A stretch of DNA of 64,000 nucleotides from an uncultured Candidatus Saccharibacteria bacterium. Lineage in GTDB: Bacteria > Patescibacteriota > Saccharimonadia > Saccharimonadales > Saccharimonadaceae. Location: contig CALLZM010000006.1 of assembly GCA_937858705.1 (NCBI GenBank), forward strand, positions 62,001-126,000. The letters are read 5' to 3'. A program made the position numbers and the translations under genes. Under the pieces are notes generated by a model. That model worked only from the letters and a program-made list of their open reading frames with translations, was not told where the DNA came from and ran no database searches. Position 1 is the stretch's first letter; each line of letters opens with the position of its first letter. This document shows, piece after piece, positions 1-64,000 of this stretch.

Positions 1-1140
1 CACTTCCATGGTGTCCACTAGCTGTGCATAGCTGAGTGGTGCCAGCGTGACAATATTCATACCTTGAGTCACCCCACGAGTAAAGATACTCGAGCCGTGC
101 GTTCGTGGCAACACGCCAACCTCCGAGCTCAGCACGCGAACTTCATCAAGCTTACGACCATCTGGACGCAATTGTTCCTCGATAATACCTCGACGAACAT
201 CTTTATGAAGCGCCATCGTAAACGCCTCATCGTACTCGTCGTACAGTTTTTCGTATTCCTCTTCGCCCATCTTCTCACGAAATTCTGCGTGAAAGGCCCA
301 ACGAAGTTCATTGACCATTTCATTGCGTTCTGGATACGGCGCACGGAGTTTCTCACCAAGTTTATCGGCAATCCAGCCATCTACTTCAGCCTGAACTGCC
401 TCATTTGGGAGAACCAGCTCATATTCCTGGGCTGCTGGCTGCACTTTTTCTGCGAGCTCTCGTTGCAAAGCAATTGCTGGCTGATAGGCCTTGAACGCCC
501 ATTCTAATGCTTCGCCGATTACTTCCTCAGAGACTTCATTCGCACCAGCTTCAACCATGGTCACACCCGTTTCAATACCAGCAACCACGATGTCGAGATC
601 GCTCGCGGCGCGCTCTTCTGGGGTAAGAAAGGCTTTAAACTCACCATTTACTCGACCTACACGGATACCCGCAACTGGACCATCAAATGGCGTACCAGTG
701 AGCATCAGCGCCGCACTGGCAGCAATCATGCCAACACTATCTGGACGGAAGTTCGGATCCATCGACAGCACGCTTGCCACCACCTGCACTTCTTGGCGGT
801 AGCCTTTTGGAAACAGTGGACGGATCGGACGGTCGATGAGACGGCCAATCAGAATCGCTTCATCGCTTGGACGACCCTCTCGTTTGATAAACCGGCTGCC
901 ACTGATCTTTCCCGCTGCATAAAATTTTTCTTCATAGTCGATACTCAGTGGAAAATAGTCCAGCTGAATAGGTCGCGACCCAACTTGTGCCGTACCAAGC
1001 ACTACCGTATCGCCATAAGTGACCAGCACGCTAGCAGTCGAGCGAAAACCGACACGGTTGACCTCGAGCGTCAGTGGCTTTCCACAAAAATCCGTGGTAA
1101 CAGAAAAAATCTCTTTACCATGAGGGTTAATAATAGACAT
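1..1140 (-). CDS. pnp: Polyribonucleotide nucleotidyltransferase (PNPase), 5' part
   Basis: PNPase degrades RNA 3' to 5' by phosphorolysis in the cytoplasm. The minus strand reads open from ATG at 1140 to the window edge, giving the first 380 or so residues. The RNase PH-like domain is clear: VLVTYGDTVVLGTA near the start, then SRFIKREGRPSDEAILIGR, then IDRPIRPLFPKGYR. The linker and the start of the second RNase PH domain (RPDGRKLDE) follow. The C-terminal catalytic domain and any KH/S1 domains lie outside the window. A GGAGGACAACT site precedes the ATG, so this start uses a Shine-Dalgarno. rpsO lies 3.2 kb away instead of adjacent as in many bacteria. Confidence 0.96.
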   Translation of the reverse strand, partial: MSIINPHGKEIFSVTTDFCGKPLTLEVNRVGFRSTASVLVTYGDTVVLGTAQVGSRPIQLDYFPLSIDYEEKFYAAGKISGSRFIKREGRPSDEAILIGRLIDRPIRPLFPKGYRQEVQVVASVLSMDPNFRPDSVGMIAASAALMLTGTPFDGPVAGIRVGRVNGEFKAFLTPEERAASDLDIVVAGIETGVTMVEAGANEVSEEVIGEALEWAFKAYQPAIALQRELAEKVQPAAQEYELVLPNEAVQAEVDGWIADKLGEKLRAPYPERNEMVNELRWAFHAEFREKMGEEEYEKLYDEYDEAFTMALHKDVRRGIIEEQLRPDGRKLDEVRVLSSEVGVLPRTHGSSIFTRGVTQGMNIVTLAPLSYAQLVDTMEV

Positions 1141-1263
1141 AGTTGTCCTCCATTTCTTGACGGAAAGTAACAGGTATGAACTGTTCAGTGACAACTCATA
1201 TCTATCACCATCCGCGTTACATTTACTTGGCTTATTATAGCACAAAAATGATACACTAGATAT

Positions 1264-1866
1264 ATGCTCACGCTTAAACAGTCGCAAAAATTTCCATGGC
1301 AGCTTATTGTGCTTGCCGTAGCTGTTCTCCTCCTTGCAGGTGGAATCTACATGCTGGCTTCAACCTCGAGCCCATTTATTGCGCGACAATTCACCGACCC
1401 AGCCAACAATGCCACGACAAAGCTGATAGAAGAAACGAAAGATACTATCAATGAAAATAGGCTCTACATCCCTAAGATCGATATCAATCTGCCCTACGCC
1501 GCGGGCGATGAAAATACTATGCTAAAAGGGGCTTGGTGGCGAAAGCCAGAAAATGGCAATCCAAAAGACGGCGGTAATTTCGTGTTATCGGCTCATCGTT
1601 TTGTCATGGGCTGGACACCAGGCGAAACCGTCAAGCGATCGCCGTTCTATAACATCGACAAACTCGCTATTGGCGATGAAATTACCATTGATTATCAAAA
1701 AGAGCGATTTGTGTTCGTGATAGAAAAAACTTACTCGGTAAAACCCGACGCAGTTGAAATCGAAAATCGCACTGACGACACTCGCCTGACGCTCTACTCG
1801 TGCACTCTTGGCGGCGCAAGCGATGGCCGCGATGTCATCATCGCCAAGCTACGCGCAACTGATTGA
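1264..1866 (+). CDS. Sortase family transpeptidase
   Basis: Sortases cleave a C-terminal sorting motif on secreted proteins and attach them to the cell envelope. The 200-residue protein has an N-terminal membrane anchor (about residues 13-33) and an extracytoplasmic sortase domain. The catalytic set is visible: His in LSAHR, Cys in TLYSCTLGG and the Arg of GRDVII near the C-terminus. It converges with the neighbouring Asp-box protein, which ends in a LAATG sorting signal, so the two probably form an enzyme-substrate pair. A TACACT -10 box ends 6 nt before the ATG, predicting a leaderless mRNA. The exact sortase class is not assigned. Confidence 0.9.
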   Translation: MLTLKQSQKFPWQLIVLAVAVLLLAGGIYMLASTSSPFIARQFTDPANNATTKLIEETKDTINENRLYIPKIDINLPYAAGDENTMLKGAWWRKPENGNPKDGGNFVLSAHRFVMGWTPGETVKRSPFYNIDKLAIGDEITIDYQKERFVFVIEKTYSVKPDAVEIENRTDDTRLTLYSCTLGGASDGRDVIIAKLRATD

Positions 1867-1880
1867 ACTCAGTAAAACTT

Positions 1881-4265
1881 CTATCGCTTGATACGAAAAC
1901 TCCAAGCTATCAGTCCCACCGCTCCTACTGCCAAGAATGAGCCGAAAATCATTACGCTCAAAAGGCTGGAACCAGTAGCTGCAAGGGTATCTGTTTGGGC
2001 ACTTGCTGAATTCGCAAGCACACCGATAAAAATTGGATCGACAATAATGCCGTTCGCCGATCCATCCTCATCTAGCGCCCCTCCATCAACTAATGTATAG
2101 GATATGATTGTTTTATTGTGTTGATTGGCTATGGTCACCTGGTTCGTGATATCAACTGCGTTCACACCATTGCTTGTCGTCTTGTAAACACGAAGATTTT
2201 GAGTAGCGAACTGCGAGGCAAGAGTGAGAGTAACAGTGGTCTCTCCTCCATTTTCCGTACAATTCACACTAAAGCTAACTCCGCCCAATATATCAACACC
2301 TGCTGGCTCAATAATCTTATTCGACCCGAGAGTGGTAATGCTCGAAGCAGATAGCTCATGACAATTTGGAGATGCAACACTCAAGCTAGCGTTTGCGATA
2401 GATGTATCTATGCTGGTAGTGGCTTTATTATTCTCTGGAATAGTACTGAGAGGTACAATAGTAGTAGTAATAGCATCTTCAGTAAGGCTACCCTTGTAAA
2501 TAGACCCATCCTGAGCTACTATCAATGCTCCTCTGCCGTCAGCTAAACTAGTTATGCCTCTAAAACCTTGTCCAACAGCATCAACCCCTTCGCCCCATGT
2601 TATTCCGAAATCAGTACTAGTAAATATGTACCCTGTTTCATCCGTAGCCATCACCGTTGCGCCATCGGCAGATATGGTTATTGCCTGCCATGGGTTACTA
2701 GATTCCCTTATGGCAGCGTCCTGTTCAGTCCAAGTTGTGCCGGCATTACCGCTGGTTACAATAGATGTTTCGTAAGTATTTACATTCCTCACCACTGCCG
2801 CCAGTTTAGTTCCATCCGCAGAACTGGCGATAGATATCCATTCATAATTTTCGAAGCCACTTTGCTGATGCCAAGTAGCTCCGGAGTCGGTACTGGTGTA
2901 TATAACATATTCACCATCGTCGTCACTCCCCCCTAGCACGAGTCTTACGCCATCGCCAGAGCTAGCGATGGTGCTCCAAGAATGATCCGTAGGAACTGTA
3001 TATTCACTCCAAGCAGCACCTGAATCGGTACTACTATAGACAGTTGTGTCTGTCACGAACATCAGTTTTGTACCATCGGCAGAGCTAGCCAGAGAGCGGA
3101 CTGCTTCTGTGGCAGTCAATCGCCAAGTCCAGGTGGTGCCAGAGTCAGTACTGGTGTAGATAGAGTTGCTCGCCATCGCAGCGAGCTTCACGCCATCGGC
3201 AGAACTGGCAATCAGCCACCAAGATGGAATAACCGGTACTGTCTGCTTAGTCCATGTTGTACCTGAGTTAACACTAGTAAAGATAGAATTACCGTCCACT
3301 GCAGCCGTCAATTTCGTACCATCGGCGGAGCTAGTAACCAGTATAGTTGCATAATTCTCATGCGTAAAACTCTCGACCCAAGTGACACCAGAGTCGGTGC
3401 TGGTGTAGATAGAAGAGGTATCGGTACCAATATCGAGTGTCGCCGCTACAAGCTTCGTTCCGTCAGATGAGCCAGCCATAGCCTGTATCGAGTGGCCTAG
3501 CGCGGACTGTGCGGTCCAAGTGGTGCCGGAGTCGACACTGGTGTAAATAGATCCGCCCTGGGTCGCAGCCACCAGTTTAGTGCCATCGGCAGAGCTAATG
3601 ATTGATCGCCACTGTTGACTACCGAGAGAGTTTCGCTCGGTCCATGTCACACCAGAGTCAGCGCTAGTGTAGATGAAGCCGCTAGAGTTAGTGGCTGCCA
3701 GCTTAGTACCATTCGCAGAGCTAGCAACGGACCGCCATAGCCGGCTACCAGCAGAAGATCGCTCCGTCCAGGTAGCTCCAGAATCGGTACTGGTGTAGAT
3801 ATACCTACCCCAATCCGCAGCCACCAGTTTTGCGCCATCAGCAGAACTGGCAACTGACTGCCATGACCGAATACCGGCAGAGACTCGTTCAATCCATGTC
3901 TCGCCAAAGTCACTACTGGTGTAGATAAGCCCGCCCTGGGTCGCAGCCACCAGTTTTGCGCCATCAGCAGAACTGGCAGCAGCCGTCCAACCTTTGTTTC
4001 CGAGAGTAGTATGTTCGGTCCAGGTAGCTCCAGAATCGGTACTGGTATACAGAAAACCATACAGCGTTCCTGCCACTATGACCGTCCCGTCATCAGAGCT
4101 GGCAATCGAATACCACGGCATAGGACTGCCTGGCACACGAACCTCTGGTAGAGGCGACCATTGCCATTGCCCGCCCGCAGCAGTAGCCATGTGACTAAAG
4201 AAGCTAAGCACTATCGCTAAAGACATCAATACAACTGCACCTCTTTTCAGATATCTATTCAGCAC
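1881..4265 (-). CDS. Secreted Asp-box (BNR) repeat surface protein with LAATG sorting signal
   Basis: This 794-residue protein has an N-terminal signal peptide (RGAVVLMSLAIVLSFF...) followed by about twelve repeats of roughly 41-45 residues. Each repeat carries an Asp-box of the form YTSTDSGATW and a conserved ASSADGTKL strand, which predicts a beta-propeller. A Ser/Thr-rich region follows. The C-terminus is a classic sorting signal: LAATG at about residue 761, a hydrophobic helix and a basic RIKR tail. The sortase gene converges 14 bp away. The start is GTG at 4265, preceded by GGGAGAAGGTC. Asp-box propellers occur in sialidases and Ycf48-like proteins, but no sialidase catalytic residues were identified, so binding or adhesion is the likelier role. 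Confidence 0.85.
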   Translation of the reverse strand: MLNRYLKRGAVVLMSLAIVLSFFSHMATAAGGQWQWSPLPEVRVPGSPMPWYSIASSDDGTVIVAGTLYGFLYTSTDSGATWTEHTTLGNKGWTAAASSADGAKLVAATQGGLIYTSSDFGETWIERVSAGIRSWQSVASSADGAKLVAADWGRYIYTSTDSGATWTERSSAGSRLWRSVASSANGTKLAATNSSGFIYTSADSGVTWTERNSLGSQQWRSIISSADGTKLVAATQGGSIYTSVDSGTTWTAQSALGHSIQAMAGSSDGTKLVAATLDIGTDTSSIYTSTDSGVTWVESFTHENYATILVTSSADGTKLTAAVDGNSIFTSVNSGTTWTKQTVPVIPSWWLIASSADGVKLAAMASNSIYTSTDSGTTWTWRLTATEAVRSLASSADGTKLMFVTDTTVYSSTDSGAAWSEYTVPTDHSWSTIASSGDGVRLVLGGSDDDGEYVIYTSTDSGATWHQQSGFENYEWISIASSADGTKLAAVVRNVNTYETSIVTSGNAGTTWTEQDAAIRESSNPWQAITISADGATVMATDETGYIFTSTDFGITWGEGVDAVGQGFRGITSLADGRGALIVAQDGSIYKGSLTEDAITTTIVPLSTIPENNKATTSIDTSIANASLSVASPNCHELSASSITTLGSNKIIEPAGVDILGGVSFSVNCTENGGETTVTLTLASQFATQNLRVYKTTSNGVNAVDITNQVTIANQHNKTIISYTLVDGGALDEDGSANGIIVDPIFIGVLANSASAQTDTLAATGSSLLSVMIFGSFLAVGAVGLIAWSFRIKR

Positions 4266-4331
4266 GACCTTCTCCCTCTCTAATGTCTACTTATGCCTAT
4301 ACTATAGCATGGAAGAGTATGCGTGCGAAAC

Positions 4332-4365
4332 AGCAATACTCCTGCTGATTCGCAGGAGTATTGCT
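4332..4365 (-). terminator. 14-bp perfect hairpin downstream of rpsO
   Basis: AGCAATACTCCTGC pairs perfectly with GCAGGAGTATTGCT across a 6-nt loop just past the rpsO stop codon. The minus-strand tail (GTTTCG) is poor in U, so this is either a weak intrinsic terminator or a 3' end-protecting hairpin. Confidence 0.6.
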
Positions 4366-4381
4366 TGTGTGCAGAGTCTAC

Positions 4382-4648
4382 TTACTTGCGTAGACCGAGT
4401 GTGTCGAGCACTGCTTTGTAGGCATCAAAATCGGTCCGCTCGAGGTATTTAAGTAGACGCTTACGCTTGCCTACCATCTGTACCAAGCCGCGACGAGCCA
4501 TAAAGTCATGCTTATTGACCTTAAGATGCTCTGTAACCTCTTTAATACGAGCCGTCAAAATCGATACTTGCGCCTGTGGGCTGCCGACATCGTTTTTGCT
4601 GACCTGAGTCAAAGCAATCGCTTTTTGCTTGTTATCTTTAGTTATCAT
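4382..4648 (-). CDS. rpsO: 30S ribosomal protein S15
   Basis: S15 binds the central domain of 16S rRNA early in small-subunit assembly. The 88-residue product has the usual length and motifs, including GSPQAQVSILTARI near residue 22, HKVNKHD-like LKVNKHDFMARRGL in the middle and the KRKRLLKYL helix with the conserved C-terminal YKAVLDTLGLRK. It is flanked by a strong hairpin downstream. It is the only gene between the Asp-box protein and the divergent glycosyltransferase, so it is probably transcribed alone. Confidence 0.97.
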   Translation of the reverse strand: MITKDNKQKAIALTQVSKNDVGSPQAQVSILTARIKEVTEHLKVNKHDFMARRGLVQMVGKRKRLLKYLERTDFDAYKAVLDTLGLRK

Positions 4649-4727
4649 AGCTTATCTACTGTATCAGAGAATCCGTGATATTTCAAGACTTGACTGATAC
4701 TATGCAATAAACCAGAATAAAGACATC

Positions 4728-5894
4728 ATGGATACCCAGTCACCCCCCCCTGCGGTGAGCGTCATTGTTCCCGTATACAATGCCGCTCTTTATCTCCACC
4801 AATGCCTTACTAGCCTCAACAAACAAACGCTCAAAAATATTGAGATTATCTTAGTGAATGACGGCTCGACTGACAATTCCGCAACACTATGCGACGAATT
4901 CGCACAAAACAACCCTCACACAACCGTCATTCACCAAGGCAATAAAGGCCAAACAGCCGCTCGCATCGCAGGCTTGTTGCGCTCAAAAGGTGACTATATT
5001 CATTTTGTCGACAGCGACGACTGGTTGGATAGCACCATGGAAGAGACAATGTACCAGGCCGCTGTTGCTAATGATGCCGATATCGTCACCTGCGATACGG
5101 TATTTCACAAAGGCCATAAAGAAATGGTTGCTCGTCAAGCGTTTGCTACTGGGACTTACACCAAACAATAACTTGTTTCAACCATATACCCCCGTATGAT
5201 TTATAGTGGGAAGCGGTTTTTTTACTTTGGTATTTATGCCGCTATGTGGAACAAGCTCTTTCGACGCGATATCGTTTTGCCCAATATCATATCGATAGAC
5301 CCCGCAATACAAGTTGGCGAAGATGGGCTAACGACTTATGCATCATTTTTAGATGCCTCGACAGTTGTCGTTCTAAAAGACACGCTGTATCATTATCGCG
5401 ACGACAATGCCACTTCTCTCACTCGTTCATATCGCTATGAGCAATTCGATAGCGCACTGTTGCTCATTGCTTCTTTGCGACGCATTGCTAGCCAACATCA
5501 AGATACCTACGACCTCAACCCTCAAATTGACATCTACCTCTTATATAATATATGGTCCATCATGCTCGAAGAGTTTTACTACAAGACAAAACGGCCCTAT
5601 CGCCACCGATATCAATACCTGAACCGTATCGTTACTCACCCAACCGTTCAGAAAGCATGTGATAGCGTGCTGCAACAAGATGTCTTGGGATCAGAGCAAA
5701 CCAAATTCTTTCGATTATTTGCCCCAGGCCGCTTTCATACTCTACTTGGTGCTACGGTGAGAAATAGTATCGATCGACGAATCAATCATTATACTCGGTC
5801 AACTATATACGGTAGTAAGCCACTCATGGCCTCTGCTAGACTCATATCAAAAGCGAAGAATCTCGCCCAACCATCGCATGCACGAGTTAGATAA
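4728..5894 (+). pseudogene. Family 2 glycosyltransferase interrupted by an in-frame TAA, with C8 tract
   Basis: The sequence encodes a GT-A fold glycosyltransferase. VSVIVPVYN opens the domain, NDGSTDNSA binds nucleotide sugar and VDSDDW carries the metal-binding DxD. A TAA at 5169-5171 interrupts the same reading frame, which continues at once with LVSTIYPRMIYSGKRFF and the typical MWNKLFRRD segment. Joined, the gene would be about 388 codons. Eight C residues at 4743-4750 sit in codons 6-8 and are in frame. The gene is either a recent nonsense pseudogene or is read through at low level. Family 2 enzymes commonly build surface glycans, and slippery tracts near the start are typical of phase-variable surface genes. 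The 3' end overlaps the convergent epimerase gene by 8 bp. Confidence 0.75.
4743..4750. repeat. C8 homopolymer near start of glycosyltransferase
   Basis: Eight consecutive C residues begin 15 nt after the ATG at 4728. At this length the downstream frame is maintained, so gain or loss of one C would abolish translation. Confidence 0.7.
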
Positions 5895-6588
5895 GTAGAG
5901 AAAACGAATAATCCTTCGTTTCACCAGGCACCAACAACTCTTGCTCTGGCGGCGTAGCGTGATCGAAAAAACTATTGCCATTCAAGGTCGGCTCTACGCA
6001 TACGAAACGACTCGGCTCTTCGCTCCAGAGTACAACCGTCTTGAGATTTTCGCTGGTCATGCGTACTGTCCGATGCCCTAGCCCGATGGTATGAGTCGAA
6101 GTATCGGTCGCAATATATTCCGACCCAGCCAAGTTATCGATACAATAGCGTTGCTCATCAAACCGCACTTCGTTTACCCCTTCTGGTACCACAAAATACG
6201 GGTGAAACCCTGGAGCCAGCCATAAGGCATTTTCGCCATTATTATGACATGCCAGTTTCATCGTTAAATGGTCTTCAGCTAATGCGTACTCCAGCTCGCA
6301 ATCAAGTCCAGCATAACGGCCCTCTCCGACCAAATACTTCAGTCGCATTTTATCTTCTTCTACAAGAGCTATCTGCCAATGTACCTTCCTGCCAAATCCA
6401 TGCTGCTCCCACTGTCCGCTGGCATCTGGACCAAAATTCGGCACACACACATGAGTAGCGCGCCGTTTGCCGCGTATTTCAGCGGCAAATAGAATAGGTT
6501 CGCCATGCATACTGTACTCTTCTATATATCCACCATTTGGGTCGATGACCAGTTTCGCATTGCCAGATTGTAGCGTTACCCTATTCAT
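5887..6588 (-). CDS. Aldose 1-epimerase / hexose mutarotase-like protein
   Basis: Proteins of this family interconvert anomers of free or phosphorylated hexoses. The 233-residue product has the family layout: an early beta strand (NAKLVIDPNGGYI), a His in QHGFGR, the conserved GFHPYF with the second His, and FVCVEPTLN with the catalytic Glu. It is shorter than galactose mutarotases (about 340 residues), which fits the shorter LacX/YeaD-like subgroup. The ATG at 6588 lies immediately after the truB stop codon, so the two genes are probably co-transcribed. Substrate cannot be told from sequence. Confidence 0.8.
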   Translation of the reverse strand: MNRVTLQSGNAKLVIDPNGGYIEEYSMHGEPILFAAEIRGKRRATHVCVPNFGPDASGQWEQHGFGRKVHWQIALVEEDKMRLKYLVGEGRYAGLDCELEYALAEDHLTMKLACHNNGENALWLAPGFHPYFVVPEGVNEVRFDEQRYCIDNLAGSEYIATDTSTHTIGLGHRTVRMTSENLKTVVLWSEEPSRFVCVEPTLNGNSFFDHATPPEQELLVPGETKDYSFSLLI

Positions 6589-7311
6589 TTAGCTATCTAT
6601 CCCCAATTCTTGTAGTGTTAGCGCCTGCCCGACCGACCAGTCCGCTATATCTGTCCGCCGCAGTTCCTGACAATATGCCCCCGTGCCCAGGGCTTTGCCA
6701 ATGTCTTCTGCCAGAGTGCGGATATAGGTACCGCTACTCACATGGGTTTTTATTCTCAACAAAGGATAGTCGTATTCCACCAGCTCTAGGCTATAAATCG
6801 TCACCAAGCGGCTCGGCATGACAACTTCTTCCCCTTTTCGCGCCAATGCGTACGCCCGTTGGCCGTTAATCTTAATCGCCGAATACGCTGGCGGCGTCTG
6901 TTCCACCTCCCCCACAAACCGCCTCAGCACCGCCTCCACCTCTGTTTTGCGCCGGGCCTGGCCCGGCGCACCCGCACCGCTGCTTGAGGCCAGGCCTGGA
7001 GCAACTTGAGCACTCAGAGTTTCGGTGATTTCGCCCTCTGGGTCGCCTGTTGAACTTGTTTGACCCAGCCGAATCGTTGCTTCATACACTTTATCCAGTT
7101 TGCTATAGCTGCCGGCATTTTTACATTCTTTTCCAGTCACCAGTATCATGAGGCCCGTCGCAAACGGATCGAGCGTGCCAGTATGCCCTACCTTCGCTTT
7201 TTTACCCAATTGCTGCGACAACACCCGTCGCACCCTCGCCACCACACCAAAACTGGTCATGCCAGCAGGCTTATCAATAAGAACTATACTATCAGACTCA
7301 ATCTGCACCAT
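6589..7311 (-). CDS. truB: tRNA pseudouridine(55) synthase TruB
   Basis: TruB converts U55 of the T-arm of tRNAs to pseudouridine. The 240-residue protein carries IDKPAGMTSF, the catalytic Asp in GHTGTLDPFATG, YEATIRLG and the later TPPAYSAIKINGQRAY and SSGTYIRTLAEDIG motifs. Between the Thr-rich loop and the RRFVGE segment there is an unusual insertion of about 20 residues rich in Ala, Gly and Ser. Its DNA contains the 21-bp palindrome at 6949-6969. A TATAAT box ends 7 nt before the ATG at 7311, predicting leaderless translation. Confidence 0.95.
   Translation of the reverse strand: MVQIESDSIVLIDKPAGMTSFGVVARVRRVLSQQLGKKAKVGHTGTLDPFATGLMILVTGKECKNAGSYSKLDKVYEATIRLGQTSSTGDPEGEITETLSAQVAPGLASSSGAGAPGQARRKTEVEAVLRRFVGEVEQTPPAYSAIKINGQRAYALARKGEEVVMPSRLVTIYSLELVEYDYPLLRIKTHVSSGTYIRTLAEDIGKALGTGAYCQELRRTDIADWSVGQALTLQELGIDS
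6949..6969. repeat. GC-rich perfect palindrome inside truB
   Basis: GCGCCGGGCC and GGCCCGGCGC form a 10-bp perfect stem around a single T. It lies in the DNA of a non-conserved protein insertion, and a second palindrome (CCAGGCCTGG) follows within about 30 bp. Confidence 0.75.
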
Positions 7312-7326
7312 AGTGGTTATTATACT

Positions 7327-9213
7327 CTACTGCTGTCCAGGAATCTGAAACTGGCTTGGGTCGGCTGGCGCTGTCACTGGAGCTGACGGATTAAGCCCTA
7401 GTGGCGGAGCCATGATATCTTCAAGACGAGGCTCAGGAGCTACGCCATCTGCCATAGGAGCTGGAGCTGGTTCGGTGCCCACAGGGAAGCCTGGCATGCC
7501 TGGAATATCTGGCATCGCTGGCATACCTGGAAGTGGCGGTAATTGCGAGAAATCAGCCGGCATAGATGGCAACGGTGGCAGCCCGCCAAAGTCTGGAACT
7601 GCTGGCATGCTTGTTGCTGGAAGTGGTGCTTGAAGCGCCGCTTCAACAGCAGCCTGTGCCTCGTCGACTTGCGGTACATTCGACGGAGGAGCAATACCCC
7701 CAAGCGGTGGCAGCTCTGGAAACTGTGGCAATACTCCACTGTTTACAGGCTCGGGTACAATTTCTGCTGGTGGCGAAATTGGCTGCAAATCAGGCGCCTT
7801 ACTCAGTGATTCATCACCTTGCGCACCAACCAGTGGCTCAACAAACGGATCAACACTCGGTGGCTCACCAGTATCTGGTTGCTGGGCTGCCGTGAACGGG
7901 CTAGCCAGAGCTGACGCTGGCGGGTTGCCAACAAATTGCATCGGCTGCCCATGGCTCATAATGACTTTGTTGCGATCGGCTTCAAGCTCTCGTCGCTTAT
8001 CTTCGGCCGCTTGTTCACTCGTAGCGTTCAGCGTACCGCCAAGCGTTGGCTCATCGATGACAGGTGGTGGCAATGATACTTCAGGCGCATTCGGAACTGG
8101 ACCGATTGCGTCTTCCTCATCTACACTAGACTCTAGCACACTATTTGACAACTCTTCAGTCGGTACTTCCTCGACAACCGTAGTCATCTCCTGACTTTCT
8201 TTCTCCGATATACTTTCAGCCAATTCCTGCTCGGCTTTTCGTGTCGCTGCCTCCTGGTTCTCACTGGCTTTTCGCTCGGCTACTTCATCGACATCGCCTC
8301 GTTTCGTATGGGAAATAGCCATAGAACCATCGGCCGCCTGCTTATCAACTACTGGCTCCTCCGGTTGTTCTTCCTCTTTCGGCTCTCGTTTGATCTTTGC
8401 TTTCGTATCATTCTCGAGCATATCGTCTTTTTTGCTGATAGGCTCCTCGGCCTCATTCGCCTCTTCAAGCTTCGTGACGATAAGCTGCTGATTGGCACCA
8501 GCTGCCATCAATTGAGCGGCAACAGTCATTACCTCAGCCGTTGTGTGTTGATTGCTAAAGCGATCGGTTGCAGCCACAATACCTGTCAAAAATGCATTGG
8601 CAATTTGCTCATCAATCAAACTCTTGTCTGTCCGCAGATCTTGCGCCAAAATAGTCAGAACTTCGCTATAACTACTCGCCTCACCGTTATACCAATGAAT
8701 CGAGCCGAGATCACTCTCTCGCTCAGTAATGCTAATAGTCGCCACTGTTGCATCGTGCATAATTTTGCCGTGGTCTTCGAGAGATTTATCGAGGTCGCTC
8801 GCCTCTTTTACACCAATAGCCAGAACCATTTCAACATTGTAGTCGCCTTGGCTAAATTCAAGATCTTGATCGGTAATGGTAGTCTTATAGGGAGTGATGA
8901 AAATCTTCACCATGTCGCCATCAACTTTATAGCGCAAATGATCGGCCTTCTCCTTATCGAGCGCGATGATAAAATCACGAAGGCTATCTACTGTCCCCTC
9001 AAAAGTGTCTTTCGGCTTCAAAAAATCAATCGCCGCAGGAATAGTCCCACTAAATACCGCTGTAGCGTGCTTTTCCAGCTTATCAAGCACCAAAGTAATG
9101 CCGAGTGCTGCCGCCAATTCGTCGACAGTCGGATTGGCATTTACGGTAATGAGAACATTGTCGACATCTTTCAGCCGATCAATTATGTGTTGTTTTGGGG
9201 TGGTGCTGGCCAT
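7327..9213 (-). CDS. DHH-phosphoesterase-like protein with acidic, Pro-rich tail
   Basis: The first 240 or so residues resemble the DHH/NrnA phosphoesterase fold: IIDRLKDVDNVLITVNANPTVDELAAALGI at the N-terminus occupies the place of the nucleotide-binding and first metal motif. The canonical DHH triad is not evident, so catalytic activity is doubtful. The remaining 390 residues are low-complexity, first acidic (EEEQPEEPVVDK) and then rich in Pro, Gly and Met. The product has 628 residues and no signal peptide or membrane segment. It lies upstream of truB on the same strand. It may bind nucleotides or RNA, but no function is assigned. Confidence 0.6.
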   Translation of the reverse strand: MASTTPKQHIIDRLKDVDNVLITVNANPTVDELAAALGITLVLDKLEKHATAVFSGTIPAAIDFLKPKDTFEGTVDSLRDFIIALDKEKADHLRYKVDGDMVKIFITPYKTTITDQDLEFSQGDYNVEMVLAIGVKEASDLDKSLEDHGKIMHDATVATISITERESDLGSIHWYNGEASSYSEVLTILAQDLRTDKSLIDEQIANAFLTGIVAATDRFSNQHTTAEVMTVAAQLMAAGANQQLIVTKLEEANEAEEPISKKDDMLENDTKAKIKREPKEEEQPEEPVVDKQAADGSMAISHTKRGDVDEVAERKASENQEAATRKAEQELAESISEKESQEMTTVVEEVPTEELSNSVLESSVDEEDAIGPVPNAPEVSLPPPVIDEPTLGGTLNATSEQAAEDKRRELEADRNKVIMSHGQPMQFVGNPPASALASPFTAAQQPDTGEPPSVDPFVEPLVGAQGDESLSKAPDLQPISPPAEIVPEPVNSGVLPQFPELPPLGGIAPPSNVPQVDEAQAAVEAALQAPLPATSMPAVPDFGGLPPLPSMPADFSQLPPLPGMPAMPDIPGMPGFPVGTEPAPAPMADGVAPEPRLEDIMAPPLGLNPSAPVTAPADPSQFQIPGQQ

Positions 9214-9387
9214 CGCGTTTCCTGTTTTTGCTTGTTTTTGTATGTAGCGCTATTTCTCATCAAAAGTTTAGCATAAACATGAGCACCATGTCAAGCTATT
9301 TTTCTTGGGGTATTTACAGATAGGCAAAAATTCGCTATACTAGCCTCTAGATTTATTATAAATACCACTAACAGTTAAGGATACACG

Positions 9388-9807
9388 ATGCCAATCATCA
9401 AGTCAGCTATCAAGCGAATGAAACAGACCGCCACACGGCGAGAGCGCAATATTGGTCTAAAAAAAGACATCAAGCTCGCAACCAAAGCGTTCATGGCTAA
9501 CCCTACCGCCGAAACTCTCTCAAAAGCACAAAGCACCTACGATATTGCTGTAAAGAAAAATCTGTATAGCAAACAAACCGTTGCTCGCCGTAAAAGTGCC
9601 CTCCATAAATATGCCAAAGAAGCTGGTGTAAAGCTCGAAACCGCAAAGAAAGCTCCAGCAAAGGCAGCCGCAAAAACTGCTGAAAAGCCAGCGGCCAAGA
9701 AGCCAGCGGTAACTACAGCGAAAAAGCCAGTAGCAGCCAAAACACCCGCGAAAAAACCAGCCGCAAAAACTGCTTCAACAGCCAAAAAAGCTCCTGCAAA
9801 GAAATAA
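9388..9807 (+). CDS. rpsT: 30S ribosomal protein S20 with lysine/alanine-rich tail
   Basis: Residues 1-85 are a normal S20: MPIIKSAIKRMKQT, then RERN, and KQTVARRKSALHKYA near the end of the core. S20 binds the 5' domain of 16S rRNA. Residues 86-139 form an added tail made of AKKPAAK-type units, like the C-terminal tail of histone H1, and would be disordered and strongly basic. AAGGATACACG before the ATG is a Shine-Dalgarno site, and a TATACT -10 box lies upstream. A strong terminator follows at 9856. Confidence 0.96.
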   Translation: MPIIKSAIKRMKQTATRRERNIGLKKDIKLATKAFMANPTAETLSKAQSTYDIAVKKNLYSKQTVARRKSALHKYAKEAGVKLETAKKAPAKAAAKTAEKPAAKKPAVTTAKKPVAAKTPAKKPAAKTASTAKKAPAKK

Positions 9808-9855
9808 CCGCGAGATTCTAGAAGCTAGATTTTAGATTCTAGCAGTAAACGCAAG

Positions 9856-9887
9856 AAAACATCCGTCACTAAAGGCGGATGTTTTTT
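9856..9887 (+). terminator. Rho-independent terminator of rpsT
   Basis: AAAACATCCG pairs with CGGATGTTTT and is followed by a T tract, about 50 bp past the rpsT stop codon. Confidence 0.85.
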
Positions 9888-9940
9888 ATATTACATCATA
9901 AAACCCTAAACCTGGAGAACAGTTCTCTAGAACCCAAGAA

Positions 9941-10375
9941 TTAGCCGTCAGAGCCTTCCAGTTTACTCCAAAACTCGCCCAAATCGCTTGCATAAATTTG
10001 TATTAAACCGCCGCCTTGCCGAGCAGCTCTTCTGGCAGTATTGCCGTGATCCCTCGCTATCTGGTTACGCTCCTCGGTTGTAGTGCCCTTCCTGAACGCA
10101 TATTCACGCCCTTTATCGCTATATACACTAGTGGCAGTATCCTCATCCATGACCGTACCATATGTGAGCCCTAATTCATCTGCAACTGCTTGAGCACGAG
10201 CGAGTTTTTCGGCTGAATCCATCAGCAGTGTGGTTGGCTCTAAGGCTGGATGCATATCAAAAAATCGAAGTCCCACGCTGCCCATATCAGCATAGCTCCC
10301 TGTGGGCTGCTCCTCTGATGTGGGCCTATCGGCATCTGGGTTGGTGATTCTTTTTGGCAGTTGATTAGTCATCAT
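9941..10375 (-). CDS. Hypothetical protein, 144 residues, SSR-containing promoter
   Basis: I do not recognise this family. The product is 144 residues, polar, with no signal peptide or membrane helix. The N-terminus is Pro/Asp/Ser-rich and probably disordered, and residues 50-140 contain predicted helices (SAEKLARAQAVADELG, RNQIARDHGNTARRAARQ). AAGGAAT precedes the tandem ATG codons at 10375. The promoter upstream is strong and has a (CT)6 run in its spacer. It sits beside the DGR on the same strand as the RT but has its own promoter. Confidence 0.6.
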   Translation of the reverse strand: MMTNQLPKRITNPDADRPTSEEQPTGSYADMGSVGLRFFDMHPALEPTTLLMDSAEKLARAQAVADELGLTYGTVMDEDTATSVYSDKGREYAFRKGTTTEERNQIARDHGNTARRAARQGGGLIQIYASDLGEFWSKLEGSDG

Positions 10376-10405
10376 GCATATTCCTTCATTAGGTTTATGC
10401 TTCCT

Positions 10406-10434
10406 ATATTACTCTCTCTCTCTCGATTTGTCAA
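10406..10434 (-). promoter_or_regulatory. Sigma-70 promoter with (CT)n repeat in the spacer
   Basis: On the minus strand TTGACA (10429-10434) and TAATAT (10406-10411) are separated by 17 bp. Thirteen bases of that spacer (10412-10424) are an uninterrupted CT repeat. Each unit gained or lost would move the spacing by 2 bp from the optimum. Confidence 0.7.
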
Positions 10435-10469
10435 GTCTTTTTGACACTTTTGTGGTGTTTTAGCAAATC

Positions 10470-11446
10470 CTACCCCTGTTGCGCCTCTGACTGCTCTACT
10501 AAATACCACGGCAGATCGCGTCGTAAGCGCCGCGGGAGCACTTGCGCACTATAGCCCGACGCATTGGCAGGAGTAATATCACGCGATATCTTGCGCGCAA
10601 GACTCGGTGCTACCGTGACGCCATTCGGGTACACACGATGGCCAAGAAAATGAATACCTGAAGCCGCCTTCACGACACTATTGTTTGTGGAATGCACTTC
10701 CAGAAAAAGCTTGCGCGCCAAAAACTCCGCACACTGCCGCCCCATGCTACTCACTTGCTGTCTCGACGCTCCAAATAGCACAAAATCATCACCATAGCGT
10801 ACGAAGCCATACGGCCGCACCTCGTGCCGCACAAAGCGGTCGAACTCATTCAGATAAATGTTTGCAAACAACTGACTAGTCAGATTGCCTATCGGCATAC
10901 CAATATGTCTACCCCCCCCCCCCCATGTGACGAATAGCTCGACAATACTTGGTCAATCAGTCACAAAGCCGCCGTGTCCATCACTCGCCGCGCCAAGGCC
11001 TCGCGTAGCACCGCCTGATCTACACAATCAAAAAACTTGCGCACATCCGCCCGATATACCCAGCCACTCGCATAGCGCCCAGCAAGCGCTCGCGTGCGCC
11101 GAAGCGCACCATAAAGCCCCTTGCTAGGTCGGCATGACCACACATCGGGGTCAAACTGTGGTTCAAAAAGTGGCAGTAAGTAGTCATAGAGAAGCCGGTG
11201 CACCACTCTGTCACGCACTACCGCAACGCGAATATCTCGTCGTTTCTTCTCGTTGACAATTTTATGATCGTAAGAGCCATGACGGTACTCTCCCGTGTTC
11301 AGGTCATATGCCAGACGCAATAGCTCTATTTCGAGATTCCCTTCAAACACTGCTATCGCTTGGCTTGGCTTTTTTCTTCGTCGAAATGCGCGCCATGCAC
11401 GCCATATATTTGTTACACTAGTGTCTATGGAAGAATTATCTGTCAT
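10470..11446 (-). pseudogene. DGR reverse transcriptase, interrupted by a TGA and a G13 frameshift
   Basis: This is the reverse transcriptase of a diversity-generating retroelement. It copies the TR RNA with errors at adenines and the cDNA replaces VR. The N-terminal part (10961-11446) has YRADVRKFFDCVD, the first metal-binding motif. The C-terminal part (10470-10898) has GMPIGNLTSQLFANIYL and the catalytic YGDD in FVRYGDDFVLFG. Two lesions separate them. A TGA at 10961-10963 interrupts DTAAL-x-LIDQVL, and a G13 run (coding strand) at 10912-10924 shifts the frame. With 11 or 14 G the reading would join SSYSSHGGG to RHIGMPIG. Repaired, the protein is about 325 residues, normal for DGR RTs. It is either a recent pseudogene or switched off in this isolate. 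Confidence 0.85.
10912..10924. repeat. C13/G13 homopolymer in the RT gene
   Basis: This is the longest homopolymer of C or G in the window. On the RT coding strand it is G13, directly upstream of the GMPIGNLTSQ motif. The present length is out of frame, and lengths 11 and 14 would be in frame. Confidence 0.9.
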
Positions 11447-11762
11447 TCAAACAACCTACGAAGTACATAAAAAGCTCGCAGAGCTCAACGCCACACTGAA
11501 CCAAACGTACCGCCACACTCTCAGCGAACCAGCTGTGCGACGAGCCCAAGCCACGCTGCGACAACTCATCCTTGCCAAACACGCGCCAAAAACCATGAAA
11601 AAGCCGTACCTTTTACAGGCAGAGGCGGAAGCCGAGCTAACCGCACTGCTACTCCGCACCATGTTGGAATTGAAGCTCGCCAATGAGACCAACCTACTCA
11701 AGCTCCAAGCCAAACTGACAGAGGCCCGCCGCCAAATCGGCGGTTGGCGGAAATCATTGTAG
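11427..11762 (+). CDS. avd: Avd-like DGR accessory protein (four-helix bundle)
   Basis: Avd proteins form pentameric four-helix bundles that bind the DGR RT and the template RNA and are needed for cDNA synthesis. The 111-residue product matches the family pattern: SVIQTTYEVHKKLAELNATLNQ at the N-terminus, a basic middle (RRAQATLRQLILAKHAPK), LLLRTMLELKLA and the diagnostic GGWRKSL ending. The start is ATG at 11427, where a TACACT box lies 7 nt upstream. It is divergent from the RT and overlaps its 5' end by 20 bp, whereas avd and RT usually share a strand. Two hairpins follow its stop. Confidence 0.85.
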   Translation: MEELSVIQTTYEVHKKLAELNATLNQTYRHTLSEPAVRRAQATLRQLILAKHAPKTMKKPYLLQAEAEAELTALLLRTMLELKLANETNLLKLQAKLTEARRQIGGWRKSL

Positions 11763-11810
11763 GAGGGGCTCACCCCTCCGACTTGTCTTCGAAATAAATT
11801 CGTAGACAAG
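11762..11810. other. Two adjacent hairpins between avd and the template repeat
   Basis: GGAGGGG pairs with CCCCTCC (11762-11779), and CTTGTCT pairs with AGACAAG (11782-11810). They may terminate avd transcription, or shape the TR-containing RNA that the RT and Avd recognise. Confidence 0.55.
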
Positions 11811-11881
11811 CCTCCTCCCCCTGAAGCTCGGCTAACACCTCGTGCTGACGCGCTATTTGTGTTCAACCTACCTACCCCCAC

Positions 11882-11997
11882 CGAGAGCCGTCCATCGTTC
11901 TCGTTCCCGACATGGTTCCTGTCCATGATGGCCTTGCCATTGTCGTTCACATTCGAATACGGTACGCACAGGTCACCGAACGCGTCGGAGCGCTTTT
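11882..11997 (-). repeat. DGR template repeat (TR)
   Basis: This 116-bp stretch aligns without gaps to 12470-12585 (constant offset of 588 bp). The two copies differ at 16 positions. At all 16 the TR has T on the plus strand, which is A on the strand that encodes the target protein. The changes in VR are 10 A to G, 4 A to T and 2 A to C. About 31 adenines are present in TR, so roughly half have been substituted and no other base has. The TR is rich in AAC/AAT-type codons (SNVNDNG, NHVGNENDG), the usual DGR design that maximises amino acid change. Confidence 0.97.
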
Positions 11998-12250
11998 CCT
12001 ATGATGCGTTCATTCCCCTGCCTACGCATAGACAAGTTATCTTTTCTCTCAGGGCAGTCGTCTGCCCTCACACCATCAGGTCGTGGGGATAAAAGGTTCT
12101 CTGTGTGCCATCAGGCAAAGATATCTCCATGACATCTTCACCCACACAATGGCAACAACAGCCCAGGCACCGAAACCAAGCAACACACCCAGTCTGGATT
12201 ACATACCTGCTGCTGTCTATTGTAGCACTGACCGCGCATTGGTGAAGTGC

Positions 12251-12279
12251 TTGAATTAAAATAACAGCTTTAGTATAAT
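12251..12279 (+). promoter_or_regulatory. Strong sigma-70 promoter between TR and VR
   Basis: TTGAAT (12251-12256) and TATAAT (12274-12279) are 17 bp apart on the plus strand. The predicted start is near 12286. No gene lies directly downstream on this strand, only a terminator-like hairpin. Confidence 0.65.
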
Positions 12280-12285
12280 TGTCAG

Positions 12286-12335
12286 CAGAAGATGTGCGCG
12301 ACACTGGATTGAGTCAGACACATCTTTTCTTTTTT
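12286..12335 (+). ncRNA. Candidate ~50-nt small RNA in the DGR intergenic region
   Basis: Directly after the promoter at 12251-12279, AAGATGTG (12289-12296) pairs with CACATCTT (12319-12326) and is followed by a T-rich run to 12335. The arrangement of promoter plus immediate terminator would give a short structured transcript, antisense to nothing annotated. A leaderless attenuated mRNA is the alternative, but no downstream plus-strand gene is present before the target gene. Confidence 0.4.
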
Positions 12336-12378
12336 GTAAGCATCACCGCCCGCACAATATTTATACAAGACTTTCGAT

Positions 12379-12403
12379 CCGTAGTTTCTGAACCACCCTA
12401 CGG
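12379..12403. other. Hairpin downstream of VR
   Basis: CCGTAG and CTACGG form a 6-bp stem about 50 bp beyond the target stop codon. DGRs often have a hairpin or cruciform just after VR that aids homing. It could equally be part of a terminator. Confidence 0.4.
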
Positions 12404-12451
12404 AAAATATTTTTGTTTTAAAAAGAAAAGGAGAAAAAGGAAGGCAAAAAG

Positions 12452-14455
12452 CTAAAGATTTGACCCCAGCGAGAGCCGCCCATCGTACTCGCTCCCGACA
12501 AGGTACCCGGCCATGATGGCCCTGCCAACGGCGTTCACACTCGAACACGGTACGCACAGGCCACCGAACGCGCCGGAGCGCTCTTTCACCCCAATATCAC
12601 GGCTAAAGGTCATGCTCCCTATAGCATTACCCTGCATGGCAATACCACGGGCACGAAGTGTTTTGAAGTAGACAATATTCTCTAGAGTACTGATAGACTT
12701 GAAGCCAAGTTCTGGCGTGTTGTCCTGTTTTCGCTTCAGTTCTGCACGCTGCTGCTCGACCGTACCGTATTGTAGGTTGTAGCCAGAAGGAATAATCATC
12801 AGCCGTACCGGCTCATCACCTTTGTTGCCAGACAGTTCCTCAGAAGTAAACTTACTGAGAAATGCATCCTCAGTATAGGTCGGATACGGTTGGCTCTCAC
12901 CAAAGCCTACCGCTAGAGCCTTTAGCTGCTTATAGTCTGCTGCCACATTTGGCACTGCCACGAGATTTGGTCGACTACCCTTTTCTATCAATTCTTTTAC
13001 CAGATAATCCGTCACGCCGTTCTGTCGCCACTCCGCCATTTTGCGCTCAAGCAGCCCTGCAAACGCCGCGTCAGTTATCACTTCTGCGTTGCCACGCAAT
13101 TTAACAGCTGTATTCTGGTAGGTGTCATACGCTGCCCAGTTCTGCGCCTTCAGCTCCTCAGAAAGCATCTGTACCAGCTCGGTGTGGTCTCGTTCAGCAT
13201 ACGCCTTGCGCAACTCGACAAGTGGGTCTTCTTTGTTACCCTTGGTACTGTTTTCATGCAAATACCGTATGTCTGGGTTCGCCGCAAATTCTGTAATGCC
13301 AGCAGCTCTCTGACCTAGGCGAATCTCATCGCCCTTGCCACTTTTTGGAACATAAATTTGGGGCGATACCATATCATACCTACCACGGTCGATAGTAGTA
13401 ACAACACCATTTTCGATATACTCGTAGTCGCCGTAATAGACATTGTCTTCCTCATATTTGTAGGCGTGTATACCGTTTTCATTGTCGGCGATGTAGCTCT
13501 CAGCGAGGGCAACACTAGTCCTGCTCATCAAATCTTCTCGGCCAACTCGTGCATAAACAGCTCGTTTCAAGCCATAAGCAACATTATCGAGATCGCTATC
13601 TAGTGTGTTGTCGGGGTTAACCACGGTGTGGTTGTAGCGGTTTTTAACAGAAACATGCGCCCCTTTGCGACTAATTTGTACCGACATGCTAGAGGTACCG
13701 TAGGGGTCATCACGAGTCGGGCGAAGACCAGCTATGTCATAACTATCAGAGCTCTCATCGTAACGACCGATGGTTTTGAGATAGGTCTTCCATTCGTCGC
13801 TGAGATTGTCCGCACTGAGCTGATCAGCTGGCAGCGTTTTGGCAACCTCGGCGTGTCGGAGCCAGAGAATGTGATACTCCTCCAGCCGCCCTACTGGGTT
13901 ATTGAAAGTACAGATGTCTTCACCAGGGCGATAATCTTGCTTTTTATACGGCACAAACTCGCTAGTAAACTCGAACGGCCCAGTCAGTTCATACCCCACA
14001 CTGCGAGCAAGTTCGTACGGGTCTTTAACTGGCTGCCTCTCGTAAGTCGGGCCGTCCTTATAGTGTTTCTCGAGCGTCGCCTGAATGTAAGCATGGTTGT
14101 CTTTGAGAAGCTGCAAGGCACCGTATTTATTAGGAATGATGCGTTTTAGCTCATCGGCAAAACCGGCCTGGTCCATAAAACCAGCCAGCAACTCCCTAGC
14201 AGCTCCGCCAGTGTAGCCACCGCCTTCCATTAGAGTGCCTTTCACGAACCGTTCGCCAAAACGCTTTTGCAGTATGCGCAGATTTTCCGTGGTGTTCTTT
14301 TTGCGCTCAGACTCTAGATCTTCGACATTGGCTTCTGGGGTTTTCGATAATTTACATTCCACCATAGCAGCAATAACGGCCGTACCACCCACATCAGCTG
14401 GGTTTGAAGGCCTGGACGATAATATATCTGGTGAGATGGAGGGATGTTTGTGCAT
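12452..14455 (-). CDS. DGR target protein with C-terminal variable region
   Basis: The 667-residue product is the variable protein of the DGR. Its last 45 or so residues are encoded by VR and end a predicted C-type-lectin-like module (TFSRDIG, then GAFGGLCVPCSS, RAIMAGYLVG and YDGRLSLG). Compared with TR, 13 residues are changed. The N-terminal 550 residues are not recognised. They contain no signal peptide or membrane segment, so the protein is cytoplasmic or leaves by a non-Sec route. A TTGACA-17-TAATAT promoter lies at 14483-14511 and the mRNA would carry a leader of about 20 nt. The gene is intact here. In other DGRs such variable domains bind ligands or host surfaces. Confidence 0.9.
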   Translation of the reverse strand: MHKHPSISPDILSSRPSNPADVGGTAVIAAMVECKLSKTPEANVEDLESERKKNTTENLRILQKRFGERFVKGTLMEGGGYTGGAARELLAGFMDQAGFADELKRIIPNKYGALQLLKDNHAYIQATLEKHYKDGPTYERQPVKDPYELARSVGYELTGPFEFTSEFVPYKKQDYRPGEDICTFNNPVGRLEEYHILWLRHAEVAKTLPADQLSADNLSDEWKTYLKTIGRYDESSDSYDIAGLRPTRDDPYGTSSMSVQISRKGAHVSVKNRYNHTVVNPDNTLDSDLDNVAYGLKRAVYARVGREDLMSRTSVALAESYIADNENGIHAYKYEEDNVYYGDYEYIENGVVTTIDRGRYDMVSPQIYVPKSGKGDEIRLGQRAAGITEFAANPDIRYLHENSTKGNKEDPLVELRKAYAERDHTELVQMLSEELKAQNWAAYDTYQNTAVKLRGNAEVITDAAFAGLLERKMAEWRQNGVTDYLVKELIEKGSRPNLVAVPNVAADYKQLKALAVGFGESQPYPTYTEDAFLSKFTSEELSGNKGDEPVRLMIIPSGYNLQYGTVEQQRAELKRKQDNTPELGFKSISTLENIVYFKTLRARGIAMQGNAIGSMTFSRDIGVKERSGAFGGLCVPCSSVNAVGRAIMAGYLVGSEYDGRLSLGSNL
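12470..12585 (-). repeat. DGR variable repeat (VR)
   Basis: VR is the 3' end of the target gene and the recipient of mutagenised cDNA. It matches TR at every non-adenine position over 116 bp. Homology ends on the 3' side at about 12469, 18 bp before the stop codon, where the initiation-of-mutagenic-homing boundary would lie. Encoded changes from TR include Y to C, N to S, N to V, H to L, R to G, N to Y and D to A or G. Confidence 0.97.
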
Positions 14456-14482
14456 ATGTTTGTTTTTCGTATCCTACAATAA

Positions 14483-14511
14483 ATATTAGCACACTGCTCA
14501 TGTTTTGTCAA
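14483..14511 (-). promoter_or_regulatory. Promoter of the DGR target gene
   Basis: TTGACA and TAATAT are separated by exactly 17 bp on the minus strand, ending 27 bp before the ATG at 14455. Confidence 0.75.
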
Positions 14512-14517
14512 GTAAAA

Positions 14518-15069
14518 CTACCTCACTCGCCCATATTGGTCATGCAATCGCACAATGTCATCCTCATCTGAAGGCCGATCTGCATCGGTATGTTGCCAAA
14601 TCTCTGCCACAATGACAAACTCATCCTCCACTCCAACCAGTCGGTGCCGCTCGCCCTGTGCGAATTGCACTACCGCACCGGGATGTGCCTGTAGTAATGC
14701 GCCTTCATCGTCGGTCATGCTTTTGTGGTATGCGCCTCGCGTGAGAAAAGCCCATCGTTCAGCCCGTCGGTCATGATATTGCCAGCTTAAGCGTTCGTGA
14801 GGGCTGACAATCAAGATCTTTGGACTCAACTCGGCCTCCTCGACCCCTAGTCGCGCCTCTTCTAGCGTCAAGCCAGGGAAAAACTCTGCGATAAACGCAT
14901 TCGCATCATCATTTTGCAGGCGTATAAATGCGCCCCACGGTTTATCGATAACGATTTCTACCGGTGTATACCCACCAGCACCAAGCTTTTCAACAATACT
15001 ATTCGTCAACCGCTCTTTTGAAAGAACCTCGCCAGCGAACGACACTATATCGGCCTGTAACGAATTCAT
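14518..15069 (-). CDS. Mannose-6-phosphate isomerase-type cupin
   Basis: The 183-residue protein matches the cupin domain found in type II phosphomannose isomerases and at the C-terminus of ManC. The first cupin motif is LSWQYHDRRAERW, where the family has S.Q.H..R.E.W. The second lies around QGERHRLVG and the family ending DEDDIVRLHDQYGR is intact. The domain likely isomerises or epimerises a sugar phosphate, but substrate is not determined. The start is ATG at 15069 because GGAGGT lies 5 nt upstream and the ATG overlaps the holA stop (ATGA). It belongs to a tight mutM-holA-cupin operon. Confidence 0.8.
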   Translation of the reverse strand: MNSLQADIVSFAGEVLSKERLTNSIVEKLGAGGYTPVEIVIDKPWGAFIRLQNDDANAFIAEFFPGLTLEEARLGVEEAELSPKILIVSPHERLSWQYHDRRAERWAFLTRGAYHKSMTDDEGALLQAHPGAVVQFAQGERHRLVGVEDEFVIVAEIWQHTDADRPSDEDDIVRLHDQYGRVR

Positions 15070-16022
15070 ACTGCACCTCCTTTGACTGCTGCACTCACTG
15101 ATTGCAGCGCATTTTCTATAGCAAGCCACGGTTCGGCTTTACCTGTTTTTACTCTACTATCTGCCTCCGATAACACCAAAACAATGTGCGAGAGCTTTTC
15201 TGGTGAAACAGTTGTAGCATACCGACTCAGTTGTCGAAGTGAATAAGGGTGAACTCCCAGCTCATGAGCAATGGTGTCGATGTCTCTGTCATTCCCCAGC
15301 ACCAACCCTGCCAACTGTTGTGCTTGTGAGGCGAGCAAACCCATTGCCAAGTACCCATCTTGTTCGGCGCTAAGTCGAGTGATCGCTTCGTGCACCTGCT
15401 GGCCATCGCCCTGTAGCGCCGTCGCAAACAACTCAAAAATATTATCATGGTTCGATGGAGCTAACACGGCGCCTAGCGTATCAAGAGAAATAACATCAGA
15501 ACTGCTGAGCTGTTTTATCACCGAAACCAATAGCTCTTGGTCGATAATCGCGCTCCTGTCATCGACCGTGCTCTGCCGTGTTGCACGGCGAATCATTTCG
15601 TCTATCAGTTCTGGCGAGAGTTTCACTTTTTGATCTTCGGCATAGCGCTGTAGCCATTGAGCCGCCTGCCGAGTATCTCTCTCTTTCATCGGCGCGCACT
15701 CGACTACCTTTGCTTTTTTTTGAAGCCATTTATAGGTTTTCGTCCGTTTATCTACCTTGGTCTCACTGAGCACCACTACGGTATCGTTAAATGGTGTATC
15801 GGTCGCCACATCATCCCACAAAAGGGTATTTTTACTGAGGTCATCGATGACGATCAACTGCTGCCCACCAAACAACGATTGCTCCCGTACTAGTTGCTGC
15901 CAAGTCTCGCGGCTCATCGTCTCGCCATCATAGTGCATAGCTGTGCTCTTAGCGTCCGCTTTCAAGCGCATTATCTCTTGCTGTTTCAAAAAAGTATTCT
16001 CACCAAACAATAGCACAATCAT
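15066..16022 (-). CDS. holA: DNA polymerase III delta subunit
   Basis: HolA is the wrench subunit of the clamp loader that opens the beta clamp. The 318-residue product starts MIVLLFGENTFLKQQEI, shows SLFGGQQLIVIDDLSK and VVVLSETKVDKRTKTYKWLQ of the AAA+-like domain I, and ends in the helical collar with LGVHPYSLRQLSRYA. I chose ATG at 16022 since GGGGGAATT lies just upstream and the start overlaps the mutM stop as ATGA. It is translationally coupled to both neighbours. Confidence 0.92.
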   Translation of the reverse strand: MIVLLFGENTFLKQQEIMRLKADAKSTAMHYDGETMSRETWQQLVREQSLFGGQQLIVIDDLSKNTLLWDDVATDTPFNDTVVVLSETKVDKRTKTYKWLQKKAKVVECAPMKERDTRQAAQWLQRYAEDQKVKLSPELIDEMIRRATRQSTVDDRSAIIDQELLVSVIKQLSSSDVISLDTLGAVLAPSNHDNIFELFATALQGDGQQVHEAITRLSAEQDGYLAMGLLASQAQQLAGLVLGNDRDIDTIAHELGVHPYSLRQLSRYATTVSPEKLSHIVLVLSEADSRVKTGKAEPWLAIENALQSVSAAVKGGAV

Positions 16023-17062
16023 AATTCCCCCTTTGGTTGACATACTAGACAAATATGAGTGCCTCGACCAGCAACTTTTACCTTAGTGATAACTTCATCT
16101 GGGTGTCGATAGCAACTCTGCCCTTCACGACGAAAAACACGAGCAAATTGGAGGTAACTCCCTTTTCGTCCTTCGGCATCGACATAATTTTTATCGGTTG
16201 AGCCACCCTTATCGATACTAAGCTGTAAAATATGTACTATTTCAGTAAATAGTACTTTTAGTTGCACATCCGACAGATCCCGCACTCTGGTTTCTGGGTG
16301 AATATTGGCCGCCCATAGCGCCTCATCGGCATAGATATTCCCAACGCCAGCGATGACCGATTGGTCTAGTATCGCCGGCTTCACCATCGAGCCGGTGCGA
16401 CGACGGATGCGCTGAACAAATTCTGCGGCTGTCGTTGTTTCCTCGAGTGGCTCTGGTCCCACTTTTTGAAAAAATGGTAATTGCTCTACTTCTGCCGTGG
16501 GCATAAGTTTTATCCAGCCAAATTTGCGTTGGTCGTTAAAATAAAGATGTGAACCATCAGTAAACTCAAGCAATACTCTGGTTGAACGGTCCGGCAACTC
16601 ACCAATGAGGCTATCGTTTGGATGGCCACCAGCAAAACTCTGCATATCACTGGGTAGAGCTTCTGACCGAGCCACACTTCTCTGAGGAGACTGTGAAATC
16701 GACCCTAGGGAGATTTCAGCCGAACGCTCGATGGAAGTGCCGGGGGCACTTTCTGAGAAGAGTGTGCTCCGAGGAGAATGTGTGGCAAGGGAGGAGGCGA
16801 ACGAAATAGTCCTGAATATTAACTGTCCGGTCATCTTCAAATGAATCACAAGCGAATAGTTCGTACTTAGGTCTATTATCAACACCTTCGCACGACGGCG
16901 CACCGCTACCACGCTCGCGCCATACAAAAAATGTTCAACCTGCTCGGGCGCGTTGGGAAAACTTTTCGGCGAATCAAACACCGTCACTCGCCGCACTACC
17001 CGGCCCAGCAACAACCGTGCCAAGCCTCGCCGGACTGTCTCTACCTCTGGCAGTTCAGGCAT
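16019..17062 (-). CDS. mutM: Formamidopyrimidine-DNA glycosylase with ~70-residue insertion
   Basis: MutM removes oxidised purines such as 8-oxoguanine and nicks the DNA. The catalytic N-terminus PELPEVETVRRGL is intact, followed by HLKMTGQL, the RKFGWI loop, GVGNIYADEALW of the H2TH module and a terminal zinc finger (CYRHPDE...CLVC). The protein is 347 residues, 60-70 longer than usual. The surplus lies between residues 85 and 158 (DNA 16590-16810), has no similarity to the family and is built from nested palindromes. AAGGAGGTGG before ATG gives a strong Shine-Dalgarno. Confidence 0.94.
   Translation of the reverse strand: MPELPEVETVRRGLARLLLGRVVRRVTVFDSPKSFPNAPEQVEHFLYGASVVAVRRRAKVLIIDLSTNYSLVIHLKMTGQLIFRTISFASSLATHSPRSTLFSESAPGTSIERSAEISLGSISQSPQRSVARSEALPSDMQSFAGGHPNDSLIGELPDRSTRVLLEFTDGSHLYFNDQRKFGWIKLMPTAEVEQLPFFQKVGPEPLEETTTAAEFVQRIRRRTGSMVKPAILDQSVIAGVGNIYADEALWAANIHPETRVRDLSDVQLKVLFTEIVHILQLSIDKGGSTDKNYVDAEGRKGSYLQFARVFRREGQSCYRHPDEVITKVKVAGRGTHICLVCQPKGEL
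16590..16810. repeat. Palindrome-rich in-frame insertion in mutM
   Basis: The insertion contains several inverted repeats. CCACAC-TTCTC (from about 16672) pairs with GAGAA-TGTGTGG (ending about 16789), GAAATC with GATTTC around CCCTAGGG, and AGTGCC with GGCACT. It keeps the frame and adds a Ser-rich segment. Confidence 0.6.
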
Positions 17063-17114
17063 ACTGAAACCACCTCCTTATTCCTACTCGTCATAGGTAT
17101 AGTATATCAGCTAT

Positions 17115-17738
17115 CTAAAATCGTAGCTGATTTTGCTGCGTCGTAAAGCCAACAAGGCCATTTGGCAATTGTCGCGAAAAGAGATTCATCACCTGGCTCA
17201 GATTTGCGCCGAAAGTACCAGGTGAGCCTTTACAGTCCGAGGTCCAAAAATGATTGTCGACCGTTTCACCGTTCAATATCTCAAATTCGTATACATTACC
17301 CGTTGCACAAATACCAAGAAGGCTTCTATCTTCCACTTGTGCTTGCTTGCCAGGCTTGGTCATCGCCGCCTTATTAAGCGCATTCACAAACTGCTCGTAG
17401 GCCTGAGTATTGTTGTCGAGAGACTCCTTGTGGTCAACTTTCTCGAGATACCCCGTATACACTCGATATTCCCTGCTCGATGGCGAGATGGTAAGACGAT
17501 AGCTCTTGAAGTTCTCATTCGCGACAATTGGGCCGCGGATAGTCATACGAACGCTTCGATCAGCAGTAACGGTAAGGAGCCGTTCGTTGGCCGTTTCAGT
17601 AATGGTTTGTCCCTCTTTGTCACCTGTACCACTAGAGAACATGTACCGCCCGAGCGTAACGAGCCCCGCGATAAGCGCGACAACGACGACGATCAGGATG
17701 ATAATGGGGAATACTTTCGATGAACTACTTCTATACAT
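17115..17738 (-). CDS. Membrane-anchored hypothetical protein
   Basis: The 207-residue product has one N-terminal membrane helix (residues 9-31, FPIIILIVVVVALIAGLVTLG) and an extracytoplasmic domain of about 165 residues with two Cys (GICATGN and TSDCKG) that might pair. No family is recognised. TATAAT lies 6 nt before the ATG at 17738, predicting a leaderless transcript. It is followed by mutM on the same strand 52 bp away. Confidence 0.7.
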   Translation of the reverse strand: MYRSSSSKVFPIIILIVVVVALIAGLVTLGRYMFSSGTGDKEGQTITETANERLLTVTADRSVRMTIRGPIVANENFKSYRLTISPSSREYRVYTGYLEKVDHKESLDNNTQAYEQFVNALNKAAMTKPGKQAQVEDRSLLGICATGNVYEFEILNGETVDNHFWTSDCKGSPGTFGANLSQVMNLFSRQLPNGLVGFTTQQNQLRF

Positions 17739-17787
17739 AAGTTCATTATATCACGAATGAGCTTACAAGTCAATACTTGCCAGAACA

Positions 17788-18684
17788 TTATATAGCTGTC
17801 GTAATATACTGCCCTTGCTCTTGCAAGGCTCGTCTGAGTTTTGCGCCCAATGGAGCGGTGTTGGTGAACTTATAGTCTTTTACCTCGCCTAGGTGGTCAT
17901 CGGTAGTATCAATGCGGAATAGTACTGTCGAAGATCGTTTGTCGCGACTATTGTGAATGCGACAGAAACCAGCCTGCTCGCATTGCTCCAGCGTATGATC
18001 GGTAATAGTTTCTTGTCTCGCAAGGTTGACCAGTCGCCAATGAAACGCCGAGCGAGTTTTGATGTCAATGCCAATTGATTTTTTACTTTCAGGGTCGGTC
18101 ACTATCATATCTACCCCCATCGCATCTTGCACGCGACTGGTCATCTTCGCAACATACCCTTCGGCTTTCGCGCCGCGATAGACCGCTATTTCACGGCTCA
18201 GTCCATGAATAATTGCTTCGAGCTCTTTATCGGAAAACGGCTGCGTGTGCATTTTTCGACAAAATCGTTCGAGCTCTATCTTGAGACGGTCGTTAAAATC
18301 AGGAATATCCTTTTCGGGGAGCGATAGCACGAGCTCGACAAAGGTATCGTTAAAGTCAATCAGCTCGAACACTTTCGCCTGACGGTTGAGGTACCCGCCA
18401 AATTTTTTGGCAATGCTGCGTTGCGCTCGCACCGCACTAGGTGTTTGCACAATAAGCAGCGCCAATAAACTGACTGAATCGCCTCGCTGTTTCGCACGAA
18501 GTATTTTTGCCGCCTTTGTCGTTCGCGTGATAGCACCCTCGATGCCTTTGCCTTTGACTTGTTGCAGGGTCTGGTCGACTAACTTGCGAGCAGCTACATA
18601 GACAGAATCCGTCTCATATGCGGTCGGGTCGTATAACAGATTGCTTTTTTGCGGTCGGAAGACGCGCCATCTACCTATTTTCAT
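17788..18684 (-). CDS. Hypothetical protein, possible PD-(D/E)xK nuclease fold
   Basis: The 298-residue protein has a helical N-terminal half and a C-terminal region with GVDMIVTDPESKKSIGIDIKTR. A buried Asp followed about 14 residues later by IDIK resembles the D...(D/E)xK metal site of restriction-like nucleases. This is motif reading only and no family is recognised with confidence. A TACTAT -10 box gives an mRNA with a leader of about 25 nt lacking an obvious Shine-Dalgarno. Confidence 0.5.
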   Translation of the reverse strand: MKIGRWRVFRPQKSNLLYDPTAYETDSVYVAARKLVDQTLQQVKGKGIEGAITRTTKAAKILRAKQRGDSVSLLALLIVQTPSAVRAQRSIAKKFGGYLNRQAKVFELIDFNDTFVELVLSLPEKDIPDFNDRLKIELERFCRKMHTQPFSDKELEAIIHGLSREIAVYRGAKAEGYVAKMTSRVQDAMGVDMIVTDPESKKSIGIDIKTRSAFHWRLVNLARQETITDHTLEQCEQAGFCRIHNSRDKRSSTVLFRIDTTDDHLGEVKDYKFTNTAPLGAKLRRALQEQGQYITTAI

Positions 18685-18742
18685 ATATTTTTTGTTTTCA
18701 TTAGTTATTACACTTTTATAGTATCACAGATAGTGCAGAAAG

Positions 18743-20596
18743 TCAATAGACAACGACTGCTTGCCGGTACGCGTCTCTCGCGATATTCGTACGGACCATA
18801 TCTACCGTCCAATACGCGGGGCCGCTCGCCATTGGGTCATTCACCCAAAAGCCTAACGGCGCGTTTGCATTCCCTTTTACCCCCGTCACGACTGTGGCAT
18901 GGCTTGAAATGTTCATCTTGGCCGTACCGCCAGATGGCGTTTTCCAGGTCATGAATCCTGTATCTTTGGTAGCACCATACATAATGACCGGATGCCCCTC
19001 GTATATTTGCTTGGCAATCCATTCGGCTGAAATACCCCTCACAGCGGAAGCCGATCGACCACTGGCGATAGCCGCTTTAGCTGCTGGTGGCGCATCTGGT
19101 CCGGCAGATTGATATGCACCGCCATCTACCCGGCCAACAAACATTTCAGCTGGGTCGTCCCAGGTATACGGCTTTTTGCTGCGATCCATATCGCGAGGCT
19201 TGTACCCCATGGCGCGGACAAGTGTCATTTCGTCTCGCTGCACTCCATAAAAAGCCAGCGCCATTCGTAAAGAGGCCGCCACGCAAGTCGCTGTTTTTTG
19301 CTGCCTATAGTGCGGTACAGAGAGACGGCGCGTTTTGACCTCTGTTGTAAATCGAGTGCTGACAGCCGTCTGGCTCGGGAGGCCAAATGTAGTATTTTTT
19401 ACACCAGCAGCCATGGTTGCTGTGACTGTGCGCTGAAACCCGAGGTCTTTCACGCCAACCGTAAGCGTATTTCCCGACCACGACATGCCCGTTATTGTAC
19501 CAGACGACACCGAAAAGCGGCTTTCAGCACTGGCCTTATCGACCGGCTGGCTAAACGCGAATTTGATCTGCTGATGCTTTTGCGACAGTTCAGACCCTCC
19601 GCTCGGACTGCTAGCAGTCACGGGGCCAACAGTTCGAAACTCTTGGGTGATCGTTTTCGCTACAATACCACCCTCTTTGGTGCGAAACCCTTTTTCTATA
19701 CTGTACGAATAGGTTTTGCCAGGCTCAACTTTGGTCGGGCGAAATTCATAGGTAGTATCGTTCTTCCAGGTGCCATCGCCCGCAAGTGAGAATTTCACCT
19801 TATCGCGACTGTCCTCGCTAATCGGCTTGCCGAACACAATCGCTGCGGTATCTTTGTCGGTAAAGCCACTCTGTTTCACCACCTGCGTGATAGATGGAGC
19901 CTTTGCCACGGTAAATTCTTTACTCAGCAGCAACTGTTTATTTTTGGTGTCATACACTTCTACTGCCACTTTTTTGCCTTGAGGAAGATAGTTTTTATAG
20001 CTCCAAGTATATGTCTGGTCATCACTCACCTGAGGCTCAAGCACAATATTTGGCTGAATCCGTAGCTCCAACTGCCGCAGCCCACGATTTTTACTGGTTA
20101 AGCTAATTTCTAACAACTGATCGGCTGGAATGATGCTACCAGTTTGGAGTGTTTCAAGCCCGCTCTTCATAAGACCTGGAGCAGATTCAGTTGTAAAACG
20201 AATACTCGGAACTTTTGTTTTACCTCTTGTGATGTGCGTTATTTCTGGAAATGAAATAGTGTATTCGGTGTCTACCAAAAAAGCAGCATCTGGCTGAAAA
20301 AGCAACGAATCGGTCTTGCCAAGTCCCTCTTCTATGCGCTGCCAAGTTCCAGAAATAGCCGGCTCAAATGTGATTGCATCGAGCGGTATTTCACCCACGG
20401 TAGGCGAAAGCGCTATCTCGATTGATTGGTCGACTGAATGCAGTCCCGTCTTTTTCATACTTGCGCCCACCGGTGTCACCATAGTGATTGTGACATAAGA
20501 ACTCACTACCGCAAAAAGAGAAATGGCTATGATAAGCAAAACTCGTCTGAGCTTGGTACTACCTGTCGGCGCTGGCATGGTCTTTTGTGTATTCAT
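18743..20596 (-). CDS. Secreted protein with Ig-like domains and C39-like peptidase domain
   Basis: After an N-terminal membrane segment (RRVLLIIAISLFAVVSSYVTI) come three or four beta-rich Big/SbsA-like Ig domains (for example IEIALSPTVGEIP, and AAIVFGKPISEDSRDKVKF). The last 190 residues form a cysteine peptidase C39-like domain: Cys in TATCVAASLRMAL, His in SSHATVVTGV and the Asn/Asp of WVNDPM. Such proteins process or crosslink extracellular targets. I chose ATG at 20596, which precedes the signal anchor, instead of the longer upstream reading. Length is 617 residues. Confidence 0.8.
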   Translation of the reverse strand: MNTQKTMPAPTGSTKLRRVLLIIAISLFAVVSSYVTITMVTPVGASMKKTGLHSVDQSIEIALSPTVGEIPLDAITFEPAISGTWQRIEEGLGKTDSLLFQPDAAFLVDTEYTISFPEITHITRGKTKVPSIRFTTESAPGLMKSGLETLQTGSIIPADQLLEISLTSKNRGLRQLELRIQPNIVLEPQVSDDQTYTWSYKNYLPQGKKVAVEVYDTKNKQLLLSKEFTVAKAPSITQVVKQSGFTDKDTAAIVFGKPISEDSRDKVKFSLAGDGTWKNDTTYEFRPTKVEPGKTYSYSIEKGFRTKEGGIVAKTITQEFRTVGPVTASSPSGGSELSQKHQQIKFAFSQPVDKASAESRFSVSSGTITGMSWSGNTLTVGVKDLGFQRTVTATMAAGVKNTTFGLPSQTAVSTRFTTEVKTRRLSVPHYRQQKTATCVAASLRMALAFYGVQRDEMTLVRAMGYKPRDMDRSKKPYTWDDPAEMFVGRVDGGAYQSAGPDAPPAAKAAIASGRSASAVRGISAEWIAKQIYEGHPVIMYGATKDTGFMTWKTPSGGTAKMNISSHATVVTGVKGNANAPLGFWVNDPMASGPAYWTVDMVRTNIARDAYRQAVVVY

Positions 20597-20662
20597 TTTG
20601 TTTTTTATATAGATGCTATAGTATAGTATTTTAGCAAAACTATAGCGAGTGCACAAACTAAA

Positions 20663-23203
20663 CTATACCATTCCCCAATTGTCTCCAATACTGATGTCGG
20701 CGTTCAGTTTTACGCCGATATCTGGCGCGATTGTCTCCATGGCTTGCTGCAACATACTCGCCACTTCTTCTGCTAATTCTTTCGGGCTCTCAACTAAAAT
20801 TGAGTCATGGATCTGCAGTATCTGCTTTGGCCGCTTTGGTGACAATGACCACTTGCCGTATCGCTTATCTAGTTCATTTTCAATCCGAATCATCGCTTTT
20901 TTCATGAGATCTGCTTCAGTACCTTGAATCGGCATATTTGCCGCAGCCCTTTCAGCGCTGGTGCGCACCATAAAGTTGCTCGACTTCACATCTGGCGTTG
21001 GTCGCCGTCGACCATACAGCGTTTCAACAAAACCTTCCACATGAGCTTTTTTGATAGTGTCGTCAATATACTTTCGCACTGGCTGTCGAAGTGCGAAATA
21101 TTCGTCAATAAAGGTTTTTGCTTCTTGAAAGCTCATGCCAGTCGCTGCCGACAAGCCATGCGGACTCATGCCGTATAGTACCCCGAAATTAATCACTTTC
21201 GCATGTCGTCGCTGGTCCTTCGTGACTTTTTCAAAGGGAATCTTATATACCTCACTGGCTGTTTTGGCGTGAATATCGATATCCGTATTGAAGTCATCTA
21301 TCATCTGTTGGTCGCCCGCCAGCACCGCCGCCAATCGAAGCTCAAACTGACTGTAGTCTGCACTAATAAATACGCACCCTTCGGCCGGCACAAATGCCTC
21401 TCGAATGTGCCTGCCTACCTCAGATCGAACAGGAATATTTTGTAGATTAGGATTATTACTACTCAGCCTTCCCGTTGCAGCAATGCTTTGATCAAATGTT
21501 GTATGCAGCTTTGAGTTGGCATCGACTAGTTTCGGCAACGATTCAAGATAGGTGTTGCGGATTTTATCGAGCTCACGGAATTTTTCGATGTATTCGATAA
21601 TGGGATGTTGGCCTCGCAGCTTATCGAGTTCTTTTTGACTGGTCGAAAAACCCATACGACCTCTTTTTATACCAGTCGTCGGCAATTGCAATTTGGTAAA
21701 CAATACTTCACTCAGTTGCATAGGACTTGCCATATTAAACTCATATCCGACCATTGTATAAATAGCTTGTTCAACTGCATGCAACTCTATTTTGACTTTC
21801 TGATTCATCGCATCAAGCTTTGCAGTATCAAGCCGAATGCCTGCAAATTGCATTTTTGCCAGTATGCCGATGAGCGGAAAGTCAAGTGTTGTAGCGACAG
21901 TGAGCAGTGTAGGTTGTGTCTGCAGCTCTTCTTGTTGACGATCATAAATGCGCCAAATGTGCGCCAAGCGAGTGCCCGTATCGTCACCCTCATATCCTGT
22001 GATGTCTTGCTCTTGATGCGATCGCCGGAGCGGACTGAGCAGAAATTCCATTTGCCGTACTGAATACATCGTTTTCGGCAACGCAACGCCATCGGCAAGG
22101 AGCTGCATACACAATTGGTTGGCGTCAAAAGAAATAATTGGTACATGTTCGAGAAGTGTTGCGCATGTTTCGCTCTCTATCTCGTGCCATTCATCGCGAG
22201 AAGCTACGACCAATCGGTCGTTATCTACTGCCATCAGCACCTGTGGCTCCATGAGAAGACGAGTGAGTGTAGTATTGTTTACAACACTTTTTACAAGAGG
22301 GGCTACTTCAGGAGCCGCACCGCCACCACTAGTATGAAGTATTTTCGGCATCGACTTCAGTAGACTAGTAAATTCAAGTCTCGACAACAAGCTGCCCAAC
22401 GCTTCGCCGTCAAGGTTGGTAACGACCGCCTCCTCCAAGTCGAGCTCTACCGGGGCATCATGCCAAATTTCCGCTACTTTTTTGCTCATATACGCCGAGT
22501 CTTTTCCGTCGATCAGCTTTTTTTGCAACCCAGATTTTACTTCATCGATATGCTCATACACGCCGTCAAGCGTACCGTATCGTTGCAATAACGCGACCGC
22601 TGTTTTCTCGCCCACTCCTGGAACGCCCGGTATATTGTCGCTCGAATCACCTTTCAATGCTTTCAAATCAAGAAATTGATCAATCCGTATACCATATTTT
22701 TCTTCAAAACTCTTTGGATCAAAAAGGTGAATGTCGCTGAAGCCTCTTTTGAGTGCATACATGTGAGTGGTTTCATTAACGCATTGAAGCATATCAAGGT
22801 CCGAACTAATGAGGCAGGTCTCAATATTTTGCTCTTCGGCTTGCCTGGCGAGACTGCCGATAATATCATCTGCCTCATAATCGTCAAGTTCGTACAGTGG
22901 CCAATGCAATGCGCGTAGAAGTTCTTGCAGTAGTGGTATTTGCGCATAAAAATCCGCCGGTGCTGGTTTACGACCCGCCTTATATTCCGGATATATTTCT
23001 CGGCGTTTGCGGATATTCGTTTTAGGCTTGTCCCAAGCAACCACCACAAAATCTGGCTGCAATTTCTTGATAAGCTCGATGCTCATGGCCGCAAACCCGT
23101 ATACACCGCCCGTTGGTGTACCATCGGCCGCCGATAGTCCTGGCATAGCATAGTAGCCACGATAAAACACACTCTTGCCGTCGATGATTGCCAGTCTCTT
23201 CAT
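20663..23203 (-). CDS. polA: DNA polymerase I
   Basis: PolA fills gaps and removes RNA primers. The 846-residue protein has an N-terminal 5' nuclease domain (IDGKSVFYRGYYAM, DDYEADDIIG, LKGDSSDNIPGVPGVGEKTA) and a complete polymerase domain (ADYSQFELR motif A, RRHAKVINFGVLYG motif B, IHDSILVE motif C). The middle segment is shortened and I see no DEDD proofreading residues, so the 3'-5' exonuclease is probably inactive. TACAAT lies 6 nt before the ATG, so the gene is leaderless. Confidence 0.97.
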   Translation of the reverse strand: MKRLAIIDGKSVFYRGYYAMPGLSAADGTPTGGVYGFAAMSIELIKKLQPDFVVVAWDKPKTNIRKRREIYPEYKAGRKPAPADFYAQIPLLQELLRALHWPLYELDDYEADDIIGSLARQAEEQNIETCLISSDLDMLQCVNETTHMYALKRGFSDIHLFDPKSFEEKYGIRIDQFLDLKALKGDSSDNIPGVPGVGEKTAVALLQRYGTLDGVYEHIDEVKSGLQKKLIDGKDSAYMSKKVAEIWHDAPVELDLEEAVVTNLDGEALGSLLSRLEFTSLLKSMPKILHTSGGGAAPEVAPLVKSVVNNTTLTRLLMEPQVLMAVDNDRLVVASRDEWHEIESETCATLLEHVPIISFDANQLCMQLLADGVALPKTMYSVRQMEFLLSPLRRSHQEQDITGYEGDDTGTRLAHIWRIYDRQQEELQTQPTLLTVATTLDFPLIGILAKMQFAGIRLDTAKLDAMNQKVKIELHAVEQAIYTMVGYEFNMASPMQLSEVLFTKLQLPTTGIKRGRMGFSTSQKELDKLRGQHPIIEYIEKFRELDKIRNTYLESLPKLVDANSKLHTTFDQSIAATGRLSSNNPNLQNIPVRSEVGRHIREAFVPAEGCVFISADYSQFELRLAAVLAGDQQMIDDFNTDIDIHAKTASEVYKIPFEKVTKDQRRHAKVINFGVLYGMSPHGLSAATGMSFQEAKTFIDEYFALRQPVRKYIDDTIKKAHVEGFVETLYGRRRPTPDVKSSNFMVRTSAERAAANMPIQGTEADLMKKAMIRIENELDKRYGKWSLSPKRPKQILQIHDSILVESPKELAEEVASMLQQAMETIAPDIGVKLNADISIGDNWGMV

Positions 23204-23235
23204 AGGTTTATTGTACCACTAATGGCGACCCGTCG

Positions 23236-23787
23236 CTAAAGAGTAGTGAGTGACGCAATGGCTCGCTCAACGAATTGTTCAAAACCCGCATCGTTCATGA
23301 GCGCTATATCTGCTTGCTCACCAATAGCGCGAATATTAAAATCTGCATCACTATCGCCGCCATACATTTCTTTTTCCTCGCGGGCTCGAAATGCTTCTAG
23401 CGTGATGTCCGCCTCTGCATCACGGGCTCGATCAATCATCCGCTGATACCGAACTTCAATCGGTGCATCGATATACACCATCACTCCACCAGCGTTTTTG
23501 AGTGCTTTCATCTCACCTAAGGAGCGAATGCCAGTGATAACAAGTGGTCGTGGTTTATCGAGACCTTGTTCGACAAAATAGCCAGGGCCAAATCGCTCAC
23601 GGCACTCCTGAGCTACTTCGCGAAGTACTGGGCGCTCAACTGAGCCTCGTTCACGCATAGCCACTTCGCGCACCAAGTCGCTCGTCGACACTTGAGTATA
23701 GCCATACTCATCGACCAATACCTGCGCCAAAGAGTCTTTACCACTGCCAAATGAGCCAGATACACCTATAAGTTCGGGGAGTTTCAT
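23236..23787 (-). CDS. P-loop nucleotide kinase (dephospho-CoA-kinase-like)
   Basis: The 183-residue protein begins MKLPELIGVSGSFGSGKDSLAQ, a Walker A, and has VITGIRSLGEMKALK and the RYQRMIDR lid typical of the AAA_18/CoaE group. It presumably phosphorylates a small nucleotide or cofactor. No CoA pathway neighbour is present, so CoaE itself is uncertain. The start is ATG at 23787, where TACAAT ends 7 nt upstream. It diverges from a second P-loop kinase across a 24-bp shared promoter. Confidence 0.75.
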   Translation of the reverse strand: MKLPELIGVSGSFGSGKDSLAQVLVDEYGYTQVSTSDLVREVAMRERGSVERPVLREVAQECRERFGPGYFVEQGLDKPRPLVITGIRSLGEMKALKNAGGVMVYIDAPIEVRYQRMIDRARDAEADITLEAFRAREEKEMYGGDSDADFNIRAIGEQADIALMNDAGFEQFVERAIASLTTL

Positions 23788-23811
23788 GAATAGTATTGTA
23801 CTATAGATAGT
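23788..23811. promoter_or_regulatory. 24-bp bidirectional promoter with overlapping -10 boxes
   Basis: The minus-strand -10 TACAAT (23795-23800) and plus-strand -10 TACTAT (23799-23804) overlap by 2 bp. Each ends 7 nt before its own ATG, so both mRNAs would be leaderless and cannot be initiated at the same time. Confidence 0.6.
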
Positions 23812-24300
23812 ATGGTTAAACAAAAAGCACTCAGTATTGTGGCATTCGTCGGGTTGACTGGAAGCGGCAAAACGACTGCGTCTGCTTACTTGGCTCAGCT
23901 TGGCGCTCCTCGTATCACCGCATTGGATACCACGGAGATTGTCGACGAAATAACTCACATAGCAGAGGCTGGACAACGCCTGATTGTTATCGACGATATA
24001 GCTTCATGGGAGCAATATCGAGCCGTGAAACATGCGTTTCCTGGACGATTCACCGTTGTCGCACTCACCAGCCAAACAAATATTCGCCATCGTCGCCTCG
24101 GCAAACGACAGTCCGACGCACTCACCATACACCAGGCCGAAGAGCAAGACCGCGAAATATTAGCTGCCAGCCAAAAAGCTGAGCCTATCGCTGCGGCAGA
24201 CCACACCATCATAAACGATGGCGCTATTGAAGACCTGCATGCAAACATCGACGAAATTGTCGCCACTGTTCGTGCGTGCACAGCGGGCAGATGGTGTTAA
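23812..24300 (+). CDS. P-loop nucleotide kinase, paralogue of the divergent gene
   Basis: The 162-residue protein has a Walker A GLTGSGKTTASAYL near residue 14 and a region VIDDIASWEQYRAVKHAF that parallels the divergent kinase. The RHRRLGKRQSDAL segment could be the lid. It is probably a small-molecule or nucleotide kinase arising from duplication of the neighbour. TACTAT ends 7 nt before its ATG. Substrate unknown. Confidence 0.7.
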   Translation: MVKQKALSIVAFVGLTGSGKTTASAYLAQLGAPRITALDTTEIVDEITHIAEAGQRLIVIDDIASWEQYRAVKHAFPGRFTVVALTSQTNIRHRRLGKRQSDALTIHQAEEQDREILAASQKAEPIAAADHTIINDGAIEDLHANIDEIVATVRACTAGRWC

Positions 24301-24322
24301 TGGCTAGTCTTTGAAATACCTC

Positions 24323-25297
24323 TTATGACAGGTATTCGTACAGCTTTTTCGCGTCTTTATGCTTGCGAAGCTTTGTCAGAGCCTTGGCTTCAATTTGGCG
24401 GATTCGTTCACGAGTAACAGCAAACTCTTGTCCAACTTCTTCGAGGGTATGGCTTTTGCCGTTATCGAGGCCGAAGCGCATGCGAATAATTTTTTGTTCA
24501 CGGTCGCTGAGGCTTGAGAGTACTTCTTGAACCTGTTCTTTCAGTAGTTGGTTCGAAGCAGACTCTTCAGGTGTTGCCGATTCATCATCTTCGATAAAAT
24601 CGCCGAGCACGCTGTCCTCTTCCTCGCCATCACGACCAATGCCAGCATCAAGGCTTGAAATATCTTGCTTGATCTTGATGACATATTCGATCTTTTCTGG
24701 CTCCATCTCCAGCTCTTTGGCCAGTTCGTCGATGGTCGGCTCACGGTTGAGCTCTTGCGTCATGCGTCGTTGCGTGCGAAGCAGCTTGTTGATGGTTTCT
24801 ACCATGTGAACAGGAATACGAATCGTTCGCGCTTGGTCGGCAATGGCTCGAGTTATTGCCTGGCGGATCCACCAAGTGGCATAGGTTGAAAATTTGAAAC
24901 CGCGATCTGGGTCGAACTTTTCGACCGCTCGCAGCAAACCAGTATGACCTTCTTGAATGAGATCGAGAAAATCTAGACCACGACCACTATATCGCTTGGC
25001 GATACTGACGACTAAGCGCATATTCGCCTCAGCCATCTTATCTTTCGCCTTTTTGTCGCCTTGCACGACTCTCTGCGCCAGCTCTAATTCCTCATCGGCC
25101 GACAGAAGTGGAATTTTACCAATCTCACGAAGATGCAACCGTACTGAGTCGTCTGAAATATCATCGAGATATTGACCATTATTGAGTACATCTTCGGAAA
25201 GATCTTCCTCCTCTAGGTCATCAATATTCGGTTCGTCATCGTCAAACGAAGTTGGTAAAACAGTGTCATCACTTGGTGGTTGACTATTGTCTGGCAC
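24323..25297 (-). CDS. rpoD: Primary sigma-70 factor
   Basis: The 324-residue protein is the housekeeping sigma factor. An acidic N-terminus replaces region 1.1. Region 1.2 ([17 protein letters not shown]), region 2 ([37 protein letters not shown]), region 3 and region 4 ([22 protein letters not shown]) are intact, so it should read the TTGACA/TATAAT promoters noted across the window. The start is GTG at 25297 with AAGGAGACACAGC upstream. It overlaps the dnaG 3' end by 14 bp, giving the classic dnaG-rpoD order. Confidence 0.97.
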
Positions 25298-27038
25298 GCT
25301 GTGTCTCCTTTATTAGCACATTTAATTCTTCGCGAAGTTGTTTCGCAACAGCCTCATCACCTACGGACTCGGCATCTCTTAACTTTTCTACAAGTATGTC
25401 TTTTGTTTGCTTTTTTTGTTCATCTTCTAGGAGGCGGATCAGTCGAGTCAATTCTTGATAGCGATCGTTGTCGCTCAAGTCCCCGTATCGTGTATCGGCC
25501 CTTAACTGTACTATTTTTACATAGTTCTCGATAGATTTCAAGCCTTCGGGAACGATATTTATCTCTTGCGGACTTCGCTCAACTATCCAGTCCGCCAATA
25601 GCTGCCGCTCTTCACCCATGAGTAATGATCGGTCCATATACGCCAGCACATCTTTTGCTTGCGGTGTTATGATGGCAAGTGCCAACATGTCGTCTTGCTG
25701 TATTGCGTGACGATTCGGCATCTCGTCCGCATGTTGGGCCTTCACTTGCTTGAGGCTCGTAGGCTGTTCGGCCGCCATGCTCGCCTTACTATTGATAGCA
25801 TCTAAAGAAGCGCCTGTCATAGCAGCGATTTTCCTGTAATAATGATCTCTCTCGACACTATCGGTAATTTTATTCACAAGCCCAAGCGCATCGGTGGTAA
25901 ACTTTCGCTTGCCAGCAGCGGTATCAAGCGGTGTTCTCGCTTTGTATTGCTCTAGCACCCAATCGACAGCTGGCATCGGTTTCGCTATCACTTCCTGCCA
26001 TGCTTGCACCGACTGCTGAATCAATTCGTCGGGATCTTTCGCGTCTGTCTGTCCAAGAGAGATTACCGATAAATCTATCTCCATGGAAGCCGCAATACTA
26101 ATGGCTCGTTCTGTCGCCGCTAAGCCCGCTTTATCGCCATCGAAGCACAGTCGAATATCGTTTGTCAGGCGTCTCAGCGCTTTCAAGTGATGCTCGGTCA
26201 TAGCCGTACCAGCCGTTGCTACTACCTGCTTCACCCCCACCTGGTGACTGCTAATAGCATCGAGGTTTCCCTCAACCAGTACGGCAAAATTACTACTACG
26301 AATTGTTTCCTTAGCCTGCGACAATGCAAAAATATGACGGCTCTTATCATACAAAACAGTTTGCGGCGTGTTGAGATACTTTGGTGCGTTCGGTTCATCG
26401 ATAATAATCCTGCCAGTAAATCCAATTACCTGTCCGCTCGGATCCATCAGCGGCACCATCATCCGCCCACGAAATAAGTCACCTTCAAAACGATTTGTTA
26501 GCCCTGCGTCCTGAAGATCTTTTTTCGAGAAACCTTTTTTTCGTAACAGTCCGATAAGCCCAAAACTACCCGATGGCGCATAGCCAATGCCAAATTCCTG
26601 AACAGTTTCTTTGCTCAGTTGTCTTTGTTTAAACACATACTCCAGCGCCCCTTGATTTTTAATGAGTGCCTGCTGGAAAAACCTGGCAGCCAAACGATTC
26701 GCCTCAAGAGCCTTCTTTTTGCGCTGGGCAATTATCTGATTGCCACTCGAGCGATACATTGAAAGGTCAACACCAGCCTTCCGCGCCAAATGCTCGAATG
26801 CTGCCCGAAACTCCATTCCTTCAACCTCCATAACAAAGCCGAATATATCGCCGCCCTTATTTGAGCTAAAATCATGCCATATCTGCTTATCTGGCGACAC
26901 GACGAAGCTAGGTGTTTTTTCGCTTGTAAATGGGCTGAGACCTTTAAAATTGCGTCCAGCTCGCTTCAACTCAACATACTCACCTATGACATCTTCGATG
27001 TTTAGCCTCGAGCGCACCTCTTCCTTCGCGTCTTGCAT
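25284..27038 (-). CDS. dnaG: DNA primase lacking the CHC2 zinc ligands
   Basis: DnaG makes RNA primers for replication. The TOPRIM core is intact ([30 protein letters not shown]). The N-terminal zinc-ribbon position is recognisable ([15 protein letters not shown] and [11 protein letters not shown]), but all four usual ligands are replaced: C to S, H to T, C to D and C to S. The C-terminal helicase-binding region is short. Length 584 residues. TATAAT ends 6 nt before the ATG, predicting leaderless translation, and rpoD follows in the same operon. Confidence 0.94.
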
Positions 27039-27117
27039 AGTTCCATTATACTATACCCACCCCTTTACGCCTCTTACGCTCTAGCATGAACACCACCAGC
27101 TTGCTATTATATATACT

Positions 27118-27738
27118 ATGGATCCAAATCAATATCAGCCGCAACCACCACAAAATTATTCAATCGACTATCTTGATCAAATTGCTCCGAGTCAGCCCAA
27201 AACCGGACCGAGTCCACTTATCATGATCGTTGCAATCATTGGCGGCTTACTCGCCATGATCATTTTCGGCTTTGTTGTATTTGGTGGCGGCACAAGCAAC
27301 ACCGACAAATGGACAGCACTCTACCTGAGAACAAACACTATCGATTCAGTCGCTCGAAAACAAGGGCCCCTGCTGAAAGACCCTAGCCTTCGTGGTATCA
27401 ATACCAAGTTACTACTCTATCTGTCGAATGCTCACAATGACATCAAAACAGCTGCCGAACAAGCAGGTATGGTGAGTACAAAAATAGCAAAAGAGGTGTC
27501 AGCGAAAGAAAAAGCCTACCTCAGCGACCTTGAAACCAAACTCGAAGATGCTAAGGTGAAAGCCGTCCTCGATCGCACTTATGCTCGTGAAATGTCCTAC
27601 CAAATCGGCGTGCTCAATTCACTCATGCAGCAAGCGTACAACACGGCTGGACCAAAAACCAAACAAACGCTCGAAGATATCAATACCAATCTCGCAGCCA
27701 TCGCCAAGCAACTATCCGATTTTGAAGACGCTAAATAG
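27118..27738 (+). CDS. Single-span membrane protein, hypothetical
   Basis: The 206-residue protein has a Pro/Gln-rich N-terminus (MDPNQYQPQPPQNYS), one membrane helix at residues 39-60 (IMIVAIIGGLLAMIIFGFVVF) and a long, mostly helical extracytoplasmic domain rich in Lys, Ala and Leu. No family is recognised. TATTAT ends 7 nt before the ATG. It converges with the YjbR-like gene, overlapping by 8 bp. Confidence 0.65.
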   Translation: MDPNQYQPQPPQNYSIDYLDQIAPSQPKTGPSPLIMIVAIIGGLLAMIIFGFVVFGGGTSNTDKWTALYLRTNTIDSVARKQGPLLKDPSLRGINTKLLLYLSNAHNDIKTAAEQAGMVSTKIAKEVSAKEKAYLSDLETKLEDAKVKAVLDRTYAREMSYQIGVLNSLMQQAYNTAGPKTKQTLEDINTNLAAIAKQLSDFEDAK

Positions 27739-28069
27739 TCTTCTTGTCGCTCACTAGTTGGTAGCTCAGTCGAGCAAGGTCAAATATCTCATCGTTGCTC
27801 AGCTGTCCAGTACAAATAATGGTATTCCAATGCTTTTTATTCAGATGATAGCCAGGCAGAACAGTTTCATACTTCTCGCGTAAGTTTGCGGCCAATAGTG
27901 GGTCGCACTTTAAACTTACCCGCAATGGGTTCGAACCTTCAGCAACCAACGCCACCAATTTTCCTTCAGGCTTGCCAAACTTATACACCGCCGTCCCCTC
28001 GCCAAATGGATAATCAAGCCATGTACCAGGCAAACTGAGAATGAATTGTTCAAATTCTGTATGTGTCAT
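27731..28069 (-). CDS. MmcQ/YjbR-family protein
   Basis: The 112-residue product has the CyaY-like fold signatures of the MmcQ/YjbR family: FEQFILSLPGTWLDYPFGEGTAVYKFGKP at the N-terminus, LRVSLKCDPLLA in the middle and the hallmark PGYHLNKKHWNTI. Members are thought to bind DNA, but the role is not established. It overlaps the convergent membrane-protein gene by 8 bp. Confidence 0.88.
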   Translation of the reverse strand: MTHTEFEQFILSLPGTWLDYPFGEGTAVYKFGKPEGKLVALVAEGSNPLRVSLKCDPLLAANLREKYETVLPGYHLNKKHWNTIICTGQLSNDEIFDLARLSYQLVSDKKTI

Positions 28070-28084
28070 AGCACCTATTGTAGC

Positions 28085-29281
28085 CTATTTCTGCCCCAAA
28101 GCCGTCATAGTAGCCTGCCAGTTCAACCGCGCTTCAATACCGGCATTCAATTCTGGAGCTGGATGTGTCTGATAGCCCTTGTTACTCACAGGAATAAAGT
28201 CGAAACGATAGCTCGATGTATATTTCGGGAGGTGTTGAGCTCGTATGGTGCTCAAACAATCTGTAGCATGCAACTGACACTGCCGTCCAAGTTCTATCCA
28301 TGAATCGAGCCTAGAGCTATCTTGTACTGTCAGCTGCATCTTGATAGCTGCCGACCGCGTCACCTCGGTATTGAACTGTTGGTCAAACATAAAATTACCC
28401 ATGGAATACACAATCAGTTTTCCCTTGTAGGCTTCAGTGTTTTGAATCCAGTGCGGATGATCGCCAATGATCATATCCGCGCCGGCATCGATCATAGCAC
28501 GATACATCGTCGTTTTTATCTCGTCTGGCCCTGCCTTATACTCCGCTCCAGCATGAGGAAAAACAATCACTGGCATAAGCTTGCTATATGTTGTTATCTC
28601 GGCAACTGACTCACTCGATGGTATTTTGAACACCCCATGATACCCGCAGGCCGCTATCGGGAGCTTTTCTTTTGCATCGGGCTTTGTGTCATACCGTACT
28701 TTCACTGGCAGCAATACCACCTTGCATTGTTCATCCAGCACATCTGGGTCATAGTGCCCAAAATACTGAATGCCGTTCTTTTTTAGCGCTGTTTTCGTTT
28801 CCGCAAAGCCATCGGCACCCATATTGTCGGTGTGGTTATTTGCCAGGGTCACAATATCGAACCACTTGGCAAATTCGCTCAAATAATTTGGGTCGCAATT
28901 GAAACTCAAAGCCGCCTCCATTTCAGCAGCCGTCATAGCAATGCCCTTTTCAGTCGTCGGACACTCCAGCCCCGTCACCCACGCATCATAGTTTTTTCTT
29001 TTAAATTCGTGGAGTCTTGCAAAGGGAAATTTGTATGGCTCTTTCGTTTTCTGTGCAGCATCATTGGTGTATCTCCCCCAAAAACTATTGCCCGTAAATA
29101 ATACATCCGATGCGATACTCACAACCCTCGACACTTCCTGGCCAGGCTGTTCATTCGACAAATTTTTCACTTCAACAATCGAATGACTAAACCACCACAG
29201 CCAAAAAGCCCCAGCGGAGACCAATGCAACAACGATAAGACCGTGCAGTAATAGTACTTTATGGTGTTGTATTTTTAACAT
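28085..29281 (-). CDS. CapA-like metallophosphatase-fold membrane protein
   Basis: CapA proteins act in poly-gamma-glutamate or other polymer export. The 398-residue protein has an N-terminal membrane anchor (residues 9-31) and the family motifs DVLFTGNSFWGR, LANNHTDNMG, VFPHAGAEY, IIGDHPHWIQ and YSMGNFMFDQ. No capB/capC neighbours are seen, so a different polymer or a phosphatase role is possible. Its ATG lies 1 bp after the orn stop, giving an orn-capA operon. Confidence 0.85.
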   Translation of the reverse strand: MLKIQHHKVLLLHGLIVVALVSAGAFWLWWFSHSIVEVKNLSNEQPGQEVSRVVSIASDVLFTGNSFWGRYTNDAAQKTKEPYKFPFARLHEFKRKNYDAWVTGLECPTTEKGIAMTAAEMEAALSFNCDPNYLSEFAKWFDIVTLANNHTDNMGADGFAETKTALKKNGIQYFGHYDPDVLDEQCKVVLLPVKVRYDTKPDAKEKLPIAACGYHGVFKIPSSESVAEITTYSKLMPVIVFPHAGAEYKAGPDEIKTTMYRAMIDAGADMIIGDHPHWIQNTEAYKGKLIVYSMGNFMFDQQFNTEVTRSAAIKMQLTVQDSSRLDSWIELGRQCQLHATDCLSTIRAQHLPKYTSSYRFDFIPVSNKGYQTHPAPELNAGIEARLNWQATMTALGQK

Positions 29282-29282
29282 A

Positions 29283-29816
29283 TTACAACTTCATTTTCTT
29301 GAGGTAATAGTGCAGTTCCTCAATGCTTCCCTTAATGTCTTCAAGCGCACGATGCGCCTCGGGTTTAGCAAATTTCTTGCGGAACTTACCCTCAAACACA
29401 ACTTTCCACGCCGAAACATCAAGCATTCGATAATGTAGCCGTGCATCGAGCCTCGGCCATTCGTTTTCGATAAATTTACGGTCTTGATGAATAGAATTAC
29501 CAGCCAATAGTACTCGCTCACTTTCGGCAAAATGCTCCTCAATGAAAGCCAGCAGCTCATCTTCGACAGTTTGGCTATCTTTACCCGTCTCATTTTGCTG
29601 CATCAGCGCTTCCCGCACGCTCGCATATTTTTCCCAAAATGCACCGACCATGCGCTCACTCATCAATTGAGAATCAATTTTTTGCACTGCTTCAAATCGA
29701 GCTATTTCAGTAAAATCCCAGTCAGTCGCAATCGCTGCAACCTCAAGTATGTGGTCTTCTTGCGGATCAAGCCCAGTCATCTCAAGATCCACCCATAATA
29801 GTTTTGCCTTTTTCAT
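29283..29816 (-). CDS. orn: Oligoribonuclease
   Basis: Orn degrades 2-5 nt RNAs left by other nucleases, including PNPase, to mononucleotides. The DEDDh exonuclease motifs are present: WVDLEMTGLD (Exo I), GNSIHQDRKFI (Exo II) and HRALEDIKGSI (Exo III with His). Length 177 residues is typical. I chose ATG at 29816, where TACAAT ends 7 nt upstream, giving a leaderless mRNA. It is first in a two-gene operon with capA-like. Confidence 0.95.
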   Translation of the reverse strand: MKKAKLLWVDLEMTGLDPQEDHILEVAAIATDWDFTEIARFEAVQKIDSQLMSERMVGAFWEKYASVREALMQQNETGKDSQTVEDELLAFIEEHFAESERVLLAGNSIHQDRKFIENEWPRLDARLHYRMLDVSAWKVVFEGKFRKKFAKPEAHRALEDIKGSIEELHYYLKKMKL

Positions 29817-29853
29817 ACTTATCATTGTATCACTTCACACGAGCATAGTGGCG

Positions 29854-32718
29854 TTACAGTGTTGCCGCAGAGACAGATTTTTTCTTCTTCGTCACGCTAT
29901 CGTGTAGCTGCACCATTACCTCAACTCTATCTTCCGGCTCATCACCACCAATCATCAGTGGTCGACCCTTACCTGCCAACGCCTTTAGTACTTGCGGTTT
30001 GCCGATGATGTATGGATGACCTTTACTGTAAGTAATGTCAACAGGATCTGCCAGGCCTTCTATGTGTAGTTCATCAGGGGTAAGATACATCAATTTCAAT
30101 CGGTTTTCGTCAGTTAAATAGGTGCTGATCTCAATTTTTTTACTATACATCCATTTACCCAGATGCATATCGACTAAATGTGCGTCGCGATAGACACTGG
30201 TAGCCCTTCTTACTTCCGCTTTGATCATTTGTTCGGTAATGAATTGTGGACAATCTCGTCGTATATAATTTCGAAGCCTAGCATCGGGCACTCGATTTCT
30301 ATACAACAATAACTCATTTGCTACTTCTCGTAGTGCCTTAAGGCTTGCCCCAGGCTTCTTCATGATCTCCTCGAATAATTTTTGCTGGCTCGCTCTTGGT
30401 ATACAATCTTTTGGTAACACCAATTTTCTATCCCCAACCATAATGCCACCAAATTTCTTCTGAGCAGTTTCAACCACTCGCCCCTCCTGATATACCGATT
30501 CAACGGCGGTCAACTCGCCAAGTCCATACTGCCTAGCGTATTCTGCGACAACTTCCGGTCTCGCCTTGACTCCCCATATCAATACCGGCACTATTTCACC
30601 TGTACGGTCGACCGTAAAATCTCGAGGCGAACCAAAAATAAGTGGTACTTTTTTCGGATCAACCATACTTGTCCGCCCAATAACTCTTTTCGTAGCCAGC
30701 TCGTTACCAAGAATATTTTGATAATAGGGCACTTTTCTTTCTGTCACAGTTTGACGAAATAGCAGATCGAGCATACCAGCCGTCATGTCATCTCGCAACT
30801 CATCATACTCATCGGGGGTTGCTGGTCCAAGATTGATGTGATGCGGATTGATCCCCAAAACACGCATAATTTTCCTCGCAACCTTCAGCGATCGTTCTAT
30901 TCGTAGCTCGCTCAAATCATAATTACGAATATGATACCTTCGATCAAGCTCATCTTTTGGCAAACCCACCAACAACTTTAGCTGCGCCTCTAGGTCATCT
31001 GTCGCACCATCATTCTTGAATAAATCTGTCCAAGCGGTCTTGCCTGGCAATCGACTTTGTATGCCACCAGTGTCGAGTGCGGCAGCAGCTATTGCCATTC
31101 TGGCAAGCTGGTGCATATTTCGTTGCTTATGAAATGCTTCCACAACGCCTCGAGAAAGCTCAGGCCGAAGTGGTATACGGTTCATCATCATCCCGATATC
31201 GGTGATCTCGTGGTGTTCGTTCAGCGCGCCTATCCTCGATAGCATGCTCTTGGCGTTGCTCACCGGAGAAGCCGACACTCTTGTCGGTAGCCATTCTAGT
31301 ATATCGTTGAAATCTTTACCCAGCGCGGCGACTGAAAGCGCAAGTTGCGACAAGTTAGAGTGCAGTATTTCTGGTGGTCCAAACGGTTCACGATCATCCA
31401 GTCCTTTAAAATCTTCATATACCCTGCCCTCTATATTTTTGGGCTTTTGAGTTGCCACGGGCAGAGCAAGTACTCCCACTCCACCACCAACATCGCGACC
31501 AGCTCGACCCATTTGTTGTATAATTTCAGCCACCGATAGCAGTTCTCTTGGCAGCCCTTCAGCCGTATCATCATTCAGCGTTTGGCGGTTAATCGTTCCA
31601 TCAGTGACTACTAGAGTCGTTCCAGGGAAAGTTCTCCCCGACATAGCCGCTGGCGTGGCGACTATCACCGCGCGCTTGCCTGGCAGAATAGGGTCATTCA
31701 CGCGATCCTGCTCAAACTTCGTCATATCACCATGAAATTCATAAAATACCACGCGGCTCGGGTCTTGACCGGATTTTCTTAACAATTTCCTCGTCTCGTC
31801 GATAATATGCTCAATTTGCTTCTTGCCCGATGTGAAAATAATCGTCTTCTGATGCTCCGCACCGATATCGGCATACACTTCCATCGGTGTTTGAGTAGGC
31901 GCTTCCCGCACCTCATTCGTAAAAGGCCGCCCCTCGATAGTCAGCACCTCCAGCTTGCCATTATTCACTCTCCGCAACACACCATCAAGGTCATCGATAT
32001 TGTGCGTTGCGCTTATCGCAGCTAAACGCCACTTATCAAGCTCATCGACACTTTTCGCAGCTACCGCAAACGCAACATCTGTGAATAGGTTCGCCTCATG
32101 TATTTCATCGGCCAAAATAACGACTTCTTCATCAGCATATTTCTCCTGAATCTCATTCGCTCGCAACAAATAAGTGTTCGAGGTCATGATTTCAATCACG
32201 CAATCATCTGGCAGCTCAGTCCTGTCGCCATGAGTAATGCCAACAAGAGCGCTTGCTTTTTCCTCACCCTCAATTTCAGCCAGCTCGGAAATCAGCCGCT
32301 CATACAGCCCATCGGCAATATTTTTCCGCGGCACCAATATAAAGATTTTCTTAAATGGCTTATCTTTCTTTTCGCCATTAAAAGAAACTCGTCCAACATC
32401 GAGCAAAAACTGTGGTATTTGAGTGCTCTTACCGCTCCCTGTTTCACCCCCCAATGCTAACGCTTTGTTGTGCTTAAAAGCGTCAATGATATCCAGTTTA
32501 TACCGAAAAGCTGGCAACTCTCTATTGCCATAGCCATTCAGCTCAGCGTGCTGTCTCGCTATCTTTTCACGATATAACTTTTGCAGTGATGTACGATGAT
32601 TATCGTGCTGCGCGGGCTTTTGCGCCCCCCCCCACTGCTCACCTTTACCTAAAGAAGCTGGAGTTGCCCTAACTCCTCGTTGATTGTTGAAACCGCCGAA
32701 CTTCTCTTTTCGCATCAT
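29854..32718 (-). CDS. DEAH-box RNA helicase, HrpA-like, with C9 tract near its start
   Basis: The 954-residue protein has Walker A GETGSGKST, DEIHEANLFTD (a DEIH box), SATHNIDD motif III and QMGRAGRD motif VI, followed by the winged-helix/ratchet region of DEAH helicases. HrpA-type enzymes rescue stalled ribosomes or remodel mRNA. The tract at 32635-32643 reads G9 on the coding strand within EQWGGAQKP and is in frame here. Two ATG codons occur in tandem at 32718 and 32715, and a GTG at 32730 could extend the protein. A TTGATA-TACTAT promoter lies upstream. Confidence 0.92.
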   Translation of the reverse strand: MMRKEKFGGFNNQRGVRATPASLGKGEQWGGAQKPAQHDNHRTSLQKLYREKIARQHAELNGYGNRELPAFRYKLDIIDAFKHNKALALGGETGSGKSTQIPQFLLDVGRVSFNGEKKDKPFKKIFILVPRKNIADGLYERLISELAEIEGEEKASALVGITHGDRTELPDDCVIEIMTSNTYLLRANEIQEKYADEEVVILADEIHEANLFTDVAFAVAAKSVDELDKWRLAAISATHNIDDLDGVLRRVNNGKLEVLTIEGRPFTNEVREAPTQTPMEVYADIGAEHQKTIIFTSGKKQIEHIIDETRKLLRKSGQDPSRVVFYEFHGDMTKFEQDRVNDPILPGKRAVIVATPAAMSGRTFPGTTLVVTDGTINRQTLNDDTAEGLPRELLSVAEIIQQMGRAGRDVGGGVGVLALPVATQKPKNIEGRVYEDFKGLDDREPFGPPEILHSNLSQLALSVAALGKDFNDILEWLPTRVSASPVSNAKSMLSRIGALNEHHEITDIGMMMNRIPLRPELSRGVVEAFHKQRNMHQLARMAIAAAALDTGGIQSRLPGKTAWTDLFKNDGATDDLEAQLKLLVGLPKDELDRRYHIRNYDLSELRIERSLKVARKIMRVLGINPHHINLGPATPDEYDELRDDMTAGMLDLLFRQTVTERKVPYYQNILGNELATKRVIGRTSMVDPKKVPLIFGSPRDFTVDRTGEIVPVLIWGVKARPEVVAEYARQYGLGELTAVESVYQEGRVVETAQKKFGGIMVGDRKLVLPKDCIPRASQQKLFEEIMKKPGASLKALREVANELLLYRNRVPDARLRNYIRRDCPQFITEQMIKAEVRRATSVYRDAHLVDMHLGKWMYSKKIEISTYLTDENRLKLMYLTPDELHIEGLADPVDITYSKGHPYIIGKPQVLKALAGKGRPLMIGGDEPEDRVEVMVQLHDSVTKKKKSVSAATL
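32635..32643. repeat. C9/G9 tract in helicase gene
   Basis: Nine C on the plus strand, 75 nt after the helicase start. The present length keeps the long reading frame open. Confidence 0.75.
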
Positions 32719-32804
32719 ACTATATACCACTATAGTAGTGATTGTTGCTATATCAAACCATAGGCACTATGGCGTGCCCGAATATCCTGAACAGATGAGA
32801 TCGC

Positions 32805-33140
32805 TTAACTCTTCTTTTTGTCGAGCTTGTTGAGCTTTAGTATATGCACAATCCAATAGATCACCAGGGCAGTTGCAAGCAGAGCAATTGCCGACGACAC
32901 AAACGCACCCCAAGCAAAGTCTGCCCGTCGACCAAATAGCTCAACATGCCACACTGCGCTCGAGAGAGCTGCCTGTGAACCAACAATAAACTGAACGATT
33001 GGGTCAATAAAGCCTTTCACAAGCTTACTCACCGTATCGCCCGCCGCAGTACCGATGGCCAAACCAACTGCCAAACCAACAACCCCTTGCTCCCTGATAA
33101 AATCCACAAATCCTGATGCATGCTCTTTAATCTTCGCCAT
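32805..33140 (-). CDS. mscL: Large-conductance mechanosensitive channel
   Basis: MscL opens under membrane tension to release solutes during osmotic downshock. The 111-residue protein has the N-terminal amphipathic start and pore helix (FIREQGVVGLAVGLAIGTA), the following FIDPIVQFIVG, a periplasmic loop and a second membrane helix (FVSSAIALLATALVIYWIVHIL). The charged KKK tail is present. Length is slightly below the usual 130-140. A strong Shine-Dalgarno (AAAGGAGATT) precedes the ATG. Confidence 0.92.
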   Translation of the reverse strand: MAKIKEHASGFVDFIREQGVVGLAVGLAIGTAAGDTVSKLVKGFIDPIVQFIVGSQAALSSAVWHVELFGRRADFAWGAFVSSAIALLATALVIYWIVHILKLNKLDKKKS

Positions 33141-33196
33141 TAATGTAATCTCCTTTAATTTTCTCTATTCTATCATAACTGCCCTAAATAATTTAG

Positions 33197-34018
33197 TTAA
33201 GTAACGATACTACCTATTCGCGTACCTACACCCGCCCGAGCAACCGCCTTTTTCACTCTATCAGGAGATAGCCACTGAAAATCCCCCGTTGCCTTTCGTC
33301 CCATAGATCCGACAAATACATTACCCCCGTTATCGACAACTTCATGGACTAAAGCCGCCCGTGGATTGACATATGGATACCACACAATATCGCTCCATCG
33401 CTCACCAGTCGCGCCTTGTACCATGCGTATGAGATTGCTATTATTTCTCGAAGGGGCACTGCCAGTTCCCATCGGCAAAATAACATGCACGCTCTTTCTG
33501 CTAGTGCCCTCGTTATAAACAGAACGACCAACAAATGAAACATCGTCAAAACACCCATCAACTATCGCTTTCCCCATTGTACTCGCCTCCACGCGACGCG
33601 AAGTATTCCGTTCACCATTTCGTCGAACAGGCCCTTTTTCTTGAATACTCAATACAAGCACAGGTTTCGCAAAAGATCCTTTGCCATTCCCCGAACGAAG
33701 ACCAAAATCAACCGTTAGCCCACCATCGGGTGACTCTATGCCATCTTGTCGCACTTTTGTTGTACAGCTCTTCATATCGAGTGGTGCGCCCGTTATGTCA
33801 ACTGGCATTCCGAACAAAAAGAAATCAGTACCTTTCTCTTCGTCCTCTTTTTTACTGGCTTGTCGAAGAATATCTGCTGGCAGGTGCCCGGCTCTGATGC
33901 GCCGCTCAAGTACTGTCCTCATCGCACCTATAAAACCCTGTTCCAATACGAAACCTTCGCGATTCGACGGCGTTCGCTCAACTGATGACACTGGTGGTCT
34001 GCCTCTATTTCTGCCCAT
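33197..34018 (-). CDS. Hypothetical accessory protein, 273 residues
   Basis: I do not recognise this family. The N-terminus is polar and basic (MGRNRGRPPVSS) with no signal peptide. A strand-rich middle (TVDFGLRSGNGKGSFAKPVLVLSI) and a mixed C-terminal half follow. TTGACT-17-TATATT lies just upstream, and the mRNA leader would be about 8 nt. It is flanked by mscL and argS, neither of which suggests a function, and resembles the other accessory genes of the window in size and promoter type. Confidence 0.6.
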   Translation of the reverse strand: MGRNRGRPPVSSVERTPSNREGFVLEQGFIGAMRTVLERRIRAGHLPADILRQASKKEDEEKGTDFFLFGMPVDITGAPLDMKSCTTKVRQDGIESPDGGLTVDFGLRSGNGKGSFAKPVLVLSIQEKGPVRRNGERNTSRRVEASTMGKAIVDGCFDDVSFVGRSVYNEGTSRKSVHVILPMGTGSAPSRNNSNLIRMVQGATGERWSDIVWYPYVNPRAALVHEVVDNGGNVFVGSMGRKATGDFQWLSPDRVKKAVARAGVGTRIGSIVT

Positions 34019-34078
34019 GCTATCTTATTTTATAATATATCATACAGAGAGTAAAAAGTCAAATAAGTAGGTCCACTC

Positions 34079-35743
34079 TTACAATTGCTCAGGCGCATCT
34101 ATACCAAGTATGGTCAATCCTGCCTGTAGTGTATCGGCATATAACGCCACTAGACTCGCTCGATGCGCCTCTTGGTCACTGCCTATCACCCGGTTTTTCT
34201 CGTAGTAGCGATTGAACTCTTGCGCTAGCTCAAACAAATAGTTACAAATATGATGCGGTTCTAATAGTTCGGTGGCACGAGTAATAACCTCTTGATATTC
34301 ACTCAGCTTCCGCACCAAAGCCCTATCTTCTGGCAGTAGCTCCGTCGGCTGGCGAAACGGTGTCGTCACCTTCGCAAGTACGCTCCTGGCTCTCGCATGC
34401 GCATACTGCAAATATGGCCCCGAATTGCCCTGCAAGCTTACCGTTTCATCGATATCAAACGATATATCACCGCCCAGACGATACTTGGCAAACACATATT
34501 TTATCGCCCCCAGCGTCACTGGCTCAACCAGCGCTGGATCTTCTACCAGTTGCTTCACTTTTTCGCGCACCACCTCAATAACCGTCGCCGCTCGAGTCAC
34601 ATTTCCCAGGCGCGAACTCATTTTTTTACCATCGGCAAACCGTACTGTGCCGTTGGTAAAATGCGTCATAGTACCCGCTAGTTCTGGACGAAATGTTTCG
34701 GCTGCCGCAAACACCACGCGCATGTATTCTTTTTGATCATTTCCAGTGATGATAATCCGCCTATCAAAGTCATAATCTGCCTTTTCCTGCCAAATAACCC
34801 CGATGTCTTTTGTTTCATAAGTCGGCAGACCTTTACTAGTCACAAATACTCGGGTATGAAGATGTCTCGCTGTGTCGCCCTCAAACACAATGGCTCCGTC
34901 CGACTTTTTCACAGTTCCCTTTTCTAGTTGCCTCTCTATTTCTTTCATGCCCACAGGCGCCGTCTGACTCTCGGCATACTGATGCATAGGTGTCACTGCG
35001 ATGAGCGCATAAAATGCGTCAAAATAGTCATAGCTCCACTGCCTGGTTATCCAGTAGATCTTCGCAAGCGGCGAATCATGATCATCGGCAGCATGAAAAC
35101 CATAAATCGTTTTGTTCAGCTCGTCGATATCCGCCTTCGCCGTTTCATCATCTTCATACGCCCCAGCACCCTTGACATAGCACTCACTTATCCATGTCGC
35201 ACGAGTAAACGCATCGCCGCCAATTGTCTCTAATTTTTCTGGATATTCACCGCCAAGCATCGCCACCATGCCCCACAGGCACTTCGCCACATGCAGGCCC
35301 ACATCGCCGCCAAAACTGGTGCGATGCACCGTCGCACCGCTTACCAACAATAGCCTTGCCAATATATCGCCAAACAGCGTCTGATACAAATGTCCCGTGT
35401 GCAATTCTTTAAAGGCATTCGGACAGCTATATTCAAGAACGATTCGTTTGCCAGCATTCAGCGCTTTCGGCTCTTTTCGTACAAGCTCCAGAAGTGCTTG
35501 GTCGGACAGCCGAATATTGATGAAACCCGGCCCTGCTACCGTGACCTCTGAGAAATCCCCCGCTTCAGTCAATTTGGCGGCAATTTCTTCGGCAATTTCT
35601 CGCGGCTTCCGCCCAAGTAGTTTCGCGAGCTGCATCGCAATATTGGTAGCATAATCGCCAAACTGAGCATCTGGTCGAGATACTTCTATATCGATATCTT
35701 GGTCGTACAATTCTTGCACGATGCGGTGTATTGTCTCTGTCAT
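34079..35743 (-). CDS. argS: Arginyl-tRNA synthetase
   Basis: ArgRS charges tRNA-Arg. The 554-residue class I enzyme has the N-terminal Add-1 domain, a HIGH motif read as HTGH in ELHTGHLYQTLFGD, the KMSKS-type KMSSRLG loop and the C-terminal DALR anticodon-binding domain (RALVRKLSEYQEVI). The variant HTGH is conservative at the two functional His residues. A 129-bp inverted repeat lies immediately upstream of the start. Confidence 0.96.
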   Translation of the reverse strand: MTETIHRIVQELYDQDIDIEVSRPDAQFGDYATNIAMQLAKLLGRKPREIAEEIAAKLTEAGDFSEVTVAGPGFINIRLSDQALLELVRKEPKALNAGKRIVLEYSCPNAFKELHTGHLYQTLFGDILARLLLVSGATVHRTSFGGDVGLHVAKCLWGMVAMLGGEYPEKLETIGGDAFTRATWISECYVKGAGAYEDDETAKADIDELNKTIYGFHAADDHDSPLAKIYWITRQWSYDYFDAFYALIAVTPMHQYAESQTAPVGMKEIERQLEKGTVKKSDGAIVFEGDTARHLHTRVFVTSKGLPTYETKDIGVIWQEKADYDFDRRIIITGNDQKEYMRVVFAAAETFRPELAGTMTHFTNGTVRFADGKKMSSRLGNVTRAATVIEVVREKVKQLVEDPALVEPVTLGAIKYVFAKYRLGGDISFDIDETVSLQGNSGPYLQYAHARARSVLAKVTTPFRQPTELLPEDRALVRKLSEYQEVITRATELLEPHHICNYLFELAQEFNRYYEKNRVIGSDQEAHRASLVALYADTLQAGLTILGIDAPEQL

Positions 35744-35763
35744 ATCACTTCATATAATAGCAT

Positions 35764-35892
35764 ACTGCCACTGCATAGCCTCTTCAATTCAGGTGGGTCC
35801 AGCGAAGAGCAACCCAATTCATTCCTGCCTAAGACAGCGAATGAACTGGCGTGAAACGCACACCTGAAGAGGAGAGGCCATGCAGTGGCAGT
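35764..35892. other. 129-nt inverted repeat (long hairpin)
   Basis: ACTGCCACTGCAT (35764-35776) and ATGCAGTGGCAGT (35880-35892) are perfect complements. Inside them GCCTCT pairs with AGAGGC and TTCAGGTG with CACCTGAA, while CATTC and GAATG pair near the loop. The element sits between the small gene at 35912 and argS and could be a structured RNA, a leader element or a palindromic mobile repeat. Confidence 0.65.
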
Positions 35893-35911
35893 AGCAGGGA
35901 TACTACTGCTT

Positions 35912-36049
35912 TTACTCACTCGGTGCTTCATCAAACTGCACCGCTACTGGCGCAGAAGTTGGACTGGCACCTTTCACATTTTCCAAAATATACTGGAGTA
36001 CGCTCATATCGTCAGAGCTGAGTCCGTCATCTTTTATAGTTGATTGCAT
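35912..36049 (-). CDS. 45-residue acidic peptide with strong promoter
   Basis: The frame encodes 45 residues starting MQSTIKDDGLSSDDMSV and ending QFDEAPSE. The first half is helical and acidic (MSVLQYILENVKG) and the second is Pro/Ala-rich and likely disordered. A near-consensus promoter (TTGACA-17-TACAAT) and an AAAGGAAAT Shine-Dalgarno support real expression. No Cys, no signal peptide and no known toxin, antitoxin or bacteriocin motif is seen. It is too short for usual gene callers. A long hairpin follows its stop. Confidence 0.55.
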   Translation of the reverse strand: MQSTIKDDGLSSDDMSVLQYILENVKGASPTSAPVAVQFDEAPSE

Positions 36050-36305
36050 ATGTTTATTTCCTTTATTTTAAGTACCTTTACTCTTTCATTGTAGCATAAG
36101 CTTTATTTTTTGTCAATACTATTTTTCGGCCTGCGCAGATATTCTAGCGCGCTACGCATCATTGCGGCCGATTCGCGAAGTGCCGCAAACTCTTCTGGCC
36201 GCAGTTCGCCAGATTCCCGTTTGACAGTCTTCCCATACACTTCGGCGGCCTCTACTGTGTCAATGTCAATAGATAACTCTGACGCACCATTGACGATTCG
36301 TGCCA

Positions 36306-36312
36306 CCCCCCC
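36306..36312. repeat. C7/G7 tract near 3' end of accessory gene
   Basis: On the coding strand the run is G7. Present length ends translation at 36266. G6 or G9 would extend it to 36103. Confidence 0.6.
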
Positions 36313-36761
36313 TCTTGATACCACCTAGTGGTTCCCAGTCTGAATCACCAAATGATATCTCTAGTCCATCTCGTCCATTTGGTGCAGTTGCCTCAAGGGT
36401 AATAGTAACAAAAAGATGATCCGCCAGGACAGAATTGTCAGTGCCTTGATCGTCTAGATCAATAACACCCCACCGCAAGACATTCCTGACAAGTTGTATT
36501 GTCGCCTGGTGCCGCCATTCTGGGGAATTCACAAATAGCTTCTCTTCAATTCTCCCTCTAGTCGCTACCTCATCAAACAGTAAATCAGGTGGACCATCGA
36601 CCAGCCAATCGATAGTACCTGTAAACAACGGCGGATCCTCAATATCCATCTCTTCGCGGCGAAACTCTCTATCTGTGTCCCGATGGCTCCATTCCTCAGT
36701 CCACTGCTGCCCCTCAAGATGAGGACGCAACTCCCTAAAAAACGCTAGCGCTGCTTCTTGC

Positions 36762-36770
36762 GGGGGGGGG
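36762..36770. repeat. G9/C9 tract near 5' end of accessory gene
   Basis: On the coding strand the run is C9, 61 nt after the ATG at 36831. Present length is out of frame with the main reading frame, and C10 or C7 would restore it. Confidence 0.7.
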
Positions 36771-36936
36771 CATCACGCAAAGCATCTGTCTGCAATAGCG
36801 AGAATACCTCTGAAGGAGATATTTCTGTCATACAACCAACAATACTCCCAATACCTCATGCACGCAAGCACAAGCACAATTCCTCCAAACAGAAGAAAAT
36901 GCAGTGTAAATTAAGAGAACACGCTAGGATAATACT

Positions 36937-38523
36937 CTATCTCTGCCGTAGTGCCGCCTTCACTAGTCCACTAAATAGCGGGTGACTGCGGAATGGACGA
37001 GATTTGAACTCTGGGTGAGCTTGGGTAGCGATGAAAAAGTCATTCACGGGTGATTCGACAAATTCCACCAGCGTATCATCGGGCGAAGTACCAGATACCA
37101 CCAATCCTCCAGCATTTATCTGCGCTTCAAAAGCTCGGTTCACCTCATAGCGATGACGATGGCGTTCGGTAATGCCATTCGTGCCATATGTTTTTGCCAC
37201 CAGAGAACCGTCTTGCAATACCGCTGGGTAATCGCCAAGACGCATCGTGCCGCCAGTCGACTGCTTGCCCTCTTGGCCATTCATCAAATACACCACACTA
37301 TTCTTACTATCAGCACCAAATTCTTCACTCGATGCCTGTGCCACCCCGCCAGCTCTCGCCGCCGCTATAACAGCCGTTTGTAAACCAAGACAAATGCCAA
37401 GATACGGTATGTTGTTTTTTAAACAATACTCGGCAGCGGCTATTTTACCGTCAACACCTCGCTCGCCAAAACCCCCTGGCACGACTATACCATCGACCCT
37501 AGCAAACTCTTTTTCCGTTGCAGTTGAGGCATCGATCCACACAATATTCACCTCGCTCTTTTCGGCCCACGCCGCCGACTTTATCGCCTCAGTTGCCGAC
37601 AAATAAGTATCACTATTATCGATATATTTTGCCACCAAGCCAATCGTTATTTCCTTCGAATATTCCGAACCATCTCGTCGAGCTAGCCGCCGCCACTGCT
37701 TCAAATCTGCCGGAGTATCATTCTCTGAAAAATCACTGAGAAGTGCCCCGAGGTCTCGTTCAATCACTAGTGGCACTTCATATACTGTGGCAACATTCGG
37801 CATAATCACAATGCCTTCAGCAGGCACACTGCTAAACATAGCAATTTTATCGGCAATGCTCTTGGGCGGCTTATCGCGTCCCTCAATGCGCACTCCTACA
37901 ACATCAGGCATGATACCAAAACCACGCAAATCGGCCAGGGCGTTTTGCGCCGGCTTAGTCTTATACTCATGGCTCGCACTCAAAAACGGCACATACACCA
38001 CATGCACAAACAGACAATTCTCTCGCCCCACCGCCATAGAAAACTCACGAATCGCCTCAATAAAACTAAGACTCTCGAAGTCACCCACTGTACCACCAAT
38101 CTCTACAATATGGATATCACCTTCAGCTGCATCAACAATCGCTTGCTTGATATACCGCGTCAAATGCGGCACCAATTGCACTGTTTGCCCGCCAAACTTG
38201 CCAGCCCGTTCGTCTTGTATGAGATTCCTCAGCAATCGCCCAGATAGCGTCGTGTTTTTCAGCGTCAGCTCTTGGTCGAGAAACCGTTCATAATGCCCCA
38301 GGTCGAGATCGGTCTCGGCACCATCTTTCGTGACAAAACATTCACCATGCTCTTTCGGATTCAATAAACCCGCATCTACATTTAGATACGGGTCACACTT
38401 TTGCACCGATACTGCTACGCCTTTAGCTTGCAATACGGCACCAATACTCGCTGCGGTAATACCCTTCCCTACCCCAGAAAGTACGCCACCTGTTACAAAT
38501 ATATACTTTTTTATTTTCCCCAT
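36937..38523 (-). CDS. pyrG: CTP synthase
   Basis: PyrG aminates UTP to CTP with glutamine. The N-terminal synthetase domain (KYIFVTGGVLSGVGKGITAASIG, with DPYLNVDAGL and the CDPYLN substrate site) and the C-terminal class I amidotransferase domain with its nucleophile (YLGICLGLQTAVI) and the His-Glu pair (AQAHPEFKSRP) are complete. Length 528 residues is typical. GGAGGGGATAAGGAC precedes the ATG. Confidence 0.97.
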   Translation of the reverse strand: MGKIKKYIFVTGGVLSGVGKGITAASIGAVLQAKGVAVSVQKCDPYLNVDAGLLNPKEHGECFVTKDGAETDLDLGHYERFLDQELTLKNTTLSGRLLRNLIQDERAGKFGGQTVQLVPHLTRYIKQAIVDAAEGDIHIVEIGGTVGDFESLSFIEAIREFSMAVGRENCLFVHVVYVPFLSASHEYKTKPAQNALADLRGFGIMPDVVGVRIEGRDKPPKSIADKIAMFSSVPAEGIVIMPNVATVYEVPLVIERDLGALLSDFSENDTPADLKQWRRLARRDGSEYSKEITIGLVAKYIDNSDTYLSATEAIKSAAWAEKSEVNIVWIDASTATEKEFARVDGIVVPGGFGERGVDGKIAAAEYCLKNNIPYLGICLGLQTAVIAAARAGGVAQASSEEFGADSKNSVVYLMNGQEGKQSTGGTMRLGDYPAVLQDGSLVAKTYGTNGITERHRHRYEVNRAFEAQINAGGLVVSGTSPDDTLVEFVESPVNDFFIATQAHPEFKSRPFRSHPLFSGLVKAALRQR

Positions 38524-38618
38524 GTCCTTATCCCCTCCATGGAATTTTATTGTACCACCCCCTCACGCACACCGCTAGATATATAGCGTTGTAAAATTCG
38601 CCCACACTAGATATGGGG

Positions 38619-38699
38619 CTATGACAAACTGGCGATGGCTTGGTTGATGGCGCTCAGTTTTTCCTCTAAAGTCATTGTGTTCGAAATGATTTGACCCAT
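38619..38699 (-). CDS. Possible 26-residue peptide
   Basis: ATG at 38699 opens a short frame MGQIISNTMTLEEKLSAINQ ending in AIASLS. AGGACGAGAG before it may serve as a Shine-Dalgarno, and a TATCAT hexamer lies upstream. It fills part of the 240-bp gap between pyrG and the next gene. Evidence is only the signal arrangement and codon plausibility. Confidence 0.3.
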   Translation of the reverse strand: MGQIISNTMTLEEKLSAINQAIASLS

Positions 38700-38766
38700 A
38701 TCTCTCGTCCTGTTTATGTATGATAGCTTATGCTTTTTATTGTACGCTAGGCTGCAAGCAAAAACA

Positions 38767-40212
38767 CTATATATTTGTTGTAGAATTTTCATCTACACAC
38801 GCCTGGTGTAGTCGTTCTATAGGAGTAAAATTATCCGTATACAATAGTTGCTCAGCAAAATGATATCCCTGGTACCTTTCCGGCACATATCTGCTCGCAT
38901 TGTATGCCGCTATGAGGTTACTCACCCGTAGTCCATCTGTCGCACGATACAAGTACTTCCCTCCACCCAAAGCTGCTCGATATGGTGCATCCAGTGCCGA
39001 AAACAGCGGTGTACAACCAGCTTGTTTGCTGGCAATCATATTTACCGCCACGACAGTCTTGGAATTGGTGTGTTTTCGTAATGCCGCAGAATATTCAGCA
39101 GTCACAAGTGAAAACGGTACTTCACTGTCATTATATACATCTATCAGTATGATATCGTAGACCGTATTCGTTCGATTCAAAAATGTCCGAGCATCATCGA
39201 AATGAATCGTTATATTACTGGGGTCGGTATAGGCAAAATACTGTCTAGCTATTGGCAGTAGCCCTGGATCAATTTCTACCACCTCAATATTCGCCGTCGG
39301 ATAGGTTTTCGCCAAATAGCGCGGCAAAGTAAAAGTCCCACCCCCCAGAACTAAGATGTTTTCTTTATGCGGCACCGCTTCTACTATATTTGCCATTTCT
39401 TGGGTATACCAAAATACCAGCTCATCTGGCTTGTCGATGCGAATACCAGACTGTATGCCACCGATTCCACTGAGAATACCTCGAATGCGCTTCGATTGAT
39501 CTTCTTGCCACTCTCGCACTTCATAATGTGCCGCCGTAGTGTCGATGGCGATTGAACGAACATGTTCACTACTTATAAGAGATAGCCCAGCCAGCACCAC
39601 GCATGCAAAGCTACCCACCACCCGAAGCCGCCACTCCTCCTTTGGCACCAATAGCCAGCTACTGCCAACAACAAGAGCGATGAGTATCACCAAGCTCTCT
39701 CGAGCACCCAACCAACCAAATAAGAAAAATCCTGCTATAAATGTGCCGACAATACCGCCGAGAGAATTCAGCGCACTAAGACTCGCCACCGATCGACCAG
39801 CTTCGTCGAGCGATTTCGTTTGTAACTTCACCAGATAGGGGCTAATAGCTCCTAGCATAAAGCTCGTTGGTGCAAACAACACCATTGCCACTAGAGTCGC
39901 CTGCAAACGAACATCCACTCGCCATACGCTACTGACCTCAAACAACCATGCATATTGATAGGTAGTGAGCAATATGAGCAATGCCACGCCAAACAATGCC
40001 CACACTACATCGCGCCGGCTACCCCGCTTATCTGCTACGACCCCGCCAACAAAATAACCAAGGCTCATCGCCGCGATGATGACACCAATGATACTCGCCC
40101 AAATATAAGTCGACCCGCCCACTACTGGCGACATCAGTCTCGCCGCTACCATCTCAAACACCATTAGCACAAAACCAGTGATGAAGGCGATGAGGAGATA
40201 TGTTTTATGCAT
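38767..40212 (-). CDS. Membrane-fused spermidine synthase-like protein
   Basis: The 481-residue protein has about seven membrane helices in its first 210 residues (YLLIAFITGFVLMVFEM, YIWASIIGVIIAAMSLGYFVGG and so on) fused to a cytosolic Rossmann methyltransferase-like domain with ILVLGGGTFTLPRYLA, EVVEIDPGL and ILIDVYND. This matches fused MFS/spermidine-synthase proteins, whose product is uncertain. The start is ATG at 40212 since TACAAT ends 6 nt upstream. A longer reading to 40263 would add residues with no support. Confidence 0.82.
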   Translation of the reverse strand: MHKTYLLIAFITGFVLMVFEMVAARLMSPVVGGSTYIWASIIGVIIAAMSLGYFVGGVVADKRGSRRDVVWALFGVALLILLTTYQYAWLFEVSSVWRVDVRLQATLVAMVLFAPTSFMLGAISPYLVKLQTKSLDEAGRSVASLSALNSLGGIVGTFIAGFFLFGWLGARESLVILIALVVGSSWLLVPKEEWRLRVVGSFACVVLAGLSLISSEHVRSIAIDTTAAHYEVREWQEDQSKRIRGILSGIGGIQSGIRIDKPDELVFWYTQEMANIVEAVPHKENILVLGGGTFTLPRYLAKTYPTANIEVVEIDPGLLPIARQYFAYTDPSNITIHFDDARTFLNRTNTVYDIILIDVYNDSEVPFSLVTAEYSAALRKHTNSKTVVAVNMIASKQAGCTPLFSALDAPYRAALGGGKYLYRATDGLRVSNLIAAYNASRYVPERYQGYHFAEQLLYTDNFTPIERLHQACVDENSTTNI

Positions 40213-40270
40213 AGGTGTATTGTACCGAAAAAAGAGCAGTTTTGGCAAAAATATGCTAAGCATAAGCTTA

Positions 40271-40299
40271 TTGACATTTTAACAATCCTATGCTAAAAT
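40271..40299 (+). promoter_or_regulatory. Leaderless promoter of the 40306 gene
   Basis: TTGACA (40271-40276), 17 bp, TAAAAT (40294-40299), then 6 nt and ATG. Confidence 0.75.
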
Positions 40300-40305
40300 G
40301 AACAC

Positions 40306-41297
40306 ATGACTACGAGCCTACCCCCCCCCACTTGCGGGAACTCCCAGTTCCAGTACGATATACTGATGTGCATGACATATTCGATGAATCCGTACAGCTA
40401 AACGAAGATACCTCTCCCGAAAAATACACTTATCACCAACAACAATTCAATGATTTTGCTCGCACCGTCATGGATATCCCGGGCGCATACGCTGCATTTG
40501 GTACTGGTTATCCATTTTATGCTGAAGACCACTTAGAACAAACCATTGAACCAGTTGCAGAAATTACACGATTTCTCCGACAGCAACAAGCCCTGGTGCC
40601 AGAAAAATTAGGGTCTTGGGCATGTATCGGCTGTCAGGGGGAGAGAAAGTTGCCAGACCTGAAGACACTATGTAAACCATGCGACAAAGTCTCCGTCAAA
40701 CCTCGCGATATCCTGAAGGCACTCCCAGATTTAGATTATTGGGTTATTGCCGACGAAGACACTCCACAGTTTCGAGCAAAACTGCAACAATCCTTAGAGG
40801 GAATAGGCTTTTACTCTTCCGATCAAGATGTAGGAGCTAGTCTGCGTGATTTAGCCGATGTAATGAAAGATCCCTTACTAGTACGAGAGGTGACACCAGA
40901 GCCCGTTCGACAAAAACGTATACCAATCGATCTTCATGTCGTTAGTCGAGAATACTTCATGAACATTATGGGGGACATTGAACGCACGATCATTGAGTAC
41001 GCCGCGGAGGGGGGCAATATGCCGAAGGTTCCTATCTCCCCCTCTTCTCTCCATGTCACATGGGAGCAGCCAGATGAGCCATACGATTTCATGAAAGACT
41101 TTCTTTTCTCGCTCACCATTCATCCAGCATCCTCCAATGCTATACTAGAGAAAATGAAACACACCAAGGAAATAGCTGGCAAATATTTATCATATGATGA
41201 TATTAAAGAGGCTATTTGCCAATATGATAAAGAGGAGCGACAGTTGCAAAATCCAAAGTTACGATTCCTTCTATCGAGGAGATTCTCGAGTGAGTAA
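40306..41297 (+). CDS. Accessory protein with C4 zinc motif, 5' frame shifted by C9 tract
   Basis: The promoter-proximal ATG at 40306 reads MTTSLPPPT and then, because the run at 40321-40329 has nine C, goes out of frame and stops after about 30 codons. With ten C (or seven) it would join the 320-codon frame that continues ELPVPVRYTDVHDIFDES. That frame can also start at TTG 40332 but has no promoter or Shine-Dalgarno of its own. The protein is cytosolic and contains CIGC and CKPC separated by 15 residues, a probable zinc ribbon. The role is unknown. The downstream PHP gene overlaps its stop by 8 bp, so switching could affect that gene through coupling. Confidence 0.65.
40321..40329. repeat. 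C9 tract after the 40306 ATG
   Basis: Nine C begin 15 nt after the start codon. At this length the long frame is off, and at 10 it would be on. Confidence 0.8.
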
Positions 41298-42228
41298 AGA
41301 AAGTGCAGGCTATGATTATCATACTCACACCACTTATTCAGATGGGGATTTAACGCCGTTTGAGCTTATCGATAGAGCAAAAAAGAATGGGGTGAGAGTA
41401 CTATCAATTACCGACCATGATACGATAGATGCATATAAAGATCCTCAGCTCGCATCTTATGCAAAAGAAAATGGTATCGATATAATACCCGGCATAGAAA
41501 TTTCATCTGCCGATGAAGATGGTGTCAGAATACACATATTAGGCCTAGGAGTTGACTCAGATAATCCCAAACTATCAGAGTGGTCTGAATCTGTAAAAAT
41601 AGGGCGCAAAAAATATGCAAGCCAGGTCATGCAACTGCTTGCCGGTGACGGTTGGGCAATAGACCCAGCCGAAAAGCAAAAATTACTCGATACGCCTATA
41701 GTAACAAAGGCCCACATTGCCGATCCTTACCTTGAAGTCGCTGAAAATAGACATCTATTCGCACAACGCTTCAATACCGAAATCACCAGAGGAGCGTTTA
41801 TTGAACAACTCATGAACGATGGAGGTGCCGCCTTCGTGCATCGTGAGGGGACAATTTCTCCCGATAAAGCACTAGAGCTCATACGAAACGCAAGCGGAGC
41901 TGCATTTCTTGCCCATCCTGTATCACTTCTTTACGAGCAGGGGCTATCTATGGATAGAGTCGGCCAACTTACGGCACAGCATGGATTCGATGGCATTGAA
42001 GCGATGTATTACTACTATCATAAGGGCGGAGGCGATAAGGCAATTGATATGGTTAATGAATTCCTTGCAATGGCAAAATACCTCGGTATAGCTGCTATTG
42101 GCGGTTCAGATTTTCATGGTACAAGCGCTCAAATAGGAAACTACACAGATGTTGGCATGGCAGATGTCAGAATAGCACCTGATGCATCAACACATCATAG
42201 TATAATAGAGCTTATTCATACTAGATAA
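41290..42228 (+). CDS. PHP-domain phosphoesterase
   Basis: PHP enzymes of this type hydrolyse nucleotide 3'-phosphates or RNA 5' ends. The 312-residue protein has DYHTHTTYSDG, SITDHDTIDAY, IIPGIEIS, the His-bearing AFLAHPVS and GGSDFHG, which supply the metal ligands. It resembles YciV/RNase AM proteins. I chose GTG at 41290 because GAGGAGATTCTCGA precedes it and it overlaps the upstream stop. The longer upstream reading lacks a signal. Confidence 0.88.
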   Translation: MSKESAGYDYHTHTTYSDGDLTPFELIDRAKKNGVRVLSITDHDTIDAYKDPQLASYAKENGIDIIPGIEISSADEDGVRIHILGLGVDSDNPKLSEWSESVKIGRKKYASQVMQLLAGDGWAIDPAEKQKLLDTPIVTKAHIADPYLEVAENRHLFAQRFNTEITRGAFIEQLMNDGGAAFVHREGTISPDKALELIRNASGAAFLAHPVSLLYEQGLSMDRVGQLTAQHGFDGIEAMYYYYHKGGGDKAIDMVNEFLAMAKYLGIAAIGGSDFHGTSAQIGNYTDVGMADVRIAPDASTHHSIIELIHTR

Positions 42229-42243
42229 TCAAGGTACGCCATC

Positions 42244-42840
42244 ATGACTCACCTCTCCCCCGAAATCGAAGCCAAATTTCTCGCCATCAATATCGATGAT
42301 ATGCGCCACACGCTGCAACAGTCTGGCGCCAAATGTACCGTTCCTATGCGGTCGATGCTCCGCGCCACTTTTCACAACACCTTCATGAAGACCGATAAAG
42401 ATGCCTTTCTTCGAGTGCGCAACGAAGGCGATAAAGTCACGCTCACTTATAAACAATTCGACCATACTGGTGTCGATGGAGCTAAAGAAATAGAAGTCGA
42501 AATCAGCGACTTCACAAAAACCGTAGAAATTTTACAACAAGCTGGCATCTCACCTTCTAGCATTCAGGAATCACGGCGAGAAACTTGGCATATGGATACC
42601 GTCGAAATAGTTATCGATGAATGGCCGTGGCTCAAACCGTACATCGAGATAGAAGGCCCATCAGAATCAGCAGTCAAGCAAGCGGCAACCAAGCTGGGCC
42701 TTGACTGGAACAATGCACAATTTGGTGATGTCATGGTCGCCTACCGCGCCGAATATCCCCACCTCAAAGAAACCGACACCCTCAGTACTGTCTCAGAAGT
42801 GCGATTTGACCAACCCCTGCCAGACCTTTTGCTGCCATAA
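42244..42840 (+). CDS. CYTH-domain protein (class IV adenylyl cyclase/thiamine triphosphatase-like)
   Basis: CYTH tunnel enzymes act on triphosphates. The signature EIEAKF is at residues 7-12, followed by the charged strands FLRVRNEGDKVTLTYKQF, EIEVEI and a later YIEIEGPSE that supplies acidic metal ligands. The 198-residue length fits. The substrate (cAMP precursor, ThTP or polyphosphate) cannot be told. AAGGTACGCC precedes the ATG. It is 15 bp from the PHP gene and may share its mRNA. Confidence 0.85.
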   Translation: MTHLSPEIEAKFLAINIDDMRHTLQQSGAKCTVPMRSMLRATFHNTFMKTDKDAFLRVRNEGDKVTLTYKQFDHTGVDGAKEIEVEISDFTKTVEILQQAGISPSSIQESRRETWHMDTVEIVIDEWPWLKPYIEIEGPSESAVKQAATKLGLDWNNAQFGDVMVAYRAEYPHLKETDTLSTVSEVRFDQPLPDLLLP

Positions 42841-42900
42841 CTCAAGAGTGCCATTTCACACTAAACTTCCTCTGTTAGAAGACTGTCTTCTAGGTATTTG

Positions 42901-43305
42901 CTAGCGAACGAACCCCTCCATGCCAGGATATTTTTCCCTTAACGCTTCAGCTACTCTGCCTAGTCCAAACTGCGCTATTTCCTCATCGCCTACCAGTGTC
43001 GCAAATTTCTTAGCCAGTTCTGAAGTTTGATACCTTGAGTCCCTTAGGACCTCTTCTTCAGTTACTAAGAGACCTTGATTTTGAGCCGACCTCACTACCA
43101 TAAAACCACCTTGAAATACCCCAAAATCATCCATTGCACTACCAAACACCGCAAAGTCATGACGATAAATGTCTGAAACCCAAAATGGCCAATGTAATTG
43201 CTCACTAGTGATCCGCGCATCGACAAAATCAACCGAACCGGGTCGACCTTGAGCCGTTCTATCTGTAGGATCCACCCTATATATATTCTCCGTCATAAAC
43301 TTCAT
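42901..43305 (-). CDS. Hypothetical accessory protein, 134 residues
   Basis: No family recognised. The product is soluble, with an aromatic-rich central part (LHWPFWVSDIYRHDFAVFGSAMDDFG) and a helical C-terminus (LRDSRYQTSELAKKFATLV). TTGACA-16-TATTAT precedes the start, with 6 nt between the -10 and ATG at 43305, so it is leaderless. It diverges from the transglutaminase-like gene with back-to-back promoters. Confidence 0.6.
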   Translation of the reverse strand: MKFMTENIYRVDPTDRTAQGRPGSVDFVDARITSEQLHWPFWVSDIYRHDFAVFGSAMDDFGVFQGGFMVVRSAQNQGLLVTEEEVLRDSRYQTSELAKKFATLVGDEEIAQFGLGRVAEALREKYPGMEGFVR

Positions 43306-43382
43306 AGCAATATAATACCATTCTGTATCAATTTGTCAATATTTAACTTGCTCTTGACCTATTTTTGTGATATAATAAAAAT
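43306..43382. promoter_or_regulatory. Divergent back-to-back leaderless promoters
   Basis: Minus: TTGACA (43334-43339) and TATTAT (43312-43317). Plus: TTGCTC (43348-43353) and TATAAT (43371-43376). Both place the -10 box 6 nt before the ATG. Confidence 0.7.
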
Positions 43383-43979
43383 ATGAGTCAAGATATTCTT
43401 TCATTTTCGAAAAATACTCTTACTGATCCTCTGGCAAAAGCGCTTCATGCCGAACTTGCCGACCTTTATGCTGAAAACGATCTCGATATATTTCTTCCGC
43501 CAGAAAAACTTATCCTCTACGCTCGTCAATGCGGCAGAGCAGCCTTAGCCTTAAAATACTTTCTTGATGAGCGAGAACCCCACCTTGATTGGCAAGTAGC
43601 AAGGGTTGGTGTGGGCCATACGCCTCAAACATCTAGCACTCCAGCCGAGCACTGCTATGTTCGTGGTATGCAGCCAAATGGTCAACTATTGGTGGCCATC
43701 GACCCAACCTGGAATCAGTTTTTACTCACGGCACCGGATGTCTTGCAGACAGTGGCACCAGATAGCCTACCCTCTCAGCACATAGCCGCATGGTACGCCA
43801 CAGATACCGAAGCGGCCGTATCTGAAGCCACCCACCGCCACCCGCATCTGAAACAAGCACTTCAAGATCTATGGAACCCACAGCATGCTACAGAAATACA
43901 CCACATCCCAGGCACAAGAATTACTTATAGCGCCCGACGAATAGCGCGGAGTTTATTGTCAAACCCTCTATTGCAATAG
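43383..43979 (+). CDS. Transglutaminase-like fold protein (tentative)
   Basis: The 198-residue protein shows the three elements of a transglutaminase/papain-like site in order: Cys in ARQCGRAALALKYF near residue 50, His in PAEHCYVRGM near 95, and Asp in VAIDPTWNQF near 115. Spacing and the DPTW element are characteristic, but no family match is claimed. No signal peptide is present. The ATG is 6 nt after TATAAT. The next gene on the same strand is an alpha/beta-hydrolase-like protein with its own promoter. Confidence 0.55.
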   Translation: MSQDILSFSKNTLTDPLAKALHAELADLYAENDLDIFLPPEKLILYARQCGRAALALKYFLDEREPHLDWQVARVGVGHTPQTSSTPAEHCYVRGMQPNGQLLVAIDPTWNQFLLTAPDVLQTVAPDSLPSQHIAAWYATDTEAAVSEATHRHPHLKQALQDLWNPQHATEIHHIPGTRITYSARRIARSLLSNPLLQ

Positions 43980-43983
43980 ATTA

Positions 43984-44012
43984 TTGACTTATTTATAAAT
44001 TTGTGATACAAT
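43984..44012 (+). promoter_or_regulatory. Leaderless promoter of the hydrolase-like gene
   Basis: TTGACT (43984-43989), 17 bp, TACAAT (44007-44012), then GAGCTT and the ATG at 44019. Confidence 0.75.
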
Positions 44013-44018
44013 GAGCTT

Positions 44019-45116
44019 ATGGCTAAGGGATTTGATTATTCATTCAAAGATAGAGCTCTCCACTACACGGTGGAAGAGTTCAATGAACATGGCACCCCCC
44101 CCCCTATAGATAGGCATGGGCAATACCCTATCATCGGCTCTCCCGATAAAGCAACACGAAAAAAGCTAGAGGAAGAACTCTCTAAAACCACCCAAACTCT
44201 TGTAGCAAAAGATAAGACTGGTGCTATTCAGATAGGTAAGCTAAATGCTGACGCCCCAAAAGAGAACGGCCTCATGGTATACAACATGGGCATAGGCGGC
44301 AATATGGCACACCCAGTTGGACTGCTAGAGCTGCAACATCTGGCGCACGCTTTTCCTGAACAAGCGATTCTCGTTACCAACAATGCTGGATCTGGCGGCT
44401 CCAGTCTCTATCCTCGTGAAGTCATTAAAAAACTAAGACACACTGGCAGTTTTCAGGCTTCAGGTGAGTGGACCAATAGTGTTCTGAGGCCGATATTCGA
44501 AACATTCGACAATAACCTCAGTGTGGAAGGAAATTCTGCTGGTGCACGGCTCGGTCTTGGTATGGCTGCCGCCATGCTCGATGCCATAGATGAATATAAT
44601 CTACAGCATGTTCGTGTCGTCGACCCGCCAGGAGCAAACAATACTCATACACTAGGGGTGCTGACGGGCTTTGTTTCGCAAGGACCACGAGCCAATAAAT
44701 ATGCTCAATCACCGTATAATCCCCACAAGCTCGGAACTCTTGAAACAGCCGACCTTGCTAACTTGTTCACCGCGAAAGGTGCCTTTGCAGATAACATGTG
44801 GAATTTACCTTCGGCTATGCGGCGGCGCTACACATTCGTCAAAGACATAGCTAGCGCACTGGCTGCCGTACAAGAAGGCGGCGATGTTACTATCATTCAG
44901 CCTGAGCATAGCGAATTCGCCACGCCAGATGATATGAGAACAGCAATGGGTCATGCTGCCCGAATAGCCGCCGCTCGAGTATTCAGTACAGAAGAAAAGA
45001 CACTCCGCCTGATTGAGCTATCGGGACATTCACATGCAATAATGAGCAACAAAGTTGGCCCAAACCCAATCGTTACGGTACATAAAATTGCTCAATACGA
45101 AAGCAGTCGGAATTAG
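44019..45116 (+). CDS. Alpha/beta-hydrolase-like protein with in-frame C10 tract
   Basis: The 365-residue product contains VEGNSAGARLGLGM, a nucleophile elbow of the GxSxG type around residue 170, and a late His in ELSGHSHAIMSN that could complete the triad. An N-terminal core strand LMVYNMGIGG precedes them. The protein is soluble with no signal peptide. Ten C at 44095-44104 encode Pro residues after 25 codons (HGTPPPIDRH) and are in frame, so the gene is on here. Substrate unknown. Confidence 0.6.
   Translation: MAKGFDYSFKDRALHYTVEEFNEHGTPPPIDRHGQYPIIGSPDKATRKKLEEELSKTTQTLVAKDKTGAIQIGKLNADAPKENGLMVYNMGIGGNMAHPVGLLELQHLAHAFPEQAILVTNNAGSGGSSLYPREVIKKLRHTGSFQASGEWTNSVLRPIFETFDNNLSVEGNSAGARLGLGMAAAMLDAIDEYNLQHVRVVDPPGANNTHTLGVLTGFVSQGPRANKYAQSPYNPHKLGTLETADLANLFTAKGAFADNMWNLPSAMRRRYTFVKDIASALAAVQEGGDVTIIQPEHSEFATPDDMRTAMGHAARIAAARVFSTEEKTLRLIELSGHSHAIMSNKVGPNPIVTVHKIAQYESSRN
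44095..44104. repeat. C10 tract in the hydrolase-like gene
   Basis: Ten C located 76 nt after the ATG at 44019. The length is in frame. C9 or C11 would truncate the protein. Confidence 0.8.
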
Positions 45117-45125
45117 CGCATTCAT

Positions 45126-45147
45126 TTAAAAGGTTCATCCTTTTAAA
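45126..45147 (+). terminator. Hairpin after the hydrolase-like gene
   Basis: TTTAAAAGG pairs with CCTTTTAAA across a 4-nt loop 10 bp past the stop codon. A T tract is weak. Confidence 0.45.
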
Positions 45148-45183
45148 GTGTTATTCGCTGCAATATAGAATTGTACATCAGCC

Positions 45184-45210
45184 AAAATAAAACGAGCCTC
45201 TCTGGACTCG
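45184..45210 (-). terminator. Terminator of tRNA-Ser
   Basis: On the minus strand CGAGTC pairs with GGCTCG and is followed by TTTTATTTT, directly after the tRNA 3' end. Confidence 0.6.
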
Positions 45211-45218
45211 CCTTATCT

Positions 45219-45308
45219 TGGCGGAAGAGATGGGATTCGAACCCACGGTACGATTGCTCGCACACACGCTTTCCAAGCGTGCTCCTTCAACCACTCGGAC
45301 ACCCTTCC
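45219..45308 (-). tRNA. tRNA-Ser (GGA)
   Basis: Minus strand. The acceptor stem GGAAGGG/CTCTTCC, a long class II variable arm, a T-arm with GTTCGAATC and an encoded CCA are present. The anticodon loop reads TTGGAAA within a CACGC/GCGTG stem, so the anticodon is GGA, decoding UCC/UCU. The 90-nt length fits serine. Confidence 0.96.
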
Positions 45309-45361
45309 GTATCTAGTAGCTAGTATACCACGAAAATAGTTGCCAAAATTACTATACGCTT

Positions 45362-46234
45362 ATGGTTGAGACAGTTCTCTATACAACCTATAATGAAGAG
45401 GAGATGTCGAACAACACCCCGCCAGTTATTGCCCTGAAACATATCGTCAAGAAGTACGGTATTGGTGATGCTGAGCACAATGCGCTCGATGGCATAGATC
45501 TTACTGTCGAGCCTGGAGAATTTATCGCTATCATGGGGCCGAGTGGGTGCGGTAAAACAACTTTGCTGAATATACTAGGACTTCTCGACCGACCAGATGA
45601 TGGCGATTTCATCATCGATGGTAAAAACACCAGCCAACTATCAAATGGCCGCCGTTCGAAAATCCGTGCCAAAAAAATCGGTATTATTTTCCAAAATTTC
45701 AACCTCATAAACACCATGACCGTTATCGACAATGTCGCCCTGCCTCTCACCTATCACGGATTGTCACGGCTAAAGCGGCTCGAGGCAGCAAGCAAAATTC
45801 TCAAATCGTTTCATCTTCAAGAACGAGAATATTATATGCCGTGGCAGCTTAGCGGTGGTCAAACACAGCGGGTAGCCATTGCCAGAGCACTCGTGAACCA
45901 ACCGTCGCTCATTTTGGCCGACGAACCAACGGGTAACCTCGATAGCCGCTCGAGCCATGTCATCATGGAAGAGCTCTCGGAAATTCATAAAAAAGGCAAT
46001 ACCATCATTATGGTCACTCACAACCCCGCGCTCACCAGCTACGCCAGCCGCGTCATTCACATGCTTGATGGCAAAATTGCCAGTGATAAAAAAATAAGTG
46101 TTGTAAATAAATCTACACAAGATAGCACTTCTCTCACTGTTCGGCGTAAAGCTGCTCCGCCTATCGAAAAAACCGTCAAAAAAACCAAGCCAAAAAAATC
46201 CCGAAAAAAGCGGCGAAAGGAGCCTGCTGCATGA
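45362..46234 (+). CDS. ABC transporter ATP-binding protein, MacB/LolD type
   Basis: The nucleotide-binding subunit has Walker A GPSGCGKTT, Q-loop FQNFNLI, signature LSGGQTQRV, Walker B ILADEPTGNLD and the H-loop MVTHN, with the GNLDS variant typical of MacB-like exporters. A basic tail (about 55 residues, KKTKPKKSRKKRRK) follows. I chose ATG at 45362, since TACTAT ends 6 nt before it. A second ATG at 45404 follows a GAAGAGGAG run and is possible. It overlaps the permease by 4 bp (ATGA). Confidence 0.93.
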   Translation: MVETVLYTTYNEEEMSNNTPPVIALKHIVKKYGIGDAEHNALDGIDLTVEPGEFIAIMGPSGCGKTTLLNILGLLDRPDDGDFIIDGKNTSQLSNGRRSKIRAKKIGIIFQNFNLINTMTVIDNVALPLTYHGLSRLKRLEAASKILKSFHLQEREYYMPWQLSGGQTQRVAIARALVNQPSLILADEPTGNLDSRSSHVIMEELSEIHKKGNTIIMVTHNPALTSYASRVIHMLDGKIASDKKISVVNKSTQDSTSLTVRRKAAPPIEKTVKKTKPKKSRKKRRKEPAA

Positions 46235-47457
46235 GTCTGCTTATCACCGACCATTTTGCCACAGCCATACAGGTCATTCGTACCAATCGCATGCGCAGCT
46301 TTTTGACCACGCTTGGCATGGCAATCGGTATCGCCAGCATCACCACCATACTATCGCTCACCTCTGGCGCCAAACTTTCCATCGACCAACAAATTGCCGA
46401 CCTCCACGACAATATCGCCATCGTTCAGCCCAACACACAATCGGCTCATAGCTCTATACTGCCTTCACTTGGCCAGCAGCTCACGAGTGTCGGTAGCTTT
46501 AGCGAATTGGACTTTCGTGCAGCACAGGCGGTCGATCCAAATCTACAAGTAGCGCCCATTATGCTGCTGAGCGGCACAGCAAGCGCCAGAGGTACTTCCA
46601 TACAGAGCCAGACTATCATCGCAACAACACCGAGCCTACTGCAAACGATCAACTTGCCGCTCGAGGATGGCCAATTTATCGAGGAGGACAACGCACGACA
46701 TATGGCAGTACTTGGCCAACAACTCGCGATCGACCTCTTTGGTACAGATGACCCCATTGGTCAACTATTTACTATCCGCAAACAAAGTTTCACCGTTGTG
46801 GGCGTGCTAAAAAAGCAAGATACGAGCATAAATTATCTCAGCCTCAATTTCGACAAGGCGATCATCATCTCGCTCGATGGCGGTAAACAGCTCAACCAAG
46901 ATACCGTTGTTATTCAGCAAATGAATATCAGTGCGCCAAGCAAGCACGACCTCCAGTCGCACCTAAAGCCCCTCGAAACAGCCATTCAGACGAGTCGCGG
47001 CGGTGAAGCCGATTTCACTATCATTCATGGCGATCTTGTCAGTTCGCCCGTCACTGAAGTATTTGGTATTATCGAAAAATCATTGACGGTTATTGCCGCT
47101 ATTTCGCTCATTGTCGGTGGTATTGGCATCATGAATATTATGTTAGTAAGTGTCAGTGAGCGAACGAGAGAAATAGGCATTCGTAAGAGTGTTGGCGCGA
47201 GTAATAGCAATATTTTGAGTCAATTTGTCGTTGAGTCGTTGCTCATCAGCCTCACAGGAGGCATTATCGGCACACTTTTAGGGCTCGTCGTGGCTTTCGC
47301 TATCGGGGCAGCGTTGTGGCTTACTCCGGTTTTCACTTGGCAAATTGGTAGCATCGCCATCCTTACATCGTTGGCTGTCGGTGTCATCTTCGGTCTCTAC
47401 CCAGCCCTCCGAGCAAGTCGAAAAGACCCTATCGAGAGTTTGCGACAGCTGCGATAA
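46231..47457 (+). CDS. ABC transporter permease, MacB/FtsX type
   Basis: The 408-residue protein has an N-terminal membrane helix, a periplasmic MacB_PCD region and three C-terminal FtsX helices (VIAAISLIVGGIGIMNIMLV, ESLLISLTGGIIGTLLGLVVAFAIG, AILTSLAVGVIFGLYPA). With the overlapping ATPase gene it forms an exporter for peptides, lipids or antibiotics. No membrane-fusion protein gene is nearby. Confidence 0.93.
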   Translation: MSLLITDHFATAIQVIRTNRMRSFLTTLGMAIGIASITTILSLTSGAKLSIDQQIADLHDNIAIVQPNTQSAHSSILPSLGQQLTSVGSFSELDFRAAQAVDPNLQVAPIMLLSGTASARGTSIQSQTIIATTPSLLQTINLPLEDGQFIEEDNARHMAVLGQQLAIDLFGTDDPIGQLFTIRKQSFTVVGVLKKQDTSINYLSLNFDKAIIISLDGGKQLNQDTVVIQQMNISAPSKHDLQSHLKPLETAIQTSRGGEADFTIIHGDLVSSPVTEVFGIIEKSLTVIAAISLIVGGIGIMNIMLVSVSERTREIGIRKSVGASNSNILSQFVVESLLISLTGGIIGTLLGLVVAFAIGAALWLTPVFTWQIGSIAILTSLAVGVIFGLYPALRASRKDPIESLRQLR

Positions 47458-47467
47458 CCGAGCGAAG

Positions 47468-48508
47468 TTAGCTCAGCTCAGATTTCAATCGCTCAATCAA
47501 CTCGACCTTTTCAGGGTCGACATTGTTGAGGATTGCGACAAAAATACTTGCGTAATCCGCCAAAATAAGACCAAGGAGAAATTGTCTCAGTAGTGTGTCT
47601 CCCTGTATATAAATGCGAATTGCACGAGGTCGCTTGCCGCTGAGCAGCTTATCGCTCAATTCCATGCGTTCGCTAATGCGAGGCCGTTCGAGATCGCTCC
47701 AGATATCGACCACAGCAAACGGCTTCTCTACTGGGTGCGATACCCACCCGATAAATTCGTTGTGGTTAAACTCCGGATACTGGCCACAAAATGCCACATT
47801 TTTGGCATTTTCATTCCAGCTAATCTTCCACTTGTAGGCCAGTGCTGCCATGAGTGGACCGCTATAAAATACTGGTGTTTTGCCAACCGACATCAGCGCA
47901 ATTTGCTTGGCATAATTTTCATGCACCGGCACTTCGTGGTGCCAGCTCAAACTGGCGTCCCGTAGCCAAGTTGCGCTATCGGTCATTTCGTCATAAAGAT
48001 GGCTCCCCGATAGCTGGTAATTCATGAGGAGTCGCAGTATCGCCTTCAAGTGATAGTTTGTCGACATACGAGGCTGAGAACCCGATGGTACAACAATACG
48101 CGTAACCCCTGTTGCTTCAGCTCGCTCAAGCAACTGTCCACCTGAAGTGATCACCGCCACTAAGCACTCTTTTTTCATAGCCTGGTCGTACGCCGCGAGA
48201 GTTTCCTCTGTATTGCCCGAATGACTAATGGCTATGACCAAAGTCGACGGCCCAATAGAACCTGGCAGCTCATAATCTTGAGAAATTTCATAACTTGTCT
48301 TCAGCCATGGCCTGGTCAGCGTACCGACAATGCGTGCTGCAAGCGCCGAACCACCCATGCCAGTCACCACCACCCGTTCAATCGAGCGGCCATCATAAGC
48401 GGCCGATAGCACTTCTGGCTCCCACGCAACAGATTTGTATAATTCTGCAGCTTTATCGAGCACACCATTTGGGTCGCGCTGTTTCAGTATATTTATATCA
48501 TCGAGCAT
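47468..48508 (-). CDS. Bifunctional phosphoglucose/phosphomannose isomerase-type SIS protein
   Basis: The 346-residue protein interconverts hexose 6-phosphates. It has the SIS motifs VVVTGMGGSALAARI, IAISHSGNTEETLAAY and PSGSQPR, and the C-terminal domain with NHNEFIGW. The name follows the family and substrate preference is not proved. AAAGGTGGGGTAA before ATG is a Shine-Dalgarno. It would feed the sugar-phosphate pool used by the window's cupin and glycosyltransferase. Confidence 0.9.
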   Translation of the reverse strand: MLDDINILKQRDPNGVLDKAAELYKSVAWEPEVLSAAYDGRSIERVVVTGMGGSALAARIVGTLTRPWLKTSYEISQDYELPGSIGPSTLVIAISHSGNTEETLAAYDQAMKKECLVAVITSGGQLLERAEATGVTRIVVPSGSQPRMSTNYHLKAILRLLMNYQLSGSHLYDEMTDSATWLRDASLSWHHEVPVHENYAKQIALMSVGKTPVFYSGPLMAALAYKWKISWNENAKNVAFCGQYPEFNHNEFIGWVSHPVEKPFAVVDIWSDLERPRISERMELSDKLLSGKRPRAIRIYIQGDTLLRQFLLGLILADYASIFVAILNNVDPEKVELIERLKSELS

Positions 48509-48591
48509 TTACCCCACCTTTCTGCTTGAAATTATGAAACCACTTATGCTACAGTATACTACAAGTAAGCATAAAAGTTAACGAGGTGGGC

Positions 48592-49104
48592 ATGGATATT
48601 CAAGAAAATTCACAACAAGCAATGAATGACGACCAGGAATTGGCAAAAGTATTAGCTGGCGTATCGCAACAAACCGAGGAGCAGTCGATGCCAGTACCAG
48701 CAGCGTCGCCGATGATGCCTGAGCCCGTTTTGCCCCCAACGCCCATGCCTGGTTCAGACACCCCATTTTCTCTGCCAGCTGCCGATGATGCTTTTACGGC
48801 ACCTGCCACACCACCAGAGCCAGTAGGTCATACGCCTACCCCTGTTGGTGATGTCAACTCTGCCCTCGACGGCATCAAACAGGACGCTATAAACGAACTC
48901 CGACCTCTCGTCGACAAGCTGCAAGTTTCAGCTGAAGAAAAGTTCGATACCTACCTCCTACTTCTTCGTTCAACGGACGACCGCGATCTCGTCGCCCCTG
49001 CTCACGAAGCCGCCAAAGCTATCGCCGATGAGACCAAGCGAGCCCAAGCATTGCTCGACATCATCAAGGAAATCGATTTTTTCGCGAATAGCCAGCAAGC
49101 GTAA
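48592..49104 (+). CDS. Hypothetical protein with Pro-rich N-terminus and helical tail
   Basis: The 170-residue product has a disordered first half rich in Pro, Ala and Met (MPEPVLPPTPMP) and a helical C-terminal half (SALDGIKQDAINELRPLVDKL...) which may be a binding module. No family is recognised. It begins at ATG 48592 beside GAGGTG. An in-frame GTG lies 6 nt upstream. A TATACT -10 box lies before it. It is followed by a strong terminator. Confidence 0.6.
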   Translation: MDIQENSQQAMNDDQELAKVLAGVSQQTEEQSMPVPAASPMMPEPVLPPTPMPGSDTPFSLPAADDAFTAPATPPEPVGHTPTPVGDVNSALDGIKQDAINELRPLVDKLQVSAEEKFDTYLLLLRSTDDRDLVAPAHEAAKAIADETKRAQALLDIIKEIDFFANSQQA

Positions 49105-49129
49105 TATTGGTCTCTCGAACACACCATAG

Positions 49130-49158
49130 AATACACTCACCTCCAGAGTGTATTTTTT
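49130..49158 (+). terminator. Rho-independent terminator
   Basis: AATACACTC pairs with GAGTGTATT, followed by TTTT, 25 bp past the stop of the 48592 gene. Confidence 0.8.
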
Positions 49159-49335
49159 ATACACCCACCTGTACCATCTTTTGTCACAAATTTCTAAACC
49201 AATTCTCGAAAAATCTATATCTATCTATAAGTATAGCGCTCAGGAAAAATTTGTCATAAAAAAACAACCATTTGCCCTACAGTATACTTCAGCAAAGCTG
49301 TATAGTACGCTAGTATCACTAAACGAAAGAATGAC
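49159..49335. other. Intergenic region, nothing recognised
   Basis: About 180 AT-rich bases between a terminator and the small gene at 49336. I see possible -10 hexamers near its right end (TATAGT) and no RNA gene or repeat. Confidence 0.4.
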
Positions 49336-49581
49336 ATGGAACAACTAAATACTATATCCCTCGAAGAAAAGATCGACACGATAGCAACTACACTAAAGAT
49401 CACTGGCGAAACGGCCGTAGAATGGGCGCTGCATTTCTATTTCTCAGTCGAAAACAGACGACCCAAGAATGCAGAAGACCTCGAAGAAATTATCCCCCAA
49501 GCAATCACCCGCTATTACCAAGAAATGAAAGCCCCTGACAAAAATCTAAAATTTTTAATTCCACTGGTGACCGACCTATAG
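49336..49581 (+). CDS. Hypothetical protein, 81 residues
   Basis: Small soluble protein, predicted largely helical (EKIDTIATTLKITGETAVEW, NAEDLEEIIPQAITRYYQEM). No family recognised. GAAAG lies before the ATG, with AT-rich promoter-like sequence upstream. It converges with the kinase-like gene, leaving a 2-bp gap. Confidence 0.5.
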   Translation: MEQLNTISLEEKIDTIATTLKITGETAVEWALHFYFSVENRRPKNAEDLEEIIPQAITRYYQEMKAPDKNLKFLIPLVTDL

Positions 49582-49583
49582 TT

Positions 49584-50402
49584 TTAGGCAGCGACGAGTT
49601 TTTCTCTATATTCCCTGTATTCGCTTAGTGTACTGTAGTATGGTTCTTCAAGAATAAAATCCATACCACTTGCTTCAATGTAAGGAATGAGAAAATGTGT
49701 TGCAATCTCAGCATCAAATATACGCCCTGAGCTAGTGCCAAGAAAATTCTCACGGACAAGCGATCCCACTAAGCTCGATAGATCTTTTGCACACCCTATT
49801 TTAAAATCAGAACCATCAAGATCCTGATGATAACTGGCACTCTCGAGGTCAAAAGTAATAATATCTCCCTTTGGTACGGTACCGATATTTTTTAGCTTAA
49901 AATCACCGTGGACCACACCATGCGCATGAAGCCGCCCAGCGTATTCGGCGATACCACCCAAGAGAGGTGTTAATTCATCCAGATATGCTTCGTCGCCCGC
50001 ATAATATTTTTCCCAGCCTACTGCAGTCATAAGTGCCAGCGAAGGTACTTTTTCAGTAGCAATAATTTTACCCGCTACACCATCAACAGCGATCGGCTTT
50101 TCCGTCATGGGCACCACTGAATTGAAGCCTAACCCCTTCGTAAGCGACAACATATCAAGCTCATTTGCCGCTTTTTCGGACAAAAAATGCCTTTTGACAG
50201 CATATGCCCTACCGGCTGCTCTCCCCTTGGTCGCTTTTACAAAAAATACTCCGTGAGCACTATCCGATGCCCCAAACCGATCGATATCGCTAATAGCCAG
50301 TTCACCACCGATAACTTTCGTCAATTCCCTGGCAATCAACTCCATCTCTGGAAGCGACAATTGTTCGGGCTGGCTTCTGCCATCAAGGAATACTTCTCCC
50401 AT
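49584..50402 (-). CDS. Protein-kinase-fold phosphotransferase
   Basis: The 272-residue protein shows a kinase-like layout: AYAVKRHFL with the ATP-site Lys, a catalytic loop RLHAHGVVHGDFKLKNIG (HGD...N) and ITFDLES supplying the metal Asp in place of DFG. It resembles RIO/Kdo-kinase/aminoglycoside-kinase-like enzymes and no exact family is claimed. I chose ATG at 50402. A TTG at 50426 lies inside the upstream poly-G run. The preceding gene ends at 50410, so the pair is coupled and overlaps if TTG is used. Confidence 0.7.
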   Translation of the reverse strand: MGEVFLDGRSQPEQLSLPEMELIARELTKVIGGELAISDIDRFGASDSAHGVFFVKATKGRAAGRAYAVKRHFLSEKAANELDMLSLTKGLGFNSVVPMTEKPIAVDGVAGKIIATEKVPSLALMTAVGWEKYYAGDEAYLDELTPLLGGIAEYAGRLHAHGVVHGDFKLKNIGTVPKGDIITFDLESASYHQDLDGSDFKIGCAKDLSSLVGSLVRENFLGTSSGRIFDAEIATHFLIPYIEASGMDFILEEPYYSTLSEYREYREKLVAA

Positions 50403-50409
50403 TGATGAA

Positions 50410-50994
50410 TTACTGCCCCCCCCCAATACGAATGACCGTACCGCCCATTTTTTTGCGTAGAGTAGCGAGTGCTTCGCTCAGTACGCCGATTTCCCCGTCA
50501 TCCGTTGCTTCTCGGCGCAATGCCTCAACACCTTCAGATATCAAGCGTTTCACTATAGATTCATGCGACTGTTCAGGGGCTTGCGCTATAGTATAAGGAG
50601 GCAATATCTCGATAGATTGGTGTTGTATATCGATAGCTAAACCTCTCATATCAAGAGGTTGCGGCAAAAACCCCGTCTTTGATGCAACCGTATGAAGATA
50701 TTCTTCTAAGAGCTGGAGTGCGGCGGCAAAATCTTGAAAATTACCACTACTGTTGTCTGAGTTAAAGAGGCCAGTGAAAGTAATGAGGTCTAGATTATCA
50801 GGATATTCATATTCAACACGACCGTTTTCTGGTGGATGAGCTATGCTCTTGGTCAATTGTTTCTTCGCAAGCACTTGATAGAATTCTGGCTGATCCAATT
50901 CTTCTGGTATCGAAATAACCCGTGCGTTATCGGTCTTAATTTCTTTCCACTCTCCGCTACCGAGGCGAAGTTGGTTTGGTAAACATGGCTTCAT
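50410..50994 (-). CDS. Hypothetical accessory protein ending in a G9 run
   Basis: The 194-residue protein is not recognised. It is mostly soluble with a strand-rich start (MKPCLPNQLRLGSGEWKEI) and a helical C-terminal third (SHESIVKRLISEGVEALRRE). It ends VIRIGGGQ, where the Gly codons are the poly-G run (50416-50424). At 8 or 11 G the frame would run into the kinase-like protein to make one fused polypeptide. TTGACT-17-TACTAT precedes it, 8 nt before ATG at 50994. Confidence 0.6.
   Translation of the reverse strand: MKPCLPNQLRLGSGEWKEIKTDNARVISIPEELDQPEFYQVLAKKQLTKSIAHPPENGRVEYEYPDNLDLITFTGLFNSDNSSGNFQDFAAALQLLEEYLHTVASKTGFLPQPLDMRGLAIDIQHQSIEILPPYTIAQAPEQSHESIVKRLISEGVEALRREATDDGEIGVLSEALATLRKKMGGTVIRIGGGQ
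50416..50424. repeat. C9/G9 tract at the junction of two genes
   Basis: The run spans the last codons of the 50410-50994 gene and the start region of the kinase-like gene. Its length sets whether the two products are separate or fused. Confidence 0.75.
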
Positions 50995-51002
50995 ATACTT
51001 AT

Positions 51003-51082
51003 ATAGTAGCACGAAAATTGATAAAAGTCAATGCATTCCTCCATACCCTTGAACATTTCTCCGAAAATGCTATAGTGTAAGT
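51003..51082. promoter_or_regulatory. Divergent leaderless promoters
   Basis: Minus: TTGACT (51026-51031), 17 bp, TACTAT (51003-51008), 8 nt before the ATG at 50994. Plus: TTGAAC (51049-51054), 16 bp, TATAGT (51071-51076), 6 nt before the ATG at 51083. Confidence 0.7.
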
Positions 51083-52048
51083 ATGACAGAGTTGACTTAT
51101 GGTGCCGCCAAAAGACACGAATTGAGCAGGCCGCTATTACAATTACCCATAGAAACAGCCATTGGACGGCAAGCGGTCTCAGACATCATCACCCCTTTCT
51201 ACCGAACATATGGTACCGCCATGTCGAAGCAGACTATTCGTTTTGGCGTCCTTTTTGGGCATAACAGCCGACGAGGCAATAAGTTGCTTATCCGTCGCAC
51301 CACTGAGACCGCAGCTCGACGCCTTCTCGGTGGCGACCTCGACGCAGTCGGACATCAGCTCGAGCTACCTGGCTTTCTTGGCAGGTTATTACACGCCGAA
51401 CAATGCAGCAGTATACCCAATGCTTCTGTGTCTAAGCTGAATGAAGAAGAAAAAGCTCTCCTTACTCTCACTTGCGGTATACACGACATCGGCGAACATA
51501 TTCACCCAGATTTACGCAAAGCCGGTATCACCCCTGTCGGAGATATACCATCCGGCACCAAAACGAGTGCCGACCGCGACAATGAGCGCCGAGTACGAAA
51601 ATTTCATTACGAGCGAACCTTCTCGCACCTTCCTTCCGACATCATTGAACGAATGGAGGGACTTATTGCTCATACACCAGCAGTGGGTGACGAGTTTCTT
51701 CACGATATATATGAAGCAGCGCACTCTTTACAAACCATGGATACAGTAGAGCGAGCAATTGTAGCCTACAATGCTATGTTTGGCCATCGCGTGCCCCTTG
51801 ATACTGTGGTGATGGGCGACTACGAAGGAGTGAATCCTCGTGTAAAAAGCCGCCTAGGTACTCTTGCTCACGGACTAGCGCTCATGAGCATTGTTGTTCG
51901 AAGAGACCAAGAATTAGAAGCTAAGGGAAATAGTCGCAAAAACCATGGCACCAAAGGAGCAAGTTATGTACGATTTGCCGCCTCTCGCGAAGCTCTCGAC
52001 AGAATTCGTACGCCCGAAGAAAAACAGACCGTTTCACTGGCCGCGTAA
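51083..52048 (+). CDS. HD-domain phosphohydrolase
   Basis: HD proteins are metal-dependent phosphohydrolases acting on nucleotides. The 321-residue product has CGIHDIGEHIHPD with the HD pair in the middle, further His residues (HYERTFSH, LIAHTP) and a later Asp in TMDTVERAI. This fits the HD superfamily, while the substrate is not known. No signal peptide. TATAGT ends 6 nt before the ATG at 51083. Confidence 0.75.
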   Translation: MTELTYGAAKRHELSRPLLQLPIETAIGRQAVSDIITPFYRTYGTAMSKQTIRFGVLFGHNSRRGNKLLIRRTTETAARRLLGGDLDAVGHQLELPGFLGRLLHAEQCSSIPNASVSKLNEEEKALLTLTCGIHDIGEHIHPDLRKAGITPVGDIPSGTKTSADRDNERRVRKFHYERTFSHLPSDIIERMEGLIAHTPAVGDEFLHDIYEAAHSLQTMDTVERAIVAYNAMFGHRVPLDTVVMGDYEGVNPRVKSRLGTLAHGLALMSIVVRRDQELEAKGNSRKNHGTKGASYVRFAASREALDRIRTPEEKQTVSLAA

Positions 52049-52109
52049 TTTTTGTAAAAACAGAATCTTGCGTGGTTTTTACTTGATATAGTGAGCAAAT
52101 AAACCAGGA

Positions 52110-52628
52110 TCATATATTGTGTGTCCATCGAAATTTATCGAAATCAGTAGAGCCGCCTGCTACCGCTCGACAAAGTCGCGTCCCTATGTATTCCGAATCG
52201 GCATCGACATCGACATCTGTCAAAAATCGTTTTCCAGAAAAAATCGATGATACATACAAGATGCCTTCTGGGGTATCTTCTTTTACAGGGCCATAGCCAA
52301 TAAAGATATAATCACTAAAATCAAGCCGCGCACAATAAACAAATGTTTTGCCCCCGGTACCAGTCTCTCGTGTTTGCTCGTACAATCCTGTGTCTTTCAG
52401 TATCTGCGCCATATCGGTCATAGTACCGCTACTACTTGGGTATCTTCCGTTCTCTATATGAAATATTTCCAGGCGTTTCCCTACATGAGATAAATCAACT
52501 TTTAGCGATGCCACCATGGCCTTCGTCTGAATTGACCGATATGACACGATGCTGATAGCTGCAAGAATGGCAACCACTATAATAACAATAAGAAGCTCCA
52601 CAACCGTAAAACCATAAACCTTTTTCAC
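52110..52628 (-). CDS. Type IV pilin-like protein
   Basis: The 172-residue product has a class III signal peptide: short leader KKVYG, then FTVVELLIVIIVVAILAAISIVSYRSI, with the Glu at +5 that pilins use in assembly. The rest is a beta-rich pilin head with two Cys (FVYCARLD and GTRLCRAVAG) likely forming a disulphide. No other pilus gene is near. The start is GTG at 52628, 7 nt after TACACT. The promoter spacer holds a C10 run. Confidence 0.88.
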   Translation of the reverse strand: MKKVYGFTVVELLIVIIVVAILAAISIVSYRSIQTKAMVASLKVDLSHVGKRLEIFHIENGRYPSSSGTMTDMAQILKDTGLYEQTRETGTGGKTFVYCARLDFSDYIFIGYGPVKEDTPEGILYVSSIFSGKRFLTDVDVDADSEYIGTRLCRAVAGGSTDFDKFRWTHNI

Positions 52629-52635
52629 ACTTCAT

Positions 52636-52666
52636 AGTGTATCCCCCCCCCCAGCCATTTCGTCAA
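52636..52666 (-). promoter_or_regulatory. Pilin promoter with poly-G in the spacer
   Basis: TTGACG (52661-52666) and TACACT (52636-52641) are 19 bp apart on the minus strand. Ten bases of the spacer (52643-52652) are a single homopolymer. Loss of two would give the optimal 17 bp, so this tract can set promoter strength. Confidence 0.75.
52643..52652. repeat. C10/G10 tract in pilin promoter
   Basis: The run lies between -35 and -10 boxes, not in coding sequence. It is the only one of the window's homopolymers placed to act on transcription. Confidence 0.8.
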
Positions 52667-52718
52667 TGGATTTTTCGCTACAAAAACAAAAGAGCTTCGC
52701 AGAGAAACTCTAACAAAA

Positions 52719-52737
52719 TATAAGGATACTCCCTATA
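52719..52737 (-). repeat. REP-like element, left copy
   Basis: The imperfect palindrome TATAAGGATACTCCCTATA lies past the RAYT stop codon, inverted relative to the copy at 53401-53419. Confidence 0.75.
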
Positions 52738-52757
52738 CGGTGTTAGTTTTTACAAGT

Positions 52758-53363
52758 TTACAGTGCCAGCTGATTTTTCAGCAATTCCAGCTCAGCCCTA
52801 CGCCCCTCATACGAGCCAAGAAACTCGCGATACTGAGCAGGCGACATGTCGTGCACCCGCTCCGGATGCAGCCACACCGGCGCCTCACCACCCAAATACG
52901 CCGCAATACTTGACCACTCATAGCGCATATAGCTGCGCGGGTTCATGTGAATATAGCGCGTAATGTGAAGCAGATATGCATCATTGGTGATTCGCGACGC
53001 CTTAAACGCACTCTGAAACAAATGCCCGGACTGCTTGTATTTGCGGTTAAAGTACATCGTGTACGCAGTCGCAACCGAGCGCATGAGTTGTGTTATCGCT
53101 GTCGTGTCAGACTCCTGATAGAGCAATAAATGAAAATGATTCCCCATCAGACAGTATGCCACCAGCTCGATGTCATACTTCTCATACGCCCGCCCGTCAG
53201 TTCTAACCGAAGTGTCGTCCGGGTCAAGATGTCTGGCAAAGAGAGCGAGAAATTTATATCTGTCTTGGTCATCACGAAATATCTGCTGGCTTCCCGCGCC
53301 ACGATTATACACATGATAATACGCCGGAGCATCGTAGTACTTAACGGTGTTTTTAATAGGCAT
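52758..53363 (-). CDS. REP-associated tyrosine transposase (RAYT)
   Basis: RAYTs are single-copy relatives of IS200 transposases that mobilise REP palindromes. The 201-residue protein has YHVYNRGAG near the N-terminus, the HUH-type site in MGNHFHLLLYQ, the catalytic-region QLMRSVATAYTMYFNRKY and HLFQSAFKASRI, followed by YIHMNPRSY. The start is ATG at 53363. Inverted REP-like palindromes flank it on both sides. A third copy lies 1.4 kb away. Confidence 0.9.
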   Translation of the reverse strand: MPIKNTVKYYDAPAYYHVYNRGAGSQQIFRDDQDRYKFLALFARHLDPDDTSVRTDGRAYEKYDIELVAYCLMGNHFHLLLYQESDTTAITQLMRSVATAYTMYFNRKYKQSGHLFQSAFKASRITNDAYLLHITRYIHMNPRSYMRYEWSSIAAYLGGEAPVWLHPERVHDMSPAQYREFLGSYEGRRAELELLKNQLAL

Positions 53364-53373
53364 AGAGCCAGTG

Positions 53374-53421
53374 TAGCACAAGTTGTATATTTTTACACCT
53401 TATAGGGAGTATCCTTATACA
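53374..53421 (+). repeat. REP-like element, 48-bp unit, central copy
   Basis: This unit contains the palindrome TATAGGGAGTATCCTTATA at 53401-53419. It matches 54735-54782 with one mismatch (A to G) over 48 bp in the same orientation. Confidence 0.85.
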
Positions 53422-53432
53422 GAGAAGGTAAG

Positions 53433-54164
53433 TTACATGTTCCACATCGCGTCGAACATCTGTCGTTGGATGTCAGCGAAATGCTGGTTGTCGACGATGA
53501 TACCGCTCGTATCATTGCGCTCATTGATAGTAACAATAGCGACCTTGCTGTCATAGATAAGCGTATAGCACCCCGTATCGTACGGTGCCGAACCTAAGTA
53601 GCGGCTTTCTGCACTGCCCATCTCCTCACTCACGCGTGCGCCCTGCCTCAAAACACGAACAAATATTCCTTGTTTCACGCGCTCGCGGCTGAAGTAGGGA
53701 AAATTATTGTACAAATAGCGACTCACCCGTGGCGAAGATATGGAGCGGTATTCACTGACGCCAGACATCCGGCAGGTTTTTAGCACATCCCGAAGGATGG
53801 CCGCCAGCCCTTCGTCACCCTTGTAGAGCGATGTGAAGTGAAATAGGCTCGGGTCGTTCGCCTGACCAGCAAATGACTGTATGTATGCACCGACTGAACT
53901 CTTGGCCAAAGCCAGCTCTTGGCGCTTTTCTTCGATGATTTCTCGTAAAATCTCCGGGTCTTTTGCGCGGTACATCACCCGTTTGCCGTACAGTACCCGC
54001 GTCACCAGCCCAGCGGCCAATAAATCCCTCAAGGACTCGAACACGCTTCCTCTGTTGATGTGTGTCTCTTCGGCCAATTTTCGCACCGATGACTCAGGAA
54101 ATCGCACCAGTGCTTCATAGATTCGTTTGTCACGAATTGTTAATCCAATCAATGAATAGTCCAT
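53433..54164 (-). CDS. TrmB-family transcriptional regulator
   Basis: The 243-residue protein has an N-terminal winged HTH (RIYEALVRFPESSVRKLAEETHINRGSVFESLRDLL) followed by a coiled-coil linker (REIIEEKRQELALAKSS) and a C-terminal ligand domain, the layout of TrmB regulators. Its target is unknown. It is flanked by two 48-bp direct repeats, and a small gene diverges from it. Confidence 0.82.
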   Translation of the reverse strand: MDYSLIGLTIRDKRIYEALVRFPESSVRKLAEETHINRGSVFESLRDLLAAGLVTRVLYGKRVMYRAKDPEILREIIEEKRQELALAKSSVGAYIQSFAGQANDPSLFHFTSLYKGDEGLAAILRDVLKTCRMSGVSEYRSISSPRVSRYLYNNFPYFSRERVKQGIFVRVLRQGARVSEEMGSAESRYLGSAPYDTGCYTLIYDSKVAIVTINERNDTSGIIVDNQHFADIQRQMFDAMWNM

Positions 54165-54276
54165 AAATAACAGTTTATCATAATTTAAAAAGTGTCATAA
54201 AATATCAGCCGTTTTGTATATGAAGGGCTGTCTTGAGTCACTATGATGAGATAGGTTAATAAATAAAAGAGGATAT

Positions 54277-54729
54277 ATGACAGAACATGTAACAGGACCC
54301 CATACGCCTGAGGTATATGCAGGAGTGAACACCGAACTCCTAGGAGAGCACACGCCCGTAGGATTCACCTTACCTACAGAATTGTTTTTGAGACTTTGTG
54401 ACATTGCGGCTGCGACCGGCGATTCTCTAGGAAACATTGTGGAAAAAGCGTTCGCTAAATATACGGATGGCGACCAAATAGCAAAAGTAGAAAGACCTCG
54501 TAAAGGGGAGTCACGCCTACACATGTCCAACCTTACCACTATGGCATTAGCTGAGAGAGCTATGGCGCTCGCTGATGCTCACAACTGCAATGCAGTAGAC
54601 TTACCGTACAGGCACTTACCGCCTGTGCAGAGTAGCACCCTCTCCCACCAGAAAGAGAACGAGAATTGCGAGATCACTTCGATGCAACAACGCCCCCACC
54701 GATTGACTAGAAAAATGTTAAAAAGATAG
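54277..54729 (+). CDS. Hypothetical protein, 150 residues
   Basis: No family is recognised. The product is soluble, with a helical middle (LPTELFLRLCDIAAATGDSLG, EKAFAKYTDG) that could be a ribbon-helix-helix-like fold, and a basic C-terminal tail (RPHRLTRKMLKR). AAAGAGGAT lies before the ATG. It diverges from the TrmB-like regulator and may be its target. A 48-bp REP copy begins 5 bp past its stop. Confidence 0.55.
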   Translation: MTEHVTGPHTPEVYAGVNTELLGEHTPVGFTLPTELFLRLCDIAAATGDSLGNIVEKAFAKYTDGDQIAKVERPRKGESRLHMSNLTTMALAERAMALADAHNCNAVDLPYRHLPPVQSSTLSHQKENENCEITSMQQRPHRLTRKMLKR

Positions 54730-54734
54730 CTCGT

Positions 54735-54782
54735 TAGCACAGGTTGTATATTTTTACACCTTATAGGGAGTATCCTTATACA
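54735..54782 (+). repeat. REP-like element, 48-bp unit, right copy
   Basis: Nearly identical to 53374-53421 (one mismatch). The palindrome occupies 54762-54780. Confidence 0.85.
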
Positions 54783-54822
54783 AATTATGTAAACCTATAA
54801 CAAAGATAGCCTTCTCGTGACG

Positions 54823-54849
54823 AAAAGAGCCTCACGAAGAGGCTCTTTT
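54823..54849. terminator. Bidirectional terminator after groEL
   Basis: AAAAGAGCCTC (54823-54833) pairs with GAGGCTCTTTT (54839-54849). The A/T tails allow termination of groEL on the minus strand. Confidence 0.85.
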
Positions 54850-54867
54850 AATAAGTTGGGCTGACTT

Positions 54868-56511
54868 CTAGTACATGCCGCCCATGCCACCACCAGTAGG
54901 CATGGCTGGAGCTTCCGCCTCTGGGATATCGACAATGAGTGCACCCATGGTTGCTGCGGTTGACGCGATAGATACCGCGTTTTGCACTGCTTCTTTCGTT
55001 ACCCTCGTTGGATCGATAACACCTACCTTTTTGAGGTCAACCAACCCCTTGTCTGGTGTCATGACATTTACGCCAAACCCTGGCTTAGCAGCCTCTACTT
55101 GCGCCAATAGCGCTGCACTATTGAGACCTGCATTTTCGGTGATTTGCAGGAACGGTTGCTTCAAAGCATCTTTCAAGATCTGTCGTCCAGCAGCGATGCT
55201 ATCACCACCCTTGACGGCAATCTCATGCGAAAGATTCACCAGTGTCACACCGCCACCAGCAACAATACCTTCAGCTAAAGCCGCCTTTGTCGCAGCGACC
55301 GCATCGTCAACGCGGAATTTCTTCTCATCAATTTCCGTCTCCGTTGCGCCGCCAACCTTAATAACCGCCACCTTGCCGCTCAGTGCTGCAGCGCGTTTTT
55401 CGTATTGTTCTTTGTCGTACTCGCTTGAAGCGTTGTCTGCCTGCGCCAAAATTTGCGCAATTCGTGCCTTCAAGGTAGCGGCCGTACCAGCACCTTCAAC
55501 AATAGTCGTTTCATCTTTACCAACAATCACCTTGCGAGCGCTCCCAACTACTTCAACACCAACGGTTTCAAAGCTCAGCCCTTGCTCTTCGGAAATCACC
55601 TGCGCACCAGTCAACACCGCTATATCCGCCATGACTTCTTTGCGTCGATCACCAAAACTTGGCGCCTTTACCACAACCGTATTCAGTACACCTTTTAGCT
55701 TATTGAGCACCAAAATAGACAATGCTTCGCCCTCTACCTCATCGGCAATCAGCACGATATCTTTGCGGCCAGCCTGAGCGAGTTTCTCGATCAGCGGCAG
55801 CAGCTCTTGCGCGCTTGAAATTTTTTTATCGGTGATGACAATTGATGGCTTGTCATAGACCGCTTCTTGACGACCAGCGTCGGTGACGAAAAATGCCGAC
55901 GCCCACCCCTTGTCAAGACTAAAGCCTTCGACCACTTCCGCCTCCATGTCAAGGCTCTGTCCAGCTTCAACAGTAATAACACCATCTTTACCAACTTTTT
56001 CCATAACGCCAGCGATTAACTTACCAATTTGGGTATCACCCGCCGAAATCGTCGCTACTTCTGCGATTCGTTCGGTTTTACCTTCAATACTCTCTGTCGA
56101 CTTATTCAGTTTTGCAATGATTTCTTTGCCAGCTTCTTCGATGCCGCGTTTGAGCTCCATCGGGTTATGTCCGGCCGCAATCAGGCGGTTGGCCTCTTTT
56201 AAAATAGAATAGGTCAATACAGTCACCGTGGTCGTACCATCACCAGCGTGCTTGTTTAAGTTTTTGGCAGCTTGTTTGATGAGTTCAGCACCAACCTTGT
56301 AGCCAAGCGTCTCATCATCAACATCTGGTAGTTCAATGCCTTCAGCAACCGTTACGCCATCGTGCGTTACCGTTGGTCCGCCATATCCTTTAGCGATGAC
56401 CACATTGCGCCCTTTTGGCCCATAGGTCACCTTTACCGCATCATATAGCGCCTTGGCACCGCCAAGCACTCTTGTTCGCGCATCATCATCATAAAAAATC
56501 TTTTTAGCCAT
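54868..56511 (-). CDS. groEL: Chaperonin GroEL (60 kDa)
   Basis: GroEL folds proteins in an ATP-driven double ring with GroES. The 547-residue protein has KVTYGPKGRNVVI, GDGTTTVTVL of the nucleotide site, GGGVTLVNL and the C-terminal GGMGGMY tail. The start is ATG at 56511, near GAGGAGGATGGAGAAA. A longer reading upstream belongs to the overlapping small gene. It is third in the groES-orf-groEL operon. Confidence 0.98.
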   Translation of the reverse strand: MAKKIFYDDDARTRVLGGAKALYDAVKVTYGPKGRNVVIAKGYGGPTVTHDGVTVAEGIELPDVDDETLGYKVGAELIKQAAKNLNKHAGDGTTTVTVLTYSILKEANRLIAAGHNPMELKRGIEEAGKEIIAKLNKSTESIEGKTERIAEVATISAGDTQIGKLIAGVMEKVGKDGVITVEAGQSLDMEAEVVEGFSLDKGWASAFFVTDAGRQEAVYDKPSIVITDKKISSAQELLPLIEKLAQAGRKDIVLIADEVEGEALSILVLNKLKGVLNTVVVKAPSFGDRRKEVMADIAVLTGAQVISEEQGLSFETVGVEVVGSARKVIVGKDETTIVEGAGTAATLKARIAQILAQADNASSEYDKEQYEKRAAALSGKVAVIKVGGATETEIDEKKFRVDDAVAATKAALAEGIVAGGGVTLVNLSHEIAVKGGDSIAAGRQILKDALKQPFLQITENAGLNSAALLAQVEAAKPGFGVNVMTPDKGLVDLKKVGVIDPTRVTKEAVQNAVSIASTAATMGALIVDIPEAEAPAMPTGGGMGGMY

Positions 56512-56680
56512 TTTCTCCATCCTCCTCTTTATCATTGGCTTTTTCTGGTAGCTTCAGCTGTTGTTCCAGCTGTCGGGTCTTAGCTTGTTGCTTACGCACC
56601 AACGACCAAATTTTGCAGAGCAAAATGAGCATGATTAGATAAAATACGATAATCGCTACATCGCTCGCAATCGCCGTCAT
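56504..56680 (-). CDS. Small single-span membrane protein between groES and groEL
   Basis: The 58-residue product begins MTAIASDVAIIVFYLIMLILL, one membrane helix, then a basic stretch (KIWSLVRKQQAKTRQLEQQLK) and an acidic end (NDKEEDGENG). ATG at 56680 lies 1 bp from the groES stop and the gene overlaps groEL by 8 bp, so it is translated within the CIRCE-controlled operon. No family recognised. It would be heat-induced with the chaperonin. Confidence 0.6.
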   Translation of the reverse strand: MTAIASDVAIIVFYLIMLILLCKIWSLVRKQQAKTRQLEQQLKLPEKANDKEEDGENG

Positions 56681-56681
56681 A

Positions 56682-56948
56682 CTATACAAGCACCCCTAGT
56701 ACATCGTCTTCTTTAACGATGAGATACTCAACAGCGTTGATCTTTATCTCGCTCGTCGCATACTCTTTATATAAAATCTTATCGCCTGCCTTTACCGATG
56801 AAACTTCGGGGCCGACCGCCAAGACTTCTGCCATAACTGGCTTTTCTTTTGCATTATCTGGTAGATACAAACCGCTCGCTGTCTTATTTTCTGATTGTGG
56901 GCGAGTAGCGACAATTCGATCCGCCAGTGGCGCAATAGGACACTTCAT
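56682..56948 (-). CDS. groES: Co-chaperonin GroES (10 kDa)
   Basis: GroES caps the GroEL ring. The 88-residue protein has PLADRIVATRPQSENKTASGLYLPD, the mobile-loop region, and VKAGDKILYKEYATSEI, with KEDDVLGVLV ending. AAAGGAGGAAGGT precedes ATG. The CIRCE operator lies 48 bp upstream. Confidence 0.97.
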   Translation of the reverse strand: MKCPIAPLADRIVATRPQSENKTASGLYLPDNAKEKPVMAEVLAVGPEVSSVKAGDKILYKEYATSEIKINAVEYLIVKEDDVLGVLV

Positions 56949-56995
56949 ACCTTCCTCCTTTTATGTTACTAACCAATTGTATTGTAACGACTTAT

Positions 56996-57022
56996 TTGGC
57001 ACTCGTCAAGCGTGAGTGCCAA
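56996..57022. promoter_or_regulatory. CIRCE operator
   Basis: TTGGCACTC (56996-57004), nine bases, then GAGTGCCAA (57014-57022): a perfect CIRCE palindrome (family consensus TTAGCACTC-N9-GAGTGCTAA). It is the binding site of the HrcA heat-shock repressor and lies upstream of groES. It also overlaps the region before the divergent FemAB gene, which starts 60 bp away. Confidence 0.95.
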
Positions 57023-57082
57023 TTCGTTAGCCCGCGTGTACCGTTTTCCGAACCATCTTGATTGAGTGGTATAATAAAGCTC

Positions 57083-58114
57083 GTGATTCGATTTGCGAAA
57101 AAAGCAGAAGTTGCCACCTGGGACCAACTCATCGGCGCCAACCCCGATGGCGGTGCGGTATTGCAGGGCAAACAGTTCCTTGCCATCAAGCAATGGGCTG
57201 GCTGGACACCTCGCTATATTGTGTGCGATAGTCCACAGCGAGCACTATCGGTGATGGAAAAAACTCTGCCGCTGCTAGGGAAGGTTTGGTATGCGCCAAA
57301 AGGCCCCTCGACTATCTCCATAAAAGACTTGTCAAAACTTCTTGACCAATTAGTACCATTTGCCAAAAAACAAGGTGTTTTTAGTCTCAAAATCGAGCCA
57401 GAATTGTCATACAATACCGACATACGAGCGCTGCCTATGCTCAAACAAACCCTGCCCATTCAATACAATTTCTCAACAGTCCTCATAGACCTACAACCAA
57501 ACTTAGATGACATACTGAAAAGCCTCCCGCAAAAAGGCCGCCACGCTATTCGTCGTGCCGAAAGAGATGGTGTCATAGTGAAACAAGTCAAGCCAACTGA
57601 CAAAAATTGCCGTATCATGTACGATCTCTTTACCGAAACTGCCGAAGGCGCCCACTTTGCCATTCGCCCGCCAGAATACTACCAACAATTTTACCGTGAA
57701 TATGGCGAAAATGGTGGATTATTTTTCGCCTTTGTCGATGATACGCCTGTCGCTGGAGCTTTCGCTATGGTAGTCGGGCAAAAAAGTATGTATAAAGATG
57801 GTGCCAGTACTCGCAAACGACAAGTCTACGGCGCTTCGCATCTATTGCAGTGGAAAGTCATCGAGTGGGCAAAATCCAAAGGCTCTCTCGAGCACGACCT
57901 AGCTGGTATCCCGCCCATCAATCGCCTCCACGACCACACGCATTCGTTTTATGGCATGGGCAGATTTAAAACAAGTTTCAATAAAACCCCCACTCAATAC
58001 CTGGGCACCTTCAATATTGCCGTGCGTCCTATTCGTGGCTGGCTATGGCAAGAAATACTTGAACGAGTGTGGCGAAGGATATATTTTAAGATAAACAAAG
58101 AAGGATGGTACTAA
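57083..58114 (+). CDS. FemAB/FemX-type peptidoglycan aminoacyltransferase
   Basis: FemABX proteins add amino acids to the peptidoglycan stem using aminoacyl-tRNA. The 343-residue protein has two GNAT-like halves, LPQKGRHAIRRAERDGV and FAFVDDTPVAGAFAMVVG, and HTHSFYGMGRFKTSFN in the C-terminal half, all Fem-typical. I chose GTG at 57083, where TATAAT ends 7 nt before it. It is leaderless. The longer TTG reading upstream contains the promoter and is unlikely. Confidence 0.87.
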   Translation: MIRFAKKAEVATWDQLIGANPDGGAVLQGKQFLAIKQWAGWTPRYIVCDSPQRALSVMEKTLPLLGKVWYAPKGPSTISIKDLSKLLDQLVPFAKKQGVFSLKIEPELSYNTDIRALPMLKQTLPIQYNFSTVLIDLQPNLDDILKSLPQKGRHAIRRAERDGVIVKQVKPTDKNCRIMYDLFTETAEGAHFAIRPPEYYQQFYREYGENGGLFFAFVDDTPVAGAFAMVVGQKSMYKDGASTRKRQVYGASHLLQWKVIEWAKSKGSLEHDLAGIPPINRLHDHTHSFYGMGRFKTSFNKTPTQYLGTFNIAVRPIRGWLWQEILERVWRRIYFKINKEGWY

Positions 58115-58118
58115 CCAA

Positions 58119-58988
58119 GTGATCAATCAAGCCGTACTGATGAGCAGCGCCGAATTTTTTAGCAATGAGCAGCCAATCAACCCATATTATCATGCTGAAC
58201 CCATCGATATCCATCGAGCAGTAGACGAGCACCGACACATCAAGAAATTATTAGAACAAGCTGGCGTACGAGTCGTCCCTGTTGGCGCACCGAGCGATAG
58301 CCAAGATGGCGTGTACACTGCCAATTGGGCGCTGGTACGAAATGGCAAGGCCGTCATGTCTCGCCTGCCTCAAGCCAGGAAAACAGAGGAAGCCCATGCC
58401 AAAGCAACTCTAGAGAACCTCGGTATTCAAACAATTGTTTTGCCTGAAGAGCTCAAATTTAGCGGTCAAGGCGATGCACTCCCTTGTGGCGACCTGCTTT
58501 TTGCTGGTAGCCACTATCGTTCCGACCCCGAAGCGCAAGCTATTGTCGCGGAAGAACTTGAATTTCAACTGATTCAGCTCCAAACCATACCGCAACTCGA
58601 TGAACAAGGCAACCCAGTCACCAATTGGTCATCTGGCTGGGCAGATAGTTTTTTCTACGACATCGACCTGGCCCTGGCTATTCTTCGAGGGCCAAAAAAT
58701 GGACAAAAAGGTCTTATCGCCTATTGCCCTGAGGCCTTCACCCCTGAAAGTCAGGCAATTCTCGCTGGGCTCGATGCCGTCGACAAAATCACCGTGTCTC
58801 TCGAGGAAGCCACCAAAGGTTTTGCCTGCAATCTCGTTTCAACTGGTGACACGGTAGTGATGAGCGCTCATGCACCAGAGTTTAGCGCCACGCTACAAAA
58901 CCTCGGCTTCACCGTCCTCACCCCAGAAATCTCCGAACTCGCCAAAGGCGGCGGCTACATCCGCTGCACCACTCTCACCCTCGGATAG
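58119..58988 (+). CDS. Amidinotransferase-superfamily protein (DDAH-like)
   Basis: The fold hydrolyses or transfers guanidino groups. The 289-residue protein has the DDAH features: MSSAEFFS start, DGVYTANW with the substrate Asp-like site, GQGDALPCGDLLFAG, and a nucleophile Cys in GGGYIRCTTL at the C-terminus. The usual FYHLD His reads FYDID, so the catalytic His is not seen. Start GTG at 58119 is weakly supported. It follows the FemAB gene by 4 bp. Activity is uncertain. Confidence 0.7.
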   Translation: MINQAVLMSSAEFFSNEQPINPYYHAEPIDIHRAVDEHRHIKKLLEQAGVRVVPVGAPSDSQDGVYTANWALVRNGKAVMSRLPQARKTEEAHAKATLENLGIQTIVLPEELKFSGQGDALPCGDLLFAGSHYRSDPEAQAIVAEELEFQLIQLQTIPQLDEQGNPVTNWSSGWADSFFYDIDLALAILRGPKNGQKGLIAYCPEAFTPESQAILAGLDAVDKITVSLEEATKGFACNLVSTGDTVVMSAHAPEFSATLQNLGFTVLTPEISELAKGGGYIRCTTLTLG

Positions 58989-58989
58989 C

Positions 58990-60318
58990 CTAGGAGGCAG
59001 TCTTCGATATTTTACGAAGAGCAGTTCTGGCTTCTTCTAGTTCGTCCCATGGATGTTCACCGTCGGCTCGTTCGATGGTTTTTTCGTGTCCTTTGCCGAG
59101 GAGTATCACTGTATCATCTGCACTAGACACTCTCGTCATAGCAAACTGAATAGCTGAGGGTCGGTCGAGCACTAGAAAGAGGTCTCTCTCTCTTATTTTA
59201 CCGCTGCGCTCGGCACCCTCGGCAATTTGTCCCAAAATCTCATTACCATCGATGTCTCTGTCGTCTTCTTCGGTCAATATCACCTCGTCGCAATACTTAC
59301 CAGCTATTTCACCCTGAATCGCCCGCTTTGCCTCATCTCGCCTCCCAGCGCTGCCAAATACCGCCACTAGCTTGCCCTTCGTACTATTTCGCAAATCACC
59401 CAATAATCGTTCAAATGCATCAGGTGTATGGGCAAAATCCACTATCACTGAAAAAGCCTGCCCTTCATCGATCGTATTCATGCGCCCCTCAACCGTCTTC
59501 AGCGCGTCAATACCCTGTTCTATCTGCTTCTCAGTCAGACCCACACGGCGCCCCACAGCCACTGCCGCCAAACTGTTATAGACATTAAACTCGCCAGGTA
59601 TATGACACTGAATAGCATAGGTATCGTCACCAATTTCGGCCGTATACTTGCTGCCGTCACTGCCAAGCTGAATGTTCTTCGCACGCAAATCGCCGTCTTT
59701 CAGCCCATACGATTCACCTCGCCCCGCTGCTGCCACATAGTCCTCGAAAGCCTCGTCATCAGCATTCACAATAGCAAAACCTCGTGGATTCTTTCCGGCA
59801 CGCGTGAACAGCTTCTTCTTCGCCGCCCGATACTTCTCAAAACTCCCATGATAATCCAGATGTTCATGCGTCACATTGGTCACCACGGCAATTTCGTACG
59901 GTACCCCCCATACTCTATGTTGTGCCAATGCATGACTCGTTGTTTCAAGCACCAGCCATTCCACTCCCGCTTTTTGCATGGCTGCCAATCTCTTATTCAA
60001 TACCGAAGGCGGCACCGATGTCATGTGCTCAATCTGCGGCGTAATGTCATCGCCTACCCCATAGGCAACTGTGGTCATCAATCCCGCCTTTATGCCCGAT
60101 TCTACCAGCATGCGATGAATCATAAAGCTCGTCGTCGTTTTGCCATTCGTCCCTGTCACGCCAATCACCCGCATATTCCTTGCTGGCATACCATGGCGCA
60201 AAGAATACGCCGAAGCCTCTAGTAAATGCCCCGCTGGCTCAATTGCGGCAAACACCGATTGCGGCAAGAGCTTTTTCACCTGGTGTTTTACATATGAATA
60301 CTTCGTTTTCGTTGTCAT
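58990..60318 (-). CDS. murE: UDP-MurNAc-tripeptide synthetase
   Basis: MurE ligases add the third stem residue. The 442-residue protein has the ATP site GVTGTNGKTTTSFM, ETTSHALAQHRVWG, TNVTHEHLDYHG, and the C-terminal GKGHEKTIERADGEHPWDE. The N-terminal UDP-binding domain is shortened. Specificity residues read EDDRDIDG, unlike the DNPR of the diaminopimelate type, so the third residue is not predicted. TACAAT ends 6 nt before ATG at 60318. It converges with the amidinotransferase gene. Confidence 0.93.
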   Translation of the reverse strand: MTTKTKYSYVKHQVKKLLPQSVFAAIEPAGHLLEASAYSLRHGMPARNMRVIGVTGTNGKTTTSFMIHRMLVESGIKAGLMTTVAYGVGDDITPQIEHMTSVPPSVLNKRLAAMQKAGVEWLVLETTSHALAQHRVWGVPYEIAVVTNVTHEHLDYHGSFEKYRAAKKKLFTRAGKNPRGFAIVNADDEAFEDYVAAAGRGESYGLKDGDLRAKNIQLGSDGSKYTAEIGDDTYAIQCHIPGEFNVYNSLAAVAVGRRVGLTEKQIEQGIDALKTVEGRMNTIDEGQAFSVIVDFAHTPDAFERLLGDLRNSTKGKLVAVFGSAGRRDEAKRAIQGEIAGKYCDEVILTEEDDRDIDGNEILGQIAEGAERSGKIRERDLFLVLDRPSAIQFAMTRVSSADDTVILLGKGHEKTIERADGEHPWDELEEARTALRKISKTAS

Positions 60319-60381
60319 AGCCCTATTGTACTACGGGCGAGTATAGCCGAGCTATCTCGATACTCTGCTATAATATACCCA

Positions 60382-61515
60382 GTGAAAATACTTGGGATTG
60401 AAAGCAGTTGCGACGAAACGGCCGCGGCGGTTGTCGAAGATGGCAAGCGCCTACTTTCAAATGTCGTCAACACCCAAATCGACATCCATGCCGAATATGG
60501 CGGTGTTATCCCAGAGATTGCCGCCCGCAGTCATCTGGAGGTCATCAACCCCGTCATCCATAAAGCGCTTACCGATGCAGCATGCACCTGGGACGACATC
60601 GATGCCATCGCCGTCACCTACGCCCCCGGGCTCATCGGCTCCCTCCTCATCGGCACCCTCGCTGCCCGCACTCTCGCCATCATTCATGATAAGCCGTTGC
60701 ATAAAATACATCATGTAGAGGCGCATGTGTATGCCAATTTTATCACCGAGCACTCCGAACGACCATCACCGACAGAAGGCTCTGCGTTCCCCGCAGAGCG
60801 CACACAAGAGAATGGCAGTTGGCGTGCAACACTGCCCAAACACCAACCCGCCTTCCCTCTCCTCGCCCTCATCGTCTCTGGTGGGCACTCACAGCTCGTT
60901 CTTTTTCGCAACCATGGCGACTACGACCTCATTGGGCAAACCCAAGACGACGCCGTCGGTGAAGCCTTCGACAAAGTGGCTAAAATCCTTGGCCTCCCCT
61001 ACCCTGGCGGCCCTAGCATTTCTAAAGTCGCCGAACTAGGCGACCCGCATGCCTTCAAACTCCCCATCGCCAGGCTCCAAGGCAAATATGACTTTAGTTT
61101 CTCTGGCCTTAAAACAGCCGTTCTCCGGGCCGTTCAACACGAAGTGGGGAAAGACTACTCATTTCCCTCCCACGAGCTTCCTGGGCTCGTAGACGACGAT
61201 TTACGACATGCTATGGCCGCTAGCTTCCAGCACACTGCTATCAAAACGCTCGTAGACAAAACAACACTTGCTTACAACGAATATCAGCCCTCCTCTGTCG
61301 TCATCGCCGGTGGTGTCGCTGCAAATCTCGAACTACGCCGACAACTCTCTGAAGCATTGCCCATACCCATCGAGTATGCCCCTATCCAGCTGTGCACCGA
61401 TAACGCCGCCATGATCGCCACCCTCGCCTACTATCGCTCACACATCGACCAACCAGCCGACCCATTCGACCTTGAAGTTGAACCAAGTCTATCTATGTTG
61501 TCATTATTACAATAA
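60382..61515 (+). CDS. tsaD: tRNA t6A37 threonylcarbamoyltransferase
   Basis: TsaD transfers threonylcarbamoyl to A37 of ANN-decoding tRNAs. Motifs include KILGIESSCDETAAAVV, YGGVIPEIAARSHLE, the metal-binding HHVEAHVYANF, SGGHSQLVL, YDFSFSGLKTAVL and AGGVAANLELR. The 377-residue protein is about 40 longer than usual. The surplus is a Ser/Pro-rich stretch at residues 117-152 whose DNA holds a perfect hairpin at 60779-60799. GTG start 7 nt after TATAAT. Confidence 0.96.
   Translation: MKILGIESSCDETAAAVVEDGKRLLSNVVNTQIDIHAEYGGVIPEIAARSHLEVINPVIHKALTDAACTWDDIDAIAVTYAPGLIGSLLIGTLAARTLAIIHDKPLHKIHHVEAHVYANFITEHSERPSPTEGSAFPAERTQENGSWRATLPKHQPAFPLLALIVSGGHSQLVLFRNHGDYDLIGQTQDDAVGEAFDKVAKILGLPYPGGPSISKVAELGDPHAFKLPIARLQGKYDFSFSGLKTAVLRAVQHEVGKDYSFPSHELPGLVDDDLRHAMAASFQHTAIKTLVDKTTLAYNEYQPSSVVIAGGVAANLELRRQLSEALPIPIEYAPIQLCTDNAAMIATLAYYRSHIDQPADPFDLEVEPSLSMLSLLQ
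60779..60799. repeat. Hairpin in the tsaD insertion
   Basis: GCTCTGCG and CGCAGAGC form an 8-bp perfect stem around 5 nt, inside a segment not found in other TsaD proteins. Confidence 0.7.
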
Positions 61516-61530
61516 TTCACGGAGTTACGC

Positions 61531-62451
61531 ATGCATTTTCTACAATCTGAGCCTTGGGAAACATTCCAAAAACAACTTGGTCGCACAACCTATCGTCAAC
61601 AAGGAAATGGCTGGCACTTTTTGGCGATTCTAGAGAAAGGCAAAGGCAATACTCGCCTCTATTGTCCGTATGGTCCAGAGGCCACCGACCAAGCCAGTCT
61701 CGACAGCGCCATTGCCGCCCTCAAACAGCTGGCCACACAACTGAAGGCCTCGTTTATCCGCATAGAACCGACTTCTTTCGAATTCGCTCAACACCTTAAA
61801 AACACTGGCTGGCAAAAAGTCACCTACCAGAGCCTCAACCCTGAATATACCAACACCATAGACCTCTCCCCCGAGAGCGACCAGCTCATCGCCAATATGT
61901 CATCATCTATCCGCAATATTTATCGCAATTACCATAAAAAATTGGTCAATATTCATCAGTCAAACGATCCGCAAGATATCGATATATTCCTCAAACTCAT
62001 TCACCAAGTATCAGAGCGAACTGGGCTCCGACCTCATAGCGATGAGTATTTTCGCGCGCAGGCCAAAAGCCTCATGCCCACTGGTGCCGCCACGCTTTGG
62101 TACGCAACAGTAGATACGCTACCTATAGCTTCTGCCCTCTTCTACGATAGTGTAGATACTCGCTATAACGCCCATGCTGCCGCCAGCTCATTGCCGGAAC
62201 ACCGCAAGCTAAAAGCTGCTACTGCCCTGCTAGCCGAGGCTATCCTCGATGCCAAAGCAAGGGGCCTTACAGTATTCGATATGTACGGAGTTGCTCCCAT
62301 CGACGCGCCAAGCGACCATGCATGGGCTGGCTTCAGCGAGTTCAAGCGATCATTTGGCGGGAGCGATGTCCACTTTGCCGGATCATGGGACTTACCTATG
62401 CAAAAACTCCGCTATCAAGCATATCGGGCCTACCAGAAACTGAGCCGATAA
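61531..62451 (+). CDS. Second FemAB/FemX-like peptidoglycan aminoacyltransferase
   Basis: The 306-residue protein has the Fem layout: EPWETFQKQLG at the N-terminus, the IEPTSFEF strand, IRNIYRNYHKKLV in the middle, and HKLKAATALLAEAILDAKARG with DMYGVAP near the end. Together with the 57083 gene it gives this short region two Fem-type ligases and a MurE, consistent with branched or cross-bridged peptidoglycan. ACGGAG precedes the ATG and it follows tsaD by 15 bp. Confidence 0.85.
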   Translation: MHFLQSEPWETFQKQLGRTTYRQQGNGWHFLAILEKGKGNTRLYCPYGPEATDQASLDSAIAALKQLATQLKASFIRIEPTSFEFAQHLKNTGWQKVTYQSLNPEYTNTIDLSPESDQLIANMSSSIRNIYRNYHKKLVNIHQSNDPQDIDIFLKLIHQVSERTGLRPHSDEYFRAQAKSLMPTGAATLWYATVDTLPIASALFYDSVDTRYNAHAAASSLPEHRKLKAATALLAEAILDAKARGLTVFDMYGVAPIDAPSDHAWAGFSEFKRSFGGSDVHFAGSWDLPMQKLRYQAYRAYQKLSR

Positions 62452-62498
62452 CCTCTCCTATAGCAAAAATATCTTATGGACGGCACTTGCCCGTGTGG

Positions 62499-62616
62499 TA
62501 TAATTGTATATGAACACAAACATGTGAGGAAACCTGAAACTGTTTAAGCTTTACATATGGAAGGTAGGGTTAGTTTGTTGTGTTTTTTTCACATGAAAAA
62601 GGAACTGCTATAGCCT
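62499..62616 (+). promoter_or_regulatory. valS promoter and ~105-nt leader
   Basis: TATAAT at 62499-62504 begins a leader of about 105 nt before valS. CATGTGA (62521-62527) and TCACATG (62589-62595) can pair around the middle. A minimal ORF MNTNM begins 7 nt after the -10. No T-box consensus (the T-box bulge sequence) was identified, so regulation is only suspected. Confidence 0.4.
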
Positions 62617-64000
62617 ATGAAACTTTCAAAACAGTACACTCCAAATGAGTTTGAACCAACCGTGTATGCCATGTGGGAAACCAGTGGCGTTTTTGAGCCA
62701 ACAGAGGAAGGAACCCCATATTCCATCGTTATGCCACCGCCAAATGCCAATGGCGACTTGCATATTGGTCATGCGCTCGACATGAATCTGAAGGATATTC
62801 TAGCTCGGTATCGTCGCATGAAAGGCGATTCTGTTGCATTCATCCCTGGCGCCGACCATGCAGGCTTCGAAACATGGGTTGTCTACGAGCGAGCATTGCA
62901 AGCAGAAGGGAAGAGCCGTTTCGACTTTACCCGAGAGCAGCTCTATTCGCAAGTCTGGCGTTTTGTCGAAGAAAAACGAGGCAATATGGAGCTCCAGCTC
63001 CGCGCACTTGGCACCAGTGCCAGTTGGAAGCACCAAGTATTCACTCTTGATAAAAAAGTGATCGATACCGTTTACCAAACCTTCAAGAAATTGTGGGATT
63101 CTGGGCTTGTTTACAGAGGTGAGCGCATCGTGAATTATTGTACCGAGCACCAAACAAGCTTTGCCGATATAGAAGTGGTCCATAAAAACGAGAAAGGGAA
63201 GCTATGGGACATCGCCTACCCTACCCTCGACTCAATAGGGGAGATAGTAGTTGCGACTACTCGCCCCGAAACCATGCTTGGCGACACCGCTATTGCCGTC
63301 CATCCAGATGACGAACGATACAAGCATTTCGTTGGTACTCGCGTCTTATTACCTCTGGTCAATCGAGAAATTCCCGTTATCGCCGATACTCATGTCGATA
63401 TGAGCTACGGCACTGGAGCTGTCAAAGTTACGCCCGCACACGATCCAAACGATTACGAAATGGCCGTGCGGCACAATCTAGACATACTAAACATCATCGA
63501 CGCCCACGGCAACATGACAAATGTGCCAGAACAATTCATGGGGCTCAGTGTGCTCGAGTGCCGCAAGCGAGTCCTGGCCAGCCTCAAAGCCGAAGAATTC
63601 CGTCGTGGTGAAAAAGATATCGAACACGCGGTGGGGCACTGCTACAAGTGCGGCACTATCATACAGCCGATGATGATGGACCAGTGGTTCATAAAGGTGC
63701 AGCCACTTGCCGAACAAGCCATCGAACGGCTCAGGGCAGGGGAGATCTCTTTCTATCCGAGCAATAAAGTTAACGAGATTATCGCCTACCTCGAGCAACT
63801 CCGTGACTGGAACATCAGCCGCCAGCCAGCCTGGGGTATTCCTATTCCAGCATTTCAGAATGTCAATGACCCAACCGATTGGATATTTGATACTCGCGTC
63901 GAAGAAACAACAATCGTAGTGAATAATACAACATATAAACGAGATGAAGACACCTTCGATACCTGGTTTTCTAGTGGTCAATGGCCATATATCGTCACTG
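62617..64000 (+). CDS. valS: Valyl-tRNA synthetase, N-terminal part
   Basis: ValRS charges tRNA-Val. The first 461 residues are in the window: the HIGH site (PPPNANGDLHIGHALDMN), GADHAGFETW, the editing-domain entry VATTRPETMLGDTAIAVHP and GAVKVTPAHDPNDYE, then GHCYKCGTIIQPMMMDQWF and FDTWFSSGQWPY. The KMSKS loop and C-terminus lie past the window end. The ATG at 62617 follows AAAAAGGAACTGC. Confidence 0.95.
   Translation, partial: MKLSKQYTPNEFEPTVYAMWETSGVFEPTEEGTPYSIVMPPPNANGDLHIGHALDMNLKDILARYRRMKGDSVAFIPGADHAGFETWVVYERALQAEGKSRFDFTREQLYSQVWRFVEEKRGNMELQLRALGTSASWKHQVFTLDKKVIDTVYQTFKKLWDSGLVYRGERIVNYCTEHQTSFADIEVVHKNEKGKLWDIAYPTLDSIGEIVVATTRPETMLGDTAIAVHPDDERYKHFVGTRVLLPLVNREIPVIADTHVDMSYGTGAVKVTPAHDPNDYEMAVRHNLDILNIIDAHGNMTNVPEQFMGLSVLECRKRVLASLKAEEFRRGEKDIEHAVGHCYKCGTIIQPMMMDQWFIKVQPLAEQAIERLRAGEISFYPSNKVNEIIAYLEQLRDWNISRQPAWGIPIPAFQNVNDPTDWIFDTRVEETTIVVNNTTYKRDEDTFDTWFSSGQWPYIVT

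Follow-up and report, generated by a model that had tools for sequence, protein, structure and literature searches.

Simple-sequence repeats in reverse transcriptase or avd genes suggest phase-variable diversity-generating retroelements in CPR bacteria and some DPANN archaea

Among the closest described relatives of the locus reported here is the diversity-generating retroelement (DGR) of Bordetella phage BPP-1 (mtd, avd, TR and brt; PDB 8ub7-8ubf), which it resembles in the family of its reverse transcriptase (RT), in its Avd, in the adenine-directed transfer from template repeat (TR) to variable repeat (VR) and in the position of VR at the 3' end of the target gene. In line with this, the best PDB match of the sister RT is the BPP-1 bRT (E=6.6e-26). 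The two elements differ in layout and content: in BPP-1, avd, TR and brt form a single operon (PMC12875486), whereas in our locus avd is divergent from RT, a G13 tract and a TGA interrupt the RT, and the target is unrelated to that of BPP-1. In the reconstituted BPP-1 DGR, inactivation of either avd or RT brought repair to ~1e-9 and abolished homing, and the discussion of the same paper names the regulation of natural DGR activity as an open frontier (PMC12875486). Elements of the same kind, in the same kinds of host, have been described from CPR bacteria and nanoarchaea (Paul et al. 2015, PMC4372165), and the text of that paper mentions no truncation, pseudogene or homopolymer. DGRs and repeat-driven phase variation are each known, and what is added here is the occurrence of tracts in RT and avd. 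We found no report joining the two phenomena in the open-access literature, a coverage that does not include the 2017 survey of CPR and DPANN DGRs, and so priority is not established.

Simple-sequence contingency loci, which consist of poly-G/C or of di- to pentanucleotide repeats, switch surface and modification genes in Neisseria, Haemophilus and Campylobacter. The tracts described below are like them in that a coding repeat shifts the frame, all phases are found, and the gene is otherwise intact and conserved. They differ from the classical loci in that a targeted mutator would be switched, in CPR bacteria and archaea, and in that the instability of the tracts is predicted.

The locus lies in a window (the whole stretch of DNA analysed, 64,000 nucleotides) from an uncultured Candidatus Saccharibacteria bacterium, and it is a diversity-generating retroelement. 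Compared on the minus strand, TR and VR form an ungapped alignment of 116 nt and differ at 16 positions, 16/16 of which fall at TR adenines (n=31), with ten A>G, four A>T and two A>C changes in VR; the restriction to adenines has a hypergeometric p value of 1.7e-11. A repeat finder returned the identical pair. The initial annotation had called the locus a DGR on the strength of these repeats, and both its coordinates and its counts of substitutions proved exact, while the adenine-only pair, the Avd match and the match of both RT pieces to phrog_1423 bear out the assignment. It had also placed VR at the 3' end of a 667-residue gene, which holds, and had given 13 altered residues, where we count 14, with one change synonymous. 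As for its statement that the element worked in the recent past, VR shows that the element acted at some time and is compatible with recent activity, and the data give no date for it. Beyond VR, the homology with TR continues for 6 nt (a G>C mismatch, then five matches) before it ends, and a 7-bp inverted repeat sits downstream of the target stop. In the 910-kb genome, this VR is the sole match of TR apart from TR itself. The features of the locus are collected in Table 1.

Table 1. Features of the retroelement, in positions of the window
Feature	Position	Strand	Basis
RT C-terminal piece (MPIGNLTSQ...RYGDDF)	10470..10898	-	phrog_1423 E=2.3e-29, profile 286-380
G13 tract (C13 on +), in RT loop before PIGNLTSQ	10912..10924	-	sequence, frames, relatives
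RT N-terminal piece, 161 aa, stops at TGA 10961-10963	10961..11446	-	phrog_1423 E=1.6e-35, profile 107-259
Avd, 111 aa, divergent from RT	11427..11762	+	phrog_3206 E=1.8e-8; bAvd PF22296 E=1.7e-4; 62% identity to Avd of locus L024
TR	11882..11997	-	ungapped 116-nt match to VR, differences only at TR adenines
Possible homing-associated stem-loop, 7-bp arms, 13-nt loop	12378..12404		inverted repeat; role putative
IMH-like 3' end, further TR/VR match with one G>C mismatch	12464..12469	-	alignment; IMH role putative
VR, codons 624-661 of target	12470..12585	-	TR alignment
Target protein, 667 aa, modular, VR at C-terminus	12452..14455	-	no Pfam/PHROG/PDB match

The target had been described as unfamiliar in its N-terminal part, and the searches agree: neither Pfam, PHROG nor PDB gave a sequence match, and it has only distant, modular relatives within the same family. 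A whole-genome search found such relatives in seven genomes of the family, and a peptide-pattern search of genome contigs found none. In the relatives, residues 43-384 are joined to other C-termini and residues ~393-667 to other N-termini. The AlphaFold model of the target is of too low a quality for a fold search (mean pLDDT 39), and a C-type lectin fold of the variable domain is a possibility only. Three relatives of the N-terminal module (L019, L020 and L021) end in repeats such as NPALTNLTIAEGAS and have no VR module, and in a further relative (L022, G076:C7, 4316-6343) a run of N/X lies close to the C-terminus, at the expected place of VR, where the sequence may have been masked or the assembly may have a gap.

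The adjacent RT ORF carries two interruptions of which the initial annotation made no mention. Its N-terminal piece stops at a TGA, at a position where several related RTs have Trp in the alignment, and the frame before the G13 tract differs from that of MPIGNLTSQ after it; the tract is out of frame at 13, and the lengths in phase would be 14 or 11. With the TGA and the change of frame at G13, the RT is not intact or expressible as assembled, and judged from its reading frames this copy is OFF by two lesions. Because of the TGA, a change in tract length alone would not restore it, and the copy is perhaps decaying or locked OFF, or else it may be served in trans or be mis-assembled. An alternative code in which TGA is read as Trp was rejected, since other long ORFs of the window end normally at TGA. 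Three further DGR-type RTs (L007, G000:C25; L008, G000:C2; and L009, G000:C27) are present in the genome, all intact and in frame, and a total of four is many for one reduced genome. TR/VR pairs were detected beside L007 and L008, and beside L009 the 3' target sequence is repeated.

G-runs at the focal site recur in related RTs. Among the same-family RT loci (n=22), five have a G-run of 7-13 there, four out of frame and one in frame, starting 24-43 nt upstream of the PIGNLTSQ codons, and in the 20 family RTs with a detectable motif no G or C run of at least 7 occurs elsewhere in the RT gene. We also searched 84,980 species-representative genomes, without regard to frame, for G7 lying 6-36 nt ahead of codons of the PIGNLTSQ motif, which yielded 46 RTs with G7-G14 at this site, nearly all from CPR bacteria or DPANN archaea, with one from Omnitrophota and a few labelled only 'bacterium' or 'archaeon'. 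The reading phases of the scanned tracts were mixed (11 in frame, 15 and 14 in the other two), most of the 46 genes have ~180-230 open codons before the tract and 130-180 after it, and in 31/46 of them a recognisable adenine-only TR/VR pair was present within the DNA examined, ON and OFF alike. The repeat is not confined to poly-G, as split loci carry the unrelated units poly-G, (GA)n, (CT)n and (AGCA)n at the RT-loop site and (CA)n at a second loop. When the complete RTs of the phylum and family sets were compared, the frame was broken in 17/24 of those with an RT tract vs 1/127 of those without (p=5e-16). One Uhrbacteria contig (JACQSK010000005.1) bears two DGR RTs (L077 and L087), each with G10 in the same out-of-frame phase. 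The (CA)n tracts of the second loop (codons ~119-127) belong to three loci of one lineage (L264, L265 and L266), two of them out of frame and one in frame.

We then surveyed Patescibacteria for such repeats, searching with the intact L008 RT in 380 genomes, which gave matches in at least 115 of them and 142 loci that were not selected for tracts. Each locus was analysed with a profile HMM and a repeat finder, A/T homopolymers being left out; one locus was counted twice (L215/L278), in the class without a tract. Among the matches listed, 95/142 RT loci had a simple repeat and 47/142 had no recognised tract, frequencies that are approximate, as the best-scoring matches are listed and split genes score lower. 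The tract lay at the 5' end of avd in 74 loci and in an RT loop in 21, and in none of the 142 at both places (P=2.9e-8). The repeat unit was 1 nt long in 55 of the 95 tract loci, 2 nt in 36, 4 nt in two and 5 nt in two, and units of 3 or 6 nt were absent from the RT-loop and avd sites of all 142 loci. By way of background, 21 repeats were found in 400 kb of flanking DNA, where the other genes are without such tracts. Among viral DGRs 1/120 had a tract, and scanning viral sequences for G7, C7 or A7 ahead of the motif gave zero hits, with the motif present in at least 120 viral contigs.

The avd gene is divergent from RT in 131/133 Patescibacteria loci and co-directional with it in 106/108 viral DGRs. 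Its tract starts 3-43 nt after an avd ATG, ends shortly before the conserved Avd start and is built of poly-C, CT, CA, GA, or tetra- or pentanucleotide units. An in-frame ATG between the tract and conserved Avd was found in two cases only, and TTG or GTG stands there in some loci. With the nearest open ATG taken as the start codon, phases 0/1/2 numbered 19/33/25, which is indistinguishable from uniform (p=0.15), while 0/108 viral avd genes had a tract. Tracts near the RT start had first been read as 5' extensions of RT, a reading that was rejected, as they lie where the divergent avd begins. The avd tract may have an additional effect on RT expression. Two loci (L304 and L322) have pentanucleotide tracts of CTGTC and TGTCC, 37-43 nt long, at the 5' end of avd.

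The RT halves beyond the tract are conserved. In pairs with OFF members and unsaturated synonymous sites only, the C-terminal halves past the tract gave dN/dS of ~0.06-0.13 (the focal gene was excluded, its synonymous sites being saturated), and these ratios indicate purifying selection on the part of RT that follows an OFF tract. Tract length differed between homologous tracts, in comparisons that are all between species or loci and not within a strain: a CT tract was 47 vs 29 nt long at 92% identity, with the phase unchanged in the pair, and G-runs were G12 vs G10 at 85% identity and G10 vs G9 at 80%. L052, which is ON, and L077, which is OFF, are 87% identical.

For archaea we examined the phylum of archaeon AR20, in which 87 of 279 genomes have such RTs. 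Among 70 loci, of which 20 had been chosen as looking split, the RT-loop tract was present in 11/13 frame-shifted vs 4/50 intact genes (p=1.5e-7). The RT-loop tract is a minority feature in this phylum, and most DPANN loci have no recognised tract.

From the sequences compared here, we propose, with a probability of about 0.8, that the DGR mutator is a contingency locus in the focal lineage, in most of the sampled Patescibacteria DGRs and in a minority of those of DPANN. TR RNA would be reverse-transcribed by an error-prone RT together with Avd, with its adenines randomised, and the cDNA would replace VR at the 3' end of the target. A frame-shifting repeat would lie either in a length-tolerant loop of RT before PIGNLTSQ, as does the focal G13, or within the divergent avd, a few codons from its start; replication slippage would alter the repeat number, and a lineage would flip between ON, in which the target diversifies, and OFF, in which it is frozen. 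By analogy with BPP-1 (PMC12875486), DGR activity would be lost when RT or Avd is OFF. Either avd or RT alone should suffice as the switch, because inactivating either drops BPP-1 repair, and this agrees with the exclusivity of the tracts. It is also quite probable that DGRs of CPR bacteria and DPANN archaea have repeatedly acquired such repeats in RT or avd, one switch per cassette, and that these make them phase-variable, toggling hypermutation at random so that populations mix exploring and conserving cells.

Several other explanations have to be weighed against the contingency-locus model. That the focal RT is a decaying pseudogene, with G13 one lesion among several and the DGR either dead or dependent on another RT in the genome that acts in trans, is a serious possibility, though at somewhat below even odds. 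The focal gene bears two independent lesions, the TGA and the frameshift, and there are three other intact RTs in the genome, of which the C2 copy is ~50% identical to it in the N-terminal part; yet five lineages of the family share the tract at the focal place with otherwise open RT halves, one of them in frame, and decay of a single gene leaves the phylum-wide pattern of tracts unexplained. Homopolymer assembly or sequencing errors could also be the cause, as most of the data are metagenome assemblies, in which homopolymer lengths can be wrong, and consensus lengths of G9-G14 in such genomes are unreliable. However, it is the very presence of the tracts that is anomalous and not merely their length, the other genes of the flanks lack them, and even a seven-base run is out of frame (L027). 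Tracts other than homopolymers, with dinucleotide and longer units, likewise have mixed phases (RT 5/5/9, avd 4/8/9), which argues against pure assembly error, and we regard this explanation as very unlikely.

Two further readings accept the tracts and deny them a switching role, and we hold both to be improbable, to a similar degree. Programmed ribosomal frameshifting or transcriptional slippage could give a full-length RT from a gene fixed out of frame, and it is true that poly-G runs can be slippery and that both RT halves are conserved. The mixed phases and unrelated units nevertheless argue against it: the three phases are about equal, the direction of the shift differs between close relatives, so that neither a fixed shift direction nor a conserved slippery site was found, AGCA, GA, CT and CA occur at one and the same site, and like tracts also lie directly after the avd start. 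Neutral growth of the repeats, in parts of the proteins that tolerate it, would fit the variable length of the RT loop, which is seen also among RTs without a tract, and an Avd N-terminus that may tolerate insertions. Drift in coding sequence should, however, favour units of 3 or 6 nt, and their absence argues against this reading, which moreover does not explain the exclusivity between avd and RT or the absence of tracts from viral DGRs. A role of poly-G as a quadruplex or RNA element is not favoured either, as GA, CT, CA, AGCA and CTGTC repeats fill the same sites.

Elsewhere in the window, C/G runs of 9-10 occur at 32625, 36762, 40321, 44095, 50416 and 52643, within or beside ORFs that include a helicase-like gene (29857-32766), two unknown ORFs and a short ORF. 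Further genes of the source genome may be phase-variable. A glycosyltransferase family 2 gene (4728-5894) has a C8 run close to its beginning and is divided by an in-frame TAA (~5169-5171) into pieces of 147 and 232 aa.

In CPR bacteria and DPANN archaea, many RT and avd genes will look frameshifted to gene callers and be split or dropped, and surveys of intact ORFs may therefore undercount DGRs. If the contingency-locus model is true, ON cells would diversify the target and OFF cells would keep a winning variant, and a mutator switch present in two domains, in mostly unculturable hosts, would answer part of the question of how DGRs are regulated.

Follow-up and report, generated by a model that had tools for sequence, protein, structure and literature searches.

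In Neisseria, the promoters of porA, opc and fetA carry a poly-G or poly-C tract between the -35 and -10 elements that is thought to alter sigma-factor binding (PMC2791445). Treponema pallidum tp0126 has a poly-G tract in the same position, and its transcription is best at a spacing of 17 nt (PMC7864442). The fimbrial genes hifA/hifB of Haemophilus influenzae are switched by promoter spacer length, as the original study (Cell 1993;73:1187) is cited in PMC2791445. How Saccharibacteria choose, hold and change their bacterial hosts is an open question in which type IV pili are involved in Nanosynbacter lyticus TM7x, where T4P-2 has a part in host binding and T4P-1 in twitching (PMC12206443). When the text of that paper was searched for phase variation, homopolymers and slippage, none was mentioned, and no report of phase variation in Saccharibacteria was found in the literature searched, which excludes most subscription journals; the nearest Candidate Phyla Radiation paper describes a Gracilibacterium with a hypervariable coding repeat (PMC6851277). 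Here we analysed a 64,000-nt stretch (the window) of the genome of an uncultured Candidatus Saccharibacteria bacterium, in which a G10 homopolymer is placed between the recognisable -35 and -10 boxes of a pilin promoter (TTGACG-19-TACACT).

Layout of the pilin promoter

All elements of the promoter lie on the minus strand. The -35 box TTGACG (52661-52666) matches TTGACA at five of six positions, and the -10 box TACACT (52636-52641) starts at -13 from the start codon. Between them is a 19-nt spacer, AAATGGCT-G10-A (52642-52660), whose ten Gs (52652-52643) are the predicted slippage site. A sequence-only reading of this DNA had proposed two boxes 19 bp apart at 52636-52666 with a 10-base homopolymer in the spacer, and its coordinates are right to the base. 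TACACT is followed by ATGAAGT (7 nt) and then by GTG at 52628, whose first base is the predicted transcription start, inferred on the assumption of a leaderless mRNA. The ATG that directly follows the -10 box is in a different frame from the pilin, and an in-frame TGA stands just before the GTG, so tract length is unable to alter the pilin reading frame. A simple consensus promoter scan did not list this promoter because the scan permits only 16-18-nt spacers, and RNA folding at the start of the gene was unremarkable (z -0.39).

The gene behind the promoter, which the same reading had taken to be a pilin, proves to encode an orphan type IV pilin-like protein of 172 aa (52110-52628, minus strand) with the prepilin motif MKKVYG/FTVVELL. 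The ORF matches Pfam N_methyl PF07963 (E 2.2e-5; 24.3 bits vs a cut-off of 21.2), and the prepilin peptidase motif G/F-x4-E and hydrophobic helix are both present (MKKVYG/FTVVELLIVIIVVAILAA); surface exposure of the product is inferred from its protein family. Four T2SSE matches (E down to 6e-131) indicate that the genome encodes pilus assembly ATPases, and no pilus assembly genes were recognised adjoining the pilin. A search for the same locus in relatives gave a single full-length relative of the pilin (G126, 47% identity), which has no G tract; on this comparison the tract is not conserved together with the pilin gene. A contig scan found no relatives of the pilin; its globular part diverges too fast.

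Immediately upstream of the pilin is a Y1_Tnp (REP-associated/IS200-like transposase) gene (52758-53363, minus strand; identified by Pfam and sequence), flanked by inverted copies of TATAAGGATACTCCCTATA, the whole arrangement being at 52717-53421. A terminator-like hairpin with a T-rich tail, supported by a consensus scan only, lies between this gene and the pilin promoter (52691-52711, minus strand). A 48-bp stretch of its right flank, that of the transposase arrangement, is repeated at 54735-54782 with 98% identity.

We evaluated the pilin spacing against the ordinary TTGACA...TATAMT promoters of this genome, in which the spacer is 17 nt in 9/25 and 18 nt in 12/25. It had been suggested that slippage by two bases would bring the spacer to an optimal 17 bp. 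That spacing is indeed in regular use, but it is not the sole optimum; since ordinary promoters have 17 or 18 bp, loss of one G could suffice. The position of the -10 box is also informative. Across 178 genes, TANNNT stands at -12 from the start codon in 27 and at -13 in 16, compared with about five at each other position, and only two of 54 leaderless-like starts have a Shine-Dalgarno motif. The pilin TACACT at -13 falls within this enriched leaderless class, and paralogous promoters have TATACT 6 or 7 nt ahead of an ATG. There are no 5' end data; from its sequence context, the pilin transcript is probably leaderless and starts at or beside the GTG. Given a -10 box at the leaderless position, the tract is expected to fall outside the transcript, on its upstream side, and to affect transcription only.

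G-tract promoters in the genome

The genome is 0.91 Mb in 31 contigs. G/C runs in the window become steeply rarer with length and then reappear at lengths of 8-13. The count of runs >=8 is eight, where extrapolating the decay of shorter runs predicts 0.33 and first-order Markov simulations gave 0.64, with a maximum of 4 in 200. Genome-wide, GGGGGGGG occurs at 109 overlapping places, corresponding to some 40-45 tracts. Their surroundings were studied in a sample of about 229 kb, window included, made up of the stretches around most tracts and the pilin genes; this choice biases the share of starts with tracts and leaves positional offsets unbiased. For the 40 tracts of G>=8 with 80 nt of upstream sequence, TTGAC lies 7-9 nt upstream of the tract in 11, whereas all other offsets up to 74 give six matches together. 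On the other side, TANNNT follows the tract at offset 0 in 10 cases and at offset 3 (TGC-TANNNT) in four, and the pilin site at 52636 is the case at offset +1. The arrangement is not chance, and the pilin promoter belongs to a group of 11 or more promoters of similar build in this genome.

In the sampled stretches, 8/18 pilin-like starts have a tract promoter. Three of these read TTGACA-gactgctca-G10-TATACT-cgaaac-ATG, TTGACA-acctcgcca-G9-TATACT-cgaaat-ATG and TTGACA-gaatctct-G12-TATACT-cgaagag-ATG; in one pilin the tract appears as C10 straight after TTGACA and is followed by TGGAAG-TAAAAT. Tract promoters also precede three collagen-repeat proteins (Pfam Collagen, E 8e-13 to 3e-25; for example TTGACA-tccccgcca-G10-TATACT) that share the N-terminal start MPRLPxPGKDxGQWGxILNDYLS, and in a fourth collagen-like gene the tract is interrupted by an A with the 19-bp spacing unchanged. 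Further targets are proteins with an N-terminal membrane segment, one of which has a borderline Fib_succ_major domain. Two contig breaks fall on other tract promoters; the contig ends overlap by 55 nt and carry tracts of equal length on both sides, which is uninformative on variation.

Some sites depart from this layout. L070 holds two decayed versions that are possibly locked promoters, namely TTGACA-attcgcca-GGGGTAGGGA-TATGCT before a pilin (1640-1694) and TTGACA-tccccgcta-GGAGGGGGGG-TATACT before a collagen-like gene (3018-3047). At L073:2401-2414 (minus strand), TTGACG-aatcggct-G14 is joined directly to collagen-like coding-type sequence, as though the tract were the endpoint of a deletion.

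Other tracts could act as coding switches. A G13 tract (10912-10924, minus strand) stands just before an ORF resembling the central portion of a reverse transcriptase (MPIGNLTSQLFANIYLNEF...YGDDFVLF), the probable front part of which is an ORF in another frame (10961-11446), making this a possible frame-switched reverse transcriptase gene. A G9 tract (50407-50426, minus strand) marks the junction of the overlapping ORFs 50410-51012 and 49584-50426, which a one- or two-G change could fuse into a protein of about 480 aa. Another G9 tract (32625-32633, minus strand), near codon 33 of a 958-aa ORF, is a frame-switching candidate, and a G10 at L084:2562-2571, at codon 22 of a 204-aa ORF in an apparent lipoprotein signal peptide with LTLNAC further on, is a candidate translational switch.

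Tract promoters in relatives and lack of mismatch repair

The pattern TTGAC-N6..14-G8-TANNNT gave 111 matches in 44 of the 295 genomes of the family; the reversed pattern gave two. With the gap widened to 0-30 and G>=9 required, there were 109 distinct sites with spacers of 9-35, 92% of them within 13-21, and peaks at 18 (25 sites), 19 (28) and 15 (17). Neither the 111-match nor the 109-site count includes the pilin site, which the strict pattern misses because of the one A between its tract and -10 box; TACACT serves as the -10 box in 7/109 of these promoters. A wide-gap pattern requiring exactly eight Gs found nine sites, 8/9 having spacers of 15-18. Across the family promoters, tracts range from 8 to 19 and prefixes are mostly 1 to 10 nt. 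Compensation between prefix and tract length was expected and not found (Spearman -0.10, P 0.28). Paralogous promoters within one genome differ by a single G in two genomes (G12/G13 in G036, G10/G9 in G262). We also considered whether sites in G304 and G036 were one locus split over two contigs with differing tract lengths; their flanks differ and they are paralogues. Separately, 3,294 bp containing a collagen-like gene and its G10 promoter are 99.97% identical between L077 (G000:C16) and L240 (G164:C14), from genomes filed in different genera, reflecting either recent transfer or a misbinned contig.

Downstream genes at the 28 readable family loci mostly encode proteins that have a signal or a membrane segment; some of the genes encode pilins, and some products lack a signal. 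Among the matches listed in a contig scan, a similar layout occurs in Clostridia, Bacilli, Selenomonadaceae, Streptobacillus, Helicobacter and others, so Saccharibacteria are not alone in having this design.

MutS is absent in 294/295 family genomes, this one included, and MutL is absent in this genome; searches for both were positive in 11/14 control genomes. With both proteins missing, strands that slip should escape repair. Instability is to be expected of a perfect homopolymer where mismatch repair is lacking.

Discussion

We consider it likely that the pilin promoter, with its slippery G10 spacer, undergoes spacer-length phase variation, slippage at this locus and its effect on transcription both being inferred. 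Unrepaired replication slippage at G10 would cause the tract to gain or lose one or more Gs, shifting the 19-bp spacer toward or away from the 17-18 bp that the genome ordinarily uses. Loss of one or two Gs would yield an 18- or 17-bp spacer, and such a change would raise or lower pilin transcription in individual cells, the tract acting through the binding of RNA polymerase, without an effect on translation. The proposal of a promoter with a variable homopolymeric spacer before the pilin, already made in the sequence-only reading, gains support from the same layout at many surface-protein genes in the genome and the family, from the one-G differences between paralogues and from the absence of MutS and MutL, with switching itself remaining an inference. 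Whether 19 bp corresponds to an OFF, weak or ON state cannot be told from sequence. It may be a spacing at which the promoter works rather than an OFF state, as 19 bp is the commonest tract spacer of the family and is kept by the A-interrupted copy.

Those last observations are also what a poly-G spacer of near-constant length would predict, were it a fixed structural element (stiff A-like DNA suiting 18-19 bp, or a regulator site): spacers of 18 and 19 dominate (53/109), and the interrupted copy retains 19 bp. We regard this as unlikely, because promoters differ in tract length (8 to 19) and in prefix length (mostly 1 to 10 nt), because paralogous promoters with identical boxes are found one G apart, and because, given the lack of MutS and general knowledge of homopolymers, a perfect tract would not be expected to stay constant. 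An effect on translation, through a variable Shine-Dalgarno sequence or a variable distance to the start codon, is more difficult still to sustain and seems very improbable. G-runs are able to pair with the anti-Shine-Dalgarno, and the tract ends 14 nt before the GTG and 7 nt before the out-of-frame ATG; yet a -10 box lies between tract and start codon at the genome's leaderless position, Shine-Dalgarno motifs are nearly missing from leaderless-like starts (2/54), and in several genes tract and -10 box remain side by side although the tract is 40-100 nt upstream of the start.

Two further explanations would deny the tracts any role. Two-colour Illumina chemistry produces false poly-G, and this metagenome bin is in 31 contigs, some of which break on tracts. 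A sequencing or assembly artefact is nonetheless hardly credible for internal tracts whose flanks on either side are correct and whose boxes are near-consensus, and which in 44 genomes are aligned with -35 and -10 boxes, the reversed control giving almost nothing. The tracts might instead be real but neutral by-products of slippage without mismatch repair, as the near family-wide lack of MutS and the many tracts of this genome that are intragenic or in odd places would allow. That they have no selected role is very doubtful, however, when many MutS-less relatives, including both same-genus genomes, lack such tracts and when those present are concentrated in surface-protein promoters. Spacer-length phase variation of the pilin promoter remains our preferred reading.

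A broader proposal, which we put forward tentatively and stop just short of favouring, is that some Saccharibacteria, as ultrasmall episymbionts that lack mismatch repair, have a genome-wide phase-variable surface, in which at least ten independently slipping G-tract promoters of pilin, collagen-like and anchored-protein genes would present cell-specific combinations toward the host. A role for this pilin in contact with the host bacterium is inferred. A stochastic, heritable switch acting on pilins and collagen-like proteins would let attachment vary from cell to cell, in a way open to testing. If true, a surface of this kind would add a new case to the ways in which members of the Candidate Phyla Radiation diversify their contact with hosts, and both host range and escape from host resistance could rest on it. 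For genome assemblers, such tracts should be treated as variable sites and not as errors.

The arrangement had initially been equated with phase-variable promoters of both Neisseria and Haemophilus. The first comparison holds for porA, opc and fetA, which likewise have a homopolymer between the -35 and -10 boxes of a surface-protein gene; the second is more distant, as hifA/hifB have dinucleotide TA repeats in overlapping divergent promoters. They have no G tract and specify chaperone-usher fimbriae, whereas the Saccharibacterium site combines a G tract with a type IV pilin, and tp0126 is also a closer counterpart. In Neisseria, porA, opc and fetA have one such promoter each, for porins or receptors; here a set of promoters is found in one small genome, several of them predicted to be leaderless, with pilins and collagen-like proteins as targets and with genes unrelated in sequence to those of Neisseria. 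Treponema pallidum tp0126/tpr resemble our case both in the poly-G between -35 and -10 and in having several such surface-protein genes per genome (PMC7864442), but these encode spirochaete outer-membrane proteins and the effect was measured in reporters, whereas in the Saccharibacterium it is inferred only. TM7x belongs to the same bacterial group and has the same kind of pilin, although the pilin described here is an orphan outside any known locus. The present system differs from the Neisseria and Treponema precedents in its scale within one small genome, its predicted leaderless layout and its targets.
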